Assembly (NCBI GenBank): GCA_018817515.1
Contig: JAHIUD010000048.1
Location: 1-63,240 of the forward strand
Direction: 5' to 3'
Length of the DNA: 63,240 bases
Origin: Pseudomonadota bacterium
GTDB taxonomy: Bacteria > Desulfobacterota > Desulfovibrionia > Desulfovibrionales > Desulfovibrionaceae
Shown: positions 1 to 63,240 of the stretch, piece after piece
Position numbering within the stretch: the first letter of the stretch is position 1
Layout: every line of letters starts with the position of its first letter
The notes under the pieces: model-generated
The model's database searches: none
Seen by the model: the letters and a program-made list of their open reading frames with translations, nothing else
What the model was told of the DNA's origin: nothing
Made by a program: the position numbers and the translations under genes

Positions 1-1
1 C

Positions 2-1261
2 CTGGGCCACGGCCTGCAGGACCGCGTCCTGGAGCTCGACGGCCAGATGCTCTTCACCACCGGCCACCAGCACCGGGGCAGCCAGCCCCAGCCGCGCATC
101 CGCCAGGCCCCCACGGAGCAGATGAGCTACCTCTCGCGCAATCAGGGCCGCAGCTGGGAGCCGTTTTCCGTCATCGCCAGCGAAAAATGCCTGGTGCTCT
201 GCGAGGCCTCGGTTATCCGCCTGCCCCAGGAGCTTGTGGGCGGACCGCCGCGCCTGTTGGCGCTCATGCGCGAAAACTCCTTCGTGGGCGAGCCCATGTA
301 CTATTGCCTCAGTGAGGACGGCGGGGCCACCTGGGGCGCGCCCCGGCCCACCCCGCTCATCGGGCACCGGCCCACCCTGGGCTGGACGAGCAGCGGGCGG
401 CTCTTGGTGACCTACCGCGATGTCGGGCCCGACCCCGGCACCAAGGCCTGGCTCGGCTCGCTCGACGACCTCTGCTCGGACTTCGAGGTCCACGGCCTGC
501 ACCCGGTGCCGGGCAATCCGAAACTGACCAAGCGCGGCCTGGTCATCAAGAACGAGTCCGGCTCGCCCTCGGCCACGTCTTCGCCTGTGCGCTACGTGCT
601 GCGGCCCCTCACCGACCCGGCCTCGGCCCGCGCGGTGTTCGAGACCGAGGTCAAGGTGGTCGCGGCGGAGATGAACGGCTGCGGCATCCGCCTGGGCATC
701 TGGTGGAAGCTGTACCCGGACTGCCTGGTGCCGGATATCGACGACGCCCTGCCCATTGCCTGGAAGCCCGGGCGCTTCCACACCGTGCGCATCGAGTACG
801 AGCCCGGCCTGTGCCGCTTGTTCGTTGACGGCCACGCGCGCGGGGAGTACCCGGTGGACCGCATGTCCGGCGAGACGCGGCCCATCCTGGTGGGGGCCGT
901 GGTGCGCAAGGGCGACAACGGCTGCGAGGCCGTGTGGCGGCACATGTCGCTGGCCACAGAGGAGCCGACCCAGGGTCGGCACTATGCCTGGACCTGGGAC
1001 CACAAGAGCGGGCTCTTGCCCGACGAGCACACCGCGCGGCGCGTGCTGGAGCTCAAAAACGACCGCCAGGCCAGCCCGGCGGATTTCGGGTACTCCGGCT
1101 GGACCGAACTGCCCGCCGACGCGAACGGCGCGCGCTTCCTCTGCGCCTACCACCACGGCGGCGGTGGTGAGCCGGGTTACACCCCTGGCGAGTCCTCGCA
1201 CGTGCTGAGCACAATGTTTTATGAGAGCGATTTTGGGAGTGTAGATGAGGGGGGCGGGTAA
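2..1261 (+). CDS. Sialidase-like (BNR/Asp-box) protein, 5' end missing
   Basis: The reading frame is open to the left edge, so the true start lies outside the window. Two Asp-box-like motifs are visible: SRNQGRSWEPF and SEDGGATWG, the S-x-D-x-G-x-T-W signature of sialidase beta-propellers. The middle third (from about LRPLTDPASARAVFETE to FVDGHARGEYPVD) resembles a concanavalin-type lectin insert, as in some exo-sialidase-like proteins. The C-terminus returns to propeller-like sequence. The substrate cannot be deduced. The stop codon overlaps the next start (TAATG). The gene is GC-rich like the core genes, unlike its AT-rich neighbour. Confidence 0.7.
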   Translation: MGHGLQDRVLELDGQMLFTTGHQHRGSQPQPRIRQAPTEQMSYLSRNQGRSWEPFSVIASEKCLVLCEASVIRLPQELVGGPPRLLALMRENSFVGEPMYYCLSEDGGATWGAPRPTPLIGHRPTLGWTSSGRLLVTYRDVGPDPGTKAWLGSLDDLCSDFEVHGLHPVPGNPKLTKRGLVIKNESGSPSATSSPVRYVLRPLTDPASARAVFETEVKVVAAEMNGCGIRLGIWWKLYPDCLVPDIDDALPIAWKPGRFHTVRIEYEPGLCRLFVDGHARGEYPVDRMSGETRPILVGAVVRKGDNGCEAVWRHMSLATEEPTQGRHYAWTWDHKSGLLPDEHTARRVLELKNDRQASPADFGYSGWTELPADANGARFLCAYHHGGGGEPGYTPGESSHVLSTMFYESDFGSVDEGGG

Positions 1262-1884
1262 TGGACAATTCCAGCGTGCCGTTTTGGACTGCCGTTGCGG
1301 CGATGGCTGCTGTTGGCACAGCTTGCGTCACGAGCATCTACACATATCTCACTCTCAAGCTGTTCAGGACGCAAGCCGAACCAAAAGTAATACTCTACGT
1401 GAAACAGAATGAACACAACCCATTTGTTTTGCTTCTTGTTGTAGAGAATATTGGGAAAGACATTGCAACTAACATTGTATTTAGCCCATCCCGGGTTCTC
1501 CCTGAACATGCTTATGGACTAAGTGTTGATACAGATTATGTCGCAAAAGTAATGGACTCTGGCCCTATTGTTGAAGGTATTCCTTCGTTAGAGCCAGGTG
1601 GGATGAGAGAACTCTCATGGGGGCAATTCGGTGGGCTCACAAAAGCGCTTGGCGGTAGTAATATTATCGTCGATATATCTTTCATGCACGGGAACAGGGA
1701 AATGACCAGTCACGCAGTGCTAGAGGTCGCTTCATTTTCAAATGTGACCGCGAACGATACACCTCAAAAAAAGATTGTAAAGCAACTCGAAGAGATTAAT
1801 AGAAACATACGACGTATCGCAGATCACCTAGATCCGCTCGTTGTAAAGCCCTATAAAGAAGATGATGATGGGACAATAGGATGA
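1261..1884 (+). CDS. Small membrane-anchored protein of unknown function, AT-rich
   Basis: This is a 207-residue protein with one N-terminal hydrophobic segment (about residues 8-35, FWTAVAAMAAVGTACVTSIY) followed by a soluble domain rich in beta-type residues. It starts in the TAATG overlap with the upstream gene and its stop overlaps the next start (ATGA), so it is embedded in a compact transcription unit. The base composition is clearly more AT-rich than both neighbours, which suggests separate acquisition. I recognise no family. The layout resembles many single-TM proteins of accessory regions, but no function can be assigned. Confidence 0.65.
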   Translation: MDNSSVPFWTAVAAMAAVGTACVTSIYTYLTLKLFRTQAEPKVILYVKQNEHNPFVLLLVVENIGKDIATNIVFSPSRVLPEHAYGLSVDTDYVAKVMDSGPIVEGIPSLEPGGMRELSWGQFGGLTKALGGSNIIVDISFMHGNREMTSHAVLEVASFSNVTANDTPQKKIVKQLEEINRNIRRIADHLDPLVVKPYKEDDDGTIG

Positions 1885-2786
1885 ATCAGATTTATTCCAT
1901 CCCCATCATCACTCCCGGCTGGCCCGAGTACGAACTCATCGACTCCGGCGATTCCCGCAAACTGGAACGCTTCGGCAAGGTCGTCATCGTGCGCCACGAG
2001 CCCAAGGCCTGGTGGCGGCCCGCCCTGCCCGAGGCCGAGTGGGCCAAGGCCGACGCCAGCCAGGACGATGAGGGGCGGCTTACCGTCAACGGAAAAGTCC
2101 CCAAGGCCTGGCCCCTGCGTCTCGACCTTCCCGGCGGCAGGCAGATCACGCTCGAAGCGCGGCTGTCCGAGACCTCCCGGCACATCGGCCTGTTCCCGGA
2201 GCAGGCCCCGCACTGGCGGCTTCTGGCCGAGGTCGCGGCCCAGTTCCCCAAGAAGGGCGAGGCCCCCAAGGTGCTCAACCTCTTCGGCTACACCGGGGCC
2301 GCCAGCCTGGCCGCCCAGGCCAGCGGCTTCGCCGCCACCCACGTCGACGCCTCGCGCCCGGCCATCGCCTGGGCCAAGCGCAACCAGGAGCTGTCTGGCC
2401 TGAATGACAGACCGGTGCGCTTCCTGCTCGACGATGTGGTCAAATTCGTGCAGCGCGAAATCCGGCGCGGCAACCGCTACCAGGCCATCCTGCTAGACCC
2501 GCCGTCCTTTGGCCGCGGCCCCAACCGCGAGGTCTGGAAGGTCGAGGGCATGGTCCGCGACCTTCTGGCCGACTGCCGCACCCTTTTGGCCGACGACGCG
2601 CGCCTGCTGCTCTTGACCATGTACAACATCGAGGCATCGGCGCTCATGCTTGGCAACCTCCTGCAGGACGTGCTGCGCGGCATGCCCGGCGCCATCCAGG
2701 TGGGCGAGCTGGCCGTGCCGCACACCGCTCCCGGGGCCGAGGCGCGCCTGCTGCCGCGCTCCATCTACGCCCGCTGGCAGGCCTAG
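1881..2786 (+). CDS. Class I SAM-dependent (rRNA) methyltransferase
   Basis: A 301-residue RlmI/RlmK-like methyltransferase. The SAM-binding motif I is VLNLFGYTGAASLAA (about residues 130-145). The acidic motif II is in the THVDASRPAIAWAKRN segment. The catalytic motif IV is LLDPPSFGRG (about 205-214), with the DPPxF pattern of 23S rRNA cytosine-5 methyltransferases of the RlmI type. It lacks the N-terminal PUA domain of RlmI, so it belongs to the shorter SAM-dependent methyltransferase family. It overlaps the previous gene by four bases (ATGA). The substrate is probably rRNA, inferred from the family only. Confidence 0.85.
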   Translation: MNQIYSIPIITPGWPEYELIDSGDSRKLERFGKVVIVRHEPKAWWRPALPEAEWAKADASQDDEGRLTVNGKVPKAWPLRLDLPGGRQITLEARLSETSRHIGLFPEQAPHWRLLAEVAAQFPKKGEAPKVLNLFGYTGAASLAAQASGFAATHVDASRPAIAWAKRNQELSGLNDRPVRFLLDDVVKFVQREIRRGNRYQAILLDPPSFGRGPNREVWKVEGMVRDLLADCRTLLADDARLLLLTMYNIEASALMLGNLLQDVLRGMPGAIQVGELAVPHTAPGAEARLLPRSIYARWQA

Positions 2787-2794
2787 GCCAAAGA

Positions 2795-2965
2795 GAACCG
2801 GGGGCGCTGCCCCCAAGCCAGAACTGGGGGCGCTGCCCCCAAGCCCCCGCCAAAGGGCCTGAGGCCCTTTGGAATCCCCATTACGCCGAAAGGGCTGGGC
2901 CAGGCGAAGCCTGGCCCAGCCCTTTCGGCTGATGAGGGGGTCCGGGGGAAATCATTCCCCCCGCA
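2795..2965. repeat. GC-rich extragenic palindromes after the methyltransferase
   Basis: The stretch holds a string of palindromes: two copies of GGGGGC-GCT-GCCCCC, then AAAGGGCC-TGA-GGCCCTTT, then a perfect 21-bp stem with a GAA loop (2885-2905 paired with 2909-2929), then GGGGGAA-N4-TTCCCCC. A related GGGGG..CCCCC palindrome recurs near 46853 just outside the other island edge. They may act as terminators or as chromosomal extragenic repeats. No T-tract follows the 21-bp stem. Confidence 0.7.
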
Positions 2966-3094
2966 GTGCTCATCATTCACCAAGCCAATCAATCAGAATT
3001 CTAAAATTATACAATTAATACAGCGACTAGACACTGGAACAAGTCTCCGCAATTTCCCATTTGACACCGGATGAAACCGTCTTATACTGTCACT

Positions 3095-3115
3095 CGTGTC
3101 CCGCTGGTGTCCCGA
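3095..3115. repeat. Candidate left island edge / integrase-binding repeat
   Basis: CGTGTCCCG-CTG-GTGTCCCGA: two near-identical 9-mers separated by 3 bases. The same arrangement with spacer TGT occurs at 46750-46770. The left copy sits about 35 bp upstream of the integrase start and partly overlaps a GGTGTC-N6-GACACC palindrome. It could be attL or an integrase arm site. The sequence alone does not distinguish these. Confidence 0.4.
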
Positions 3116-3149
3116 CAGACACCGCACTCCTGGAGAACGGAGGTACCCG

Positions 3150-4331
3150 ATGTCTATCCTGGTCGTATGCTCGTGCAAGGCTGTCTATAGCCAGAAAAAG
3201 CCCGTTTGTCCAAAGTGCGGTAGTCCGAAGAAAGAGCGCGGGACACGGTACCAAGTCGTTATCCGTGAAGGTGGGCGCGGGACACGCAAGCACACGCGCT
3301 TCGCGAATACTCTCGCCGAAGCCAAGGAAGCCGAACAGCGGATTCGTAACCAGCTCAGCAACAATATCAATCCGAGGGCGGCAAGAAAAGGAATCACTGT
3401 CGGGGAAATTTTCCGACGGTATATCATGCTCGCGCAACACCCCAACGCCGACGAATACAAGACCAGTTGGAAGAAGGATGAACAGCGCTGGCGCGACTAC
3501 CTGGCCGCTTCGTTCGATAATCGACGCCTCGACGCCATCTGTCGCCAAGATATCCTGGACTTCCTCACGGCGCTTGAAAAGCGGCAGTCCCGCGTCGGCA
3601 AGCCTCTTGCCCCGGCCACGCGTAGGCACGCTCTACACTTGATGCAAAGGCTCTATAACTGGGCAAGAGAGCAAAACATCTACACCGGATATAATCCGAC
3701 GGCAAAAGTGGCTGTCACCGTTATTAACGATGTCGGTCGCGTGCTGCAACCGGTCGAAATTCAGGCGTTTCTGACGGGACTTGCCTCGCTCGGGGCAGAG
3801 GGGCGGCCGCTTGTGGACCGGATGTGCGCCTTGGGGCTTCTATTCGCGCTGCTGACAGGTCGCCGCCTTGGCGAGATATGCACCCTGCGTCGGGACAAGG
3901 CGAACCAGGAAGACGAAGAAGCCACGTTCTGGGATGAAAAGAACAACAAGTGGCTGACCGTGCCAATCAGTCCGGAGTCTCTGGCAATCATTCAGCAAGC
4001 GGACATGATCGGCCTCAAGGACGCGGACCTTGTATTTCACCGCGAAGAAGGAAAGGGCATATACAATCAGATGGAGTACCGCTGGGAAAAACTTCGGGAT
4101 ACCATAGGCCTTTCGGGGTTCCGCATCCACGACTTCCGCCACACGTTTGCGACCTGGACCAAACGGAAAATTGGCCTGCTGGCCTCTATGGGCCTGACCG
4201 GCCACACCACGATCACGAACGCGAGGCGTTACGAGCATACGGATGATGATGTGCTACGTCGCGGTGTCGCGGCTGTTGCGGAACGAGCGGGGCTGAGAAA
4301 CGGCGCACAGGATGACAAGCAGACGAGTTGA
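3150..4331 (+). CDS. Tyrosine recombinase / phage-type integrase
   Basis: A 393-residue integrase. An ATG at 3150 is preceded by GGAGG with good spacing, so it is preferred to the longer frame starting at 3096. The catalytic set of the family is visible: Arg in LLTGRRLGEI, His and Arg in HDFRHTFATW, His in LTGHTTITNA and the Tyr nucleophile in RRYEHTDDD. The N-terminus holds a zinc-ribbon-like CSC..CPKCG (about residues 7-22), then a SAM-like core-binding domain (about 85-180). It lies at the left edge of the accessory region and probably integrated the island. It faces a convergent gene across a shared hairpin terminator. Confidence 0.92.
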   Translation: MSILVVCSCKAVYSQKKPVCPKCGSPKKERGTRYQVVIREGGRGTRKHTRFANTLAEAKEAEQRIRNQLSNNINPRAARKGITVGEIFRRYIMLAQHPNADEYKTSWKKDEQRWRDYLAASFDNRRLDAICRQDILDFLTALEKRQSRVGKPLAPATRRHALHLMQRLYNWAREQNIYTGYNPTAKVAVTVINDVGRVLQPVEIQAFLTGLASLGAEGRPLVDRMCALGLLFALLTGRRLGEICTLRRDKANQEDEEATFWDEKNNKWLTVPISPESLAIIQQADMIGLKDADLVFHREEGKGIYNQMEYRWEKLRDTIGLSGFRIHDFRHTFATWTKRKIGLLASMGLTGHTTITNARRYEHTDDDVLRRGVAAVAERAGLRNGAQDDKQTS

Positions 4332-4374
4332 TACGGGTAGATCTTGAATCGTAGAACAAATCCTCCGGCGCCTC

Positions 4375-4410
4375 GTGGGCGAAAGGGATGAAACCCTCTC
4401 GCCCACTTCT
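4375..4410. terminator. Bidirectional terminator hairpin
   Basis: GTGGGCGA at 4375-4382 pairs with TCGCCCAC at 4399-4406, and the stem is extended inward by AGGG/CCCT. It lies between the convergent integrase and the minus-strand gene that ends at 4416. The T-rich tail is weak. Confidence 0.6.
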
Positions 4411-4415
4411 CATTA

Positions 4416-5387
4416 TCAAGTCGGGTAAACCTTGAGTGCTCCAGATGTAATCCCTTTTCCGAGCAGCTTGAGCCTGCCAGGGCCTTCTTTGTCCAAGCCA
4501 TATGACGTGATGAACAGCTTGTTCACCTCCCAATTGTCTTGGGATAGGCATACGCCCGAACGCGTTCGACCGTTGTGCCAAACCATGCGCGCAGCGCGGG
4601 AGGTCGGCGCATAGTCATGCCGCAAATCCCCAGTGTCCTCCAGCGGCGGCCGCTCCAAGGCGCTGCGCAGCATGTCATGCGTCAGGGGGGTGTGCCGACG
4701 TGGCCTAAACTGCCGCATGATGTCTGCGGCAATCTCTTTTCCCTCCTTCGAAATATCCCCCGGCGCCCATGACTCGCCCCACATGCTGACGTTGCGCACA
4801 ATAACGCGCGCCGCCAGTTCAAGCGGATATCGGGCTGCGAACATCACGCCCGGTGCCTTGACGAATGACACGATTTCCGAACCAGCCGGCCTTGCGAAAT
4901 CACCATGCGGCCACAAGTGCCCGACTTGACGGAACGGCGGGATGAGCGAGTCTGCCACTGGAATCAAGAGCCCGCACACGGGCAGCATCTGCGCTGTGAT
5001 GTCGCCGGTCTGCGACGGCCAGGCGCCAATGAGCTCGACCGAGTCTTGCGTGCCGAGGGAACAGTAGGCATAGGGCGTTGCGCCAACGTCGTAGTGGAAC
5101 GAGGCCGGAGCAAGCGCCTCAAGGGTTTGGATAACCCTGCCGTCTTTGGGGAGTTCCTCTGCGTGGGCGATCAGGCACTTTTGGACGGCGATGATGTCGC
5201 GCACAGCCACCCGGAAAATCACGCCACGCGGGTCGAGACATCCGACGATCCGAATAGAGCAGCCGTCGTTCCAAGCGAGAATTATCTCCCGTGTGGACAC
5301 GACGCGGCACGGCTCCCCGGTGCGTCTTGATATACCAGGTAGGACGATGCTGCGGGAGAGGGTGGTGAGGGCATAAACGATCGACAT
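4416..5387 (-). CDS. Unknown protein, paralogue A of a divergent pair
   Basis: A 323-residue protein, not recognised. AAAGGAG lies just upstream of the ATG. It is clearly homologous to the protein at 6025-6870: both begin with a block of the form L..L...I.LP..SRRTG..CR.V.TRE..L, and both share a central block P.CG.L.P..D..I.PFRQ.GHLW..G.FA followed by VSF....GV.FAA. There is no signal peptide or membrane segment. The C-terminal third carries Arg-rich stretches. The two genes are head to head with about 640 bp between them. Retention of two divergent copies suggests related roles, but no function can be named. Confidence 0.7.
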   Translation of the reverse strand: MSIVYALTTLSRSIVLPGISRRTGEPCRVVSTREIILAWNDGCSIRIVGCLDPRGVIFRVAVRDIIAVQKCLIAHAEELPKDGRVIQTLEALAPASFHYDVGATPYAYCSLGTQDSVELIGAWPSQTGDITAQMLPVCGLLIPVADSLIPPFRQVGHLWPHGDFARPAGSEIVSFVKAPGVMFAARYPLELAARVIVRNVSMWGESWAPGDISKEGKEIAADIMRQFRPRRHTPLTHDMLRSALERPPLEDTGDLRHDYAPTSRAARMVWHNGRTRSGVCLSQDNWEVNKLFITSYGLDKEGPGRLKLLGKGITSGALKVYPT

Positions 5388-5542
5388 GACAGCTCCTTTG
5401 TTGATGGTCTCGGAGAAAGACCGGAGCTGATTAGCATGCCGGGTTAACTTTGAGAGCCCCCCTTAGAGCGTCTCAGGAAAATTCGTTCCAAAAGGCTTTT
5501 GCCATGCCAGCACGCCGGCCAGCCGCCCTTCTTCCTGCCTCT

Positions 5543-5648
5543 TCGTTTCCTTCGTTTCCTTCGTTTCCTTCGTTTCCTTCGTTTCCTTCGTTTCCTTCGT
5601 TTCCTTCGTTTCCTTCGTTTCCTTCGTTTCCTTCGTTTCCTTCGTTCA
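5543..5648. repeat. 9-bp minisatellite (TTCGTTTCC)n
   Basis: About eleven uninterrupted copies of TTCGTTTCC lie between the divergent paralogues. Because the unit is a multiple of three, it gives spurious ORFs in several frames (FPS, RFL, NEG repeats). These are not supported as genes. The unit resembles the pyrimidine-rich DNA beside the GCGGCCCC terminators at 21184 and 39462. The rest of 5388-6024 holds only the two promoters. Confidence 0.95.
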
Positions 5649-5932
5649 CCCCCTCGCTACCGGCAGCATAGCGCGAGCGCCAGACGCGGCAAGGCAACCC
5701 CTTCGGGGGCGGCTACGCCGCGCCTTGCCCCTGCCTGGCTTTCTCGCGCTCTATCTGTGTTGCGGGCGACGGGCAGAGATGGCTCCGCCGGGGGCTCAAG
5801 GCATCAATGTAGGGTGGGGCTATGGGTGCTCTGAGGAGAAGCCTTACTCTCTCGCAAAAGTGGATATCTTCCCTGACGTCTGAGCAAATCGCCAGCGAAG
5901 CGCGCCCGTATCCGTCGGGCAGGCGCACTGAG

Positions 5933-5989
5933 CAACATGCTAACATTGATCACTTTGTCCTGGGCTCAGGTTTGGAAAATCGCTATAAT
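5933..5989 (+). promoter_or_regulatory. Promoter of paralogue B, shared with the gene at 7180
   Basis: The element is CAACATGC, 7 variable bases, GATCACTTTGTCCTGGGCTC (5948-5967), 16 variable bases, then TATAAT (5984-5989). It aligns without gaps to 7087-7143. The TATAAT is 36 nt before the ATG. The conserved block covers the -35 region and beyond, so an activator or repressor site is likely. Confidence 0.75.
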
Positions 5990-6024
5990 GGACTCCTCAT
6001 CACCTACAACGGAGGAGGTCATCA

Positions 6025-6870
6025 ATGCTCGTTCTTGCTACCCTTGCCAAAGGGATCGAACTGCCCGCCCTGAGCCGCAGAACCGGGAAATTGTGCAGAG
6101 CCGTGCAGACTCGCGAGCTGGTTCTCAGCATCAACAGCGACAACGTCCACCTTGCCGCAGTCCTCGATCAGGACGGCAGACTCCACCGCTCGGCGCTGCG
6201 TGAAGTGCGCTCTGTCCAACGCGGTCTTGTCGCCTGTGCTCGGCAACTCGCTGGTTCCTCCTCCATCGCGAGGGTGTTGCGCACTCTGCCCTGCGACATA
6301 GACTTCGGCGCCAACGGCAGCGTGTTTGACTACTTTTCGATCACCACCGATGACCGCCTGGACCTGGAGGCGGACTGGGCAGATACCCAGGGCAACATCG
6401 TCGGCCAGGTGCAACGCATCTGCGGCATCCTCGTCCCCCAGGGAGACCAAGCGATAGCGCCGTTCAGGCAGCTGGGGCATCTCTGGTCTAACGGACAGTT
6501 TGCTCTCTCGGCAAATTCCGTGGCGGTGTCCTTTATTCGGGGGTTAGGCGTGGTGTTTGCCGCGCATGTCCCAGCCGGTATCTCAATGCAAGCTGCCGAG
6601 CACTTTCGCCGGGGGTGGGGCAATAGCTGGGAACCGGACATGCTGGACGAGGACACTATCACTTACGCGCGCAGCATCGAAAAGGCTTGCGGCATCAAGC
6701 CAAGAACGCAGCTACCGCTCGACATCAAGCTCATCACGCGAGCACTCAAGAAGCACGAAGTGGATCTGAGCGCCTGGCGTGCAGGGAACCTCAGCATCAA
6801 GTTCCATCATCACATCTGGCGCAACGGCGTTAGCCGAGACGGGACCAAGAAAGCGAGGATTGGCCAATAA
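6025..6870 (+). CDS. Unknown protein, paralogue B of a divergent pair
   Basis: A 281-residue protein with a strong GGAGGAGG ribosome site. It aligns with the minus-strand protein at 4416-5387 along most of its length: the N-terminal LP.LSRRTGK.CR motif, the central RICGILVP..D..IAPFRQLGHLW block and VSFIRGLGVVFAAHVP. No catalytic motif, signal peptide or membrane helix is evident. It ends about 40 residues shorter than its paralogue. Its promoter is almost identical to that of the acidic membrane protein gene downstream, so the two are probably co-regulated. Function unknown. Confidence 0.72.
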   Translation: MLVLATLAKGIELPALSRRTGKLCRAVQTRELVLSINSDNVHLAAVLDQDGRLHRSALREVRSVQRGLVACARQLAGSSSIARVLRTLPCDIDFGANGSVFDYFSITTDDRLDLEADWADTQGNIVGQVQRICGILVPQGDQAIAPFRQLGHLWSNGQFALSANSVAVSFIRGLGVVFAAHVPAGISMQAAEHFRRGWGNSWEPDMLDEDTITYARSIEKACGIKPRTQLPLDIKLITRALKKHEVDLSAWRAGNLSIKFHHHIWRNGVSRDGTKKARIGQ

Positions 6871-7086
6871 GCGGGCTGTTCGCCTCCTCGTTGCCAAACC
6901 CTCACGCCCTGGCCCTCGTCAGATAACTTGGGGCTATGGCGAAGGTCCGCCAAGGATACGCCCTGAACCGGGGCGGTTCAAAAACAGAAACAAAGGGGAT
7001 CACTCCACCGGGGCAAATGGCATGGCCATCTCAAGCACCCACTAAACCCTACCGTTCGAGTAGCCAGAGACTACTAGGAGTATATT
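6871..7086. other. Intergenic stretch without recognised genes
   Basis: No supported ORF, hairpin terminator or RNA motif was seen here. Short overlapping frames lack ribosome sites. The 3' side leads into the shared promoter at 7087. Confidence 0.5.
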
Positions 7087-7143
7087 CAACATGCCTAAAT
7101 AGATCACTTTATCCTGGGCTCTTCTCTCGTTATCTGCTATATT
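7087..7143 (+). promoter_or_regulatory. Promoter of the acidic membrane protein gene, twin of 5933-5989
   Basis: The element is CAACATGC, 7 bases, GATCACTTTATCCTGGGCTC (7102-7121), 16 bases, then TATATT (7138-7143). Of the 20 core bases, 19 match the promoter at 5948-5967, and the spacings are the same. The -10 lies 36 nt before the ATG at 7180. Confidence 0.75.
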
Positions 7144-7179
7144 GGCAGCAGGTCAAACGAAAACGACAAGGAGAGGAAC

Positions 7180-7566
7180 ATGGCCGGACTCATCATCAGC
7201 GCGATCATTTTTGCGGCGATTGCCTGGTACCTGCGCACCAGGGAAAAGACCACCGAAGAGACTGTGATCTCCGACGACCGTGCCTACTGGGAGGAGGAGG
7301 ATTTCTGGGACACTGGCAGCAGCGCCTATGGTTTTGGTCTAGGCATCACATCGTCAGATGTGTGCGGCATACCAATGCTGACGAGCATGCTCACCGACAT
7401 CACCTACGCCTACCTGCCATACAACATCTATCACGACATGTTTGACTCCAGCTTTGACGACGATGATGATACGAACCCGGGGGATGACTCCTGGCTATCC
7501 ACCGACGACGACGATTCCTTCAGCGACTACGACGACTGCTGGCCTAGCAGCTTCAACGACGACTAG
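7180..7566 (+). CDS. Acidic single-TM protein of unknown function
   Basis: A 128-residue protein with AAGGAGAGG before the ATG. Residues 2-18 form one membrane anchor (AGLIISAIIFAAIAWYL). The rest is strongly acidic and ends in Asp runs (DDDDD at about 88-92, DDDD near 108, terminal NDD). Tyr, Trp and Ser are also common. The Asp runs could bind metal cations or mimic nucleic acid, but this is speculation. It shares its promoter design with the unknown gene at 6025. A GC hairpin without a T-tract follows at 7653-7676. Confidence 0.7.
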   Translation: MAGLIISAIIFAAIAWYLRTREKTTEETVISDDRAYWEEEDFWDTGSSAYGFGLGITSSDVCGIPMLTSMLTDITYAYLPYNIYHDMFDSSFDDDDDTNPGDDSWLSTDDDDSFSDYDDCWPSSFNDD

Positions 7567-7652
7567 CCGCCCGCTAGAGACCCCCTTCTTCTGTGATTGC
7601 GAGGCTATTCACGGGCCTGCTGCCTCCAAGGCGTAATAGCGGGTGCCGCGTG

Positions 7653-7676
7653 ACGGGGGGCTTCTTGCTCCCCCGT
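7653..7676. terminator. Hairpin, possible terminator after the acidic protein gene
   Basis: ACGGGGG at 7653-7659 pairs with CCCCCGT at 7670-7676. No T-tract follows. The remaining interval to 7968 is AT-rich and holds a TTGACA at about 7904, a likely -35 for the permease gene, but no clear -10 at standard spacing. Confidence 0.4.
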
Positions 7677-7968
7677 CCTCTCCCTAGCGGGGCGCCTCAG
7701 CCCGCCCTCCTGCCGCACATCACGCTAAAAAACTTCACTTTTTGTGGCTATATTCTGCGCTGTTGTATTCCCTTGTGGCAGGATTGTTCCTTGCGCCAAT
7801 ACGCGGGACGTTATTCTCCTGTCTCCTTGTGTAACCCACTCATGGCTGTGACAATCCGCCACCGTCGCTTCTTTCTATGAAATATTCGACACATATTTTA
7901 TTGACAACTTTAGATATAAAATTGTAACCGATGTTACTCTTTAAGTCTTGATAAACAGGAGGCATCAA

Positions 7969-8940
7969 ATGGACCAATTTCTCGTCTGGGGTATGGTGGC
8001 GTCCGGCCTGTTCTTCGGCTGGACCATCGGCTCGCACTACACCGGGGCAACCATGGGCATGGCTTATGGCGCAGGCGTCATCAAGAGGCCGATCGTGGCC
8101 TGCCTGCTCATCGCCTTCTTCGTCATCCTTGGCGCAACCTTTGAAAGCCACAACGTGGTCAAGACCGTGGGCACCGGCATCATCCGCGGCGAGGACATGA
8201 CCCCGCTTGGGGCCATGTGCATGATGTTCACGGCAGCCCTTGTCACCGCCGCCAACACCTGGTTCAAGTGGCCGGTGTCCACCTCGCAGCTGGCCTGCTT
8301 CTCGGTGGTGGGCTCGGCCCTGGGCATGGGGGCCCCTATATTCTGGGAAACCACCATCACCCTGCTTTTCATCACCTGGATCGGCACCCCCATCCTCGCC
8401 GCCGCGCTGGGCTACGTCCTGACCAAGCTCACCGACGTGGTGATGAAGAACTGCTCGGCCAGCGGCACCAAGTGCCTGGAGTGGGGCCTGATTGCGGGAT
8501 GCTGCTACGCGGCCTACACGCTGGGCGCAAACAACACGGGCAATGCTGTGGGCGTGTTCTACGGCCTCAAGCTCCTGACACCCATGAAGGCTGGATTCAT
8601 CGGCGGCATCGTCATGGCCATCGGCGCACTCACCTGGGGCAAGCCCATTCTGGAAAAGGTGGGCAAGGGGATCGTGCAGCTTGACCTGAATATGGGTGTG
8701 GGCGCGAAGCTGGGCCAGAGCCTCACCGCCCACCTTGCCGCCTCCCTTGGCTACCCCACGTCCATGAACCAGGCCCTCATCGGCGGCGTGTTCGGCGCGG
8801 GCTCGGCCCGTGGCATGAAGACTCTGAACCGCAAGGCGCTCGGCGAGATCGTCTTCTCCTGGTTCTTCACGCCCTTTCTGGCCGGTGTCGTCTCGTTCCT
8901 GCTCTACAAGCTCATGTCCACGCTGCTTGGCGTTCACTAG
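7969..8940 (+). CDS. PiT-family inorganic anion permease (phosphate or sulfate)
   Basis: A 323-residue integral membrane protein. The ATG at 7969 has AGGAGG upstream. It has the inverted two-half design of the PiT family, with the second signature AAYTLGANNTGNAVG (about residues 182-196) and the degenerate first-half counterpart GWTIGSHYTGATMG. Ten or so hydrophobic helices are present. PiT proteins carry phosphate, while the CysP branch carries sulfate. The first signature is atypical, so the substrate is uncertain. Its position beside a ChrB-N gene, with a chrA remnant elsewhere in the island, makes sulfate or another oxyanion worth considering. Confidence 0.85.
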   Translation: MDQFLVWGMVASGLFFGWTIGSHYTGATMGMAYGAGVIKRPIVACLLIAFFVILGATFESHNVVKTVGTGIIRGEDMTPLGAMCMMFTAALVTAANTWFKWPVSTSQLACFSVVGSALGMGAPIFWETTITLLFITWIGTPILAAALGYVLTKLTDVVMKNCSASGTKCLEWGLIAGCCYAAYTLGANNTGNAVGVFYGLKLLTPMKAGFIGGIVMAIGALTWGKPILEKVGKGIVQLDLNMGVGAKLGQSLTAHLAASLGYPTSMNQALIGGVFGAGSARGMKTLNRKALGEIVFSWFFTPFLAGVVSFLLYKLMSTLLGVH

Positions 8941-8975
8941 CCAGCGGCACAACTATCAACCGGCCAGGAAGGCTC

Positions 8976-9467
8976 ATGATGGACCCCTTGACCCGCGATG
9001 ACATCCACGCGGCCTTTACGCCCAAGCAGCGACGGCATGTCACCCCGCCGGACCTAGGCGGACGTGACTGGCCCACGCTCGACTACCTCGGCTGGGCGCA
9101 CGTTTCCGGGCATATGGCCTATGTGGTCTACGCCAGGGAAGGTGAAACCAGAGGGCTTGTCCTGCGCCGGACGAAGCTCACCGGGCAGATGAAGCCCAAG
9201 ATGTGCTCCTGGTGCCTGACTGTGCACCAGGGCAGCAACGTCAACCTGTTCACGGCGCAGGTGGGCGACAACAGGGACAAGCTCTACGGTGATTACATGT
9301 GCAACGACCTCAAGTGCAGCGCCTATGTCCGGGGCACGGCAAAATTGGAAGCCTGCCAGATGCGGGAGACCATCAGCCTGGACATGAAAATCGTGCGGCT
9401 GCGCGCCAATGTGGAACGGTTCTATCGCGCCATTTACGGTCAGGATGTGTTTCCAGGACCCACGTGA
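8976..9467 (+). CDS. FBP-type treble-clef zinc-finger protein
   Basis: A 163-residue protein with AGGAAGG before the ATG. The C-terminal half holds the FBP/FusB-type zinc finger: MCSWC at about 72-76 and CNDLKC at about 109-114, separated by about 32 residues. In FusB proteins this domain contacts elongation factor G and rescues translation. The N-terminal half is short and differs from FusB, so a role in fusidic acid resistance is not implied. It lies 35 bp after the permease and probably shares its transcript. Confidence 0.75.
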   Translation: MMDPLTRDDIHAAFTPKQRRHVTPPDLGGRDWPTLDYLGWAHVSGHMAYVVYAREGETRGLVLRRTKLTGQMKPKMCSWCLTVHQGSNVNLFTAQVGDNRDKLYGDYMCNDLKCSAYVRGTAKLEACQMRETISLDMKIVRLRANVERFYRAIYGQDVFPGPT

Positions 9468-9606
9468 AGGCGCGCGCAAGGCTCACTGGGAAAACGGCGG
9501 CGGCCTCATCGGAGCGCTTGGACATCCTGGAGATTTGCGGTACATGGAACGTGAGCAGAAAAATGAACCGGGGTGCCCTTTGGACCCTGAACAGGACCGT
9601 GCGCGG

Positions 9607-10143
9607 ATGAAGTGGATATTCCTCTCCTACAGCATGCCCTCCAAGCCCTCGAAGTTCCGGGTGCAGACCTGGAGACAGCTCAAACGGCTCGGAGCGGTGA
9701 ACTTCCAGACAGTATGGGCCATCCCGCACTCGCGGGACAAGCTTCAGGACCTGGAAAAGCTGGTGGCGGACATCCGCTCCTGGAAGGGCGACGCTTTCCT
9801 CGTGGTGGGCAAGCCCCTCACTGAGGAAGACGAGAAGCGGCTCTTGGCCGCCGCAGTGGAGTCGAGCAACGAGGAATACCGCGAGGTGCTCCACGTGGCT
9901 GAGGACTTCCTTGAGGAGATCCGCTCCGAGATTGAGAAGAAGAACTTCATCTTCGCCGAGGTTGAGGAAAACGAGGAAGAGCTCGCCAAAATCAAAAAAT
10001 GGCTGGTGAAGATCGGGAAGCGCAGCGCCTGTGAAGCGCCATTGCACAAGGACACGCTGGCAAAAATACGGCTGTGCGAAAAGGCACTGGACGACTTCTC
10101 TCAGATGGTTTTCGACCATTTGCACGCCAAGGGCGGTGCCTAG
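9607..10143 (+). CDS. ChrB N-terminal-domain protein (chromate response family)
   Basis: A 178-residue protein that starts MKWIFLSYSMPSKPSKFRV, the opening of the ChrB N-terminal domain, and continues with LKRLGAVNFQTVWAIP. ATG 9607 is chosen because family members begin close to this motif. An in-frame ATG at 9544, with CTGGAG upstream, is an alternative. The C-terminal domain of full ChrB is absent. The second half is charged and probably coiled coil (EEIRSEIEKKNFIFAEVEEN). ChrB regulates or assists chromate resistance. A broken chrA remnant lies at about 41.4 kb, far from this gene. Confidence 0.72.
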   Translation: MKWIFLSYSMPSKPSKFRVQTWRQLKRLGAVNFQTVWAIPHSRDKLQDLEKLVADIRSWKGDAFLVVGKPLTEEDEKRLLAAAVESSNEEYREVLHVAEDFLEEIRSEIEKKNFIFAEVEENEEELAKIKKWLVKIGKRSACEAPLHKDTLAKIRLCEKALDDFSQMVFDHLHAKGGA

Positions 10144-10179
10144 CCCGTCCGCTGGACGCAGACTTGGGATTGATGACCT

Positions 10180-10230
10180 GAGGGGATGGAGTCCCCCTTG
10201 AACCGCGAAAGCCGCCGATGACTCCTACTG
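10180..10230 (+). ncRNA. Fluoride riboswitch (crcB motif)
   Basis: GGGGATGGAGTCCCCC forms the first conserved stem-loop. It is followed by TTGAACCGC-GAAA-GC and then CGCCGATGACTCCTAC, the conserved pseudoknot and ligand-binding core of the fluoride aptamer. The genes below it (fluC/crcB, DUF190, enolase) are known members of this regulon. An intrinsic terminator lies 30 nt downstream, so ON control by antitermination is expected. Confidence 0.95.
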
Positions 10231-10260
10231 CCCGACTCTGGCGGTAGAACTGTTTCTTCC

Positions 10261-10292
10261 AACCCACGCCAGACGAGCGTGGGTTTTTTATT
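10261..10292 (+). terminator. Expression-platform terminator of the fluoride riboswitch
   Basis: AACCCACGC (10261-10269) pairs with GCGTGGGTT (10277-10285), followed by a T-run. It ends 27 nt before the ATG of the first operon gene. Confidence 0.93.
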
Positions 10293-10318
10293 ACGCAACA
10301 CTCTCAAGGAGTAATAAT

Positions 10319-11545
10319 ATGGGTCAGCAGTTGCCAAAGGCTGTCCGCAACCTGGGCTGGATCAGCTTCTTCACCGACTTCGCTTCTGAGATGGTGTATC
10401 CCATCGTGCCCCTGTTCCTGACCTCGGCCCTGGGCGCGCCCGTGGCCGTGCTCGGCCTCATCGAGGGTGTGGCCGAGGCCATCGTGAGCGTCATGAAGGG
10501 CCTCTCTGGCTGGCACAGCGACAAAATCGGCCTACGAGTTCCATATATCCGCCTGGGCTACGGGATGGCGGCCCTGTCCAAGCCGCTCATGGCCCTGGCC
10601 TATGCGTGGCCCCTGGTGTTCCTGGCCCGCGCCGTGGACCGCCTGGGCAAGGGCCTGCGCTCCACTGCACGTGACGCCATGATTGCCGACGCTGTGGACT
10701 GCAAAATCGCGGGCCGGGCCTTCGGCTTCCACCGCATGATGGATACCGGCGGGGCCATCGTCGGCGTCCTTTTCGCTCTGCTGCTGCTCAAGTTCTTGCC
10801 AGGTGAATACCGGCTCATCTTCCTCATCGCCAGTGTGCCCGGCCTGGCCGCCGTGTGGCTGACCTTCCGGCTGCGGGAACTGCGGAAGGCCGGTGAACCC
10901 CGCGAGAGCTGCTTCGCACCGGAGCATGAGGTTCAGCCCCGCGTGGAGACTACGGTCCAGGCCGGACCCATGGGCTTCTCCCCGGCCTACTGGCTCACCC
11001 TGGGCCTGCTCATGCTCTTCGCCTTCGCCAACTCCAGCGACACGCTGCTCCTCCTGCGGGCCAGGAACCTGGGCTGGGACGATACCCAGGTCATCCTCGG
11101 TTACCTGCTGTTCAACCTGACCTACGCCGCGTCCGCCTACCCTCTGGGCGTCCTGAGTGACAGGCTGGGCCGTTGGCGCATGCTGGTTGGCGGGTGGGCG
11201 CTGTACTCCGCCGTGTACTTCGGCTTCTCCTTCTCGGACGGGCAGAGCATCTGGTGGCTGTTTCCGTTGTACGGCTTGTCCATGGGCCTCACCGAGGGCG
11301 TGGGCAAGGCGCTGATCAGCGGGCATGTCCCGGTGCTGCGCAAGGGGACGGCCCTGGGGGTGTTCCACATGGCCCTGGGCTTCACCGCCCTGGCCAGCAG
11401 CGTGGTGGCGGGCCTTTTGTGGGACCACGTCAGCCCGTCCGCGCCGTTCCGCCTGGGCGGAGCCGTGGCCCTGGCCGCAGTGGTTGTCGCCGCGATTCTG
11501 GCCCCGCGCATCAGCAAGGCCGGGACGGCGGGCAAGGAGGGCTGA
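10319..11545 (+). CDS. MFS transporter, first gene of the fluoride operon
   Basis: A 408-residue polytopic protein with CAAGGAG before the ATG. It has about twelve hydrophobic segments in two six-helix halves. The loop between helices 2 and 3 reads WHSDKIGLRVPYI, a variant of the MFS motif A (G-x-L-a-D-r). LSDRLGRWRML is the matching motif of the second half. As the first gene after the fluoride riboswitch it should be induced by fluoride, but its substrate is unknown. Fluoride or a toxic metabolite formed under fluoride stress are possibilities. It lies 2 bp from the next gene. Confidence 0.88.
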   Translation: MGQQLPKAVRNLGWISFFTDFASEMVYPIVPLFLTSALGAPVAVLGLIEGVAEAIVSVMKGLSGWHSDKIGLRVPYIRLGYGMAALSKPLMALAYAWPLVFLARAVDRLGKGLRSTARDAMIADAVDCKIAGRAFGFHRMMDTGGAIVGVLFALLLLKFLPGEYRLIFLIASVPGLAAVWLTFRLRELRKAGEPRESCFAPEHEVQPRVETTVQAGPMGFSPAYWLTLGLLMLFAFANSSDTLLLLRARNLGWDDTQVILGYLLFNLTYAASAYPLGVLSDRLGRWRMLVGGWALYSAVYFGFSFSDGQSIWWLFPLYGLSMGLTEGVGKALISGHVPVLRKGTALGVFHMALGFTALASSVVAGLLWDHVSPSAPFRLGGAVALAAVVVAAILAPRISKAGTAGKEG

Positions 11546-11547
11546 CC

Positions 11548-13029
11548 ATGCCGGACTCCACGCACGACCTTGTCCTGGAGTTTGCTCTGGCCACTGACCC
11601 GGAGCGTGATGCCAGCGCCCTGCGCGTGGCCCGGCTCCTGCCGGGGTTCGATGCCCAGGCCCTGGACTCGGGTCGCTGCCGGGTGCGGTGCAGCCTGGAG
11701 GAGGCCGTGTCTCTGCGTGACGTGATCCTGGACCTTTGGGAGCAGGTCCAAGCGAGGCCCGGCGCAAAGCTGTTCCTGGACTCCCGACCTCTGGACCTGG
11801 ACGGCCTGCGCCAGGTGCTGCGGGTGATGGACTGCGCCCAGGCTTATGACCAGGAACAGCGAGGGGACGCCCACTGCGCGCCACGTAGCGGCTGGGATTG
11901 GGGCTGCCTGTACCTTGCCGATGTCTCACCGCAAACAGGAGCGCATGGACTGGACCGCCCGGCCCTCAAGGAACTGCTGGCCCGCGAGGCTGAGGCCCGC
12001 TGGCTGGACCTGTGTCCGCATTTCGCCTCGGCCAGGGTCGCGGCCAAGGTGGACGGCCTGTCAGATGCGGCCCTGAACGCCCTGCCCAAGGACAAGGAGG
12101 CTGGCGGGAAGGTGTTGCGTCCCGGCCAAGCGTCTCCTGGGGCTGGTGCCTCAGTGTCTGAGCGCGTGATCCAGGTCACGACCTATGCTGATGTGGGCGG
12201 TCTGGACGAGGTGGTGGCGGCCCTGCGGGAGACCATTGAACTACCCATCCGGCACCCGGAGGTGCTGCGGCGGCTGGGCGTGGCTCCCCACCGGGGCGTG
12301 CTCCTGCACGGTCCGCCGGGCTGTGGCAAGACGCTGCTTGCCCGCGCCGTGGCCTGTGAGAGCGGGGCGCGCTTCTTTCCGGTGAGCGGGCCGGAACTCA
12401 TCACCAAGTGGCACGGCGAGTCCGAGGAGAGGCTGCGCGAGCTGTTCATGCAGGCGCAGGAGGCCCAGCCCGCCATCATTTTCTTCGACGAGATCGACGC
12501 CATCGCCCAGGCGCGCTCGTCTTCCGAGAGCCTGCGGCTGGACGCCCGGTTCACGGCCCAACTCCTGACCCTCATGGACGGCATCTACGACCTGGGCCGC
12601 GTGTTCATCCTGGCCGCCACGAACAGGCCGGACCTGCTGGACAAGGCCCTGCTCCGGCCAGGCCGTTTCGATGCGGTCATCGAGATACCCAGGCCGGACC
12701 GCGTTGGTCTCAAGCGCATCCTGGAGATTCACGCCCGCAGGCTCCCGCTTGCTGACGGGGTGGACCTGGGCAAGGTGGCTCGGCGCATGGCTGGCCTCAC
12801 CGGGGCGGACGTGGCCTACGTGGCGCGGGAGGGGGCCTACGCCTGCCTGCGCAGGTCCATGCCCTTGGGGTCCGTTCTGCGTGAAGCTGAGGCCATCCCC
12901 GAGGAGGCCCTGGGCCAACTCCAGGTGACAGAGGCGGACCTGCTGGCGGCGCTCCAGAAGCTGCGGCAGAGGAACAAGGTGGTCTCACAGGAACAGGACG
13001 TCGGGGATGGTCCACCGGCCAACACGTGA
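11548..13029 (+). CDS. AAA+ ATPase of the CDC48/VCP type in the fluoride operon
   Basis: A 493-residue protein with one AAA module. The module spans about 210-460: Walker A GPPGCGKTLLARA, Walker B IIFFDEIDAIA, second region of homology with arginine fingers in LAATNRPDLLDKALLRPGRFD, and pore-loop-like ITKWHGESEER. The first 200 residues are a distinct domain that I do not recognise, with no membrane helix or protease motif, so it is not FtsH. It sits between MFS and fluC genes under the fluoride riboswitch. CDC48-like ATPases remodel proteins. A protein-repair or remodelling job during fluoride stress is an inference. Confidence 0.9.
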   Translation: MPDSTHDLVLEFALATDPERDASALRVARLLPGFDAQALDSGRCRVRCSLEEAVSLRDVILDLWEQVQARPGAKLFLDSRPLDLDGLRQVLRVMDCAQAYDQEQRGDAHCAPRSGWDWGCLYLADVSPQTGAHGLDRPALKELLAREAEARWLDLCPHFASARVAAKVDGLSDAALNALPKDKEAGGKVLRPGQASPGAGASVSERVIQVTTYADVGGLDEVVAALRETIELPIRHPEVLRRLGVAPHRGVLLHGPPGCGKTLLARAVACESGARFFPVSGPELITKWHGESEERLRELFMQAQEAQPAIIFFDEIDAIAQARSSSESLRLDARFTAQLLTLMDGIYDLGRVFILAATNRPDLLDKALLRPGRFDAVIEIPRPDRVGLKRILEIHARRLPLADGVDLGKVARRMAGLTGADVAYVAREGAYACLRRSMPLGSVLREAEAIPEEALGQLQVTEADLLAALQKLRQRNKVVSQEQDVGDGPPANT

Positions 13030-13042
13030 GGGGTGACGATCC

Positions 13043-13417
13043 ATGCATAAGGTTTTGATGCTGGCAGTGGCCGGGACGCTCGGTACGCTGGCCCGGTATT
13101 GGCTCTCGGGAGCGGTTTATGGCATCATGGGTCGTGAGTTCCCCTGGGGGACCGCTGCGGTGAACCTGCTGGGCTGCCTGCTCTTCGGACTGGTCTGGGT
13201 CATGGCTGACGAGCGGCAGCTCCTTGGCCCGGAGACCCGGCTTGTGATCCTGGTGGGCTTCATGGGGGCGTTCACCACGTTCTCCTCGCTGATCTTCGAG
13301 ACCGGTGAGCTGATGCGGGGGGCGCAGTGGGCCTATGCCGCCATCAACCTCGTGGGGCAGAACATCCTTGGCTTCGTGGCCTTCGCCATCGGGGCGAGCA
13401 TCGGACGGGCAGTTTGA
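13043..13417 (+). CDS. crcB: Fluoride ion channel FluC/CrcB
   Basis: A 124-residue protein with four transmembrane helices. The family signatures are present: GTLARYWLSG near the N-terminus, the conserved Asn in WGTAAVNLLGCLLFG, and GFMGAFTTFSSLIFET, which holds the Phe-box and Thr/Ser residues of the fluoride pore. Fluc channels work as antiparallel dimers that export fluoride. Its place under a fluoride riboswitch supports the call. It is the only Fluc gene here, so a homodimer is expected. Confidence 0.95.
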   Translation: MHKVLMLAVAGTLGTLARYWLSGAVYGIMGREFPWGTAAVNLLGCLLFGLVWVMADERQLLGPETRLVILVGFMGAFTTFSSLIFETGELMRGAQWAYAAINLVGQNILGFVAFAIGASIGRAV

Positions 13418-13445
13418 GGTCCGGCAGACAGAACGGAGGAAGACA

Positions 13446-14686
13446 ATGAAGATTCACGGTGAGGCCGAGGTTCTGCGCATCTACATCGGGGAGAGCGACC
13501 GCCTGGGCGGGCGGCTGGTGCATGAGGCCATCGTGGACGAGGCCCGCAGAAGGGGCATGGCCGGGGCCACCGCCATGCGTGGGCTGCTCGGTTTCGGGGC
13601 CAACAGCCTCGTCCACACGGCCAAGATACTCCGTCTCTCGGAGGACTTGCCAATGGTGGTTGAGATCGTGGACAAGCCGGACCGAGTGGCCGCCTTCTTG
13701 CCATTGCTGGAGGACATGGTCTCGGAGGGAACCATCACCCGGTACAAGGTTCAGGCCACCTTCAACTGCCCCATGCGTGTGCGCGAGGTCATGGCCTCCG
13801 AGGTGGCGACGGTGGCCCCGGACGCCCCTCTGTCCGAGGTGCTGAACCTGCTGCTGGAGAAGGGCATCAAGGCCGTGCCGGTGGTCCAGGGGCGCAAAGT
13901 GGTGGGCATGGTCACCGGCGGTGATCTGCTCAAGCGGGCGGGCATGGGCCTGCGGGTGAGCCTGCACGAGGCCCTGCCGCAGGACATGCGCGGCGAGGAG
14001 TCCCGCAAGCTGGACGTGGCGGGCAAGACCGCCCGTGACGTCATGAGCGGGCCGGTGGTGACGGTGAACATCCACGCCAGGGTGCCGGAGGCCGCCTCGC
14101 TCATGGCCTCGCGCAAGCTCAAGCGTCTGCCCGTGGTGGACGATGCGGGCGAACTGGCGGGCATCATCAGCCGCATCGACATCCTCAAGACCATCGCCAC
14201 GGCCACCGCCGTGTCCGACACGCTGCACCCGCAGCTGCCCCAGGGCCTGAAATTGACCGTCGGGGATGTCATGCTCCGTGACATCCCGACCATCGCGCCT
14301 GAGGCCTCCCTGGAAGAGGCCCTGAACAAGCTGGTGGCGACTCCTCTTCGCCGCGTGGTGGTGGTGGACCAAGAGGGCCATGTGGTGGGCATCGTGCTGG
14401 ACGGGGAACTCATCAAGCGGTTCAACCAGCGGGAACATCCGGGTCTGCTGCGCGCCCTGGCAGATGTCTTGATTCCCGGAACAACCACGGGCCAGACCTT
14501 TGGGGTCTCGGTGAGCGAGGCCATGCGGCCTGACGTCTTCACCGTGCAGGAGGACATGCCGCTCACAGCGGTGCTCCAGCGCATGGTGGAGACCGGCGGC
14601 AAGCGGCTGGTGGTCGTGGACGGCGAAGGCCGCCTGCGTGGCATGGTGGACCGGGATACGGTTCTGCGGATCATCGGCGGCGGACA

Positions 14687-14690
<4 letters not shown>
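13446..14690 (+). CDS. DUF190 protein with C-terminal CBS domains
   Basis: A 414-residue protein. The ATG at 13446 follows GGAGGAAGACA. Residues 1-105 are a DUF190 domain (LRIYIGESDRLGGRLVHEAI, RGLLGFGAN). CBS repeats follow: MRVREVMASEVATV, KTARDVMSGPVVTV, LTVGDVMLRDIPTI and VSEAMRPDVFTV, so there are four CBS motifs or two Bateman modules. DUF190 genes are repeatedly found beside crcB and fluoride riboswitches. CBS modules commonly sense adenine nucleotides, so this protein may link fluoride response to energy status. Its stop overlaps the next start (ATGA). Confidence 0.9.
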
Positions 14691-16558
<1,868 letters not shown>

Positions 16559-16560
<2 letters not shown>

Positions 16561-16599
16561 AACAGGCCCACTGTAATTATCCACGGGACCTGTTTTCTC
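16559..16599 (+). terminator. Terminator after enolase
   Basis: AAAACAGG at 16559-16566 pairs with CCTGTTTT at 16589-16596, and the stem extends inward through CCC/GGG. It begins at the enolase stop codon and closes the fluoride operon. Confidence 0.7.
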
Positions 16600-17015
16600 T
16601 GACTGCCCTAAATCGGATCCAGAATTTAATAAGGCCGTGAGTGCTATTGAGCTTCACCCGATTTTGGGTCCAGGCCTTAGGTGAGCCCCCCGGTGCCCAA
16701 TGGCAGCGCCCTCCGCCCAACGCAACGACAAACAGACGTTTTCCCTGAGCGGCCCCCTTTGGGGCCGCTTTTCTTTTCCATGGGCTCCGGCCCGCTGAAT
16801 TTTGGTGGTGCCAAGGCAGTTCCAAGACCTCACCGCGCCTGCCCAAGGGAGGGGCCTGAACCTTGCCACGTTCAAGAGCATTACTTCGGCGTCACCGAAT
16901 CAAAAACAAAAATTTTGTCAAGCCTCGAATAATATTAACCTTATCCTATTGACTTAAGGAAATGCGGTGTGGTTCGCTTAAAGCAAACGGACCCGTTTTA
17001 CACAAAGGAGGGACA
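16600..17015. other. Intergenic region with a second terminator
   Basis: It contains GCGGCCCC-TTT-GGGGCCGC followed by TTTTCTTTT (16749-16778). The same stem with a different 3-nt loop recurs at 21184 and 39462. No gene is supported between the terminators and the small ORF at 17016. AT-rich sequence at about 16905-16960 may hold a promoter. Confidence 0.6.
16749..16778 (+). terminator. GCGGCCCC/GGGGCCGC intrinsic terminator, copy 1
   Basis: An 8-bp perfect GC stem (16749-16756 with 16760-16767) is followed by a T-rich tail. It is one of three island terminators with the same stem. Confidence 0.8.
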
Positions 17016-17114
17016 GTGAAGCGACGCACGAGAACACTCAAAACCACTGCGACTGTGGCAATTGCCTCCATCGCAAAACGCAGGCTCGCAATGAGCAAAG
17101 GAAGATCAGCATGA
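17016..17114 (+). CDS. Small highly basic protein, 32 residues
   Basis: GTG start with AAAGGAGGG four bases upstream. The 33 codons encode a peptide with ten Lys/Arg and no acidic residue (VKRRTRTLKTTATV...AKRRLAMSKGRSA). The TGA overlaps the ATG of the next gene (ATGA), which implies translational coupling. It may be a real small basic protein or a leader peptide. The strong ribosome site and exact overlap favour translation. Confidence 0.55.
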   Translation: MKRRTRTLKTTATVAIASIAKRRLAMSKGRSA

Positions 17115-17320
17115 GATACGTTGCACTGCTCAAGTGTGCGAACGGCAAGCGCGTGCAGGCTATCTACCCGGCGCCGTCTCAGGCCAAGGCTCTCGAGGAG
17201 CTCGAATACCTGATGGGCTACAAGCAGGCCGAAGAAGGCGAGCTGCGGGACGAGAACGGCGAACTCGTGGGCTCGAAGCAGCGTGGCAGCCAGAAGGAAA
17301 TAACAGACACGCCCAGGTAG
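17111..17320 (+). CDS. Small unknown protein, 69 residues
   Basis: AAAGGA lies 7 nt before the ATG, and the start overlaps the stop of the basic peptide gene. The protein is soluble and charged, with a Lys/Arg-rich N-terminus (KCANGKRVQAIYP) and an acidic C-terminal half (AEEGELRDENGEL). No family is recognised. A strong intrinsic terminator follows at 17380. The next feature on its right is the convergent candidate large RNA. Confidence 0.6.
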   Translation: MRYVALLKCANGKRVQAIYPAPSQAKALEELEYLMGYKQAEEGELRDENGELVGSKQRGSQKEITDTPR

Positions 17321-17379
17321 TCTGCCACAGTTCCCCGGTCGCCGGGATGAACCTGCCGCAAAGTTGGCGGCGATATGAC

Positions 17380-17411
17380 AAAAGGCTCCCTTCGGGGAGC
17401 CTTTTCTTTTT
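17380..17411 (+). terminator. Strong intrinsic terminator
   Basis: AAAAGGCTCCC (17380-17390), TTCG tetraloop, GGGAGCCTTTT (17395-17405), then TCTTTTT. It closes the two-gene unit 17016-17320. Confidence 0.93.
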
Positions 17412-17454
17412 GGCCTGGTACGGCTTTTTATGCTTACCCGCGATAGCGATGTAA

Positions 17455-18580
17455 AGAGGGGCCTTGCGGCCCCTCTTCTAGATATCCAAGTCCAAACGTC
17501 ATCAGAATCACTGCTTAGACCCACCTGACTTCCTTCGCCCCGGCGCATTTCCTCGCCGCGTCTGTCCTTCGCTTACACCCTGGTAGCCAACCAGGAATCG
17601 CCTTGTGCTCTTTACACAAGGTCGGACGCAGACGTTGCCCTAAGGGGAGGTTACTACGAAGTCTCTGTGTTCTGCTCGTCATTGCTGACGAACAGATTAC
17701 ATCCCTGATTCGGCCAATACGGCACTTGCCTAGCCAGCATGCTGACCAGGCAGTACGCCGCCGTGAGTTCTTACCTCACATGTCGGTATCCATTTTAGGT
17801 GCCTTCTGTACCCAAGCGTTCACATCTGGGGCGATAATTCCCAGAATACGCTCCTTTCAACTTCCGAGGTGTCACAGCAAAGTGCTACTACGGTGCTATC
17901 TCTCGGGTTTTACGACGAAGGTTTCTCTCGTCACCATGATGGAGCGGGTTGGGCTTTCGCCCGTTAACGAAGCTGCTCTAACCGCATCGTGCTTATCTCC
18001 GGGGGCCACCCAGTTTCGCCACGCGCAGCCGCTTCGTCCCTTACGCGTCACGGCCCATGCTCTCATAGAGCGAAGGTACCGTCCCGCGACCCCAGTTTCT
18101 GGGGCTTACGACATTTGGCCTATCCAGGCGCACCACCTAAGACAGGCATGAACTCAACGGCACTTCACACCCCGTGATAGCCTTCGGGTAGCTTGTGCAG
18201 CTGGTTCCCAAACCGCGCAGGCGTGTTTCCATCGCACGCGGCTTTCCGGTACGAGCAAACTCGGAATCATCCGTGCTGGCTAGGCTGCGGATACTTGTCG
18301 GCTAACAAGTAGTTTGCTCTGGGTCATACAGCAGTTCTACGATTCTGATCCGTTCGGTGGAGACGAGCCTCCAAATGAGCGGCGCCATGACCACATTGCG
18401 GCGAGTCTTGTCCTCGCCTTGAACTCCGTGGTCATCGGCAGCGCCATTTATCCGGGACGCACTTCTCCTGGTCCTTCTCTTCCTCCTTTGTTCGGATTGT
18501 CGCATCCTTCTGCGGCACGTGTGTGACGTCCACTGCGGCCGTGTCGATGTGGTGGTCGACGTCGCGTGATGCGGGGTTGC
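17455..18580 (-). ncRNA. Candidate large structured non-coding RNA, family unknown
   Basis: About 1.1 kb with no credible ORF and a very high density of short perfect hairpins (plus-strand coordinates): 17579-17584/17590-17595, 17601-17607/17615-17621, 17672-17680/17687-17695, 17825-17830/17840-17845, 17951-17954/17959-17962, 18090-18095/18099-18104, 18293-18298/18305-18310, 18400-18405/18413-18418, 18543-18547/18556-18560. Strand: the stem at 17672-17695 has a mismatch as plus RNA but a G-U pair as minus RNA, and 17951-17962 gives a GAAA tetraloop only on minus. A TTGACT (18615-18610) with TATGCT (18590-18585) on minus, 19-bp spacing, could be its promoter. A GAGGGGCC-GCAA-GGCCCCTC hairpin at about 17455-17475 could end it. 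It does not match the rRNA, RNase P or tmRNA sequences I know. Size and style recall GOLLD- or ROOL-like RNAs, but no homology is claimed. Confidence 0.6.
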
Positions 18581-18842
18581 CTAGAGCATACACCTCGGCA
18601 CCATGCTGGAGTCAAGGCGGCGCAAGGCGAAAGATTCAAAGACAGTCCACCTCAAATATGAATTAAGATTGTCCTGCTCTGACAGCAGGTTCGGCTCAGA
18701 CGAATGTGCTAACCGTCACCTCATGGAAAATAGTTGAAAAATATTGTGCTGACCCTCTTGAAAAATTTGCTTTTGCCGCAAGCGCGATCGTAGCCTTGTT
18801 GGGAATCGGGCCGCGCCCGCAACCATCAACAGGAGTAAAGTC

Positions 18843-19061
18843 ATGGGAATTATACGCAAAACTGAACGGTTGGAGAAGCAGGTCAACGTCAAGGTCAGCG
18901 AAGAGGTTTACAAGCGTTATCGCGCCGTGCGCGAGGCGTGCACGGCGAAAGGTTGGGAGTATAGCTTGCAGCCGGAGTTCACGGAATGGCTGAACGGCCA
19001 ACTCGTAAAGGCCGAGAAGGATCTAGCGAAGAAGACGTCGGCGACAGAAGCCGCCGAGTAG
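18843..19061 (+). CDS. Small ribbon-helix-helix-like protein
   Basis: A 72-residue charged protein with ACAGGAG before the ATG. The segment KQVNVKVSEEVYKRYRAVREACTAKG has the beta-strand plus two-helix pattern of ribbon-helix-helix DNA-binding proteins, but the match is weak. It starts a compact plus-strand unit with the genes at 19065 (3 bp gap) and 20136. This unit diverges from the candidate large RNA, whose possible promoter lies about 230 bp upstream. It could regulate the unit or the RNA; this is inference. Confidence 0.6.
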   Translation: MGIIRKTERLEKQVNVKVSEEVYKRYRAVREACTAKGWEYSLQPEFTEWLNGQLVKAEKDLAKKTSATEAAE

Positions 19062-19064
19062 AGG

Positions 19065-20117
19065 ATGGGCATTAGCAAGACATATCAGCCGGGGCCGGGG
19101 GACGTTGCGCTCGTGAGGAGGGCGCAGCGTTCCCTGGCTCTAGCCGGGCGGCACAAGGATCTGATGAAGTATATGGAGCGGGATAGTTTCCAGAATGTAG
19201 CCGCCGACCTTGTCCAGCACTACATGCCCCGCTCGCATTCCAGGCAGCTCGAGATAGCCGAGGTGTTCCGCGAGTTGTTCTCAACGTGGCTTGTCCTGGC
19301 GCCCATCGCCAATCGGGTCCAGGGCTACTGGCGGCCCTGGTGGTGTCCAGGTGTAGTGATGAGTTGGCTGCGCGTCGAGATCAACCGCTTCCAGCGTACC
19401 TGTCTGGGCCGCCTCTCGTTAGACTGGGCGACGGCACAGGTTGCACCGGGTGCTGCGGCAGCCCAAATTACGGACGATGCGTTCCTCGCACATGCGGAGG
19501 CTCTGCTCGGCAACGCGTGGGGCGATACCCTACGCGCCAACTTCACCCGCTACGTTTTCGGTGGACTGGTCTGGCGCGCCGTAGCCAAACAGGCGCTTGC
19601 AGTAGCCCGCGAGCACCAGGCTGGATTGATGTGGAATGAGAATGAGCTTTGGTTGTTGGCGCGGAGGCCATTTGAGACAAAGGGCGTAGCCTGGGTCGAC
19701 CTGCGTGGGGAAGCGGTGGATATCCTGGCGTGGTCAGTCAGGGTAGCCGACGACAATCTTCAGGCGCGGATGAGCGAATCCTCGGTCAGACGGCTCAAGG
19801 ATAGCGTCAGAGCAGCCCTGGCCACGGATGCTTCGGCTGAGCACAAGCTGCGCCAGATCAACAACCCCACAAAGTCCTTCTACCACTGGGCACGCTACGC
19901 CTTCGATGCCAAGCAGCAAGCCGCCGAGCTGGAAGCGTGGATATGGCGGCGGGTCAGCCGACACATCGTGCAAAACTCCCCAAAGCTACTGGCCGCGTAC
20001 TTCAACCTGAAGACGGCAACGTGGGATACGCAGCTTCACTTTGGGCGTGTGTCGTATCTTCTGGATAGGGACGTGACGGACGAGGACTGGCTGAACATAT
20101 GGAATCCGAGACGGTAG
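19065..20117 (+). CDS. Unknown 350-residue protein
   Basis: A soluble protein, rich in Trp, Arg and Ala helices, without recognised motifs. It starts 3 bp after the RHH-like gene, with no strong ribosome site of its own apart from GAGTAGAGG just upstream. Many regularly spaced basic and aromatic residues (YWRPWWCPG, EINRFQRTC, KSFYHWARYAFDAK, EAWIWRRVSRHI) suggest an all-helical fold that could bind nucleic acid. No catalytic signature was found. It is part of the 18843-20570 unit next to the candidate large RNA. Confidence 0.6.
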   Translation: MGISKTYQPGPGDVALVRRAQRSLALAGRHKDLMKYMERDSFQNVAADLVQHYMPRSHSRQLEIAEVFRELFSTWLVLAPIANRVQGYWRPWWCPGVVMSWLRVEINRFQRTCLGRLSLDWATAQVAPGAAAAQITDDAFLAHAEALLGNAWGDTLRANFTRYVFGGLVWRAVAKQALAVAREHQAGLMWNENELWLLARRPFETKGVAWVDLRGEAVDILAWSVRVADDNLQARMSESSVRRLKDSVRAALATDASAEHKLRQINNPTKSFYHWARYAFDAKQQAAELEAWIWRRVSRHIVQNSPKLLAAYFNLKTATWDTQLHFGRVSYLLDRDVTDEDWLNIWNPRR

Positions 20118-20135
20118 CTGGGGAGGGAGGGAACA

Positions 20136-20570
20136 ATGAGCATCATCTACGACAAAGACGGCTTCAAACTATCCATCACCGCAGGCGTGGCGGACGAGGC
20201 CAAGGGCAAGAGACGCTGGACGCAGGTAGAAGCGAGCTACCTTGGGTATTCATGCTCGAACCTTGAGCCGCTGGCCGGCCTGAAGGCAGTGTTCGACTGC
20301 TTCCTGCGCGGGCGTCTTCCAAGCGGCGAGCCCGGCATCGTCCTGGGAACAGAGCACGATGGACTACGCGTGACCGTGCGGCAGAAGGACAAGGTTCAGT
20401 CTCTTCAAGTTTGCCGACTGGTGCAGGGGAACACCGAGGTGGCGCGGTACCTGTCTTTCTTCGAAGCCTCGCGGCTCACCATTGCCGTGTCAAAAGCGCT
20501 TCAGGCGCTTGCGCCAAAGACGATCTGGGGAGCGGACACTTCTCTCGCGCCGCCACAAACGAAGGGGTAA
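20136..20570 (+). CDS. Unknown 144-residue protein
   Basis: The ATG is preceded by GGGGAGGGAGG, a very strong ribosome site, 18 bp after the previous stop. The protein is soluble with alternating beta-type segments (FKLSITAGVAD, LRVTVRQKDKVQSLQVCRLV) and a helical C-terminus. No family recognised. It ends the unit 18843-20570. No terminator is obvious downstream. Confidence 0.6.
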   Translation: MSIIYDKDGFKLSITAGVADEAKGKRRWTQVEASYLGYSCSNLEPLAGLKAVFDCFLRGRLPSGEPGIVLGTEHDGLRVTVRQKDKVQSLQVCRLVQGNTEVARYLSFFEASRLTIAVSKALQALAPKTIWGADTSLAPPQTKG

Positions 20571-20803
20571 GCGCGGTATTCGCGTGCCATCTCGCTTGAC
20601 AACATGGGACATTAATGGTCGTTTTTGGCTGCTATATCAATATGTTGTTGACAAAGATCCGAGGCAGCGGTACGGTAAGCCAATAGTAGAGGCTTTCACG
20701 GCAGGCACTACCTTAAGGCTGTTTCAATAACTGTAACATGGTCCGGCGGCTACAGCTCAGCTACTGGACGGAATGCACCATAACACCCGAGAGGGGATAT
20801 CAT

Positions 20804-21157
20804 ATGGCTAAGAAAAAAGAAGTCGATCTCAACGAGGCAGTGGCTGTCTTCCAGCAAGATCGCTATGTCCCGATTCCGGAGGCAGCATCAAAAATCCGAG
20901 TCTCGGAACGAGGCCTCTGGGGATGGCGTGAGCGGTGCGCGTGGGATCCTGAGGCCGCCAGCCTATTCGCGAAGTATGGCAAGTTTGTGTTTTTTGATCT
21001 CGATGCCTGGGCAAGACTGTTGGCCAAAAAACAACAAGAAGGCGTCGAAGCCGCGAAAGCGTTCCAGAACAGCTTCCGCGCCATCATTGTTATGCAGACC
21101 GCAGCTGCCGCCGCAATCATTGCCACGTTGCTTTATGGTGGCGGTGGCGGATTCTAG
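20804..21157 (+). CDS. HTH-like protein with C-terminal hydrophobic helix and Gly tail
   Basis: A 117-residue protein. ATG 20804 has GAGGGG upstream, so the longer frame from 20738 is not used. The segment RYVPIPEAASKIRVSERGLW looks like the helix-turn-helix of excisionase or AlpA-like proteins (about residues 17-37), followed by FVFFDLDAWARLLAKKQQEG. The end is a hydrophobic helix (AIIVMQTAAAAAIIATLLY) and a GGGGGF tail, odd for a DNA-binding protein and perhaps a tail anchor. Its 3' end and terminator region are duplicated as a decayed copy at 39340-39729. The upstream 230 bp hold possible TTGACA boxes only. Confidence 0.62.
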   Translation: MAKKKEVDLNEAVAVFQQDRYVPIPEAASKIRVSERGLWGWRERCAWDPEAASLFAKYGKFVFFDLDAWARLLAKKQQEGVEAAKAFQNSFRAIIVMQTAAAAAIIATLLYGGGGGF

Positions 21158-21460
21158 CCGACGAGTTTCCTTTCGTTTCCTTGGCGGCCCCTGTGGGGCC
21201 GCTTTCCTTTTTCCTTCCTTTCCTATTCCTTCTTTCCTTTTCTTTCGATATACCCCTTTCCTTTAACGTCAGAAGGCCATTTCCGTGAAGTATGATATCG
21301 TGCGCCTGAACAAACTTGGCCATGCTGCCCTGGCAAGGAGGCAGAGGCTTTGGGCGAGTCTGGCGCCAATTTCCTGTGGGCTTAAACAAAGACGAAGTGC
21401 CAGGTAGGGCCTCTCAGGGGGCCTGAGGCCCCTCTACGGGCCTGTTTTCACACTGCTCCC
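21056..21460 (+). repeat. Direct repeat copy A (gene 3' end, terminator and flank)
   Basis: This stretch aligns with 39340-39729: the 3' end of the HTH-like gene, the GCGGCCCC terminator, a pyrimidine-rich run, the AACGTCAGAAGG block, a TGGCGCCAATT block and a final GCCTCTCAGG-containing hairpin. The copies are diverged but co-linear over about 400 bp and have the same orientation. They bracket the 18-kb metal and envelope module. Confidence 0.8.
21184..21212 (+). terminator. GCGGCCCC/GGGGCCGC intrinsic terminator, copy 2
   Basis: GCGGCCCC (21184-21191), TGT, GGGGCCGC (21195-21202), then TTTCCTTTTT. It lies 27 nt after the HTH-like gene. Confidence 0.85.
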
Positions 21461-21759
21461 ATTTTTGTGGAGATGGCGATAGGGGTGCTTTCACCACCGA
21501 ACGCCGTCTAACCCATCCTGCGGTCGTGGCGAGAAGCAAAGCGGCGCAGTAGGATGGGCTGGGGGGGCAAGCACTGATCTACACGAACAGCCAGCAAATC
21601 GTCAGGCAACAGAGGCTAATCGTTATATGTGAGGTTCAGCTTGTGCGAAAACATGCCCAAGCCCAATTAGCTACAATCTCGCAAGCCCGGCGGTCGAAGG
21701 GCTCTGACAAGAGATGACAAGCCAGGCAAAGGGACTCGCTCTTTGGGGTCCTCATAAAG
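21461..21759. other. Intergenic region with an interrupted inverted repeat
   Basis: CCCATCCT at 21512-21519 and AGGATGGG at 21551-21558 form an inverted repeat. No gene is supported. The region ends at the minus-strand regulator gene; no clear terminator for that gene was seen. Confidence 0.5.
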
Positions 21760-23121
21760 CTACTGAACTCCGTACCGCTGGAGCTTGGCGTGGAGCGTCT
21801 TCCGCGTGATGCCCAGCTTCCGGGCCGTTTCGCTCTTGTTCCCGCCAGCGCTCTCAAGGGCCTCCAGGATCGCCACCCTTTCGATCTCGTCAAGGGTCAT
21901 GTCCTGGATGTTCACCCCGGCTGGCGAGGCCCCCGCGCCGCTCAGGGCGATGGCGGAAGGCAAGTCCTGCTCGCGGATGTACTCGCCCGCAAGCAGCACC
22001 ACGGCCCTCTCCACGCCGTTCTCCAGCTCCCGCACGTTCCCCGGCCAGGGGTATTTGAGCAGCCGGTCCATGGCCTCAGGGGTGAATCCTTTGACCTGCT
22101 TGCCGTTCTTGGACGCGAACTTCTTCAGGAAATGCGTGGCGAGAAGCGGGATGTCCTCAACACGGTCACGGAGCGGCGGCAAGGACAGCGTGACCACATT
22201 CAGCCGGTAATAGAGGTCTTGCCGGAAGCGCCCCAGCTCCATCTCGTGCATGAGGTCGCGGTTCGTGGCGGCAAGGATGCGCACGTCCACCTTGATGGCG
22301 TGGTCCCCGCCCACCCGCTGGACTTCCCGTTCCTGTATGGCCCGCAAGAGTTTGACCTGCATGGTCATGGAGATTTCACCGATCTCGTCGAGAAAGATCG
22401 TTCCCTTGTCCGCCATCTGGAACCGGCCATCGCGCCGCCTCTCGGCCCCGGTGAAGGCCCCCTTCTCATGCCCGAAGAGTTCCGACTCCAGCAGGGTCTC
22501 GGTCAAGGCCGCGCAATTGACGGCCACGTATGGGCCATTCTTGCGGGAGCTGTTGGCGTGGATGGCCTTGGCGATGAGTTCCTTCCCCGTCCCGGACTCG
22601 CCGGTGATGAGCACCGTGGCCTCGGAGGGAGCGATGGTGGACAGCATGTCCAGGAGCTGGCGCATGGGGGGGCTTGAGCCGATGATGCCGCCCGGATCAA
22701 ACGAGGCGGCCAGGGTCACGCGCAAGGCCTTGTTCTCGTCGCGCAGGGACGTATGGTCCAGAGCGCGCTCCAGGGTCAGCTTGAGGTCGTCGAAATCAAG
22801 GGGCTTGGTGAGGTAGTCGTAGGCTCCGGCCTTGATGGCCTCCACCGCAGACTCCACATTGGAGTAGGCCGTCATGATCAGGATGGGGATGGCCGGGTTG
22901 TAGGCCTTGATCTCCTTGAGCGCCTCAATGCCGGACAGCCCGGCCATGCGCACGTCCATCAGGATCAGATCGTAGGGACGCTGATGGCACAGGACCACTG
23001 CGGAGTCGCCGTCCTCCGCGCCTTCGACGCGGTAGCCCCAGTCGGCCAGGAGCGTGAGCAGCATGTTCCTGTGGCCGGAGTCATCATCGACAATGAGCAG
23101 CTTCGTCTTGGAGGGCTTCAC
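21760..23121 (-). CDS. zraR: Sigma-54-dependent response regulator, ZraR-like
   Basis: A 453-residue NtrC-type regulator. GTG at 23121 is chosen because TAGGAG lies 8 nt upstream and it gives a normal receiver start. The receiver has the acidic pair near residues 12-14 and phospho-Asp at about 56 (LILMDVRMAG). The AAA+ domain has Walker A GESGTGKE, the sigma-54-contact loop GAFTGA and Walker B TIFLDEIGEI. The C-terminus is a Fis-type HTH (NKSETARKLGITRKTLHAKL). It follows its kinase gene by 11 bp. Two sigma-54 promoters and matching upstream sites nearby are its likely targets. Confidence 0.93.
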   Translation of the reverse strand: MKPSKTKLLIVDDDSGHRNMLLTLLADWGYRVEGAEDGDSAVVLCHQRPYDLILMDVRMAGLSGIEALKEIKAYNPAIPILIMTAYSNVESAVEAIKAGAYDYLTKPLDFDDLKLTLERALDHTSLRDENKALRVTLAASFDPGGIIGSSPPMRQLLDMLSTIAPSEATVLITGESGTGKELIAKAIHANSSRKNGPYVAVNCAALTETLLESELFGHEKGAFTGAERRRDGRFQMADKGTIFLDEIGEISMTMQVKLLRAIQEREVQRVGGDHAIKVDVRILAATNRDLMHEMELGRFRQDLYYRLNVVTLSLPPLRDRVEDIPLLATHFLKKFASKNGKQVKGFTPEAMDRLLKYPWPGNVRELENGVERAVVLLAGEYIREQDLPSAIALSGAGASPAGVNIQDMTLDEIERVAILEALESAGGNKSETARKLGITRKTLHAKLQRYGVQ

Positions 23122-23132
23122 CTTTCGATCTC

Positions 23133-24926
23133 CTATGCAGCCTGCCCTTCCAGGGGCAGCAGGATGGTGAACGTGGTTCCGGTGCCGGGCTGGCTTTCCA
23201 CCTTGATCTCCCCGCCATGCCCCTCCACCACCCGATGAACGATGGCAAGGCCCAGCCCTGTGCCGGACGGCCTTGTGGTGAAATAAGGGTTGAAGATGTT
23301 GGCTATGACATCCGGGGACATGCCCTTGCCCGTGTCGGCGATGCGCACGGCCAGTCGGCCTGGGCTGCCCTCGCGGCGTGTGGACACCTCCAGCACACCG
23401 TTTCGCTCCGTAGCCTGGATGGCGTTGAGGAACAGGTTCAGCAGCACCTGGGTCATCCTCTCCGCGTCCAGGGGGACCGGTGGCAGGGCTTCGTCCTTCT
23501 GGAAGCGGACCTCCACGCCCTTGCCCGAGGCATCCGACCCACACAGGCGCAAGGCCCGCTCGATGACCGCGTTGACGTCCTCGTTCTTGAGAACGGGCTG
23601 CCCTGGCTTGGCGAACTCCAGCAGTTCGGAGACGACCCGGTTGAGCCGGTCCACCTCCTGGATCATCACCCTGGCGGCATCCTTGTCCGGGCCTTCCGCC
23701 TTGATCTTCCCGGCCAGATAGGTGGCGAACCCCTTGATGGAGCTGAGGGGGTTGCGGATTTCATGGGCGATGCCAGCGGCGAGGTTCCCCAAGGCCGAGA
23801 GGCGCTCATTGCGCCGCACCTGCTCCTGAAGACGCTTGATCTCGCCAAGGTCGCGCAGGATGAACAGGTGGCCCAGAAACAGGCCCTCATCGTTGACGAT
23901 GCGGGATGCGCTGAGGCTGACCGGAATGCGCCTGCCCAACGCGTCCGTCAATTCAGTCTCCCGTTCGAGAACGGACTCTCCCTGCGCCAGCTCCGAGGCA
24001 TAGGACTCCCAGTCCAGGCCTCCGATGTCAGGCAGCGGCGTCCCGGCCAGCTTCTCGGAGCCGATCCCGAGCAGCCCTGACGCCGTCTCGTTGGTCAGGG
24101 CGACACGACCGTCAGGACCAGTGGTCAGCAGGCCCACGGGGAGGCTCGTCACGACTTCGGAGGCAAAGGCTCGCGCATCCTGAAGCAGCCGCCGGGAACG
24201 CCGGGAACTCTGCGCCCAGAACAGCGAGACGAAGCCGCCGAAGCCGAGCAGCCCCACCAGCAGGGCGATGACCACCGTGTTCCGCGAGTCCTCTTCAAGG
24301 GCAGCCTCGAAGGGGCGCACGTTGAGGCCCACGAAAAGCACCTGCTTCTCCTGCGGGAGAGGCTTGGCCATTCCGGGCATCGACCGCATGGAGGAGCCGG
24401 GGTTCCACCACGAGCACTCGCCCATGGGTTCATGCCACATCTCCTGCCGGAAGCCGGGCTGCGGGGAGAAGGATTTATACACCTCGAAGACCTTGCCGAC
24501 TTCCGGCGAATCAGTAATCCGCCATTTCTGGACATCCCCCGCACCGAGCGCAGCCATGGTGTCGGCATCGTAGCCGCGTGTCCCGATCTTCGACTTGTCG
24601 CTATGGGCCAGGATCAGGCCGGTCTGGTCCGTCACCATCATGAAGGTGATGCCCGGCTGCTTCCCCGTCTCCTCCAGAAGCGCCTGCAAGTTCTGGCTGC
24701 CGCGCATGCCCATCCAGGCCCTCGTTCCGGCCTCCAACGCCCAGATGAGGGACCCGGCCCTGTCCGAGAGGTTCTGGGACATGTGCAGCTTCTCCCGCTG
24801 GGTGTTGCGGGCGGCGAGCACGGCGATGGCGAGGCCGAAAATCACGGCTAGGCCGACCATCAGCCATGGGGAGAGCTGCAAGAAGGAACTGCGCCGCAGG
24901 GAAGGGGCGGAATGTAAAGCCGTCAT
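23133..24926 (-). CDS. zraS: Envelope sensor histidine kinase, ZraS-like
   Basis: A 597-residue kinase. The start at 24926 has an AGGA box 8 nt upstream; an in-frame ATG at 24983 lacks one. Two membrane helices (PWLMVGLAVIFGLAIAVLAA and VVIALLVGLLGFGGFVSLFW) flank a periplasmic domain of about 200 residues that contains a Met/His/Cys/Trp-rich patch (WHEPMGECSWWNPGSSMRSM), a plausible metal site. A PAS domain follows, then HisKA with GIAHEIRNPLSSIKG and HATPase with NAIQAT, DTGKGM and GTGLGLAI. It pairs with the regulator at 21760-23121. Zinc or lead sensing is inferred from the ZraPSR family. Confidence 0.9.
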   Translation of the reverse strand: MTALHSAPSLRRSSFLQLSPWLMVGLAVIFGLAIAVLAARNTQREKLHMSQNLSDRAGSLIWALEAGTRAWMGMRGSQNLQALLEETGKQPGITFMMVTDQTGLILAHSDKSKIGTRGYDADTMAALGAGDVQKWRITDSPEVGKVFEVYKSFSPQPGFRQEMWHEPMGECSWWNPGSSMRSMPGMAKPLPQEKQVLFVGLNVRPFEAALEEDSRNTVVIALLVGLLGFGGFVSLFWAQSSRRSRRLLQDARAFASEVVTSLPVGLLTTGPDGRVALTNETASGLLGIGSEKLAGTPLPDIGGLDWESYASELAQGESVLERETELTDALGRRIPVSLSASRIVNDEGLFLGHLFILRDLGEIKRLQEQVRRNERLSALGNLAAGIAHEIRNPLSSIKGFATYLAGKIKAEGPDKDAARVMIQEVDRLNRVVSELLEFAKPGQPVLKNEDVNAVIERALRLCGSDASGKGVEVRFQKDEALPPVPLDAERMTQVLLNLFLNAIQATERNGVLEVSTRREGSPGRLAVRIADTGKGMSPDVIANIFNPYFTTRPSGTGLGLAIVHRVVEGHGGEIKVESQPGTGTTFTILLPLEGQAA

Positions 24927-24963
24927 TTCAACATCCTCATGATCCGTTTGTCTGAAGGAGAGT

Positions 24964-25010
24964 GTATCCATTCTTCCCTTCATGTCCAGCGGAATGGATA
25001 CTTTTTATCC
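24964..25010. promoter_or_regulatory. Inverted repeats upstream of the sigma-54 promoter (likely ZraR sites)
   Basis: GTATCCATTC (24964-24973) is the exact inverse of GAATGGATAC (24992-25001), and GGATACTTTTTATCC (24996-25010) is itself an inverted repeat. The second element recurs at 26905-26919 as GGATACTTTCTACCC. In both cases it is about 100 bp (start to start) upstream of the -24 box. Confidence 0.75.
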
Positions 25011-25096
25011 GCAACAGGCCGCCCAGCTCACCCCGTCTGGACTTCATCAAAATTTTATACAAACGATTCAGGCATGTTGAACAGCAAATGGCATCC

Positions 25097-25112
25097 TGGC
25101 ACGCGACTTGCT
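25097..25112 (+). promoter_or_regulatory. Sigma-54 promoter 1
   Basis: TGGCACGCGACTTGCT matches the -24/-12 consensus TGGCAC-N5-TTGC. It lies about 92 bp before the first SHOCT gene and serves the set 25204-26744. Confidence 0.93.
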
Positions 25113-25203
25113 TTATCCGTCCCGTAACGAGTTGAGGAGAAGAGACGGAACCCGAGGGGCTGTAGCTGACAGCCCGACAAGTTCGGAAACCAAGGAGAAG
25201 ACC

Positions 25204-25452
25204 ATGTGGAACTGCGGCTACATCTCATCCATGGCCTTCGGGGGAATGGGCTTCGGAGGCGGGTTCGGAATGCTTGTCGGCCTGCTGCTCCTGCTCCTCT
25301 TGGTTTACCTGGCCGTGAGGGTGTTCGGCTCCAGGGGAGCGACCAGAGACCACGCCGCAGACCGGAGGGACTCCCTGGAGATTCTGAAGACCCGGCTGGC
25401 CAAGGGTGAGATCAACGTGGATGAGTTCAACGCGCTCAAGAACGTGCTGTGA
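25204..25452 (+). CDS. SHOCT-domain small membrane protein 1
   Basis: An 82-residue protein; CCAAGGAG lies before ATG 25204. A glycine-rich start (FGGMGFGGGFGM) leads into one membrane helix (LVGLLLLLLLVYLAVRVF). The C-terminal 30 residues are a SHOCT motif (SLEILKTRLAKGEINVDEFNALK). It is the first gene under sigma-54 promoter 1. A close paralogue is first under sigma-54 promoter 2 (27112-27348). SHOCT motifs are thought to mediate oligomerisation; the role here is unknown. Confidence 0.88.
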   Translation: MWNCGYISSMAFGGMGFGGGFGMLVGLLLLLLLVYLAVRVFGSRGATRDHAADRRDSLEILKTRLAKGEINVDEFNALKNVL

Positions 25453-25499
25453 TCTCGAAAGACGAAACTCAATCAAACCGCAAACCGGAGGATAGAGAA

Positions 25500-25718
25500 A
25501 TGAAGATTTCATCGAAGAAGGGTTCCTTCATTGCCGCCATGGCTCTTGGCGCAGCCATCCTGGTCGGCTCGTCCCTGCCTTCCCAGGCGCAGACCACGGC
25601 CCAGCCGCAGGCCCAGGCCCAGTCCGCGCTGCCCTCGGGCACCGCTCCCGTTGGCTGGAATGGGCCGGGATACGGTCCGCCCATGGGCTACGGCTGCGGT
25701 TGCGGCTGGGGTTGGTAG
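25500..25718 (+). CDS. Small exported Gly/Cys/Trp-ended protein 1
   Basis: A 72-residue protein with GGAGGATAGAGAA before ATG 25500. It has a Sec signal peptide (SFIAAMALGAAILVGSSLPSQA), a Gln/Ala-rich linker (TTAQPQAQAQSA) and a short tail that ends GYGCGCGWGW. The mature part is under 45 residues. The Cys and aromatic-rich tail could bind metal. It lies in the sigma-54-controlled cluster with two relatives that have the same ending. Confidence 0.75.
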   Translation: MKISSKKGSFIAAMALGAAILVGSSLPSQAQTTAQPQAQAQSALPSGTAPVGWNGPGYGPPMGYGCGCGWGW

Positions 25719-25773
25719 CCCCTTGGCTGACATGGACAACAACTCGAAACCGAACACAACCAAGGAGAACACC

Positions 25774-25956
25774 ATGAAGATTCGCATGAAGGCTCTGACC
25801 CTTTCCTTGGCTCTGGTGGCCGTTCTCGGCATGGCTGGCATGGCCAGCGCCCAGGGTCCCATGATGTACGGCCCCGGCATGTACGGTCCTGTCTACGCCC
25901 AGCCCATGGGCTACGGCTACGGCTACGGCTGCGGCTGCGGCGGCTGGGGCTGGTAG
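25774..25956 (+). CDS. Small exported Gly/Cys/Trp-ended protein 2
   Basis: A 60-residue protein with CAAGGAG before ATG 25774. Signal peptide LTLSLALVAVLGMAGMASA, then a mature tail rich in Met, Tyr and Gly that ends YGCGCGGWGW. The signal region is nearly the same as in the genes at 26017, 26271 and 27512, including DNA around the ribosome site, which shows recent tandem duplication. The mature part is only about 33 residues. Function unknown; metal binding is plausible. Confidence 0.75.
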   Translation: MKIRMKALTLSLALVAVLGMAGMASAQGPMMYGPGMYGPVYAQPMGYGYGYGCGCGGWGW

Positions 25957-26016
25957 CCCTCCCTTCGCAAGGCCATCGAAAGACGCTTTCCTAACGAACA
26001 ATCCAAGGAGAAACAC

Positions 26017-26211
26017 ATGAAGATCCGCATGAACATACTCACCCTTTCCCTGGCCCTGGTGGCCGTGCTCGGCCTGGCTGGCATGGCCAACGCCCAGGGC
26101 TACATGATGGGCGGCCCCGGCATGAACGGTTCTGCCTACTCTCAGCCCATGGGTTACGGCGGCGGCTACGGCGGCGGCTACGGCTGGGGTTGCGGCGGCT
26201 GGGGCTGGTAG
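26017..26211 (+). CDS. Small exported Gly/Cys/Trp-ended protein 3
   Basis: A 64-residue paralogue of the preceding gene, with CCAAGGAG before the ATG. Signal peptide LTLSLALVAVLGLAGMANA, then YMMGGPGMNGS, and a tail GGGYGGGYGWGCGGWGW with one Cys. Its start region (through YMMGGPGM) matches that of the ZraP-like gene at 26271, so this gene looks like a ZraP signal and N-terminus joined to a Gly/Trp tail. Confidence 0.75.
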   Translation: MKIRMNILTLSLALVAVLGLAGMANAQGYMMGGPGMNGSAYSQPMGYGGGYGGGYGWGCGGWGW

Positions 26212-26270
26212 CCCTCCCTTCGCAAGGCCATCGAAAACGCTTTACTAACGAACAGTCCAAGGAGAAACGC

Positions 26271-26744
26271 ATGAAGACCCGCATGAACATACTCACCCTT
26301 TCCCTGGCCCTGGTGGCCGTGCTCGGCCTGGCAGGCATGGCCAACGCCCAGGGCTACATGATGGGCGGCCCCGGCATGATGAACGGCGTGGCCCCTGAAA
26401 AGCAGGCCGCCGTGCAGAAGGCCTACGACGACTATGCCACAGCGACGGACCAGTTGAACCAGCAGCTCATCGCCAAGCAGTCTGAACTCAACGCGCTGTA
26501 CAACAGCGGGTCCGCCGACTCCGGCAGGGTCCAGACCCTGACCAGGGAAATCGGCGACCTCAACGCCAAGCTCTACGCCACCCAGGCGAACCTGCGTAAG
26601 CAGTTGGCCAAGACCGGCGCAGCCTCCCCCCGCATGGCCTCGGGCAACGGCATGGGCTACGGGATGGGCATGCGCGGTATGCACATGGGCGGCATGGGCA
26701 TGGGCGGCATGGGCATGGGATACAACGGCTGGGGCTGCTGGTAG
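26271..26744 (+). CDS. ZraP/CpxP-like periplasmic metal-stress protein 1
   Basis: A 157-residue protein. ATG 26271 has CCAAGGAG upstream. After the signal peptide comes a helical core (APEKQAAVQKAYDDYATATD, LIAKQSELNALYNSG, LTREIGDLNAKLYATQANLRKQL) typical of the zinc-resistance-associated/LTXXQ-like chaperone fold, then a Met/Gly/His tail (MRGMHMGGMGMGGMGMGYNG). ZraP binds zinc and tunes ZraS. Control by the adjacent ZraSR-like pair through sigma-54 promoter 1 is expected. A terminator follows at 26783. Confidence 0.87.
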   Translation: MKTRMNILTLSLALVAVLGLAGMANAQGYMMGGPGMMNGVAPEKQAAVQKAYDDYATATDQLNQQLIAKQSELNALYNSGSADSGRVQTLTREIGDLNAKLYATQANLRKQLAKTGAASPRMASGNGMGYGMGMRGMHMGGMGMGGMGMGYNGWGCW

Positions 26745-26782
26745 AACGAATCTCATCCTCACCTCCTCATCCCCCTTAACCT

Positions 26783-26812
26783 GGGGCGGGCCACCACGGT
26801 CCGCCCCTTTCC
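26783..26812 (+). terminator. Terminator after ZraP-like gene 1
   Basis: GGGGCGG (26783-26789) pairs with CCGCCCC (26801-26807), followed by TTT. The same design follows ZraP-like gene 2 at 28062. Confidence 0.8.
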
Positions 26813-26904
26813 TCAGCCGAAAATGCCCCCGCAAGAAGAAGCCCCCCCTTCCTCTTGGAAGTACAAAAGCTGTGCATCCCTTCTGCACATAAGGTGCAGG
26901 CGGT

Positions 26905-26919
26905 GGATACTTTCTACCC
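26905..26919. promoter_or_regulatory. Likely ZraR binding site 2
   Basis: GGATACTTTCTACCC, a near copy of GGATACTTTTTATCC at 24996-25010. It lies 102 bp (start to start) before the -24 box at 27007, compared with 101 bp for the first site. Confidence 0.65.
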
Positions 26920-27006
26920 AGAAAATCATGCGTAGCCCATTGCCTGCCGGGCAGCATATTCAATTAATCTAAGCAAAAACAGTACTATACAAACGTGGAC
27001 AGCCTT

Positions 27007-27022
27007 TGGCACGGAGCTTGCC
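27007..27022 (+). promoter_or_regulatory. Sigma-54 promoter 2
   Basis: TGGCACGGAGCTTGCC matches TGGCAC-N5-TTGC. It lies about 90 bp before the second SHOCT gene, the same layout as promoter 1. Confidence 0.93.
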
Positions 27023-27111
27023 TTTATACGACCATCACGGGCTGAATTAGGCCGCCGGGTGCAGCGTGCTGCACAAGCGCAGCCAAGAACGCCTGACGCG
27101 AGGAGAAGACC

Positions 27112-27348
27112 ATGTGGGGATGCGCAAACGCTCCATTCGCAGGATTTGGCGGGGGATTCGGAGTTCTGGTTTGCCTGCTGCTTCTGACGCTCTTGCTGCT
27201 TATGGCCGCCAAGGTCGGCAGGCTCGGCGCAGCCACTGGAGGCAACACCGTGGGCAGCAAGGACTCCCTGGGAATCCTGAGGAACCGGCTGGCCAACGGC
27301 GAAATCACCCTCGACGAGTTCAACGCGCTCAAACGAGTGTTGCACTGA
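27112..27348 (+). CDS. SHOCT-domain small membrane protein 2
   Basis: A 78-residue paralogue of the protein at 25204, with GAGGAG before the ATG. N-terminal WGCANAPFAGFGGGFG, one membrane helix (VLVCLLLLTLLLLMAA), and a C-terminal SHOCT motif (SLGILRNRLANGEITLDEFNALK). It is the first gene under sigma-54 promoter 2, which suggests duplication of the whole promoter-SHOCT-ZraP block. Confidence 0.86.
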   Translation: MWGCANAPFAGFGGGFGVLVCLLLLTLLLLMAAKVGRLGAATGGNTVGSKDSLGILRNRLANGEITLDEFNALKRVLH

Positions 27349-27511
27349 CGCGCAGGTGGTTGTACAGGTAAAAATAGCGTGCAGTGGAGAAAGACGGGAG
27401 TGGATGATCTGACTTGAAGGCAGCCCCACACCAAAGCACTTACGTGCTCCGCTCTTTCACAGGATCAAGACAACACGTTGAACCAACCCAAACGTTGGAA
27501 AGGAGACGATC

Positions 27512-28036
27512 ATGAAGACTCGCATGAGCATCCTCACTCTCTCGCTGGCCCTGGTGGCCGTTCTTGGCCTGGCTGGAATGGCCAGCGCTCAGGGCATGAT
27601 GGGCCAGGGCATGATGGGCCAGGGCATGATGGGCCAAGGCATGGGCGGCATGGGCATGATGGGACAAGGAATGGGCATGGGCGGCATGTACGGCATGTCC
27701 CCTGAAAAGCAGGCCGTCATCCAGAAGCTGTACGTCGAATACAACACGGCCACCGCCCCGGTTCGCCAGCAGTTCTTCGCCAAGCAGTCGGAACTCAGCG
27801 CCCTGTACTACAGCGGCACCACCGACACCAAGAAGTTCCAGACCCTGACCCGTGAGATCGGCGACCTGAACGCCAAGCTCTACGAGGCCCAGATGAACCT
27901 GCGCAACCAGTTGGCCAAGGAAGGCGTCCCCGCCTCCGGCATGGGCCACGGCATGGGCATGGGCGGCATGGGCATGATGGGCGGTTCCGGCATGGGCGGC
28001 ATGGGCATGGGCGGCATGGGCATGAACTGCTGGTAA
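27512..28036 (+). CDS. ZraP/CpxP-like periplasmic metal-stress protein 2
   Basis: A 174-residue paralogue of the protein at 26271, with GGAAAGGAG before the ATG. Signal peptide LTLSLALVAVLGLAGMASA, then a Met/Gly repeat block (GMMGQGMMGQGMMGQGMGG), the helical core (SPEKQAVIQKLYVEYNTA, LTREIGDLNAKLYEAQMNLR) and a second Met/Gly tail with His (GMGHGMGMGGMGMMGG). Met-rich repeats can bind soft metals such as Cu(I). It is 160 bp after the SHOCT gene, perhaps on the same transcript, and ends at a terminator. Confidence 0.85.
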   Translation: MKTRMSILTLSLALVAVLGLAGMASAQGMMGQGMMGQGMMGQGMGGMGMMGQGMGMGGMYGMSPEKQAVIQKLYVEYNTATAPVRQQFFAKQSELSALYYSGTTDTKKFQTLTREIGDLNAKLYEAQMNLRNQLAKEGVPASGMGHGMGMGGMGMMGGSGMGGMGMGGMGMNCW

Positions 28037-28061
28037 CAAATCTCCCTCCTCCCCCTGCCCT

Positions 28062-28091
28062 GGGGCGGGCCATCGTGGTCCGCCCCTTTTT
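28062..28091 (+). terminator. Terminator after ZraP-like gene 2
   Basis: GGGGCGG (28062-28068) pairs with CCGCCCC (28080-28086), followed by TTTTT. Confidence 0.88.
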
Positions 28092-28184
28092 GAGGTCCTG
28101 AAGCCGCGCCTGGGTAGTTGCGCTGCTGACGGAAGGGGTGATGCCCACGAGACCATTCCCCTTATCTGAACCGCTGGAGGTGTC

Positions 28185-30083
<1,899 letters not shown>

Positions 30084-30084
30084 A

Positions 30085-30654
30085 ATGAGAACCATCACCG
30101 TGAACAATGAGTTCCCCATGCGTAAGATGGTCGTCGCCATGATGGGCGTCGGCGTCCTGGCGATATTCTTGACCTCCTTTGCCATGGGTGTCGATGTCCC
30201 CACTCCCAAAGAACATGTCTCCGCAACATCTGAAGACTCTGAAATGATGTCCTCTGTGCCTCCGCTCATGGCCAAGCTCAAGGACAACCCAAACGACAAA
30301 GACGCCCTTCTCCAGTTGGCTCACCTCTTCAACCGCGCCGAGGATTGGCAGAAGGCCGAACCCTTTTGGAGCAAGGTCGTGGCCTTGGACCCTTCGAACA
30401 TTGGCGCTCGCTACCATCACGGTTTTGCCTTGGCCCAACTCAACCGTTTTCCCGAAGCGGTCTCCGTGTACGAAGCCATCCTGAAGGCCAAGCCTGAGGA
30501 GTCCACGGCCCACTACTATCTGGGGATGATCAACAAGCACGGATTGAAGAAGCCTGATGTGGCGAAAAAGCACTTCAAGCAAGCCTTGGCCCTCAAGCCG
30601 GACGACAAGGAACTGCTTGCGGAAATCGAAAAAGAACTCGCCGCCATGAAGTAG
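30085..30654 (+). CDS. Membrane-anchored TPR protein (CcmH/NrfG C-terminal type)
   Basis: A 189-residue protein. ATG 30085 lies 1 bp after the ccmF stop with GGAG upstream in the ccmF end. One N-terminal membrane anchor (MVVAMMGVGVLAIFLTSFAM) is followed by tetratricopeptide repeats (DKDALLQLAHLFNRAEDW, IGARYHHGFALAQLNRFPEA, STAHYYLGMINKHGLKKPDV). NrfG/CcmI-type TPR proteins present apocytochromes to the haem lyase. Position and topology support that role. Confidence 0.85.
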   Translation: MRTITVNNEFPMRKMVVAMMGVGVLAIFLTSFAMGVDVPTPKEHVSATSEDSEMMSSVPPLMAKLKDNPNDKDALLQLAHLFNRAEDWQKAEPFWSKVVALDPSNIGARYHHGFALAQLNRFPEAVSVYEAILKAKPEESTAHYYLGMINKHGLKKPDVAKKHFKQALALKPDDKELLAEIEKELAAMK

Positions 30655-30667
30655 TGAGGATTCCCCC

Positions 30668-31579
30668 ATGCGCCGTCTTCACCTCCTTCTACCGGTCCTC
30701 CTGCTGGCCCTGGTCTCCCTCCTGCCCGGCGCAGCTCTCGCGGCCAGCTCCGGGCAGGCCCTGGAGATATACTACACAGCCAACACCAACGGGGAGTATG
30801 ACCCCTGTCCCTCCTGAGGGGGCAAGCTCATGGGCGGGCTGGCCCGGCGGGCCGGTTTCATCGAATCGAAGAGGACGGAAGCGGAGAAGGGCGTGGTGCG
30901 GTTGTTCGTGGCCGGTCCATTTGAGCTGGCCGCGCCGGACGGCGGAAAGGTTCCGGCCATGCGCGCTCCGGGCGCGGTGGCCAGGGCGCATGCGGCCATG
31001 CGCTACGACGCCATGCTGCTCACTCCGGCGGACTTGGCCCTGGTGGGGGATTCCGCGCCCAAGGGCCTGGCCCGCTGGACAACGGCTCCCATGCAGACCA
31101 AGGGCGAGATTCTGGCCCGGAGCGGTTTGCGTATTGCCTTTGTACGCTTCCCCATGCCCACCGGCCCGGACGGACGTCCAACGGAGCAACAGACCAGAGA
31201 GGTTGTCGCCGAGGGCTTCCATCTTCGGGGCGAAGCCGACGTGGTCATCGGCATCAGCCCTTGGGGCATGTCGGCGGAGCAGGCCTTTCTGGGGCATTTC
31301 AGCGGTTCCGCACAACCCTTCGATGTGCTCCTAGGAGGCGGGGCGGGGCCGGGTCACGGCGGAAAAATGGCCGCTGGCGGGTTCACGGCGTGGCTACGGC
31401 CCTATGTCCAAGGCAAGGCCGTGCATGTTATCCGACTGGAAAACATCCCGAAACGACAGAGACAATCCCAGGTAAAACGTGAAGTGGACGTGCGTTTCGA
31501 CGTGGTCTCCCTGGACGACAAAATCTCAGCAGACCGGGTAGTGGACACCCTCCTTGCCCCGGCGCGAGCATCGAACTGA
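30668..31579 (+). CDS. Probable exported selenoprotein, UshA-like fold, in-frame TGA = Sec
   Basis: ATG 30668 opens a signal peptide (LHLLLPVLLLALVSLLPGAA-LA) and continues YYTANTNGEYDPCPS, then TGA at 30815-30817, then GGKLMGGLARRAGFIESK in the same frame to the stop at 31579 (303 residues, codon 50 = TGA). Related proteins of the metallophosphatase/UshA-like group carry T-A-N-T-x-G-E...C-x-C or C-x2-C followed by a GGLARR motif, so TGA replaces a Cys and gives C-P-S-U. The DNA after TGA is GC-rich and can form hairpins, as a bacterial SECIS needs; its exact structure is not proven. Metallophosphatase catalytic motifs are largely absent. A nonsense mutation is the alternative, but the rest of the frame is intact. 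Confidence 0.75.
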
Positions 31580-31787
31580 ACTGCCCATGGAAAGGTGGCA
31601 GACATTGCTTCAGTAGGGCAATCAGCAAGGGCTGCGTGCCCGCTGCCCCCCTGGTCGAAGACCTCGCTGGTTGAGACAGGGCCAGCCGTGCGGAATTGAC
31701 ATCGACCGCGACGTGTGAAAACATGAGCATCTGTTCATATGAACCCCCCTTGTTTGCACCTCGCTGATACATATACTGGAGCAACAT

Positions 31788-33977
31788 ATGGCAACGACGT
31801 TTATCATCAGAGAAATGGACTGTTCCGAAGAGGTGACCGTGCTCACGCGTGCGCTCGCCCCCCTGGTGGGACAGGAATCCCGGCTCACCTTCGACCTGCT
31901 GCAACGCAAGCTGCACGTTGATCTTTCTGACCTGACGGTAAGCCCGGAGCAGATCATCGAGGCCGTCACTCGGACAGGCATGAAGGCGGAGCGCTTCGAG
32001 GCTCCTCTGGCTGGCTGCGTTTGCTGCGGCGGGAGCTGTTCCACCTCGAAGTCCAGCCTCTGGCAGCGCCGGGGTCGCGAGGCGCTGTGCGCGGCCAGCG
32101 GCCTGATGTGGGCAGCGGGCCTCCTGCTGATGATGGGCGAGCATGGCTCTTTCCTGGCCGCGTTCAGGGAAAGCGCATCCGCTCCGCTGGCAGCCAAGGC
32201 GCTCTGGATAGGAGCATCGCTGGTCGGCGTCTGGCATGTGCTGCCCAAGGCGCTGTACTCTCTGCGCTCCCTGCGTCCGGACATGAATCTGCTCATGGTC
32301 CTCGCTGTGGCCGGAGCCATGGCCATCGGTGAATATTCCGAGGGAGCCTCAGTGGCCTTCCTGTTCGCACTGGCGAACCAGTTGGAGGCCTGGAGCGTTT
32401 CTCGGGCCAGCAACGCCATCCATGCCCTCATGAGCATCGCCCCGGACAAGGCGCTTGTGTTCTCGCCTTCTTCCCCAACGCCAATCGAGACCCGCGTGGA
32501 GGATGTGCCTCTGGGGGCGCGAGTGCTGGTGCGGCCTGGCGACCGCGTCCCTCTTGACGGTGTGGTGCGCTCCGGCGTTTCCGCCGTGGACCAGTCCCCC
32601 ATAACCGGGGAGTCCATGCCCGTGGGCAAGGAACCGGGCGACGTGGTCTTTGCTGGAACCATCAACGCCGAAGGGGCGCTGGAGATAGAGACCACGAAAC
32701 CGGCCTCCGAATCCACCCTGGCCAGGATCATGCGCATGGTGGAGCAGGCCCAGTCAAAGCGAGCCAGGGCAGTGCAGTGGGTGGAGAAGTTCGCGGCCTT
32801 CTACACCCCGGTCATGCTCGGCGTCGCCGCCCTGTTCGCCGTGGTTCCGCCCCTCTTCTTCGGCGGGGAATGGAGCCGTTGGCTCTATGAGGCCCTGGTG
32901 ATCCTGGTCATCTCCTGCCCCTGCGCCCTGGTCATCTCGACCCCTGTGAGCATCGTCGCCGGGCTGGCCTCGGCGGCGCGCCATGGCGTGCTCGTCAAGG
33001 GCGGCGTGTTCCTGGAGGTTCCCGCCACCCTGACCGCCATTGCCCTGGACAAGACCGGCACCCTGACTCACGGCAGGCCCACGGTGACGGCGGTGGACGC
33101 ACTGAACGGCACGCCGGAGGCCACGCTGCTGGGCATCGCCGCCGCCCTGGAGTCGCGCAGCAGCCATCCCTTGGCCCAGGCCATCGTGCGGCACGCAGCG
33201 AGTCAGGGAGCTGCCCCCGTGCAGGTGGAAGAGGCCCAGGCCCGACCAGGCCTTGGCGCACAGGGGCGCATCCATGGGCAGGACTACTTCATCGGCAACC
33301 AGAAATTCCTGGGCGAATTCGGCTCTGTACTCCAGCCCCAGGAACTGGCCCTGGTCCTGGCCCGCCACGAGCACTCTGCCGGGACGTCGATCCTGGTGTG
33401 GGACAGGGACAAGGTGCTGGGCAGCCTGCTGCTTGAGGACAGGGTCCGTCCCCAGTCCAAGACGGCCTTGGCCGAACTCAAGGCCTTGGGAGTCGGGACC
33501 ATCGTCATGCTCAGCGGAGACAACGCCAGGACCGCGCAACGGATCGCGGAGGAGACTGGCGTCACCGAGTTTCGGGCGGACCTGCTGCCCGAGGACAAGA
33601 CGCGGGCCGTGGAGGAGCTTGTCCAGTCCGGCAAACGTGTCGCCATGGTCGGAGACGGCATCAACGACGCGCCCGCGCTTGCGGCCTCGCATCTCGGCAT
33701 AGCCATGGGGGCCATCGGCACGGATGTGGCCATAGAGACCGCCGACGTGGCCCTCATGTCCGACGACCTGTCCAAGCTGCCCTGGCTCATCCGGCACTCG
33801 CGCCGCACTCTGGGGATCATCAAGGCGAACATCGCCTTCGCCCTGGCCATCAAAGCCATCTTCCTGCTGCTGGCCGTTTTCCAGGTCGCAACGCTCTGGA
33901 CGGCCATCCTGGCGGACATGGGGTCGTCGCTCCTGGTCATCTTCAACGGATTGCGCCTGCTGCGCAGCAGGCAATAG
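31788..33977 (+). CDS. P1B-type heavy-metal ATPase (Zn/Cd/Pb type)
   Basis: A 729-residue P-type ATPase. A degenerate N-terminal HMA domain has a single Cys (EMDCSEEV) instead of CxxC, followed by a Cys cluster CVCCGGSC at about 76-83. Membrane motif SCPCALVIS at about 374-382, phosphorylation site DKTGTLTHG near 420 and hinge GDGINDAPALA near 625. An HP-like locus is in ESRSSHPLAQA. CPC plus the Cys-rich linker fits Zn(II)/Cd(II)/Pb(II) exporters. It lies within the ZraSR-linked module, with its own 200-bp upstream region. Confidence 0.93.
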   Translation: MATTFIIREMDCSEEVTVLTRALAPLVGQESRLTFDLLQRKLHVDLSDLTVSPEQIIEAVTRTGMKAERFEAPLAGCVCCGGSCSTSKSSLWQRRGREALCAASGLMWAAGLLLMMGEHGSFLAAFRESASAPLAAKALWIGASLVGVWHVLPKALYSLRSLRPDMNLLMVLAVAGAMAIGEYSEGASVAFLFALANQLEAWSVSRASNAIHALMSIAPDKALVFSPSSPTPIETRVEDVPLGARVLVRPGDRVPLDGVVRSGVSAVDQSPITGESMPVGKEPGDVVFAGTINAEGALEIETTKPASESTLARIMRMVEQAQSKRARAVQWVEKFAAFYTPVMLGVAALFAVVPPLFFGGEWSRWLYEALVILVISCPCALVISTPVSIVAGLASAARHGVLVKGGVFLEVPATLTAIALDKTGTLTHGRPTVTAVDALNGTPEATLLGIAAALESRSSHPLAQAIVRHAASQGAAPVQVEEAQARPGLGAQGRIHGQDYFIGNQKFLGEFGSVLQPQELALVLARHEHSAGTSILVWDRDKVLGSLLLEDRVRPQSKTALAELKALGVGTIVMLSGDNARTAQRIAEETGVTEFRADLLPEDKTRAVEELVQSGKRVAMVGDGINDAPALAASHLGIAMGAIGTDVAIETADVALMSDDLSKLPWLIRHSRRTLGIIKANIAFALAIKAIFLLLAVFQVATLWTAILADMGSSLLVIFNGLRLLRSRQ

Positions 33978-34018
33978 CAGACGGGCGCAACAGCCAAATG
34001 CACCACCAGGGAGGACGC

Positions 34019-34762
34019 ATGGCGTATCAAGGCCCAGCCCGCCGACATGTGATTGTGACCACATGGTCTTGGTTCTTGCTCCTGGCGTTCATCATCGCCG
34101 TGTTCGCCATGCGTGCTCCGGCGCACGCTCAGGACGTGGCAACGGCGGCTCCGGTGCAGGCAACAGTCATTACGCCGGAGCAGTTGGAAACCGTGTCCAA
34201 ATTGGACGCCGTATCGTTGACCGAGACAGAACCCCCGGCCCGCAAGGTCCGCGTGACTTCTGGCTTCGGCAAGCGCCGCGACCCGATCAACAAGCGCAAG
34301 AAGTTCCATAAGGGGGTGGACATCTCCCGCCCCGCCGGAACAGAGGTCTTCGCCTGGCTGGAAGGCGTCGTCGCACACAAGGGCTGGATGGGCAGGTATG
34401 GCCTGACCGTGGACATCCTTCACGAGAATGGACAGGTGAGCCGCTACGCGCATCTCAAGCAGGCTGCTGTGGTTTCGGGGCAGCCCATTGAGGCGGGACA
34501 GCTCGTAGGTCTCATCGGGCGCACAGGCCGAACAACCGGCCCGAACCTGCACTTTGAGGTCCTTGTCGGAAGCAAGCGCTCAGACCCCCGCAAGCTGTCC
34601 ATCGATTTTTCACAGATCGTGGGCGGGGTCGCGGGCAAGGTCCGGCACAGACCCACGCCTGAGGACATCCTCCGGCCAGAGACACCGTTTGTGGACGTTC
34701 CAGCCGATGCGCTCCAGAGCAAGCAGGAGGAAGGCGACCTCCTCAGCATTCCAGCCATGTGA
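34019..34762 (+). CDS. M23 (LytM-type) peptidase-domain protein
   Basis: A 247-residue protein. ATG 34019 follows GGGAGGAC. N-terminal anchor or signal (TTWSWFLLLAFIIAVFAMRA). The M23 domain has HKGVDISRPAGTEV (metal His/Asp) and NLHFEVLVG (catalytic and metal His), plus SRYAHLKQAAV. The full H-x-x-D and H-x-H pattern appears as HKGVD and LHFEV, so the last His of HxH is replaced and zinc binding may be impaired. Envelope remodelling or activation of amidases is typical for LytM proteins. Confidence 0.85.
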   Translation: MAYQGPARRHVIVTTWSWFLLLAFIIAVFAMRAPAHAQDVATAAPVQATVITPEQLETVSKLDAVSLTETEPPARKVRVTSGFGKRRDPINKRKKFHKGVDISRPAGTEVFAWLEGVVAHKGWMGRYGLTVDILHENGQVSRYAHLKQAAVVSGQPIEAGQLVGLIGRTGRTTGPNLHFEVLVGSKRSDPRKLSIDFSQIVGGVAGKVRHRPTPEDILRPETPFVDVPADALQSKQEEGDLLSIPAM

Positions 34763-34827
34763 AACAGCCGGGCCGGGTAAGCACCACCCACGGCAACGCT
34801 CCAATCTGCCTTGAAGAAGGACAAGAA

Positions 34828-35304
34828 ATGAAAGCCGTCTATAAAACCCTGACCCAGGCCGTCGCCATCGTTGTCCTTGCCACTGCGCTCTCCCTGGGAG
34901 TGAACGCCCTGCGACCGGATGGGCTGCCTCTTGTCGAGGCCAAGACCAGCGCCACACGCCTTGACCAGGGTGATGGCGAGATTTCGGTCAAGGATGCCGC
35001 AATGCTCTTCGCCTCTGGCCGCGCTGTGTTTCTTGACGCGCGCTCCCAGTTTGAATTTGAGCAGGGCCACGTCCAAGGCGCGATCAGTCTGCCGCCTCGG
35101 GAGTTCGCCTCCCAGTTCCAGGACATCAAACCCCGGCTGATGGGCAAGGAAGTCGTCATAACCTACTGCGACGGCGAGCGTTGCCTCTTAAGCCACGCTC
35201 TGGCCGAGCATCTGCGCGGTGCCGGGCTGAAAAACGTCCGGGTGCTGAAGAATGGCTGGACGCTGTGGACCACGGAGAAGTTGCCCGTGGAAAAGGGGAG
35301 CTAA
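34828..35304 (+). CDS. Exported rhodanese-domain protein
   Basis: A 158-residue protein. ATG 34828 has AGAAGGA upstream. N-terminal anchor (TQAVAIVVLATALSLGVNAL), then a rhodanese domain with FLDARSQFEFEQGHVQGAIS and active-site loop CDGERC (Cys at about 113). It is the only gene on this side with a persulfide chemistry motif. Its stop lies 5 bp before the MauE/DoxX-like gene, a common pairing in thiol and sulfur transfer clusters. Confidence 0.88.
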   Translation: MKAVYKTLTQAVAIVVLATALSLGVNALRPDGLPLVEAKTSATRLDQGDGEISVKDAAMLFASGRAVFLDARSQFEFEQGHVQGAISLPPREFASQFQDIKPRLMGKEVVITYCDGERCLLSHALAEHLRGAGLKNVRVLKNGWTLWTTEKLPVEKGS

Positions 35305-35309
35305 GCCAA

Positions 35310-35786
35310 ATGGAAGCGGCAAAGCACTCTGTCCTTCGCCTGTTCCGGGAGAAATGGGCCGTTGCCGACGTCCTTCTGCGGCTGGCCCTCGCAGGCATCC
35401 TTCTCGCCGCCAGCGCGGGAAAGATCATGGACCCGCAAGGGTTCTCCGCAGTCGTTCGGGACTACCAAATTCTCCCGTCCGCCCTCATCGCCCCGACAGC
35501 CGTCATTCTGCCCTGGCTGGAACTGGTGCTGGGCATCCTGCTGCTTGCCGGGCGGATGCGCCTGGGGACGCTGCTCCTCGTCAACGCATTACTCCTGACC
35601 TTCCTGGGCGCGCTTATAGCGAACTATTTCCGTGGCATCGACGTGGCCTGTGGCTGTTTCTCCACCACACGGGAAGCGTCGTCGCCCATGCTCTGGTACA
35701 TCGTCCGCGACGGTGCGTTCGTGGCGCTGGCCCTGGGGGCCGCCTGGGCATACCGGGCACGGCTACGACGCGGCCTTGTTGACTGA
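35310..35786 (+). CDS. MauE/DoxX-like membrane protein
   Basis: A 158-residue protein with four hydrophobic segments. It begins ADVLLRLALAGILLAASAGKIMDPQGF, typical for the MauE/DoxX group, followed by ILPWLELVLGILLLAGRMRLG. A CGCF motif with a nearby Cys (DVACGCFSTT) lies in a loop, like the Cys of MauE-type proteins thought to pass electrons to exported thiol proteins. It is coupled to the rhodanese gene, so joint sulfur or disulfide work in the envelope is plausible. Confidence 0.8.
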   Translation: MEAAKHSVLRLFREKWAVADVLLRLALAGILLAASAGKIMDPQGFSAVVRDYQILPSALIAPTAVILPWLELVLGILLLAGRMRLGTLLLVNALLLTFLGALIANYFRGIDVACGCFSTTREASSPMLWYIVRDGAFVALALGAAWAYRARLRRGLVD

Positions 35787-35833
35787 ATGCGAGGAGTTTT
35801 CGTGAAACCCTGCAACAACACCGGAGATCAAAG

Positions 35834-36193
35834 ATGAAATGCCCGAAGTGCAATGTCACGCTCCTGCTGGCCGAAAGGCAGGGAGTGGAGATCGACTACT
35901 GCCCGGAGTGCCGGGGCGTCTGGCTCGATCGGGGCGAACTGGACAAAATCATCGAACGGGTGGGCGGGCAAGAGCAATCCGCTCCGCCACAGGCTGCCGC
36001 CCAAGTTGGACAGCGGCATCCACACAGCACCCCTTGTGGGGAACAGCCCATGCCTCCCGGTTTCGACCACCACCCGCAACAGAGCCACCACGGCGGGCAT
36101 CATGGAGACAAGCACGGATACAAGTATGGCCATGAACAACACGGATACAAGCGCAAGAGGAAATCCCTCCTCGGCGAGCTGTTTGACTTCTAG
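35834..36193 (+). CDS. zf-TFIIB-type zinc-ribbon protein with His-rich tail
   Basis: A 119-residue protein. The zinc ribbon is MKCPKC..YCPECRGVWLDRGELDKI (Cys 3, 6, about 24 and 27), the zf-TFIIB family pattern. The C-terminal half is His/Gln/Gly-rich (FDHHPQQSHHGGHHGDKHGY) and ends in a basic stretch. Poly-His tails often store or buffer Zn or Ni. Its place among metal-stress genes fits that idea. Confidence 0.85.
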   Translation: MKCPKCNVTLLLAERQGVEIDYCPECRGVWLDRGELDKIIERVGGQEQSAPPQAAAQVGQRHPHSTPCGEQPMPPGFDHHPQQSHHGGHHGDKHGYKYGHEQHGYKRKRKSLLGELFDF

Positions 36194-36305
36194 CCGCATC
36201 GCAGGCGGGGAAGATCCCGCAACCTGAAAAACTGGATAGGACTCAAACCACCCGCCCTTGCTCTTGCCCCGTAAGGGCGGGTGCAGATTCTTTCGGAGGT
36301 TCACC

Positions 36306-37451
36306 ATGGACACACAGCCAAGCGGTGATCCGTTCCTGCGCAGGTTGAAATGGGTCACCATTGCGGTGATAACCGCGCTCGCCGTCTGGCAGGGGCTGCC
36401 CTGGGCCGAACACATGCTGAGCCGGAAAACCGCGGAGCCGAGAACCGTCACTCCGCGTGGAGATTTCGCCGCAGACGAGAAGAACACCATTGAGCTGTTC
36501 GAGAGTTCCCGTGACGCCGTGGTTTTCATCTCAACCACGCAACGCGTCATGGAGGCCTGGAGCAGGAATATCTTCACGATCCCGCGCGGCACTGGCTCCG
36601 GGTTCGTCTGGGACGACAAGGGCCATGTCATCACTAACTACCACGTGGTGGCAGGGGCTGCGGAGGCGCGGGTGCGGTTTTCGGACGGGAAGGAGCACAC
36701 CGCGACATTGGTGGGGGCAAGCCCCGCGCATGACCTCGCGGTGCTGCGAATCATCACGGGCGAGAAGCGCGTGCCGTTGCCCCTCGGGGCATCCCAGGGC
36801 CTCAAGGTCGGCCAGAAAGTGTTCGCCATCGGCAACCCGTTTGGCCTCGACTGGACTTTGACCACAGGGATCATCTCCGCGCTGGACCGCTCGCTCAAAG
36901 GCGAGGACGGCGGTGCAATTGAGCATCTCATCCAGACGGATGCGGCCATCAACCCAGGGAGTTCGGGCGGTCCGCTTCTAGACTCCGCAGGGCGGCTCAT
37001 TGGAGTGAACACCGCCATCTACAGCCCTTCGGGTGCCTCCGCCGGAGTCGGTTTCGCCATTCCCGTGGACACAGTGAACAAAGTGGTTCCCGCGCTGATC
37101 GCCAAGGGGAAGTATACCCGCCCGTCACTCGGCATCATGGTGGACCAGCGTCTGAATGACATGGCCACCAGCCGTATGGGCATCAAGGGTGTGCTTGTGC
37201 TTGGGGTGCAACCCGGCTCCGGAGCTGCCGCCGCCGACCTTGTCGCCGCGAACTTCTCAAAGGACGGTTCCTTTGTCCCTGGCGACATCATCACGGCGGT
37301 GGAGGACAAGCAGATAGACAGTGTGCAAGGACTGCTCTCACGACTGGATGACTTCCAGATTGGGGAGAACATCCGACTGACTATTCTGCGGGGAGACAAG
37401 CACATGGAGCGCAAGGTCCAGCTCCAGGCGGAGGGAGCTGTGAAGCGTTAG
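36306..37451 (+). CDS. DegS/HtrA-type membrane-anchored serine protease
   Basis: A 381-residue S1C protease. ATG 36306 has GGAGG upstream. One N-terminal anchor (WVTIAVITALAVWQGLPWA). Catalytic triad His in VITNYHVVAGA (about 113), Asp in HDLAVLRI (about 143) and Ser in NPGSSGGPLLDSAG (about 219). A single PDZ domain fills the C-terminus (VLGVQPGSGAAAADL, FVPGDIITAVEDKQI). One PDZ plus an anchor resembles DegS/AlgW, stress-sensing site-1 proteases. No anti-sigma factor gene is nearby. Confidence 0.92.
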   Translation: MDTQPSGDPFLRRLKWVTIAVITALAVWQGLPWAEHMLSRKTAEPRTVTPRGDFAADEKNTIELFESSRDAVVFISTTQRVMEAWSRNIFTIPRGTGSGFVWDDKGHVITNYHVVAGAAEARVRFSDGKEHTATLVGASPAHDLAVLRIITGEKRVPLPLGASQGLKVGQKVFAIGNPFGLDWTLTTGIISALDRSLKGEDGGAIEHLIQTDAAINPGSSGGPLLDSAGRLIGVNTAIYSPSGASAGVGFAIPVDTVNKVVPALIAKGKYTRPSLGIMVDQRLNDMATSRMGIKGVLVLGVQPGSGAAAADLVAANFSKDGSFVPGDIITAVEDKQIDSVQGLLSRLDDFQIGENIRLTILRGDKHMERKVQLQAEGAVKR

Positions 37452-37789
37452 CCGCCTCCCTGACGAGGATGACCAAATATCTGTCCCTTTGTAGCCGCCC
37501 ATGCCGCGAGCAGGCCCAGAATGGCGGCAGCCGTGGCCTCGGGGCGGGAGATGCCCTTGAACCCTGAAATGCGAGACCCGTGTATAGTGATTTATTCCAC
37601 CAAGAAGGCCATGGAGACTTGCCCTGTCCTCTCCATCTTCCCCGCCGCCACAGAAGACGCGCATGCGCAACGGGCGAAGATCAGCCGACTTCAACTGGAC
37701 CCAGGCCAGGCCGGACCCGTCTGTTCAGAGAGCGGGGTCGCAACTCGGCGCAGCACGCCCCCGCGCCTAAAGTACACCGGAAACCCCTG
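37452..37789. other. Intergenic stretch before lnt
   Basis: An open frame from 37580 runs into the lnt frame, but it has poor codon character and no membrane or domain signal. I treat it as untranslated upstream DNA. No promoter or terminator was clearly seen. Confidence 0.5.
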
Positions 37790-39310
37790 ATGCGGCGACA
37801 GCTATTCCTGGTCGTTGCGGCGGCCCTCGGCGCGTGGGTGGGCTATGCAAATCCCTGGGCGCAGTTCCCTCTGGCTGTGTTGGCCTTGCCTGCGGGGCTG
37901 GCGGCGTTGGGATTGGACGCGGAGAGTCCCTGGATTGCGTTCAAGCGTGCCTGGGTGGCCGGGACCTTGGCCGCCTTGGGGTGCCTGTATTGGGTATACT
38001 GGCCGGTGCAACGCTATGGAGGAGTGCATTGGCTCATGGCCCTGCCGTTGCCAGTCCTCTTGTCCATGGTCATGGCCGTATACTTCGGTCTATTCGGCAT
38101 GGTGGCGCAAGTGGCCGGGAAGCGCCTGCCTCCGCTCCAGGCCCTGCCATGCCTGGGCCTGGCTTGGACCCTCATGGAACTTGCCATGGGAACCCTGCTT
38201 TCCGGCTTCCCCTGGCTGACCCTGTCGGCGGCCTTTGTGCGCTGGCCCATCGTCACGCAACTCGCTGCGTATATCGGCGGCCATGGCCTCTCCGGCGTGT
38301 TGGCCCTCATCGCGGCTGGCGCAATGATGGCAAGACGCTCAAGGTCCTGCGCGGTCGTTGCCCTTGCCACAGCGCTCCTGGTCTGCGGCCTGGGATGGCT
38401 GCGCATACGGTCATACTCGGAATCCACGCCGTCACGCACCGTGGCCATTGTTCAAGGCAACATCGACCAGGGCCTCAAGTGGAATCCGGCTTACCAACAG
38501 CGCACCGTTGCGAAGTATATCTCCTTGAGCCGCAGCGTGCTCGCGGAGAACCCGGAACTCATCGTCTGGCCAGAGACAGCCATGCCCTTCTACTTTCAGG
38601 ACAACACGCCTTTGCGCGCCCCGGTCTTCGATTTCCTGCGCGCCACCAACGCGAGCCTCGTCCTCGGCTCTCCATCCTATGAGGCAAAGCCCACTGGGCC
38701 ACTCACCCTGTTCAACCGCGTCTATCTGCTGACTGGATCAGACTCAACGCTCCGATGGTATGACAAGGAGCATCTCGTGCCCTTTGGCGAATACATGCCT
38801 TTCGCCGACTGGTTGCCCCTCCAGAAGCTGGTGAATGGCGTGGGCGATTTTGCACCTGGCCGGAACGAAGCGAGGCTCGCCGCCGGGGACTTTGTCCTTG
38901 GGGCGCTCATCTGCTACGAAGCCATCTTCGCGGGGCTGGCCCAGGATCGCGTAACCCAGGGAGCGAATCTGCTCGTCAACACGAGCAATGATGCCTGGTT
39001 CGGAGAGACCTCGGCACCGCTCCAGCATTTGCAGCTCGCCGCGCTCAGAGCCATTGAACAAGGGCGTTGGATGGTGCGCGGCACGAACACAGGCATTTCA
39101 GCCTTCATCGACCCGTTGGGACGCATCCGCTTGGCCGGGCCGCAGTTTGCTGATGTGGCCGCCGTTGGACAGGTGCATCTCCGCACGGAACCGACCGTGT
39201 TCCACCGGTTGTACTGGGCGCTGATCGCCGTAGCTGGGTTGCTGGCCGTGCTCTTTGCGTATCTGGTCATCCGGAATGGTCGGCGGCAACACCATGCTAC
39301 CTCGCGATAA
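37790..39310 (+). CDS. lnt: Apolipoprotein N-acyltransferase
   Basis: A 506-residue protein; ATG 37790 gives the usual Lnt length and start. About six to seven N-terminal membrane helices, then a nitrilase domain from about residue 215. The Glu-Lys-Cys triad is visible: Glu in IVWPETAMPF, Lys in WYDKEHLVPFGEY region, Cys in GALICYEAIF. A final helix is near the C-terminus (LYWALIAVAGLLAVLFAYLV). Lnt acylates mature lipoproteins. An extra lnt within an accessory module is unusual and fits an envelope-stress theme. Confidence 0.93.
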   Translation: MRRQLFLVVAAALGAWVGYANPWAQFPLAVLALPAGLAALGLDAESPWIAFKRAWVAGTLAALGCLYWVYWPVQRYGGVHWLMALPLPVLLSMVMAVYFGLFGMVAQVAGKRLPPLQALPCLGLAWTLMELAMGTLLSGFPWLTLSAAFVRWPIVTQLAAYIGGHGLSGVLALIAAGAMMARRSRSCAVVALATALLVCGLGWLRIRSYSESTPSRTVAIVQGNIDQGLKWNPAYQQRTVAKYISLSRSVLAENPELIVWPETAMPFYFQDNTPLRAPVFDFLRATNASLVLGSPSYEAKPTGPLTLFNRVYLLTGSDSTLRWYDKEHLVPFGEYMPFADWLPLQKLVNGVGDFAPGRNEARLAAGDFVLGALICYEAIFAGLAQDRVTQGANLLVNTSNDAWFGETSAPLQHLQLAALRAIEQGRWMVRGTNTGISAFIDPLGRIRLAGPQFADVAAVGQVHLRTEPTVFHRLYWALIAVAGLLAVLFAYLVIRNGRRQHHATSR

Positions 39311-39339
39311 GGCTATTACCCCCCCCTATCGAGGCGGCG

Positions 39340-39437
39340 AGGGCATGGCAGAACAAATTTCGCGCCAGCATCGTCATACTGACCGCAGCACTGCCGCATT
39401 GGCCGTAGTGCTTCTTCAGGGCAGCGGTGCGTTCTAA
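39340..39437 (+). pseudogene. Decayed 3' end of the HTH-like gene
   Basis: The frame RAWQNKFRASIVILTAA matches KAFQNSFRAIIVMQTAA of the protein encoded at 20804-21157. It then loses frame and hits a stop, although the DNA keeps similarity to the terminator. No start or HTH part is present, so only the tail of the gene remains. Confidence 0.75.
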
Positions 39438-39461
39438 TCGACGCATTTCCTTCTTTCCTTG

Positions 39462-39490
39462 GCGGCCCCGGTGGGGCCGCTTTCCTTTTT
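39462..39490 (+). terminator. GCGGCCCC/GGGGCCGC intrinsic terminator, copy 3
   Basis: GCGGCCCC (39462-39469), CGG-type 3-nt loop, GGGGCCGC (39473-39480), then TTTCCTTTTT. It could also end the long transcript that includes lnt. Confidence 0.82.
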
Positions 39491-39745
39491 CCTGCTTTCC
39501 ATTTTCCTTTCCTTTCAATCTCTCCTTTTCTTTCAACGTCAGAAGGCATTTTGTGAATCATAGATCTCTCGCTCTAGAACAAACATGGCCATGTTGACCC
39601 GGCAAGGGGACAGAGGCTTGAGCCTATCTGGCGCCAATTCCTTGTGGGCTTTAAAAAGGGCGAAGAATCCGCGAGAGCCTCTCAGGGCACCCGAGGCCTC
39701 CTACGGGCCGGTTTCTTCGCACGGCCCCGTTCGTCAGAGTCCATG

Positions 39746-40174
39746 TTACTCCGCTTCACTGTTAGTTGCCGTCCGCTTAAACAGGGGAACGGTAATCATC
39801 GTGACAGAAACCACCTCTGGCTCTTCCAGCAGCTGCTCACGCGCCTTGACCGCATCAGCAGCGTCCTCAAACGCACGGATGTTCAGGGGGAAATAGCCCA
39901 TCGAGTTAACCGCCGGGTGCCTTTCGGTGATTTCGGTGCAGAGTAGAATGACCGCAGTGTCGAAGCATGACTGACCCCAGAGTTTCATCCCTCTTCCGTC
40001 CGCGCTGCGAATGAGCCTGTGGTAGCACACCTGCATGCTGCGGGTCGATTTTCTACGTGCAATCAGTTTTTCTGCGGCTGCGCAGTCGCGTGGGTCCTCA
40101 TATGCGCCGACACAGGTCTCAAATCCATGTTTGTCTAAAACCCCCAGCACCATCAGTTTGGCATCTTCACTCAT
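39746..40174 (-). CDS. Unknown 142-residue protein
   Basis: The start at 40174 (MSEDAKLMVLGVLDKHG) has TTGGAG upstream, so the longer frame from 40273 is rejected. It is a small soluble protein with two Cys-containing strands (FETCVGAYEDPRDC, SMQVCYHRL) and a C-terminal VVSVTMITVPLF strand. The alternation of strands and helices suggests a compact alpha/beta domain. No family recognised. It stands alone on the minus strand, left of the decayed region. Confidence 0.6.
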   Translation of the reverse strand: MSEDAKLMVLGVLDKHGFETCVGAYEDPRDCAAAEKLIARRKSTRSMQVCYHRLIRSADGRGMKLWGQSCFDTAVILLCTEITERHPAVNSMGYFPLNIRAFEDAADAVKAREQLLEEPEVVSVTMITVPLFKRTATNSEAE

Positions 40175-42178
40175 TTCCAACTCCAAGTTGTGTTTGTTCG
40201 TTTTCCCATAGCCCGTCCGTCCTTCGTGCTGGCCCGGCGAGCACCACGTCTGCCTTCGCGCTTTGCGCACCAATGTTAAGGTGCTATGTTGTTGATTCTT
40301 GGCCGTTCACCAAAGAAGAGCTGGCCGTCAGGGACATCAAGCGCACCGCTCTTGGGCCAGCGCCAACAGGTCTTTGCTGACAGACCAATTCATTCTGCCA
40401 CTCCTTGCATCTTACCCCTGATGATGCGACGCGGTCGGCTTGGCCATGTCCATCTTGGCCCTTCCATCACAGTCCTCCAATTTGTGTTCCTGTCTGTCTT
40501 GCCTGCCATGTATTGGCAAAATTCCGCTGCCGATTCCTTCCGCTGAGTTGCAGCTGCCGCATAGCGCGCCCTCTCATTTTATGTCAATAAATATTTGATT
40601 TTGAACAATAAACTGCTGAGTGTGTCAAGCGATTGAGGTCAGGAGTTCATAAAATGGATGGTATGAAGGGGGCTAGAATGCTCTGAAAGCCTCTCGCTCG
40701 ACTTCACCCAGGGCCTCACTCATGCTTGGGAATGGTATGGTCACTGGGAGGCTTCCAGGGCCTAAAATGCGGCCCCTATTTATTGCAAAATGACTGAAGG
40801 TCAGCTCTGAAAAGAGCAAAAGTTCTTCCAGGTCGGAGGCAATGGCAGCCAGGCGGAGAGGTCTTGGCGCCGGGGCAAAAGAGACCCCCTGAAGCAGCCG
40901 AACATCTCGGTTGCGCTGGTGCTGATCTCTCGGCACGGTTGGTGAACGGGTTGTTCAACCACGAAATTGAAGAGATACTGAAGCTTCAATCGTCGAAAAG
41001 GAGGATGCGTGTGGAGCCCCTTGCGCGGTTGCGATTCCTGGCGATTCCAAAACGACCATCAAAGGCGAGACGGGACGGCTGAGCAACGCGGGGATGAACA
41101 AGGCAGCAAGCGGCACAGGACGGCGAAGGATAGGCAACTGTCTTCAGGGAGTTGCGGCCATCAACATTGTGATGGATGGCAAACGGCTGTCTAGCCGATT
41201 GATGCGGTTGTCATGAAGATGAAACAGCGCAAGCGCGAGCAACAAGTGCTATCCAAACCGCACAAAAGCCGCGCTGCACAAGTATGCAGCGGAAAGGCCT
41301 GTCACAAGGCAGAAGGCTGGCAAGGCAAAGCCCAGGTAGGCGGCAAAGGCACCGAGAATACCGTGTAGCCTGAGTCCCGTGAAGGTGGCCACTGCATGAC
41401 CGTGGGTCCGGGGATGGCCGAGCAGAAGGACAGCCCCAGGCGGAGGTCCTCCTTCTTGAGCCAGCACCGCCCCTCCATCACGGCCGTGCACACAAAGGGG
41501 ATCATGACCGAGCCTCCGAAAAGCAGTCAGCCCGACACGCCATGGCCAAAAAGTATACAAGGGCAAGCGGGAGGGTTTTCGTGCTCAGCGGGCAGAAACT
41601 TTTGGCAGGAGACTGCGGAGGGGGCGAGGAGGGAACACCGATGGGGCCTGGAATGAATTTCTGTCCGGTTGTGTTGCAGCACAGGGCGGTCAACACAACC
41701 GAACAGCAGCTGTGGCTTCGCCCGTCAGATCGGATGTGAAGAGTGCGCGCTTCGGTGCGCGGTCATTCAGTCCAGTGCACGCGCCAAGGCGGCGCGGAGC
41801 GCTCCCCCTCGTCGTCAGCGGCAATATACGGCGCGCAGTCACGCGGTCAAGGTCGCGCCCTGCGCTTCCTATGACCGCGAGACCTGGCGCGCCGTGACGG
41901 GCATCTGTGCGACAGCGAGGGGGAGCGGCAACTTCGCTCTGGCTCCGGGGTGCTGTGGTTCTGCATACAACGCCGCTCAAGCAGGCAGCGCCCGCGTGTC
42001 TACGCCATTGACGATAACGCAAATTTGGCTAACACTTACAGGACTTCTGTGGAGGACTTCATGCCGCGCGAACGCCAACACAGCCACGGCCGCTGGCGCG
42101 TAGATACCCACGTCCAAACTTGCAGGCGAAGGTGCCTTGTCGTGGTATCAGCTTGCACTATGTTGAGAGGGGGGAAAC
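40175..42178. other. Two-kb region of decayed DNA with no intact gene
   Basis: All frames here are short, overlapping and without ribosome sites. The one recognisable item is a chrA remnant at about 41246-41580 on the minus strand. The rest (40175-41230 and 41600-42178) shows nothing I can name. The promoter for the Gabija-like pair should lie in the last 100 bp. Confidence 0.6.
41246..41580 (-). pseudogene. Remnant of a chromate transporter gene (chrA)
   Basis: Across two minus-strand frames the sequence reads as a ChrA N-terminal half: GGSVMIPFVCTAVMEGRCWL, KKEDLRLGLSFCSAIPGPTV, then after a frameshift near 41390, ATFTGLRLHGILGAFAAYLG and FALPAFCLVTGLSAAYL. This matches the W-L-x(2)-E/D...P-G-P...GxxGA order of CHR proteins. 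At least two frame changes and the missing C-terminus show it is dead. Confidence 0.75.
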
Positions 42179-44509
42179 GTGCGTATTGAATTTGTTGAAA
42201 TAGCAAACTTCCGAAAGCTGCTTTCAACGAGGGTTGGCCTGTCGCCGGAAAAGACCGTATTTGTTGGTGCAAATAACAGCGGAAAAACTTCAGCGATTAC
42301 AGCATTGCGACATTTTCTCGCCGACCGCGAGCGCCCCAGATTCTGCCTCAACGACTTTACGCTTGCCCATTGGCCGACAATCAACGCGATGGGGGCTTCT
42401 TGGGAAGCGGCGCATGCCGCGAATGAAGAGCCACCAGCTCCCGAATGGGACTCCGTCTTGCCATTCCTTGATGTCTGGCTCCAGGTTGCCGAGGACGAAG
42501 TGCACTATGTTCAGAAGATCCTTCCCACCCTCGATTGGGATGGGGGGCGGCTCGGCGTGCGGATGCGCTTTGAGCCAAAGGATGCTGCACAACTGCAGAA
42601 GGAATATGTGACCGCGCGCGCCCAAGCGTTGGCGCTACAGGAGGCCGGCGCCGCTCTGGCCGCAAAGCAAGGCAAGGCCGGTGCGGACTTTCAAGTGGCC
42701 ATTTGGCCGCAGAACCTCGTCGAATTCCTGCAACGAAAGTTGCCCACCTGCTTCAGGGTTAACGCCTATGTGCTTGACCCTGCCGCCTGCGTCGATCCGG
42801 AGCATGGCAAGGCCAAGCCGCAGATGCTCAATGGGAGCGACCCGATCGACGGCAACCCATTTCGTGGGCTCATCCGCATCGACGAGATCAGTGCTCAACG
42901 CGGTTTCGGCATGCCCGGCGAGGACAACGACGAGGACGCCACCGGTACCGTCAGCGGATCGCGGAAGCTGTCAACCCAACTCCGTCAATACTACGCTCGT
43001 CATCTCGACCCCTGCGATAACCCGGAGGCAGAAGACTTTGTTGCGCTCGAGGCGATCGAGGAAGCTCAAAGAGCCTTCAACTTACGGCTGAACGTCGGCT
43101 TCAAGAACCCGCTCAAGGAGATGCACACGCTCGGTTATCCGGGAGTCACGGATCCGAAGTTGCACATCTCGACACGGCTACGCCCCGTTGAAGGTTTGAA
43201 CCACGATACGGCTGTGCAATTCTCCGTGCCGATCAATGATGGTGAAAACACCACCGCCCTATATCTTCCGGAGGACTCCAACGGGTTGGGATACCAGAAC
43301 CTCATTTCCATGGTTTTTCGTCTCATGGCGTTCCGCGACAGCTGGATGCGGGTTGGCAAGGCCAAGCACGCGGCAGCCGACGACACGATCATTCCCCCCT
43401 TGCATCTAGTGCTGATCGAAGAGCCCGAGGTGCATCTTCACACCCAGGTCCAGCAAGTTTTCATCCGCCAGGCGCACAAGATTTTACGCAACCACCCCGA
43501 CCTCGGCATGAGCCCGAATTTTGTGACGCAGATGGTGGTCAGCACCCATTCCAGCCACATCGCTCACGAGTGCAAGTTTGGCTCGCTTCGCTATTTCCGG
43601 CGTCTACCAGGCGGCGGCAAAGCCATCCCGACCTCCTGCGTTGTCAATCTGGAAAACGTGTTTGGTGACGCCCCAGACACCGAACGCTTTGTGACACGCT
43701 ACCTGAACGTCACCCACAGCGACCTGTTTTTTGCTGATGCTGCCGTCCTGATTGAGGGGCCCGCCGAACGCATCCTCGTACCGAACTTTGTGAACTTCCA
43801 CCCGGAGTTCGGAAAGCTCAAGGAGAGCTACATCACTTGGCTTGAGATCGGCGGCAGCCATGCCCACAAGATGCGCAGTTTGATCGAAAAAATCGGGCTC
43901 ACCACGCTGATCATCACCGACATTGACTCCTGCAATGCGGAGGGTGACAGCGCGCCGCCGCTTCGGGGCGCTGGCTGCACAACCCGTAATACAACCCTGC
44001 GGAAATGGTGGCCCGTCATCACAGACCTTGACCAACTCCTCGACAAGCCCGAAGATGAGAAGGTCAAAGTATACGCCGAGGAGAGGTTCTCGGTGCGCGT
44101 GGCCTACCAGTCGCCCATCCCGGCGACGTTCAAAGGCGTAACCGCCGAGGCGCTTTCCGACACCTTGGAAGACGCAATAGTGATGGCAAACATCGATCTG
44201 TTCGAGACCTTGCTGGGGACCGGGCTCATTGCAAAATTTCGGAAGGCCATCGTCGATAGCGCTGACCTGACTGCTCTGGGCGTCGCACTGAATGCGGCGC
44301 TCGACGGTGGGGGGAAAGCCGAGTTCGCGTTGGATCTGCTTGAGGTCGAAGACCCTGTTTCCCTGAAGCCACCGGCCTATATCAAAGACGGGCTGCTCTG
44401 GCTGGCTGACCAACTTGAGCGAGAGCAGGCCGAGCTTGGCCTCACGCGAATCGCAGAAAATGAGGATGCGCCGCCTGCAGACGAAGCTCCTGTGGAGGGC
44501 TCGGCGTGA
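42179..44509 (+). CDS. OLD-family ATPase-TOPRIM nuclease, Gabija GajA-like
   Basis: A 776-residue protein; GTG start with GAGAGGGGGG upstream. ABC-type ATPase domain with Walker A VGANNSGKTS (residues 29-38), signature-like NGLGYQNLISM, Walker B VLIEEPEVHLH (about 411) and H-loop STHSSHIA. A C-terminal TOPRIM domain follows, with catalytic Glu in LIEGPAERIL and Asp residues in LIITDIDSC. It is longer than classic GajA because of extra sequence between Walker A and B. Its stop overlaps the UvrD-like gene (GTGA). ATPase-TOPRIM plus UvrD helicase is the Gabija arrangement, an anti-phage DNA-cleaving complex. Confidence 0.87.
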   Translation: MRIEFVEIANFRKLLSTRVGLSPEKTVFVGANNSGKTSAITALRHFLADRERPRFCLNDFTLAHWPTINAMGASWEAAHAANEEPPAPEWDSVLPFLDVWLQVAEDEVHYVQKILPTLDWDGGRLGVRMRFEPKDAAQLQKEYVTARAQALALQEAGAALAAKQGKAGADFQVAIWPQNLVEFLQRKLPTCFRVNAYVLDPAACVDPEHGKAKPQMLNGSDPIDGNPFRGLIRIDEISAQRGFGMPGEDNDEDATGTVSGSRKLSTQLRQYYARHLDPCDNPEAEDFVALEAIEEAQRAFNLRLNVGFKNPLKEMHTLGYPGVTDPKLHISTRLRPVEGLNHDTAVQFSVPINDGENTTALYLPEDSNGLGYQNLISMVFRLMAFRDSWMRVGKAKHAAADDTIIPPLHLVLIEEPEVHLHTQVQQVFIRQAHKILRNHPDLGMSPNFVTQMVVSTHSSHIAHECKFGSLRYFRRLPGGGKAIPTSCVVNLENVFGDAPDTERFVTRYLNVTHSDLFFADAAVLIEGPAERILVPNFVNFHPEFGKLKESYITWLEIGGSHAHKMRSLIEKIGLTTLIITDIDSCNAEGDSAPPLRGAGCTTRNTTLRKWWPVITDLDQLLDKPEDEKVKVYAEERFSVRVAYQSPIPATFKGVTAEALSDTLEDAIVMANIDLFETLLGTGLIAKFRKAIVDSADLTALGVALNAALDGGGKAEFALDLLEVEDPVSLKPPAYIKDGLLWLADQLEREQAELGLTRIAENEDAPPADEAPVEGSA

Positions 44510-46413
44510 ACACTCCTGCCACAACTTCGAACAACACGCTCGACGATCACGTTGAAGATGAACTGGCTGGCTTCCTGAGTCTTGAGAATCCCACCAGTTT
44601 CTTCCTCTTTGCCGGTGCCGGGTCGGGGAAGACACGTTCACTGGTGAACGCACTGAACTATCTGGCGAAGACCTACCGGGATGTTCTCCGCCTCCGCGGT
44701 CGACAGGTCGCCGTCATCACCTACACAAATGCCGCCTGCGACGAAATCACCCGCCGAACCGAATACGATCCGCTGTTCGTCGTGCGCACCATCCACAGCT
44801 TCGTGTGGTTGCAAATACAGGGGTTCAACTCCGACATCCGTGCCTGGCTGAAGGACAACCTCCCGCGCGAGATCGCCGAACTTCGAGCCGAAGAGGCAAA
44901 GGGCCGAGCGGGCACCAAGGCGTCAATCGCCCGCCAAGCCCAGATTGAATCCAAGCAGCGACGGCTGGACCGGCTCACTGACACCAAAACCTTTACTTAC
45001 AACCCCAACGGTGAAAACCGGGAGCGAAATTCTTTAAACCACAGCGAGGTCGTTAAAATTTTCTCGGCCTTCCTGCTCACAAAGCCGCTCATGCAGCGCA
45101 TCTTTGTCGGGAAGTTCCCGTTTCTGTTGATTGACGAGAGCCAGGACACCAGCCGCGCGCTCATTGATGCCCTGTTCGTGGTGCAGAAGACCCATGCCGA
45201 CCGCTTTTGCCTCGGTCTAATCGGTGACACGATGCAACGCATCTATGCGGACGGCAAAGAACGGATTGAGCGGGAGATACCAGAGGGCTGGGGAAGGCCC
45301 GAGAAGAAGCTCAATCACCGCTGCCCACAACGCATTGTGCGACTCATCAATCAAATTCGTGGGGGCGTTGACGACCATAAACAGGAACCGCGCGACGACC
45401 GCCCGGAAGGCTGGGCGCGGCTATTTGTGCTTCCAATTGATGTTCCCGACAAACTTGCCTTGGAGCAGAAAGTCCGAGACTACATGGCGGGACTGACAGA
45501 AGACCAGGACTGGACCAATGCCAGCAAATGCAAAATCCTCACCCTGGAACATCATATGGCGGCCCGCCGGATGGGCTTCCTGAAAATGTTCGAGTCACTG
45601 GCTTCGGTAGAAGAATATCGGACAGGATTTCTCGACGGCAGTTTTGCGCCAACTCGGTTCTTCACCCATTCCATCCTGCCGCTCGTCACGGCCCAGCAGA
45701 AGGGCGACAAGTTCGCGACGGCCAAGCTGGTGCGAGAGAACTCACCACTGCTCCGCAAGGACGTCTTGAAAAGCCATGATAATCCGATAGAGCAACTTCG
45801 CGTTGCCCAGGCCGCCGTCGACAGCGTGATGGCCCTTTGGGCCAGTGACCAACCCACCTGTGCTGCAATTACAGCGAGCATCGTCGAAACCAACCTGTTT
45901 GAGGTGCCGGACAACCTCAAAGCCGCCCTGGCCGCGTTGCAGGACGCACAGCCAGAAGCACCTGATGATGAGGATGCGGATCCTGTCAGCGAAAAGATCG
46001 CGGCACTTGTTGCGTTCCTCAATTGCTCATTCTCGGAAATAGCGCCGTATGCCGCATATGTCGCTCACGAGGCTCCATTCGATACCCATCAGGGGGTAAA
46101 GGGGTTGGAGTTCGAGCGCGTCATGGTTCTCATGGCCGATGAGGAGGCCCGGGGCTTCCGGTTTGGTTACGACAAATTACTCGGTGCCAAGTCGCTTACG
46201 GCCACCGACCTCAAAAACGCCAAGGAGGGCAAAGACACTTCCGTGGATCCCACGCGGCGCCTGTTCTATGTGACCTGCAGTCGCGCTCGGTCCAGCTTGG
46301 CTCTCGTGGCCTATTCTGCTGATCCCATTTCAGCCCGGGCGCATGTCATCGCAAATGGGTGGTTCACTGCCGACGAAGTTTTGTCCGAGATAGCAAATCA
46401 AAACCACGAATGA
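44506..46413 (+). CDS. UvrD/Rep-type helicase, Gabija GajB-like
   Basis: A 635-residue superfamily 1A helicase. GTG start overlaps the upstream stop. Motifs: Walker A FAGAGSGKTRSLV, Ia VITYTNAACDEITRR, II LLIDESQDTS, III GDTMQRIY, IV LNHRCPQRI, V GVKGLEFERVMVL, VI LFYVTCSRARSSL. The set is complete, so the enzyme should be active. In Gabija, GajB senses DNA ends and activates GajA. No third gene is attached. It is the last gene before the right island edge. Confidence 0.88.
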   Translation: MNTPATTSNNTLDDHVEDELAGFLSLENPTSFFLFAGAGSGKTRSLVNALNYLAKTYRDVLRLRGRQVAVITYTNAACDEITRRTEYDPLFVVRTIHSFVWLQIQGFNSDIRAWLKDNLPREIAELRAEEAKGRAGTKASIARQAQIESKQRRLDRLTDTKTFTYNPNGENRERNSLNHSEVVKIFSAFLLTKPLMQRIFVGKFPFLLIDESQDTSRALIDALFVVQKTHADRFCLGLIGDTMQRIYADGKERIEREIPEGWGRPEKKLNHRCPQRIVRLINQIRGGVDDHKQEPRDDRPEGWARLFVLPIDVPDKLALEQKVRDYMAGLTEDQDWTNASKCKILTLEHHMAARRMGFLKMFESLASVEEYRTGFLDGSFAPTRFFTHSILPLVTAQQKGDKFATAKLVRENSPLLRKDVLKSHDNPIEQLRVAQAAVDSVMALWASDQPTCAAITASIVETNLFEVPDNLKAALAALQDAQPEAPDDEDADPVSEKIAALVAFLNCSFSEIAPYAAYVAHEAPFDTHQGVKGLEFERVMVLMADEEARGFRFGYDKLLGAKSLTATDLKNAKEGKDTSVDPTRRLFYVTCSRARSSLALVAYSADPISARAHVIANGWFTADEVLSEIANQNHE

Positions 46414-46749
46414 GCAGCAGTTGCCGAGACGTCCTGCCCATGCCACAGAACAGCACACTTTCCGAACAATCATAGGGTGTGAGAAATTGTTTTGGACGGC
46501 AGCCCTGGGATCCTCGGTCACCCAGCCGTCCCCGCGTTTGTGGGAAGCTTTTGTCCCGGCCGCACCGCCAGTCACTTTTCCCCCCCACGCAGAAAGGGGA
46601 CCACCGCGTCTTTAGCCGACAGGCGTCCTGACCTTTTGCTTCCCTTTGAAGGATAGGCTAGAATGCCTTCAGAAGGGTCTTGGAGCAAAGATGTCCGCAC
46701 AGGGATTCTTCCATTTCATCCCATTTCGAGGCAGCTTGGACACGCTTCA
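46414..46749. other. Intergenic stretch after the Gabija-like pair
   Basis: About 330 bp without supported genes. No tRNA was found here or elsewhere in the window. A TTGAAGGATAGGCTAGAAT-type sequence at about 46647 may be a promoter remnant of a lost gene. Confidence 0.4.
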
Positions 46750-46770
46750 CGTGTCCCGTGTGTGTCCCGA
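46750..46770. repeat. Candidate right island edge
   Basis: CGTGTCCCG-TGT-GTGTCCCGA, the same two 9-mers and spacing as at 3095-3115 and in the same orientation. It lies between the last accessory gene and the first core gene (mntP). Confidence 0.4.
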
Positions 46771-46852
46771 AATGTCAGAAATGACCAGGGCGAGCTCCGA
46801 CATAACTAGCTGAAGTAGTAAATAATTCCACGCAAACAGCTGGGCCACGCCG

Positions 46853-46950
46853 GGGGGAATCATTTCCCCCGGCGGGGTCCAGGGGCGGAGCCCCTGGCGA
46901 GGAGCAGGGCAGCGCCCCCGGCGGGGAGCAGGGGCGGAGCACCTGGCGCG
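46853..46950. repeat. GC-rich extragenic palindromes before mntP
   Basis: GGGGGGAATCATTTCCCCC, then CCAGGGGCGGAGCCCCTGG and related palindromes. The style matches 2795-2965 on the other side of the island, so both appear to be chromosomal extragenic repeats. Confidence 0.65.
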
Positions 46951-47042
46951 GGCAAGTCGACAGGTCTGCTTGAGCTTGCGGCGTGCGCGTGGTAGCAGAG
47001 CGCCACGTATGCAGCCAAGGCGCCATGCAGGAGACCCGAGCC

Positions 47043-47630
47043 ATGCCTTTTCTGACCCTTTTCGCCATAGCCGTGGCCCTGGCCATGGATGCCTTTGCGG
47101 TGTCCCTGTCCACGGGCGTCTGCCTGCGCCAGGCCCGCAACGCGCAGGTGCTGCGCATGGCTTCGGCCTTCGGGTTGTTTCAGGCGCTCATGCCCATCGC
47201 GGGCTGGCTTCTCGGCCAGACCTTCCGCGTGTATATCGAGAGCTTCGACCACTGGGTGGCCTTTGGCCTGCTGGCGCTGGTCGGCGGCAAGATGATCTGG
47301 GAGGGCGTGACCGGCGGCGAGGATGACGCGGCCTGCGCGCCCAAGGACAACACCCAGGGCATGCGCCTGCTGGTCTTGGCCTTGGCCACCAGCATCGACG
47401 CTTTGGCCGTGGGCCTGTCCTTTGCGGTGCTCAACGAGCCCATCTGGCTTGCGTCCGTGGTCATTGGCGCGGTATGCTTCATCATCACCGTTATGGGGGT
47501 GAAGCTGGGCTGCCTGGCCGGGCGCATCGCCGTGGTCAGCCGCTATGCGGAGGTTTTGGGCGGTGCGGTGCTGGTGTTCATCGGCCTCAGGATTTTGTTC
47601 GAGCACCAGGCCCTGCCGTTTTTCTCCTGA
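47043..47630 (+). CDS. mntP: Manganese efflux pump MntP
   Basis: A 195-residue protein with six membrane helices in two repeats. Conserved acidic motifs AVALAMDAFAVSLS (about 12-25) and LALATSIDALAVGLS (about 114-128) are the MntP signatures, with Asp in each helix. An in-frame ATG seven codons upstream (47025) is possible. No yybP-ykoY manganese riboswitch could be recognised upstream. First core gene right of the island. Confidence 0.9.
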   Translation: MPFLTLFAIAVALAMDAFAVSLSTGVCLRQARNAQVLRMASAFGLFQALMPIAGWLLGQTFRVYIESFDHWVAFGLLALVGGKMIWEGVTGGEDDAACAPKDNTQGMRLLVLALATSIDALAVGLSFAVLNEPIWLASVVIGAVCFIITVMGVKLGCLAGRIAVVSRYAEVLGGAVLVFIGLRILFEHQALPFFS

Positions 47631-47720
47631 CCGAGCCGTCGCCAGCCCGCTATGGCTGCGCGGTTTTCATTCCAATCCCCCTTTGCCCAGTTCCCTTTGC
47701 CGGGATACAGAAGGACCGCC

Positions 47721-49382
47721 ATGCTTCGCCTCACCGACATCCGCCTGCCCCTGCCCGACGGCCCGGCCCACGCCGAGGCCGAACTCCGCCATGCCGCTGC
47801 GCAGCGCCTGGGCCTGTCCGAGGCTGATCTCGCCTCGATGAGGGTTGTGCGCCGCAGCCTGGATGCCCGCAAGAAGAACGCCGCCGTGTTTCTCTACAGC
47901 CTGGACGTGTCTGTCCAGGACGAGGAGCGGGTCCTGTCCCGCTGCGCGCAGGGCAGCGGCGTGGCGCTGGCTCTCGAAAAGCTCTACCAATTTTCTGTGC
48001 AGGCACCGGCTGGCTACTCGGCGACCTCTGCGCGGCCTGTGGTCATCGGCGCTGGGCCTTGCGGCCTGTTCGCGGCGCTGGCTCTGGCTCAGGCCGGATT
48101 CGCGCCGCTGGTGCTGGAGCGCGGCCAGGCCATCGAGGACCGCGCGGCGAGCGTGGATGCCTTCTGGCGCGGCGGGCCGCTGGGGCCGGAGTCCAACGTG
48201 CAGTTCGGCGAGGGGGGGGCTGGCGCGTTTTCCGACGGCAAGCTGACCACGCAGATCAAGGAGCGCCGGGGCCGCTGCCGGAAAGTGCTGACCGAGCTTG
48301 TGGCCCATGGCGCGCCCGAGGACATCCTCTGGCAGCACAAGCCCCACGTGGGCACGGACCTGCTGCGCGGCGTGGTGCTGGGCCTGCGCCGGAGCATCCT
48401 GTCCCTGGGGGGCGAGGTGCGCTTCGGCGCGCGGGTGGACGGACTGGTCTCGCGCCAGGGCCGCGTTGCGGGCGTCAGACTTTCCGACGGCGTCGAGATA
48501 CCGGCCTCGGCGGTGATCCTGGCCGTGGGCCACAGCGCGCGCGATACCTTCGCCATGCTGCATGCGGGCGGCGTGCGCCTGGAGCAGAAGCAGTTCGCCA
48601 TGGGCTGCCGCGTGGAGCATCTGCAATGGGACATCGACCGGGCGCAGCTGCGCGACCTGGCCGGGCACCCGGCCTTGGGCCCTGCTGACTACAAGCTGGC
48701 CTACGCCTGCCAGGACGGCGGCGCGTCCGCTGGCCGCTCGGTCTACAGCTTCTGCATGTGTCCGGGCGGGTCGGTCATCGCGGCGGCCAGCGAGGAGGGC
48801 GGGGTGGTGACCAACGGCATGAGCCTGCACGCGCGCGCGGCCACCAACGGCAACAGCGCGCTTTTGGTGAACGTCGGCCCCGGAGATTTGGGCGATGACA
48901 ACCCGCTGGCGGGCGTGGAGTTTCAGCGCCACTGGGAGCGCCTGGCCTTCGAGCTTGGCGGGCGCGATTACACGGCCCCGGCCCAGAGCGTGGGCGATTT
49001 TCTGGCTGGCCGCGCCTCCCAGGGCTTCGGCCTGGTCCATCCGAGCTACGAGCCGGGCGTGCGTCCGGCGGACCTCACGCGCTGCCTGCCGGACTTTGTC
49101 TCTGCGGCCCTGCGCGAGGCCCTGCCGGCCTTTGACCGCAAACTGCGCGGCTTTGCCGATGCCCACGCGGTGCTCACGGGCGTGGAGACGCGCTCGTCCT
49201 CGCCGGTGCGCATCCTGCGCGGGGCGGACATGCAGAGCGTCGGGCTGCCGGGGCTGTTCCCGGCGGGCGAGGGCGCGGGCTACGCGGGCGGCATCGTGTC
49301 CAGCGCGGTGGATGGCCTGCGCGTGGCCGAGGCCGCGGCCTTGAGCCTGTGCGGTCTGCCGGTGCCCGACCTGGAATCGTGA
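47721..49382 (+). CDS. FAD-dependent dehydrogenase (COG2509-like)
   Basis: A 553-residue flavoprotein. ATG 47721 fits family starts (LRLTDIRLPL). Residues 1-95 are an N-terminal domain with RRSLDARKKNAAVFLYSLDV. The FAD-binding Rossmann motif is VVIGAGPCGLFAALALAQAG (about 102-121), followed by NVQFGEGGAGAFSDGKLTT, the family hallmark. The C-terminus has GLFPAGEGAGYAGGI, the second FAD contact. The physiological substrate of the family is unknown. The stop overlaps the next start (TGATG-like). Confidence 0.9.
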   Translation: MLRLTDIRLPLPDGPAHAEAELRHAAAQRLGLSEADLASMRVVRRSLDARKKNAAVFLYSLDVSVQDEERVLSRCAQGSGVALALEKLYQFSVQAPAGYSATSARPVVIGAGPCGLFAALALAQAGFAPLVLERGQAIEDRAASVDAFWRGGPLGPESNVQFGEGGAGAFSDGKLTTQIKERRGRCRKVLTELVAHGAPEDILWQHKPHVGTDLLRGVVLGLRRSILSLGGEVRFGARVDGLVSRQGRVAGVRLSDGVEIPASAVILAVGHSARDTFAMLHAGGVRLEQKQFAMGCRVEHLQWDIDRAQLRDLAGHPALGPADYKLAYACQDGGASAGRSVYSFCMCPGGSVIAAASEEGGVVTNGMSLHARAATNGNSALLVNVGPGDLGDDNPLAGVEFQRHWERLAFELGGRDYTAPAQSVGDFLAGRASQGFGLVHPSYEPGVRPADLTRCLPDFVSAALREALPAFDRKLRGFADAHAVLTGVETRSSSPVRILRGADMQSVGLPGLFPAGEGAGYAGGIVSSAVDGLRVAEAAALSLCGLPVPDLES

Positions 49383-50407
49383 TGAAGGCCTGGAGTCCTG
49401 AGATGCATGCCGACCAGCATTCCGCAGCCGACGAATGCCTGTTCCCCCTGCCGACAGTCCTGCCCGGCTGGATGGATTCCGGCACGTTCACGGGCTACCT
49501 CGCCGCGCCGGGCTTTCTGCCTGAGCTTTTGTCCGAGCTGGGCCTCTCCGGCGGGTCCGGGCCTGGGCATGTGGTTTATGGTGATCTCGTCTTCACCATG
49601 AACCAGGCGCAGCCCGCAGGCTGGGCGCAGAACACCTGGCTGGACGCGCGGCTCGTGCCCGCGCCGAGCATTGGCCAGGCGGCCAAGGCCCTGAAGGGGC
49701 TTCAGCGCAACTGGTGGCCGCACCCGGTGCGTCTGGCCCGGCGCAGCGCGCTCATCACCGACAAGCTGCCCAAGGTCTCGGCCCGGCCGCAGGTTTTCGG
49801 CGAAAGCGCGCCCACGGCCCCGCTGGGCTCGTGGACCCTGTGGGACGAGGGCTGGCTCATCGCCGCGCCCACGTGTTCAAGCCCCTACCCGGACGGCCAG
49901 CCGCAGTTCGTGGAGGACCGCGAGAGCGCGCCCAGCCGGGCGTACTTGAAGCTCTGGGAGACCTTCACCCTGCTTGGTGTCGCACCCCGGCCCGACGAGC
50001 TGTGCCTGGACCTGGGATCGAGCCCCGGCGGCTGGACCTGGGTGCTGGCGAGCCAGGGCGCGCGGGTGTTCAGCGTGGACAAGGCTCCGCTTGATCCGCG
50101 TATTCAGGCCATGAAAAACGTGGACCATTGCCTGGGCAGCGGCTTCGGGCTCGACCCGGCCATGGCGGCCACGCCGGAGAATCCCGTGGACTGGCTGTTC
50201 TCGGACATGGCCTGCTACCCGGAGCGCCTGCTGGGGCTCATCCAGCGCTGGCTGGAGGCCGGGGCCTGCCGCAATTTCGTCTGCACCCTGAAGTTCCAGG
50301 CCGAGACCGACCACGCCACCGCGCGCGCCTTTGCGGCCATCCCAGGCTCGCGGCTGCTGCACCTGGCGCACAACAAGCACGAGCTGACCTGGGCGCTGTT
50401 GCGCTGA
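49382..50407 (+). CDS. RlmM/FtsJ-type 2'-O-ribose methyltransferase
   Basis: About 341 residues if the ATG at 49382 is used; an ATG at 49403 with GGAG 8 nt upstream is an alternative. The FtsJ-type core is LDLGSSPGGWTWVLASQGA (SAM motif I) and VFSVDKAPLDP, with the K-D-K catalytic residues plausible in the DLGSSPGG region, FSDMACYPER and CTLKFQ. The N-terminal half resembles the substrate-binding part of RlmM, which methylates C2498 of 23S rRNA. A strong shared terminator follows. Confidence 0.82.
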   Translation: MKAWSPEMHADQHSAADECLFPLPTVLPGWMDSGTFTGYLAAPGFLPELLSELGLSGGSGPGHVVYGDLVFTMNQAQPAGWAQNTWLDARLVPAPSIGQAAKALKGLQRNWWPHPVRLARRSALITDKLPKVSARPQVFGESAPTAPLGSWTLWDEGWLIAAPTCSSPYPDGQPQFVEDRESAPSRAYLKLWETFTLLGVAPRPDELCLDLGSSPGGWTWVLASQGARVFSVDKAPLDPRIQAMKNVDHCLGSGFGLDPAMAATPENPVDWLFSDMACYPERLLGLIQRWLEAGACRNFVCTLKFQAETDHATARAFAAIPGSRLLHLAHNKHELTWALLR

Positions 50408-50430
50408 GGCTTTCCCGCCTGGCCAAAGAA

Positions 50431-50465
50431 AAGACCCCGGGGCAAGCGCTCCGGGGTCTTTGTTT
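50431..50465. terminator. Bidirectional terminator
   Basis: AAGACCCCGG (50431-50440) pairs with CCGGGGTCTT (50451-50460), with T-rich sequence on both sides. It serves the methyltransferase (+) and the DASS gene (-). Confidence 0.93.
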
Positions 50466-50485
50466 TGGTTGTGTGCGGGGCTCTT

Positions 50486-52165
50486 CTAGCCGTAGATGCC
50501 CATGAGGTAGGGCACCCCGATGATCACGAGGGCGCCCAGGAAGATGACGCCGAAGATGAAGCCCTGGAGCCAGAAGTCCTTCCGGGAGATGAAGCCGCTG
50601 CCGTAGTAGATGGGGCTTGGGCCGGTGGCGTACGGGGTGATGATGCCCATGATGCCCAGGCTGACGCAGAGCAGCATGGCCAACAGCTTGATGTTCACGC
50701 CGGGGATGACCGCCGCCGTGGTCAGGAACACGGGCAGAAGCGCCGTCACGTGGGCCGTGATGCTGGCGAAGAGGTAGTGCACCACGAAGAACAGCACCAG
50801 CAGCATGACCACGATGGTCATGGGCGAGTAGGCGGCCATGGCTCCGGCGCTGGTGGCGGCGAACCACTTCAGGAAGCCGACCTTGGCCAGGCCGTCGGCC
50901 AGGGTCACCAGAGTGGCGAACCAGAACAGCACGTTCCAGGCCTGCTTGTGGCCGAGCAGGTCATCCCAGGTGATGACGCCCGTGAGGATCATCAGCGTCA
51001 GCGCGATGAGCGCCACCAGGGTGGCGTCCAGGTAGGCGCTGCCGAAGATCCAGCCCAGCAGGGCGAAGAGCGCCAAGCCGGCCATGGTCAGTTCCTTGCT
51101 GGTGATGGAACCGAGCTTGGCCAGTTCCTTGGCGGCCCAGATGGGGGCGTCCTCAGAGACCTTCTGAGTGGGCGGATACAGGACATAGGCCAGCCAGGGC
51201 GTGGCCAGGAACAGGGCGATGCCCACAGGCGCGAAGGCCGTGAACCATTCACTCCAGGCGATCTTCACGCCGATGGTCTTTTCCACGATGGACAGGGCCA
51301 GCAGGTTCGGGGCCAGACCGGTGAGGAACATGGAGCTGGTGATGCAGGTGGTGGCCAGCGCCACCCACATGAGATAGCCGCCGATCTTGCGCGGCTCGTG
51401 GTCCGGGGTGGAGCCGTAAAGCTCCGGGATGTTCTTGATGATGGGGAAGATGGTCCCGCCGCTGCGCGCGGTGTTGGACGGCATGAACGGCGCCAGGGCC
51501 AGGTCGCTCAGCGCCACGGCGTAGCCCAGGCCAAGGGTGCGCTTGCCCAGGGCCTTGATGAGCAGAAGCGAGATGCGCTTGCCCAGGCCGGTCTTCTCAT
51601 AGCCCAGGGCGAACATGAAGGCGATGAAGATGAGCCATACGGTGCCGTTGGAGAATCCGGCCAGGGCCCACTTGATTTCGTCGGAGGGCTTGGGCTTCTT
51701 CACGGCGGGCTTGGCAGCGTCAGCCTTGGGCGCATCGGTCTTTGCAGCATCTGCAGCAACAGCGGGCTTTGCAGCGTCGGTCTTCACAGCGTCGGTCTTG
51801 GCTGCTGCGGCGGGTGCGGCAGCAGGCTTGGCTGCGTCGGCCTTGGGAGCCTCGGGCGCCTTCACGCCGTCAGGCGGCTTGGGCGCATCCGCAGGCTTGG
51901 CGGCGTCGACCTTGGCCGCTTCGGGCTTGGGCGCGGGGGCCTTGGGGGGCTCCGGCGCGGGCACGAGCATCAGCGAGGCGCAGAGCACCACGCCGACGAG
52001 ACCAACCGCGGCGGCGGGAATGGGCTCCAGGATGAGCGCCACGACCACGCCGACGAAGATGGAGAAATATTGCCAGGCGAACGGCTCAAGTCCCTGGGGG
52101 GTGGGGATGGCCCAAATCGCCAAGGCAGCCAGAATGGGCAGAAGTCCTTTCCAAAGCTTGCTCAC
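50486..52165 (-). CDS. DASS-family anion:sodium symporter with low-complexity insert
   Basis: A 559-residue transporter of the SLC13/DASS (2-oxoglutarate/malate type) family. The family's substrate and sodium motifs are in LAPFMPSNTARSGGTIFPI and TSSMFLTGLAPNLLAL. About 12 helices. Unusually, residues about 72-160 after the second helix are a long Ala/Lys/Pro/Asp-rich stretch made of degenerate KxDAAKPA units (for example AKTDAVKTDAAKPAVAADAA). This insert must be outside the membrane. Substrate is probably a dicarboxylate; sulfate is possible. Confidence 0.9.
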   Translation of the reverse strand: MSKLWKGLLPILAALAIWAIPTPQGLEPFAWQYFSIFVGVVVALILEPIPAAAVGLVGVVLCASLMLVPAPEPPKAPAPKPEAAKVDAAKPADAPKPPDGVKAPEAPKADAAKPAAAPAAAAKTDAVKTDAAKPAVAADAAKTDAPKADAAKPAVKKPKPSDEIKWALAGFSNGTVWLIFIAFMFALGYEKTGLGKRISLLLIKALGKRTLGLGYAVALSDLALAPFMPSNTARSGGTIFPIIKNIPELYGSTPDHEPRKIGGYLMWVALATTCITSSMFLTGLAPNLLALSIVEKTIGVKIAWSEWFTAFAPVGIALFLATPWLAYVLYPPTQKVSEDAPIWAAKELAKLGSITSKELTMAGLALFALLGWIFGSAYLDATLVALIALTLMILTGVITWDDLLGHKQAWNVLFWFATLVTLADGLAKVGFLKWFAATSAGAMAAYSPMTIVVMLLVLFFVVHYLFASITAHVTALLPVFLTTAAVIPGVNIKLLAMLLCVSLGIMGIITPYATGPSPIYYGSGFISRKDFWLQGFIFGVIFLGALVIIGVPYLMGIYG

Positions 52166-52282
52166 AATGACCTCCAGAGGTTGAGGGAACGGTCTGGACC
52201 AGTAGCGCTAAGTACTTGAACAATTTTTCACAAAGTACACCCGGGTGCAAGTGGTGTCCAGTGTTTGGCGGGGAGAACATGC

Positions 52283-53167
52283 TCAGCCTGTGAAATCTTC
52301 CGCCAGTTCCGCCGCGTGGTAGCTGCTGCGCACCAGGGGCGCGCAGAACATCTTTGGCACGCCAAGCGAGCGCCCGTAGTCCGCCAGGGCGTCGAACTCC
52401 TCGGGCGGCATGTAGCGCGCCACCGCCGGGTGCAGGCGCGAGGGCCGCATGTACTGGCCCACGGTGATCATGGTGCAGCCGACGTTGGCCAGATCGCGGA
52501 TGGTCTGCCTGATCTCCTCGTCGGTCTCGCCCAGGCCCACCATGAGCCCGCTCTTGGCCGGGGTTCCCCTTTGGTCTGCGGCCACGCGCCGCAACAGTTC
52601 CAGGCTCTGTACGTAGTCGGCCTGGGGGCGGATGGCCGGGTACAGGCGCGGAGCGGTCTCCACGTTGTGGTTCAGCACGTCCGGCCTCGCCGCCAGCACG
52701 GTTTCAAGGGCAGCCGCGTCGCCCTTGAAGTCGGGGATGAGCACTTCCACGGTGCATTCGGGCAGGCGTTCGCGGAGCTGGCGGATGGTGGCGGCGAAAT
52801 GCCCGGCCCCGCCGTCGGGCAGGTCGTCGCGGGTGACGGAGGTCACGACCACGTGCTTCAGGCCCAGGCGTGCCGCGCCCTCGGCCACGCGCCGGGGCTC
52901 GTCGTCATCCACGGGCTCTGGCGCGCCGGGGTTGATGTTGCAGAAAGCGCAGTTACGCGTGCACTCGCGGCCCAGGATAAGGAAGGTGGCCACGGACTGC
53001 GAGAAGCACTCCCAGGTGTTGGGGCAGCGCGCGCTCTGGCACACGGTGTTCAGGGCCAGATCGTCCAGCAGGCCGCGCGTACTGGCGAAGGTCCTGTTGC
53101 TGGGCAGCTTGACCCTAAGCCAGGGGGGGATGCGCAAAGCGGGCGCGGAATTCTCTGGTGAGGACAT
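52283..53167 (-). CDS. lipA: Lipoyl synthase
   Basis: A 294-residue radical SAM enzyme. The auxiliary [4Fe-4S] cluster Cys are in NTVCQSARCPNTWECFSQ (C-x4-C-x5-C) and the radical SAM motif is ECTRNCAFCNI (C-x3-C-x2-C). The C-terminal R-S-S-Y signature is VRSSYHAAEL. It inserts sulfur at C6 and C8 of octanoyl groups. The start overlaps the end of lipB by 53 bp. Confidence 0.96.
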   Translation of the reverse strand: MSSPENSAPALRIPPWLRVKLPSNRTFASTRGLLDDLALNTVCQSARCPNTWECFSQSVATFLILGRECTRNCAFCNINPGAPEPVDDDEPRRVAEGAARLGLKHVVVTSVTRDDLPDGGAGHFAATIRQLRERLPECTVEVLIPDFKGDAAALETVLAARPDVLNHNVETAPRLYPAIRPQADYVQSLELLRRVAADQRGTPAKSGLMVGLGETDEEIRQTIRDLANVGCTMITVGQYMRPSRLHPAVARYMPPEEFDALADYGRSLGVPKMFCAPLVRSSYHAAELAEDFTG

Positions 53168-53780
53168 CCTTTACTTCCTTCATTTCTATAGCGCTGGCTA
53201 CTGCGCCTTTTGCGGCTTGCCGCGCCAGCGAGGTGGGCGCGGCCCCGTCGATGCCGCAGAGGGTGATGAGCTCGAACAGGGATACGTCCGGTCCGACGTT
53301 GAGCGCCAGGCCGTGGTAGGTGACCCCGCGCTTCACGCCGATGCCCATGGAGCAGAGCTTGCTCTGCCCCCCCGCCTGACAGCTGGTCCACACGCCGGGG
53401 TAGCCTGGGCGGCGCTCGGCCGCCACGCCGAAGTGCACGCAGGTGCGGATGACGGCTTCTTCCATGTCCGCGAAAAACTGGCGGATGCCGCCTTGGCGGC
53501 GGTCTACGCGAAAGATGGGATAGGCCACCAGCTGGCCGGGGAAGTGGCAGGTGATGTTGCCGCCGCGCTTGGTCTGGGCCAACTCGATGCCCTGGCTTTG
53601 CAGGAACGCCGCGCTGACGTGCAGGTTCTCCTGGCCCCCCTGCCTGCCCAGGGTGATGACCCTCGGGTGCTCCACCAGGAACAGCGTCTGCGCGCCGCCC
53701 GCCAGCACCTCGGCCAGGGCCGCCAGTTGCAGCGCCTCGGCCTCGCCATAGGCCATGAGCCCCAGGTCAACGACGCGCAT
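53115..53780 (-). CDS. lipB: Octanoyltransferase
   Basis: A 221-residue LipB. Motifs: LVEHPRVITLGRQGG, RGGNITCHFPGQLVAYPI (the RGG-x-x-T-x-H-x-P-G-Q-L signature), and KLCSMGIGVKRGVTYHGLALNV with the catalytic Cys expected later at TLCGIDG. It moves octanoate from ACP to lipoyl domains for LipA. It lies 3 bp after the next gene's start side (the Rsm22-like stop is at 53784), so all three may be one operon. Confidence 0.95.
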   Translation of the reverse strand: MRVVDLGLMAYGEAEALQLAALAEVLAGGAQTLFLVEHPRVITLGRQGGQENLHVSAAFLQSQGIELAQTKRGGNITCHFPGQLVAYPIFRVDRRQGGIRQFFADMEEAVIRTCVHFGVAAERRPGYPGVWTSCQAGGQSKLCSMGIGVKRGVTYHGLALNVGPDVSLFELITLCGIDGAAPTSLARQAAKGAVASAIEMKEVKDVLTREFRARFAHPPLA

Positions 53781-53783
53781 CGG

Positions 53784-55475
53784 CTATTTCTTGGCCTGCT
53801 GCTTGCCGGCTTTGCGGGCAGCCCTGGAGGGCTTGGCTCCTGACTTGCCACTGGCCTTGCCGCCCTTGGGCTTGCTCACGACCTTGACGGCGGGCTTGCC
53901 CGGCTTTTTCTTGACGTTGCGGCGGGCAGCCATACGCGCCGCGTCCTGCACCTGCTCATCGGCGAACAGGTCCTCGGCGTAGGTTTCGTCAGCAGCCTTT
54001 ATTTCTGCGGGCTTTGCGTGGGCCTTGGGCTTGGGACCGCGTTTGAGCGGACGCTCAGAGGGCAAACGGTCCGAAGGCAAACGGTCAGCAGGCAGGCGCG
54101 GCGGTTTTCCGTCCTGCGCGGACGGGCTTGTGGCGTCTTGTCTGGTCATGGGCTTGGCCTTGGGCTTGTGCTTGGTCACGCGCTCCATGGGCCGCTCGGA
54201 CGGCAGGCGCGGTGGCTTGCGCTTGGGCCTTTCCGGCGCTGCGCCTCCAGGCTGGGCGCTGGCCGCAACGGGTGCTGGTGCATCGCCGCCGGAGACATGT
54301 TTCAGGGGCAGCACCAGCGCGCCGGACTTGGCGTCCTTTTCCGGGCTCTCCGGCCAGGCGGCCTCCAGCAGGGTGCCGGGCATGGGCACCAAGTGCTTGT
54401 GCGGCAGGGAGAGGAGCGTCAGGCCGCGTTCCGAGCAGGCATACTGGCCGTAGCGGCTGTACGGGCTCTCGCCCTCCTTGCCGGAGGCGGGCAGCTCAAA
54501 GGCGCCGGACACGGCGCGCACCAGGCTCTTGCCCGGCGCGGCTTCGAGCTTGCGCCCCTTGGTCGAGAAGTGCAGGAAGCTCAAGGAGACATTGTCCTTG
54601 GTCAGCCGGGCGTCTTCGGACTGGCGCTTGAGCCAGGCCGGGGCGGCTTCCGCGTCAAAATTGAAATGGCACCAGGCCGTGTAGCCGCGCCCGCTCATGG
54701 GGCAGGCGCTGGTGTGCGGGCAGGGGGCAAGCGGCTTCAGGCCCCGGTGCAGCAGGCCGCGCCGCAGGGCCGAGAGCAGATGCGCCGAGGGCCGGATGCC
54801 GGGCTCCACGATCATGAGCTGGCCTGTGGGGGTGAGCATGGAGGAGAGGTGCCCGGCCAGGCTGTCGGCTTCCTCCAATAGAGCGCCTTCGCTGCGCTCC
54901 AGCACCTCGTTCACGGCATTGGCCATGATCACCAGGTCGGCCTTTTCGCGCAGGCGCTCGTCCAGCGAACCCTTGACCAGGGTGACGCGCCAGGGCTCAA
55001 GCCCGTGCTTGGAGGCCAGGCTCTTCAGGGCGTCCAGGCCAAGGCGCATGGGCTTTTGCGCGCGGTCCACGCAGATGAAGTGCAGCTTGCGGTGGCGCAG
55101 GTGCGGGCGGGCCATCCACAGGGCAATGGCCGCCGTGAGCGGTCCGGACCCCAGGTCGATGATCGTGGCCTCGGCCTCGGGCGTGTCGCCGCCGGGATCC
55201 AGGGCCAGCCCGGCGAACAGCACCCCCAGGCGGTAGATGTTCCAGGGCAGGAAATAGCGCATGTAGGCCGAGAGCGCCGCCGGGTCGGACAGATAGTCGC
55301 GCTTGAGCTCGTCACGCTCGTCGGTCAAAAGGTGCGAGAGCTGGCGGATCTGGCGCGGCAGCTCGTGGCGGTGCTGGCGGCGCATGGGCATGACCGCGTC
55401 GAGGTGCTTGGAGAAGCCCGCAAGCTGGCCCAGGAAGTCGCCACCGGGGCGTGTGAAGATCTGTTCAGGCGACAT
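53784..55475 (-). CDS. Rsm22-like methyltransferase with long basic tail
   Basis: 563 residues from ATG 55475. The methyltransferase core has motif I IIDLGSGPLTAAIALW and post-motifs FICVDRAQKPMRLGLDAL and LVIMANAVNEVLERSE. The Rsm22 family's Cys cluster lies in PCPHTSACPMSGRGYTAWCHF. The last 150 residues are Lys/Arg/Pro/Ala-rich, with repeats RLPSERPMERV, RLPADRLPSDRLPSERPLKR and a KKPGKPAVKVVSK end, probably an RNA- or ribosome-binding tail. Overlaps the next gene by 11 bp. Confidence 0.85.
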   Translation of the reverse strand: MSPEQIFTRPGGDFLGQLAGFSKHLDAVMPMRRQHRHELPRQIRQLSHLLTDERDELKRDYLSDPAALSAYMRYFLPWNIYRLGVLFAGLALDPGGDTPEAEATIIDLGSGPLTAAIALWMARPHLRHRKLHFICVDRAQKPMRLGLDALKSLASKHGLEPWRVTLVKGSLDERLREKADLVIMANAVNEVLERSEGALLEEADSLAGHLSSMLTPTGQLMIVEPGIRPSAHLLSALRRGLLHRGLKPLAPCPHTSACPMSGRGYTAWCHFNFDAEAAPAWLKRQSEDARLTKDNVSLSFLHFSTKGRKLEAAPGKSLVRAVSGAFELPASGKEGESPYSRYGQYACSERGLTLLSLPHKHLVPMPGTLLEAAWPESPEKDAKSGALVLPLKHVSGGDAPAPVAASAQPGGAAPERPKRKPPRLPSERPMERVTKHKPKAKPMTRQDATSPSAQDGKPPRLPADRLPSDRLPSERPLKRGPKPKAHAKPAEIKAADETYAEDLFADEQVQDAARMAARRNVKKKPGKPAVKVVSKPKGGKASGKSGAKPSRAARKAGKQQAKK

Positions 55476-57186
55476 GGCGCAGCACCATCCTTTCAACGTA
55501 GAGGGAGCCGAAATCCGGCTCGGAAGCAAGATCGAGCACCCGGCACTTGCCGGGCAGACCGAGAACCCAGTCCCAGGCCTTGGGGTCGCCGAGGAGCACG
55601 CGCGCCCCGGCAAGGGAGGTATTGCCCGCGCGGCGCACGCGGCCCAGAAGCGCCTCCGGCAAAAAACCCAGGGTGGCCAGGTCCGTCATGTCCACATGCT
55701 CGCCCATGGCCCCGGCCAGGTACACCCCGGCCAGCGCTCCGGGCGCAAGGCCCGCCTCGGTCAGCAGGCGCGACAAGGCCAGATTGAAAGCCGCTTTGAC
55801 CTTGACCAGCTCCTCCACGTCCGAGGCTGGGAGCAGCAGGCCGTGGCCCAGGTCCAGCGCCTGCTCGCCACTGAGGGTGATGAGCTCTTTGGCCAGCCTT
55901 TTGCCCAGGGGCGTGGCGGGTACCACGAAGCGCCCCGACTCGTCCAGCACCCCGGCCCGCCGCAACGTGGCCGCCAGCGACAGGTAGCCTACGCCGGTGA
56001 TGCCGGGATCCTCATCCGGGAGCGGCGAACGCCCGATGTATTCGGGCCGCAGGCCCACCGGGGTCAGGGCAAAGGCGCGCACTGCTCCGGGCGCGGCTAC
56101 GCGGCCATGGCGCAGGCCTACGCCCTCCAGTGCCGGGCCCATGGGCACGCTGGCCAGCAGGTATTCGCCGGGCGAGAGCGCCAGCACGAATTCGCCGTTG
56201 GTGCCCAGGTCGGCCAAAAGATACGGATAGGCGGGCGGGCCGCCCTCTGCCTCGGCAGGCGCGAAGTGCAGGGCCGCCAGCCCGGCGCTCAGGTCCGCGC
56301 CCACAAAGGGCGCCAATAGCGGCGGGATCAAGGCGCCTGGCAAGTCCGGCGCGAGCGTGCGCTCAGTGCCGCCCGCGAAGTCCAGGCGGTAGGGGGCGCG
56401 GGCCAGGCCGGCGAGCATCTCCGGGGGCAGGCCGAGCAGAAGATAGGTCATGGCGCTGTTGCCCGCCACGCACAGCCGGGTGATCTTGCCGCCGTGGGTG
56501 CTTTCGGCCCCGCGCACCAGCTCGCGCAGACGCGAGATCAACAGCCGGGAGAGGGTCTCGGCCCCGCCGGGCTTTGCAGCGTAGGCCAGACGCGACATGA
56601 CCTCGCTGCCCAGGCCCATCTGGGGGTTCAGCCCTTGGCCTGAGGACAAAAGTTGGCCTGTTGCGCTCTGCACTGCCCAGTGGATGCTCGTGGTGCCCAG
56701 GTCGATTGACAGTGATGCGGCCAAGGCCGCGGGCCCGCTCGTGGAGATGATGGGAGTGTTGATTGTCGTCGACAGTGATGCGGCCAAGGCCGCGGGCCCT
56801 GTTGTGGGGGGGACAGGGACAGAGAATTCGCCTGTGGCCGCGCCAGGGGCCTGGCCTGCAAGGACAACGCGCGGCCGGGCCGAGCGCTTGGGCTCGGGCA
56901 GCTCGATCTGGCAGGCCTCGGCCTGGTGCAGGCAGGAAAGCCGCCAGCCCTGGGCCACGGCCTCCTCGCCCAGACGCTTCAATTCCTCGGCAGCGGGCGC
57001 GGGCGGGGCGGAGACGTAGCGCACCCGGCACAGGCCGCATTTGCCCAGGCCAGCGCAGAGCGGCACGCCCTCCCAAAGGTCGGCCAGGAAGATCGCCTGG
57101 GCCAGGGTCTGGCCTTGGCCCGGAATTTGATCATGGGCCGGGGCGAGCTCAAGGGTTCTGGCGTCATGGGTCTTGATGCGGATCAT
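55465..57186 (-). CDS. ASKHA-ATPase/2Fe-2S ferredoxin fusion (RACE-like)
   Basis: A 573-residue protein. N-terminal 2Fe-2S domain with Cys44, 50, 53 and 85 (LCAGLGKCGLCRVRY, LSCLHQ). The ASKHA ATPase part has phosphate-1 motif LSIDLGTTSIHWAV and adenosine motif AGAMGEHVD. Such proteins reductively activate corrinoid enzymes using ATP. Between the two domains a segment is duplicated: GPAALAASLS occurs twice, encoded by a 28-nt exact DNA repeat at 56709-56736 and 56771-56798. The start overlaps the kinase stop by 4 bp. Confidence 0.88.
   Translation of the reverse strand: MIRIKTHDARTLELAPAHDQIPGQGQTLAQAIFLADLWEGVPLCAGLGKCGLCRVRYVSAPPAPAAEELKRLGEEAVAQGWRLSCLHQAEACQIELPEPKRSARPRVVLAGQAPGAATGEFSVPVPPTTGPAALAASLSTTINTPIISTSGPAALAASLSIDLGTTSIHWAVQSATGQLLSSGQGLNPQMGLGSEVMSRLAYAAKPGGAETLSRLLISRLRELVRGAESTHGGKITRLCVAGNSAMTYLLLGLPPEMLAGLARAPYRLDFAGGTERTLAPDLPGALIPPLLAPFVGADLSAGLAALHFAPAEAEGGPPAYPYLLADLGTNGEFVLALSPGEYLLASVPMGPALEGVGLRHGRVAAPGAVRAFALTPVGLRPEYIGRSPLPDEDPGITGVGYLSLAATLRRAGVLDESGRFVVPATPLGKRLAKELITLSGEQALDLGHGLLLPASDVEELVKVKAAFNLALSRLLTEAGLAPGALAGVYLAGAMGEHVDMTDLATLGFLPEALLGRVRRAGNTSLAGARVLLGDPKAWDWVLGLPGKCRVLDLASEPDFGSLYVERMVLRHVA
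56709..56798. repeat. Internal duplication in the ASKHA gene
   Basis: Two exact copies of a 28-nt sequence beginning GACAGTGATGCGGCC, start to start 62 bp. The inner copy encodes the lead-in to the phosphate-1 motif; the outer copy duplicates it in a linker. Confidence 0.85.
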
Positions 57187-58223
57187 GTGTTCTTCCCCGC
57201 TGCGTGGAGCGGCGAGTGCCGGAGCGGCAGGCGCACGATGAAGGTCGCGCCCTGGCCCGGTTTGCTTTCCACGGATATCTCACCCTGCATGCCCGTGACC
57301 AGGGTGTGGCACATGGACAGGCCGAGCCCGGTGCCCTGGCCGGGCGGCTTGGTGGTGAAGAAGGGGTTGAAGACCTTGTCGATGTTCTCCGGCTGGATGC
57401 CGCAGCCGTTGTCCGCTATGCGTATCTCCAGCATCTCGCCGTCGGCCCGGGCCGAGGCCTGGATGCGCCCGCCGGTGTCCACGGCGTGCAGGGCGTTGGT
57501 CATGAGGTTCAGCACCACCTGGCGCAGCAGGGGCGCGTCGGTGCGCAGGGTGGGCAGGTCCTGTGGCAGGTCACGCACCAGGGTCACGTTCTTGTACGAG
57601 GCCTCCTTGTCCACCAGCCGGGCCATGTCCTCGATGATGCGGACCACGTCCACTTCCTGCAGCACGGGCTCGCGCTTGCGGGCGAAATCGAGCAGCTTGT
57701 GCGTGATGTTCTTGCAGCGGTCCACCTGTGCGCGCACCTCGCGCAGGGAGTCCTTGACCTCGGCGAAGTCGGCAGTGCCGGTCTTCTCGGCCTCGCCCAC
57801 CAGGTGCGCCGCCCATTCGGCCTCCTGGGCGATGATGGCGATGGGGTTGTTGATCTCGTGCGCGATGCCGGCGGAGAGCTCGCCGATGGCCGCAAGCTTC
57901 TGGGACTGGATGAGCTGGTTGGTCAGTGCCAGCCTGGCCTCCTCGGCCTGGCTCAAGCGGCTCAAGAGCCCGCGCGCGCTCACGGCTGCGATGGCCAGCA
58001 CGGCCCCGGCCAGGATTCCGGCCAAGACAGGCGTGGCGAAGGTTGCGGCCACCACCAGCGCGGCCAGCCCCGGCGGCACCAGGAAATGCGCCCACAACAG
58101 CAGGCCGTGGTCCTTCCAGAGCCTGGCCCCGGTGGCCCTGGCCAACATGCCCTGGTCGCTGCCCTGGCTTATGCCCTGGCGTTCGCTGCCGGACTCAGGC
58201 TCCCTGCTTGCGGGCCTTGACAT
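57183..58223 (-). CDS. Membrane sensor histidine kinase
   Basis: About 346 residues from ATG 58223, which has GAGAGGA upstream and overlaps the response-regulator end by 29 bp. Two adjacent membrane helices (LLLWAHFLVPPGLAALVVAA, PVLAGILAGAVLAIAAVSA) with almost no periplasmic loop. HisKA has LSAGIAHEINNPIAII; HATPase has NLMTNALHAV, DNGCGI and GTGLGLSM. It lacks an obvious sensory domain, so it probably senses through membrane or cytoplasmic partners. Confidence 0.88.
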   Translation of the reverse strand: MSRPASREPESGSERQGISQGSDQGMLARATGARLWKDHGLLLWAHFLVPPGLAALVVAATFATPVLAGILAGAVLAIAAVSARGLLSRLSQAEEARLALTNQLIQSQKLAAIGELSAGIAHEINNPIAIIAQEAEWAAHLVGEAEKTGTADFAEVKDSLREVRAQVDRCKNITHKLLDFARKREPVLQEVDVVRIIEDMARLVDKEASYKNVTLVRDLPQDLPTLRTDAPLLRQVVLNLMTNALHAVDTGGRIQASARADGEMLEIRIADNGCGIQPENIDKVFNPFFTTKPPGQGTGLGLSMCHTLVTGMQGEISVESKPGQGATFIVRLPLRHSPLHAAGKNT

Positions 58224-58593
58224 TGAGCTGTTTCCTCTCAAAGGCCTTGCGCACCTTGTCCAGAAGGTCGTCGAAGTCCGCGGGCTTGAGCACATAGTCG
58301 TAAGCGCCCAGATTCATGCCCTGCATCCCGGCCTCCAGGGAGGCGTGCCCGGTGAGCATGATGACTTCGGTCAGCGGCGCGCGCTCGCGGATGAGCTTGA
58401 GCACCTCCAGGCCGTCCATGCCGGGCATGCGCACGTCCAGGATGATGACGTCGTAGTCCTTGGCCGCCAGCGCCGCCAGGGCCTCCTGGCCGCTCTTGGC
58501 GCTGTCGATGGGCATCTTGCGGATGCCGAAGCGTTTGACCATGGTCTCCACGAAATCGCTCTCGTCATCCACGAGCAGGATGTTGATTTCCAT
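58195..58593 (-). CDS. Single-domain response regulator (CheY-like)
   Basis: A 132-residue receiver. Acidic pair DDES near the N-terminus (LLVDDESDF), phospho-Asp in VIILDVRMPGMDG (about 54), Thr in IMLTGHAS and Lys in YVLKPADFDDL. No output domain. It is placed between two kinases, which suggests a phosphorelay or a shared regulator. Confidence 0.92.
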   Translation of the reverse strand: MEINILLVDDESDFVETMVKRFGIRKMPIDSAKSGQEALAALAAKDYDVIILDVRMPGMDGLEVLKLIRERAPLTEVIMLTGHASLEAGMQGMNLGAYDYVLKPADFDDLLDKVRKAFERKQLNVKARKQGA

Positions 58594-58623
58594 GCGTGCT
58601 CCTTTTGGGGCCTTGTCCGGGCT

Positions 58624-60285
58624 CTAGGCCTTGCGCAGCGGCAGGTTGATGATGAACGTCGCGCCCTGGCCTTCCTGGCTCTCCACGTTGATGCGCCCGC
58701 CGAGCTTCTGAATGATGCTGAAGCTGATGGTGAGCCCCAGGCCCGTGCCTTCGCCGACCTTCTTGGTGGTGAAGAAGGGGTCGAAGATCTTGTCCAGCTT
58801 CTCCTTGGAGATGCCCGGCCCGGTGTCGGCGATGGTGATGACGACCTCTTCCGGGTCGTGCGTGGCCCGGGTGCGGATCCTGATGCTGCCGTCCTTGCCG
58901 ATGGCGTCGATGGCGTTGTCGATGATGTTCAGGAAGACCTGCTGGAGCTGGGCCGAGTCGCTGGCCACGAAGGGCAGGTTCTTCTCGAAGCTGGTGCTGA
59001 TCTCGATGGCGCGGTATCTGGCCTCGTTCTCCAGGAAGGTGACGGTCTGGCTCAAGACCTCGTTGATGTTGATGTCTTCCTGGATGGGGTCCATGCGCCG
59101 GGCGAAGCCGAGCAGCCGGTGGGTCACGTCCTTGGCCCGTGTGACATGGTACTCGATCTTGGTGATGGCGTCCTCAAACTCCTTGAAGTTCGGGCTGGCC
59201 TTGATGTCCTCCTCGGTCAGGAGGTCGCGCATCCAGCCCGCCTTCTCCTTGATGATGGCCAGCGGGTTGTTGACCTCGTGGGCCACGCCGGCGGCCATCT
59301 TGCCCAGCGACGCCATCTTGCTCGACTGGGTCAGGGAGGCGTTGAGTGATGCCTTCTCGCGTTCGGAGCGAACAAGTTGCCCGATGATGGTGGTGCTGGT
59401 GAGCACCGTGCCCGCGGTGATGAGCAAAAGCCCCCCGGCCAGGATGCCCCACACCCAGTAGCGCGTGTGCGTAAGCGGCATGAGCTCCTCGGTGGGGTCG
59501 TCGCGGATGGCCAGAAGCCAGTTCTTGTTCTCCAGCCAGGCCAGGCCGAAGAGGTACTTCTTGCCGTCCATGACGATCATCTCCGAGCGCACGCCCGGGA
59601 AGCGTGGAACGGCGCCAAGGTCCATCTTGCCCAGAAGCTTGGGGCCGAAGCGCGGCTTGGATTGCAAAACGTTCTCGGCGTTGATGAGGAAGGCGTCGCC
59701 GCCTGCGCCCAGCTGGTCGCTCTGCACCAATGAGTCGAAGATGTCCGAGTCGATGGTGGCGCGCAGGATCCAGCTCTTGTCGCCGTCGCGGCGCATGACG
59801 GCGATGATGAAGTGGGGGTAGTTGCGGCGCCCCAGGAACACGTCGCTGATGTAGATGCCCTTGGCCTGGACCTGGTGGAACCACTCCTCGTTCTTGTAGT
59901 TGGCCGTGCGGATGTTCTGGTAGGGGCCGGTGTAGACCACGTGGTCGCCGTTCTGGTCGATGATGCCGAGGTCGATGTAGTACTTGGAGCGGGCCTGGAG
60001 CAGGGTGAACACGCGCTCGAAGGTCTCCGGCTCGAGGAAGTACGAGAGCTTGTGGGTGTAGGCGATGGCCGTGAGCTGCGAGATGCGCTCGTTCATGAAC
60101 AGGTCGAGCGTGCGCCGCTTGTTTTCGGTGATGTGGTTGAGGTTCTGGAGGATCTTGCTGGTGTGCGAGATCTCGAACTGGCGATAGATGGTGTAGCCCA
60201 GGATGAACAGGGGAATGAGCGAGAAAGCGAGCGTCGTCAGGATCATCTTGACGCGGAGCTTCGTGTATCCGGAGCTTTCAAGCAT
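58624..60285 (-). CDS. dCache-type sensor histidine kinase
   Basis: A 553-residue kinase. TM1 is MILTTLAFSLIPLFILGYTI. A periplasmic dCache-like domain of about 230 residues follows (YYIDLGIIDQNGDHVVYTGP, KGIYISDVFLGRRNYPHFII). TM2 is YWVWGILAGGLLLITAGTVL. HisKA GVAHEVNNPLAIIKE, N-box NIIDNAIDAI, DTGPGI and GTGLGLTI. Cache domains bind small organic ligands. 30 bp upstream of the receiver gene, so co-transcribed. Confidence 0.92.
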   Translation of the reverse strand: MLESSGYTKLRVKMILTTLAFSLIPLFILGYTIYRQFEISHTSKILQNLNHITENKRRTLDLFMNERISQLTAIAYTHKLSYFLEPETFERVFTLLQARSKYYIDLGIIDQNGDHVVYTGPYQNIRTANYKNEEWFHQVQAKGIYISDVFLGRRNYPHFIIAVMRRDGDKSWILRATIDSDIFDSLVQSDQLGAGGDAFLINAENVLQSKPRFGPKLLGKMDLGAVPRFPGVRSEMIVMDGKKYLFGLAWLENKNWLLAIRDDPTEELMPLTHTRYWVWGILAGGLLLITAGTVLTSTTIIGQLVRSEREKASLNASLTQSSKMASLGKMAAGVAHEVNNPLAIIKEKAGWMRDLLTEEDIKASPNFKEFEDAITKIEYHVTRAKDVTHRLLGFARRMDPIQEDININEVLSQTVTFLENEARYRAIEISTSFEKNLPFVASDSAQLQQVFLNIIDNAIDAIGKDGSIRIRTRATHDPEEVVITIADTGPGISKEKLDKIFDPFFTTKKVGEGTGLGLTISFSIIQKLGGRINVESQEGQGATFIINLPLRKA

Positions 60286-60496
60286 GCCCGCCGCCTTGTC
60301 TTGGGGTGATGTGCGTGGAGGAGTTTAACTCCCACAGGCCGCAATAGGCCCGCACCAATTTCTGTAATTACCCCGTGGGATGAAGATATGCAAGGGATTT
60401 GGGGCGGCTAAGTCCCGGCCCGGGCGCGCGGGACGGCCAGGCCACAGCACGATACCACTGCTTGTATCTGGCGGGATTTTCTGCGATTGGGTGGGC

Positions 60497-63178
60497 ATGG
60501 AACAGCGCGCAGGCTTTTTCGCCAGGATCAGGCAAGCCCTCTGCGGCAGGTCTGGTCCGGCCCCCAGTCAGGAAGAACTGCGCACGCTGTTCGCCCGCCG
60601 CTCCCAGGCCTTTGCCCGGGTGCTGGAGGCCAACTCCAAGGCCCTGGAGATCATGAGCGAGCTGGAGGAGGCCCTGCGCGGCCGGAGCATCTTCGGCATG
60701 AGCTTTGTGCGCGCCAGCGCCACCGCCGTTGGCGTCAACGTCTTCAAGCTGGTGCGCGCCCTGACCGAACTTGAGCCCGGTCGCTACGACGCCCTGTTCG
60801 AGCGGCTGGCCGCCATCCAGGCGGGCGTCGACGAGGCCCTCTCGCGCCGGGCCCCGGCCCACGATGTCCCCTTTGTGCTGCGCCTGGACGATATCGACCG
60901 CCACGCCTCGGACCACACCGGCGGCAAGATGGCCAACCTGGGCGACATGCGCTCGCGCATCGGGCTGCCCGTGCCAGACGGCTTCGTCATCACCGCCAGC
61001 GCGTTCGAGGCCTTCATGGCCGCGGGCGACCTCCAGGACGAGATCAACGCCCGCCTCCAGGCCCTGCCCGCAGACGGCTCTGGCCCTGGCAGCTCTGGTG
61101 TCGGCAGCACTGGCGGGGGCGATGGCGAAGGGCTCGACGCGCATTTCCGCCTGGCCTCGGAGATCCAGCAGCGCATCATCGGCGTCCCGGTGCCCGAGGC
61201 CGTGGCCCAGGCCATCCTCTCCGCCTATGATCGCCTGTGCGCCGACTCAGGCGGCCCTGTCCGCGTGTCCCTGCGCTCCAGCGCGCTTGGCGAGGACGCC
61301 GCCGGCACCACCTTTGCCGGGCAGTTCAAGAGCCTGCTCGGCGTCCCGCGCGAGAACCTGCTCTCCGCCTACAAGGAGATCGTGGCCAGCAAGCACACCC
61401 TGCACGCCATGACCTACCGCCTGAACCGGGGCATCCGCGACGAGGACGTGGCCATGTGCGTGGGCTGCATGACCCTGGTGGACGCCCGCGCGGGCGGCGT
61501 CATGTACTCGCGCAATCCGCTGGACGTGCGCGACGTCTCGGTGGTCATCAACTCCGTCTGGGGTCTGCCCACGGCGGTGGTGGACGGCACCACGCCCACC
61601 GACCTGTTCGTGGTGGATCCCGCCGTCGGGGGTTCAGGCCCGCGTGTGCGCGAGCGCGTCATCAAGCACAAGGACTCGCGCACCGTGCCCGACGAGGGCG
61701 AGGGCCTGCGCCGCGAGGCCGTGCCCGATGCCGAGGCCGAGCTGCCGAGCATTTCCGACGCCGAGGCCTGCGAGCTGGCGCGCCTGGCTGGAGTTTTGGA
61801 GGAGGCCTACGCCGGACCCCAGGACATCGAATGGGCCGTGGACCAGGCGGGCAAGATCTTTCTGCTGCAATGCCGCCCGCTCCAGCAGCTGGCGGCCACG
61901 CAGTCCTCGGCTCCGGCCTCGCGGGCCGCGCTGCCGGGCGCTGTGGAGCTCTTCGCGGGCGGGGTCACGGCCAGTTCCGGCGTGGGCTTCGGCCCGGTAT
62001 TCGTGGCCCGGCGCGAGGTCGACGCCCTGCGCTTCCCCGAGGGCGCGGTGCTGGTGGTGTCCATGGCCCTGCCGCGCTGGGCCGCGCTGTTGTCGCGGGC
62101 CTCGGCCCTGGTGACGGAGCAGGGCGGCATCACCGGGCACCTGGCCAATGTGGCGCGGGAGTTCGGCGTTCCCGCACTGTTCGACGTGCAGGATGCCACC
62201 ACGCGTTTCGTCGATGGCCAGGGCGTCACTGTGGACGCGCTGGGGCGGCGCATCTACCAGGGCCGCGTGGACGAGCTCCTGGCCCAGGCCGCGCCGCCGC
62301 CCAGCGTCATGGCGGGCAGCCCGGTGTTCGAGACCCTGCGCGAGGCCACGCGGCTCATCCTGCCGCTGAACCTGACCGACCCGGAAGCGCCGGAGTTCCG
62401 CATCGCCAACTGCGCTACCTACCACGACATCACCCGCTACGCCCACGAGATGAGTGTGCGCGACATGTTCGAGTTCGGCTCCCGCCACGGCCTGGCCAGC
62501 CAGGCCAGCAAGCAGCTGGTCTGCGACGTGCCCATGCAGTGGTGGATCATCAACCTGGACGACGGCTTCAATCGCGAGATACCGGAGCGTTTCGTGCGCC
62601 TGGAGGACATTGCCAGCCCGGCCATGCTGGCCATCTGGGAGGGCATCGTGGCCGTGCCCTGGGCCGGGCCTCCGGCGGCCAGCGCCGGGAGCATGATGAG
62701 CGTGTTCATGCAGGCCACCATGAACCCGGAGCTGGGCGAGGGCGGCGGGGGCGGCTTCTGCGAGCGCAACGTGTTCATGATCTCCAAACGCTACGCCTGC
62801 CTGAACTCGCGCTTCGGTTTCCATTTCACCACCATCGAGGCCATGCTCGCCGAGGGCGGCTTCGACTCGTACGCGGGCTTCAAGTTCAGCGGCGGCGCTG
62901 CGGACGAGAACCGGCGCGTGCTGCGCGCGGAGCTCATCGGCGAGATCCTGGAGCGTTTCGACTTCCAGGTGAAGCTGCGCGGCGATAATCTCTTTGCCAA
63001 GGTCGAGAGCCGCAGCCACGACTTCATCCTGGAGCGGGTGCGCATCCTGGGCTACCTGCTCGTGCACACCCGGCAGATCGACATGGCCATGGCAGACCGG
63101 GGCGCGGCGGACAGCCTGCGCGACAAGATGCTGGCCGACATCCAGGGCCTGACTGCGAACCGGGGAGGCGCGGCGTGA
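60497..63178 (+). CDS. PEP-synthase-like PEP/pyruvate-binding protein
   Basis: About 893 residues from ATG 60497. A new N-terminal helical region (residues 1-120) precedes the ATP-grasp domain (HTGGKMANLGDMRSRIGLPV, VSLRSSALGEDAAGTTFAGQ, YSRNPLDVRD). The swivelling phosphohistidine domain has VTEQGGITGHLANVAREFGV with the catalytic His. The C-terminal 240 residues do not match the PEP-binding TIM barrel and may be a separate domain. So it may phosphorylate something other than pyruvate. The ribosome site is weak (GGGTGGG). Confidence 0.82.
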   Translation: MEQRAGFFARIRQALCGRSGPAPSQEELRTLFARRSQAFARVLEANSKALEIMSELEEALRGRSIFGMSFVRASATAVGVNVFKLVRALTELEPGRYDALFERLAAIQAGVDEALSRRAPAHDVPFVLRLDDIDRHASDHTGGKMANLGDMRSRIGLPVPDGFVITASAFEAFMAAGDLQDEINARLQALPADGSGPGSSGVGSTGGGDGEGLDAHFRLASEIQQRIIGVPVPEAVAQAILSAYDRLCADSGGPVRVSLRSSALGEDAAGTTFAGQFKSLLGVPRENLLSAYKEIVASKHTLHAMTYRLNRGIRDEDVAMCVGCMTLVDARAGGVMYSRNPLDVRDVSVVINSVWGLPTAVVDGTTPTDLFVVDPAVGGSGPRVRERVIKHKDSRTVPDEGEGLRREAVPDAEAELPSISDAEACELARLAGVLEEAYAGPQDIEWAVDQAGKIFLLQCRPLQQLAATQSSAPASRAALPGAVELFAGGVTASSGVGFGPVFVARREVDALRFPEGAVLVVSMALPRWAALLSRASALVTEQGGITGHLANVAREFGVPALFDVQDATTRFVDGQGVTVDALGRRIYQGRVDELLAQAAPPPSVMAGSPVFETLREATRLILPLNLTDPEAPEFRIANCATYHDITRYAHEMSVRDMFEFGSRHGLASQASKQLVCDVPMQWWIINLDDGFNREIPERFVRLEDIASPAMLAIWEGIVAVPWAGPPAASAGSMMSVFMQATMNPELGEGGGGGFCERNVFMISKRYACLNSRFGFHFTTIEAMLAEGGFDSYAGFKFSGGAADENRRVLRAELIGEILERFDFQVKLRGDNLFAKVESRSHDFILERVRILGYLLVHTRQIDMAMADRGAADSLRDKMLADIQGLTANRGGAA

Positions 63179-63240
63179 ACGGGCGCAGCGGCGATCGGCT
63201 GCGGGTGCTCCAGGTGGTCAAGACCCTGGGACTGGGCGGC
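63175..63240 (+). CDS. Start of a glycosyltransferase group 1 family protein
   Basis: GTG with GGGAGG upstream overlaps the previous stop (GTGA). The 22 visible residues (VNGRSGDRLRVLQVVKTLGL-GG) match the usual N-terminus of family 4 glycosyltransferases. The gene runs off the window. Confidence 0.55.
   Translation, partial: MNGRSGDRLRVLQVVKTLGLGG

Follow-up and report, generated by a model that had tools for sequence, protein, structure and literature searches.

A conserved RNA with circularly permuted group II intron architecture and a linked gene for a putative maturase-like protein in Desulfovibrionaceae

What kind of RNA occupies about a kilobase of a genomic island in which no convincing gene can be recognized? 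The question is raised by a locus in the window, that is, the whole 63,240-nucleotide stretch of Desulfovibrionaceae DNA that was analyzed. A sequence-only reading had placed a large structured RNA there, on the minus strand, and had called it a member of an unknown family that resembles ornate RNAs such as GOLLD or ROOL. The RNA and its strand were borne out by homologues and covariation: a conserved structured element of about 1.1 kb lies on the minus strand at 17453–18615. The family was not unknown. An Rfam scan of the stretch gave one family, Intron_gpII (RF00029), which covers domains 5 and 6 (D5–D6) of group II introns, on the minus strand only, where its score of 40.1 bits just reaches the gathering threshold of 40. 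Within 16900–19100, the minus strand yielded no further family up to E = 5, which speaks against a likeness to GOLLD or ROOL, and the D5–D6 match stands upstream of GUGCG and domain 1, as in the published layout of circularly permuted (CP) group II introns. The locus probably encodes a new branch of CP group II ribozymes together with a dedicated, divergently encoded maturase of 350 aa that is dead as a reverse transcriptase (RT), with catalysis, circle formation, binding and the maturase role as predictions.

A credible gene within the RNA also seems to be absent. The longest overlapping open reading frame has 182 aa (17603–18151, plus strand), and no frame for an intron-encoded protein (IEP) is evident inside the RNA. 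In the genus alignment, the RNA copies vary within the region of this 182-aa frame by indels that are not divisible by three (e.g., 10 nt), so the overlapping frames are judged to be due to chance.

A minus-strand RNA with permuted group II domains

On the minus strand, the order of the parts is leader–P1–P2–D5–D6–linker–D1–D2–D3. Ahead of these parts lies a promoter-like motif (18585–18615) composed of TTGACT (18615–18610), a 19-bp spacer and TATGCT (18590–18585). This −35/−10 pair, which had already been noticed by the sequence-only reading, lies in a CTTG...GTATG block that all full-length copies of the genus retain, but a consensus scan that admits spacers of 16–18 bp only did not list it. 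The 5′ leader domain (18320–18578) is kept in the genus copies and is not evident in the copy of genome G063. It is followed by a P1-like hairpin (18293–18310) with the loop UAGCC, which is complementary to a UGGCUA loop on a sub-hairpin of D3, and by a P2-like hairpin (18270–18291, loop CCUAGCC) that was recognized in the alignments.

Domain 5 (18210–18244), identified through RF00029 and covariation, carries the AGC triad, five base pairs, a CU bulge (18220–18219) and a GAAA loop. The aligned copies share this plan, and the bulge is CU or CC in 13 of 13 alignment rows. In domain 6 (18148–18207), the alignment and covariation point to a bulged branch-point A at 18154, which is base seven when counted back from the AU at the 3′ end; it occupies alignment column 94 in all 13 rows and is flanked by pairs that partly covary. 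The 3′ splice site follows CAU at 18148. The next 14 nt (18134–18147), between the two splice-site motifs, form the linker or "exon", which is predicted to be excised as a circle. Linkers have 14–16 nt in the genus copies and 17–23 nt in distant ones; the motif AU precedes them, with AC in L096. Domain 1 (17704–18133), assigned by alignment and covariation, opens with the 5′ splice site GUGCG (18133–18129) in the context GUGCG-N-Y-UGGAUA. Since D6 stands before D1, the splice sites are reversed and flank only the 14-nt linker.

The 3′ part consists of the domain 2 hairpin (17671–17696), in which both partners have changed in 9 of 11 pairs, the purine-rich J2/3 segment ACACAGA (17664–17670), seen in the alignment, and domain 3 (17527–17663). 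Domain 3 is composed of covarying helices and has a basal loop-E-like AGUA/GAA motif assigned by eye; its sub-hairpin at 17598–17577 (loop UUGGCU) belongs to the covarying-helix set of D1–D3. A short D4-like 3′ stem (17498–17526) may follow, as two weak helices suggest. The final GC hairpin with a GNRA-type loop that had been proposed as the end of the RNA is present at 17477–17453, with a GCAA loop; it recurs in the aligned genus copies, and 4 of its 11 pairs are compensated. It resembles a terminator, but its T-run is too short for a terminator scan of the minus strand. On the plus strand, near the 3′ end of the RNA gene, a strong terminator-like hairpin with a T-run (17380–17405) follows an orphan small island frame of 69 aa (17111–17320).

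Covariation was found in both halves of the RNA. The D5–D6 alignment has 13 copies, of which 11 are distinct, and 34 pairs were assessed in it; 96.8% of the cells are paired, and 15 of the 34 pairs are changed on both sides. None of 500 shuffles was as high, and slid partners were 32–46% paired with only 1–4 such pairs. In D5 alone, 6 of 14 pairs show changes on both sides, with 100% of the cells paired. For D1–D3, 185 pairs were examined in 13 copies, including three distant ones; 93.0% of the cells are paired, and in 118 pairs both partners have changed, whereas shuffles averaged 59.1 and none of 500 was as high. The slid control (33–40% paired, 28–47 pairs) somewhat favours the D1–D3 structure because that structure was derived with RNAalifold from the alignment on which it was tested. 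The rows of both alignments were chosen by a pattern that required GTGCG and, for the D5–D6 rows, also AGCCG, so the invariance of these motifs in those rows is no evidence; the blastn-found alignment shows them independently. GUGCG is present in 14 of the 15 blastn-found genus copies, the exception being truncated, and also in L096, L079 and L111.

As to contacts at a longer distance, the P1 loop is complementary to a 3′ segment, the hairpin is so nearly invariant in the genus that its covariation is uninformative, and the pairing is not seen in G063. A P2–D2 kissing interaction, for which L001 offers good complementarity, was dropped since the hairpins of L012, L096 and L079 have no matching loop. 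The best candidates for EBS1 in an EBS1–IBS1 pairing show no covariation. The self-complementarity of the linker is modest, its stem sum being reached by 26 of 2000 shuffles.

The own genome contains a second copy of the RNA, with 75% identity over window positions 17454–18685 (query positions 15–1246). A blastn search of 59 genomes gave matches in nine, namely 8 of the 15 genomes of the same genus (the own genome included) and G036, whose match of 28 bases in another family is left out of the counts. In total, 15 RNA elements were counted in the eight genus genomes. One element, L018 (G008:C21:4071-4734), is truncated and comprises only D1 and what follows it, has neither D5, D6, splice sites nor a partner gene, and sits 3.6 kb from a full copy; it could be a product of decay or a part that acts in trans with the intact copy. 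A covariance model of the D5–D6–linker–5′ splice site region built from this genus alone (R1) was used to scan 348 genomes of the order and gave E ≤ 0.01 in 29 of them. The members counted are the 16 places with at least 85 bits in 10 genomes: 14 places in the genus and those in G222 and G063. In 19 genomes of the order, matches scored 19–44 bits; these were interpreted as D5–D6 of ordinary group II introns and not counted, and those in G077, G058, G052 and G047 lie directly behind ordinary maturase genes with the maturase domain GIIM. Two further members were reached via the protein described below, L096 (121.4 bits) and G374 (71.1 bits). Relatives of the RNA are thus known from eight of 15 genus genomes, two more genomes of the order and two more distant ones. 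A blastn search of the RNA stretch against phages and plasmids returned zero matches, the exact RNA pattern was absent from the viral contigs searched, and comparison of the flanks with relatives revealed no clear empty site.

The divergent gene beside the RNA

Upstream of the RNA, on the plus strand, a divergent operon begins with a 72-aa frame (18843–19061), possibly of ribbon-helix-helix (RHH) type according to sub-threshold family matches; starts similar to its own were seen by eye upstream of several other copies. The second gene (19065–20117), which the sequence-only reading of this RNA leaves unmentioned and which proved the most telling neighbour, encodes the 350-aa partner protein, singled out by its linkage to the RNA, by GIIM/maturase-like similarity at residues 241–301 and by RT-like models. 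The third frame (20136–20570, 144 aa) gave no match in family searches and has a similar frame in G222 (L080 2150–2602). Another plus-strand frame of 139 aa (20738–21157), with weak excisionase-like similarity (phrog_66, E = 0.078) and a hydrophobic tail, also has a similar frame in G222.

The divergent 350-aa gene is found in exactly the same eight genus genomes as the RNA, in 14 places, and 14 of the 15 genus RNA elements adjoin it, the exception being the truncated L018. None of the 14 partner frames contains an internal stop, where two of them, in G002, match only from residue 67–68 on. A protein profile search found matches in 11 of 348 genomes of the class and in 3 of 395 of the phylum. 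A protein search of a public contig collection yielded 13 loci, mostly in the same genomes again, and all 13 contain the RNA when scanned with R1. When distinct testable protein loci are counted (14 in the genus, G222, G063, L096 and G374; a G101 protein fragment at a contig end was left out), the RNA lies beside the gene in 18 of 18. The partners in G063 and G374 share no more than 28% and 24% identity, respectively, with the window protein and yet are still linked to the RNA, which indicates that the pair has long been kept together. The partner protein has zero matches in plasmids and none in viral contigs, where it was sought by two peptide patterns only.

The similarity of the partner to GIIM and RT sequences is weak but repeated. 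In Pfam searches of 12 partners (set A1), GIIM was the most frequent match (6/12), though even its best match (E = 0.0045) fell short of the curated cut-off; DUF5646 was matched in 4 of 12, with a slightly lower best E (0.0035). GIIM matched none of the seven proteins of a more diverse set (A8), nor the window's own protein. A GIIM search of the own genome gave a single match of 20.3 bits (cut-off 23), which falls on the partner protein next to RNA copy 2, so no ordinary group II maturase is evident in this 95%-complete genome. Profile–profile comparison with hhalign against 12 real GIIM domains gave P = 0.00087 for A1 and 0.00019 for A8; column-shuffled GIIM scored at most 18.9 against 31.7 for the real profile, with none of 200 as high. 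Against 11 full-length group II RTs, P was 1e-4, and the alignment spans the palm into the thumb (shuffles at most 27.2 vs. 40.9, 0/100 as high). The hhalign probabilities for the partner against GIIM and RT range from 14 to 58%.

Template-free modelling was carried out twice, with either the window protein or L096 as the first sequence, and the two models show the same elements, including three helices at 238–302, where GIIM matches. They are not independent because their alignments overlap. The models have a pTM of 0.59–0.60, a mean pLDDT of 64–66, a poor N-terminus and a TM of about 0.4 to RTs. With the window-first model, Foldseek lists 12 PDB chains at E ≤ 0.001, all of them RTs and 10 of them group II or G2L4; with the L096-first model, it lists 11, again all RTs, the top five being group II intron proteins. 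The best E for the two models is 2.1e-5. VIA-align reaches Z values of up to 11.9, where a Z below about 13 can mean a common arrangement in helical models; among the chains listed are group II RTs, DRT9, retrons, telomerase and spliceosome chains. In a viral structure library, three matches had E ≤ 0.001, two nameless and one a group II RT/maturase, with RNA polymerases lower. The YxDD motif is not conserved across 15 partner members, and FYDD occurs in G374 alone, in another alignment column. While hhalign places YADD on the Y[VA][FL]G of the partner, the strand order in the models would place it on W-x-E-x (residues 190–193); under either placement, the second aspartate is not conserved. 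The partner is probably a dedicated, RT-dead maturase for the permuted ribozyme, a relative of group II intron RTs that would have kept an RT-like fold and a maturase/thumb domain with no conserved YxDD.

Prp8, the core protein of the spliceosome, is a relative of group II RTs. It likewise places an RT-like fold beside a group II-like RNA, but it is very much larger, and the comparison is an analogy only. The Prp8 chain 4i43_B appears in the Foldseek list for the window-first model with E = 0.059, and spliceosome chains reach a VIA-align Z of about 8 against the partner model.

Place among the circularly permuted group II RNAs

CP group II introns ("T-large") were published in 2021 by Roth et al. 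(PMC8637638). There, the class is described with D5–D6 ahead of D1–D3, reversed internal splice sites, a linker of 15–86 nt, the consensus 5′ splice site GGGCG and a D5 with AGC, five pairs and a 2-nt UN bulge. CP RNAs were shown there to make branched RNA and RNA circles, IEP open reading frames are stated never to have been seen in or near them, and the protein AcpG, encoded on the CP plasmid pTT8 on the strand opposite to an RNA that lies upstream of it, is stated to have no known relatives.

Compared with the class as presented in PMC8637638, the RNA studied here shares the order D5–D6–linker–D1–D2–D3, the reversed splice sites and a divergent protein gene. A short, partly self-complementary linker, 5′ hairpins of which one loop could pair with a loop near the 3′ end (here in the genus copies, not seen in G063), the bulged branch-point A in D6 and the absence of an IEP frame inside are also common to both. 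The AGC triad and the spacing of D5 agree, whereas the bulge is CY here and UN in the class, and the 5′ splice site is GUGCG instead of GGGCG. The RNA measures about 1.1 kb vs. about 0.9 kb, and its genus copies carry a leader; the linker in the window is, at 14 nt, one below the published range; the P2–D2 loop–loop pseudoknot of the class is unsupported here (L012, L096, L079); and the partner gene differs from AcpG. The RNA is called a new branch because GUGCG, the D5 bulge, the leader and the unsupported P2–D2 contact differ while the features that define the order are present. Canonical bacterial group II introns (RF00029) share D5/D6, the GUGCG...AU ends and J2/3 with it, and canonical group II RT/maturases (GIIM, PF08388) share the GIIM-like region and RT-like models with the partner; in contrast to them, the order here is permuted and the protein is encoded outside, divergently and without a conserved YxDD. 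The CP group II architecture is already known, and a new point here is the linkage of the neighbouring gene and its maturase-like product. The literature search, within the parts of the sources available, found no paper that joins CP group II RNAs with Desulfovibrio, and none with a maturase for CP RNAs was noticed. Desulfovibrio members may be among the approximately 290 CP sequences published in the supplement of PMC8637638.

When R1 was run on 77.7 kb comprising 12 AcpG plasmid pieces, the best two matches were in T. aquaticus pTA14 (E = 0.0054) and at D5 of pTT8 (E = 0.022). Both lie upstream of AcpG and run opposite to it, which is the arrangement published for the pTT8 RNA (PMC8637638), and nothing convincing was found in the other 10 of the 12 pieces. 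A third match, in pPNAP05 (E = 0.031), breaks many pairs and was taken as chance. An nhmmer DNA profile of the RNA gave no alignment with pTT8 or pPNAP05 (first 50,000 bases), and Rfam also flags no group II D5 on these same pieces.

The settings of the two protein genes are alike. AcpG (TTHC007) is encoded beside a CP RNA, divergently, as the partner gene is here; it is preceded by an RHH/CopG gene in two Thermus plasmids, as the partner is by the 72-aa frame; and it has 226–388 aa in a set of 12, against 350 aa for the partner. The AcpG genes of pTT8 and pPNAP05 were assigned by size, position and the A2–A3 profile comparison and not by locus tag, a comparison that also served as the positive control for hhalign (97%). 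Three hhalign runs aligned the partner with AcpG in the same register (P 0.04–0.22), and A8 against AcpG scored 20.6, above 200 of 200 column shuffles (maximum 19.8). An equation of the partner with AcpG was considered and not adopted, profile comparisons being not significant (P 0.04–0.51). The profile similarity of AcpG to GIIM and to RT is not significant either. An AcpG search of the own genome, run without a control, gave no match, and no AcpG relatives were found in the viral contigs searched. Relatives of AcpG were observed on E. coli plasmids of about 30 kb (L038 8010–8819) and on small plasmids such as pMtBL.

Alternative readings and a possible ribonucleoprotein

Several other explanations of the locus have to be weighed. 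The RNA might be a member of the published CP class as it stands, next to an unrelated gene whose RT-like similarity is a modelling artefact. The domain order and the reversed splice sites do match the published description (PMC8637638), and the protein evidence is sub-threshold; against this, two models with different first sequences and the profile–profile tests agree on one family, and the gene adjoins the RNA in all 18 testable loci. This reading is considered unlikely, though it deserves to be kept in mind. Much less probable is the view that an ordinary group II intron has decayed or been rearranged here and is inactive. Chance could give a permutation, and one truncated copy (L018 in G008) exists, but pairs changed on both sides (118 of 185 and 15 of 34), 14 of 15 genus copies that preserve the triad, the branch-point A and both splice-site motifs, and 14 of 14 partner frames without internal stops (for the two in G002, from residue 67–68 only) speak against it.

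The original idea of a new ornate RNA of the GOLLD/ROOL type, now with a D5-like hairpin arisen by chance, agrees with the size and the island setting and with an Rfam score barely at gathering (40.1 vs. 40). It is nevertheless highly improbable in view of the covarying D5 geometry (AGC, 5 bp, 2-nt bulge, GNRA loop), the bulged A of D6, GUGCG and J2/3; moreover, R1 also finds D5–D6 behind the ordinary maturase genes in G077, G058, G052 and G047, and RF00029 is the sole Rfam match on the minus strand up to E = 5. About 440 conserved nucleotides upstream of D5 could suggest a canonical intron with D1–D4 in the usual place, yet the upstream stretch is not evidently conserved in G063, where GUGCG and D1–D3 follow D6 as well, and a canonical order can scarcely be believed.

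With a CP group II ribozyme and its maturase-like partner as the preferred reading, the following reaction may be proposed because of the RNA anatomy and the reactions shown for CP RNAs (PMC8637638). The branch-point A (18154) would attack the downstream GUGCG junction. In a second step, the 3′ junction that lies upstream, after 18148, would be attacked by the freed end of the linker. The linker would leave as a circle of 14 nt, and the remainder would be a large branched RNA in the shape of a T. The 350-aa protein may help the permuted RNA to fold and react and may hold its active form, much as Prp8 does in the spliceosome. It is an even question whether RNA and protein form a dedicated ribonucleoprotein (RNP) with an RT-dead, Prp8-like maturase, of which AcpG would be a more degenerate relative. 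If this is true, CP ribozymes would be a lineage without retrotransposition that has kept the RNA–protein splicing machine of introns for another use. The role in the cell can only be guessed at: a trans-acting RNP that serves its carrier island. Two tyrosine integrases observed beside the G063 locus fit a function for the island.

CP group II ribozymes make RNA circles. A linked protein resembling an RT-dead maturase, found at 18 of 18 loci, offers a direct route to testing whether these ribozymes work in RNP form. It also provides a parallel in bacteria for the way in which reverse transcription may have been lost from Prp8. The CP layout is also documented here in Thermodesulfobacteriota, with a linker of only 14 nt; this phylum may have been counted under Proteobacteria in PMC8637638. 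Elsewhere in the window, a fluoride riboswitch (RF01734, 48.8 bits) was detected on the plus strand at 10173–10234. The frame at 13043–13417 looks crcB-like.
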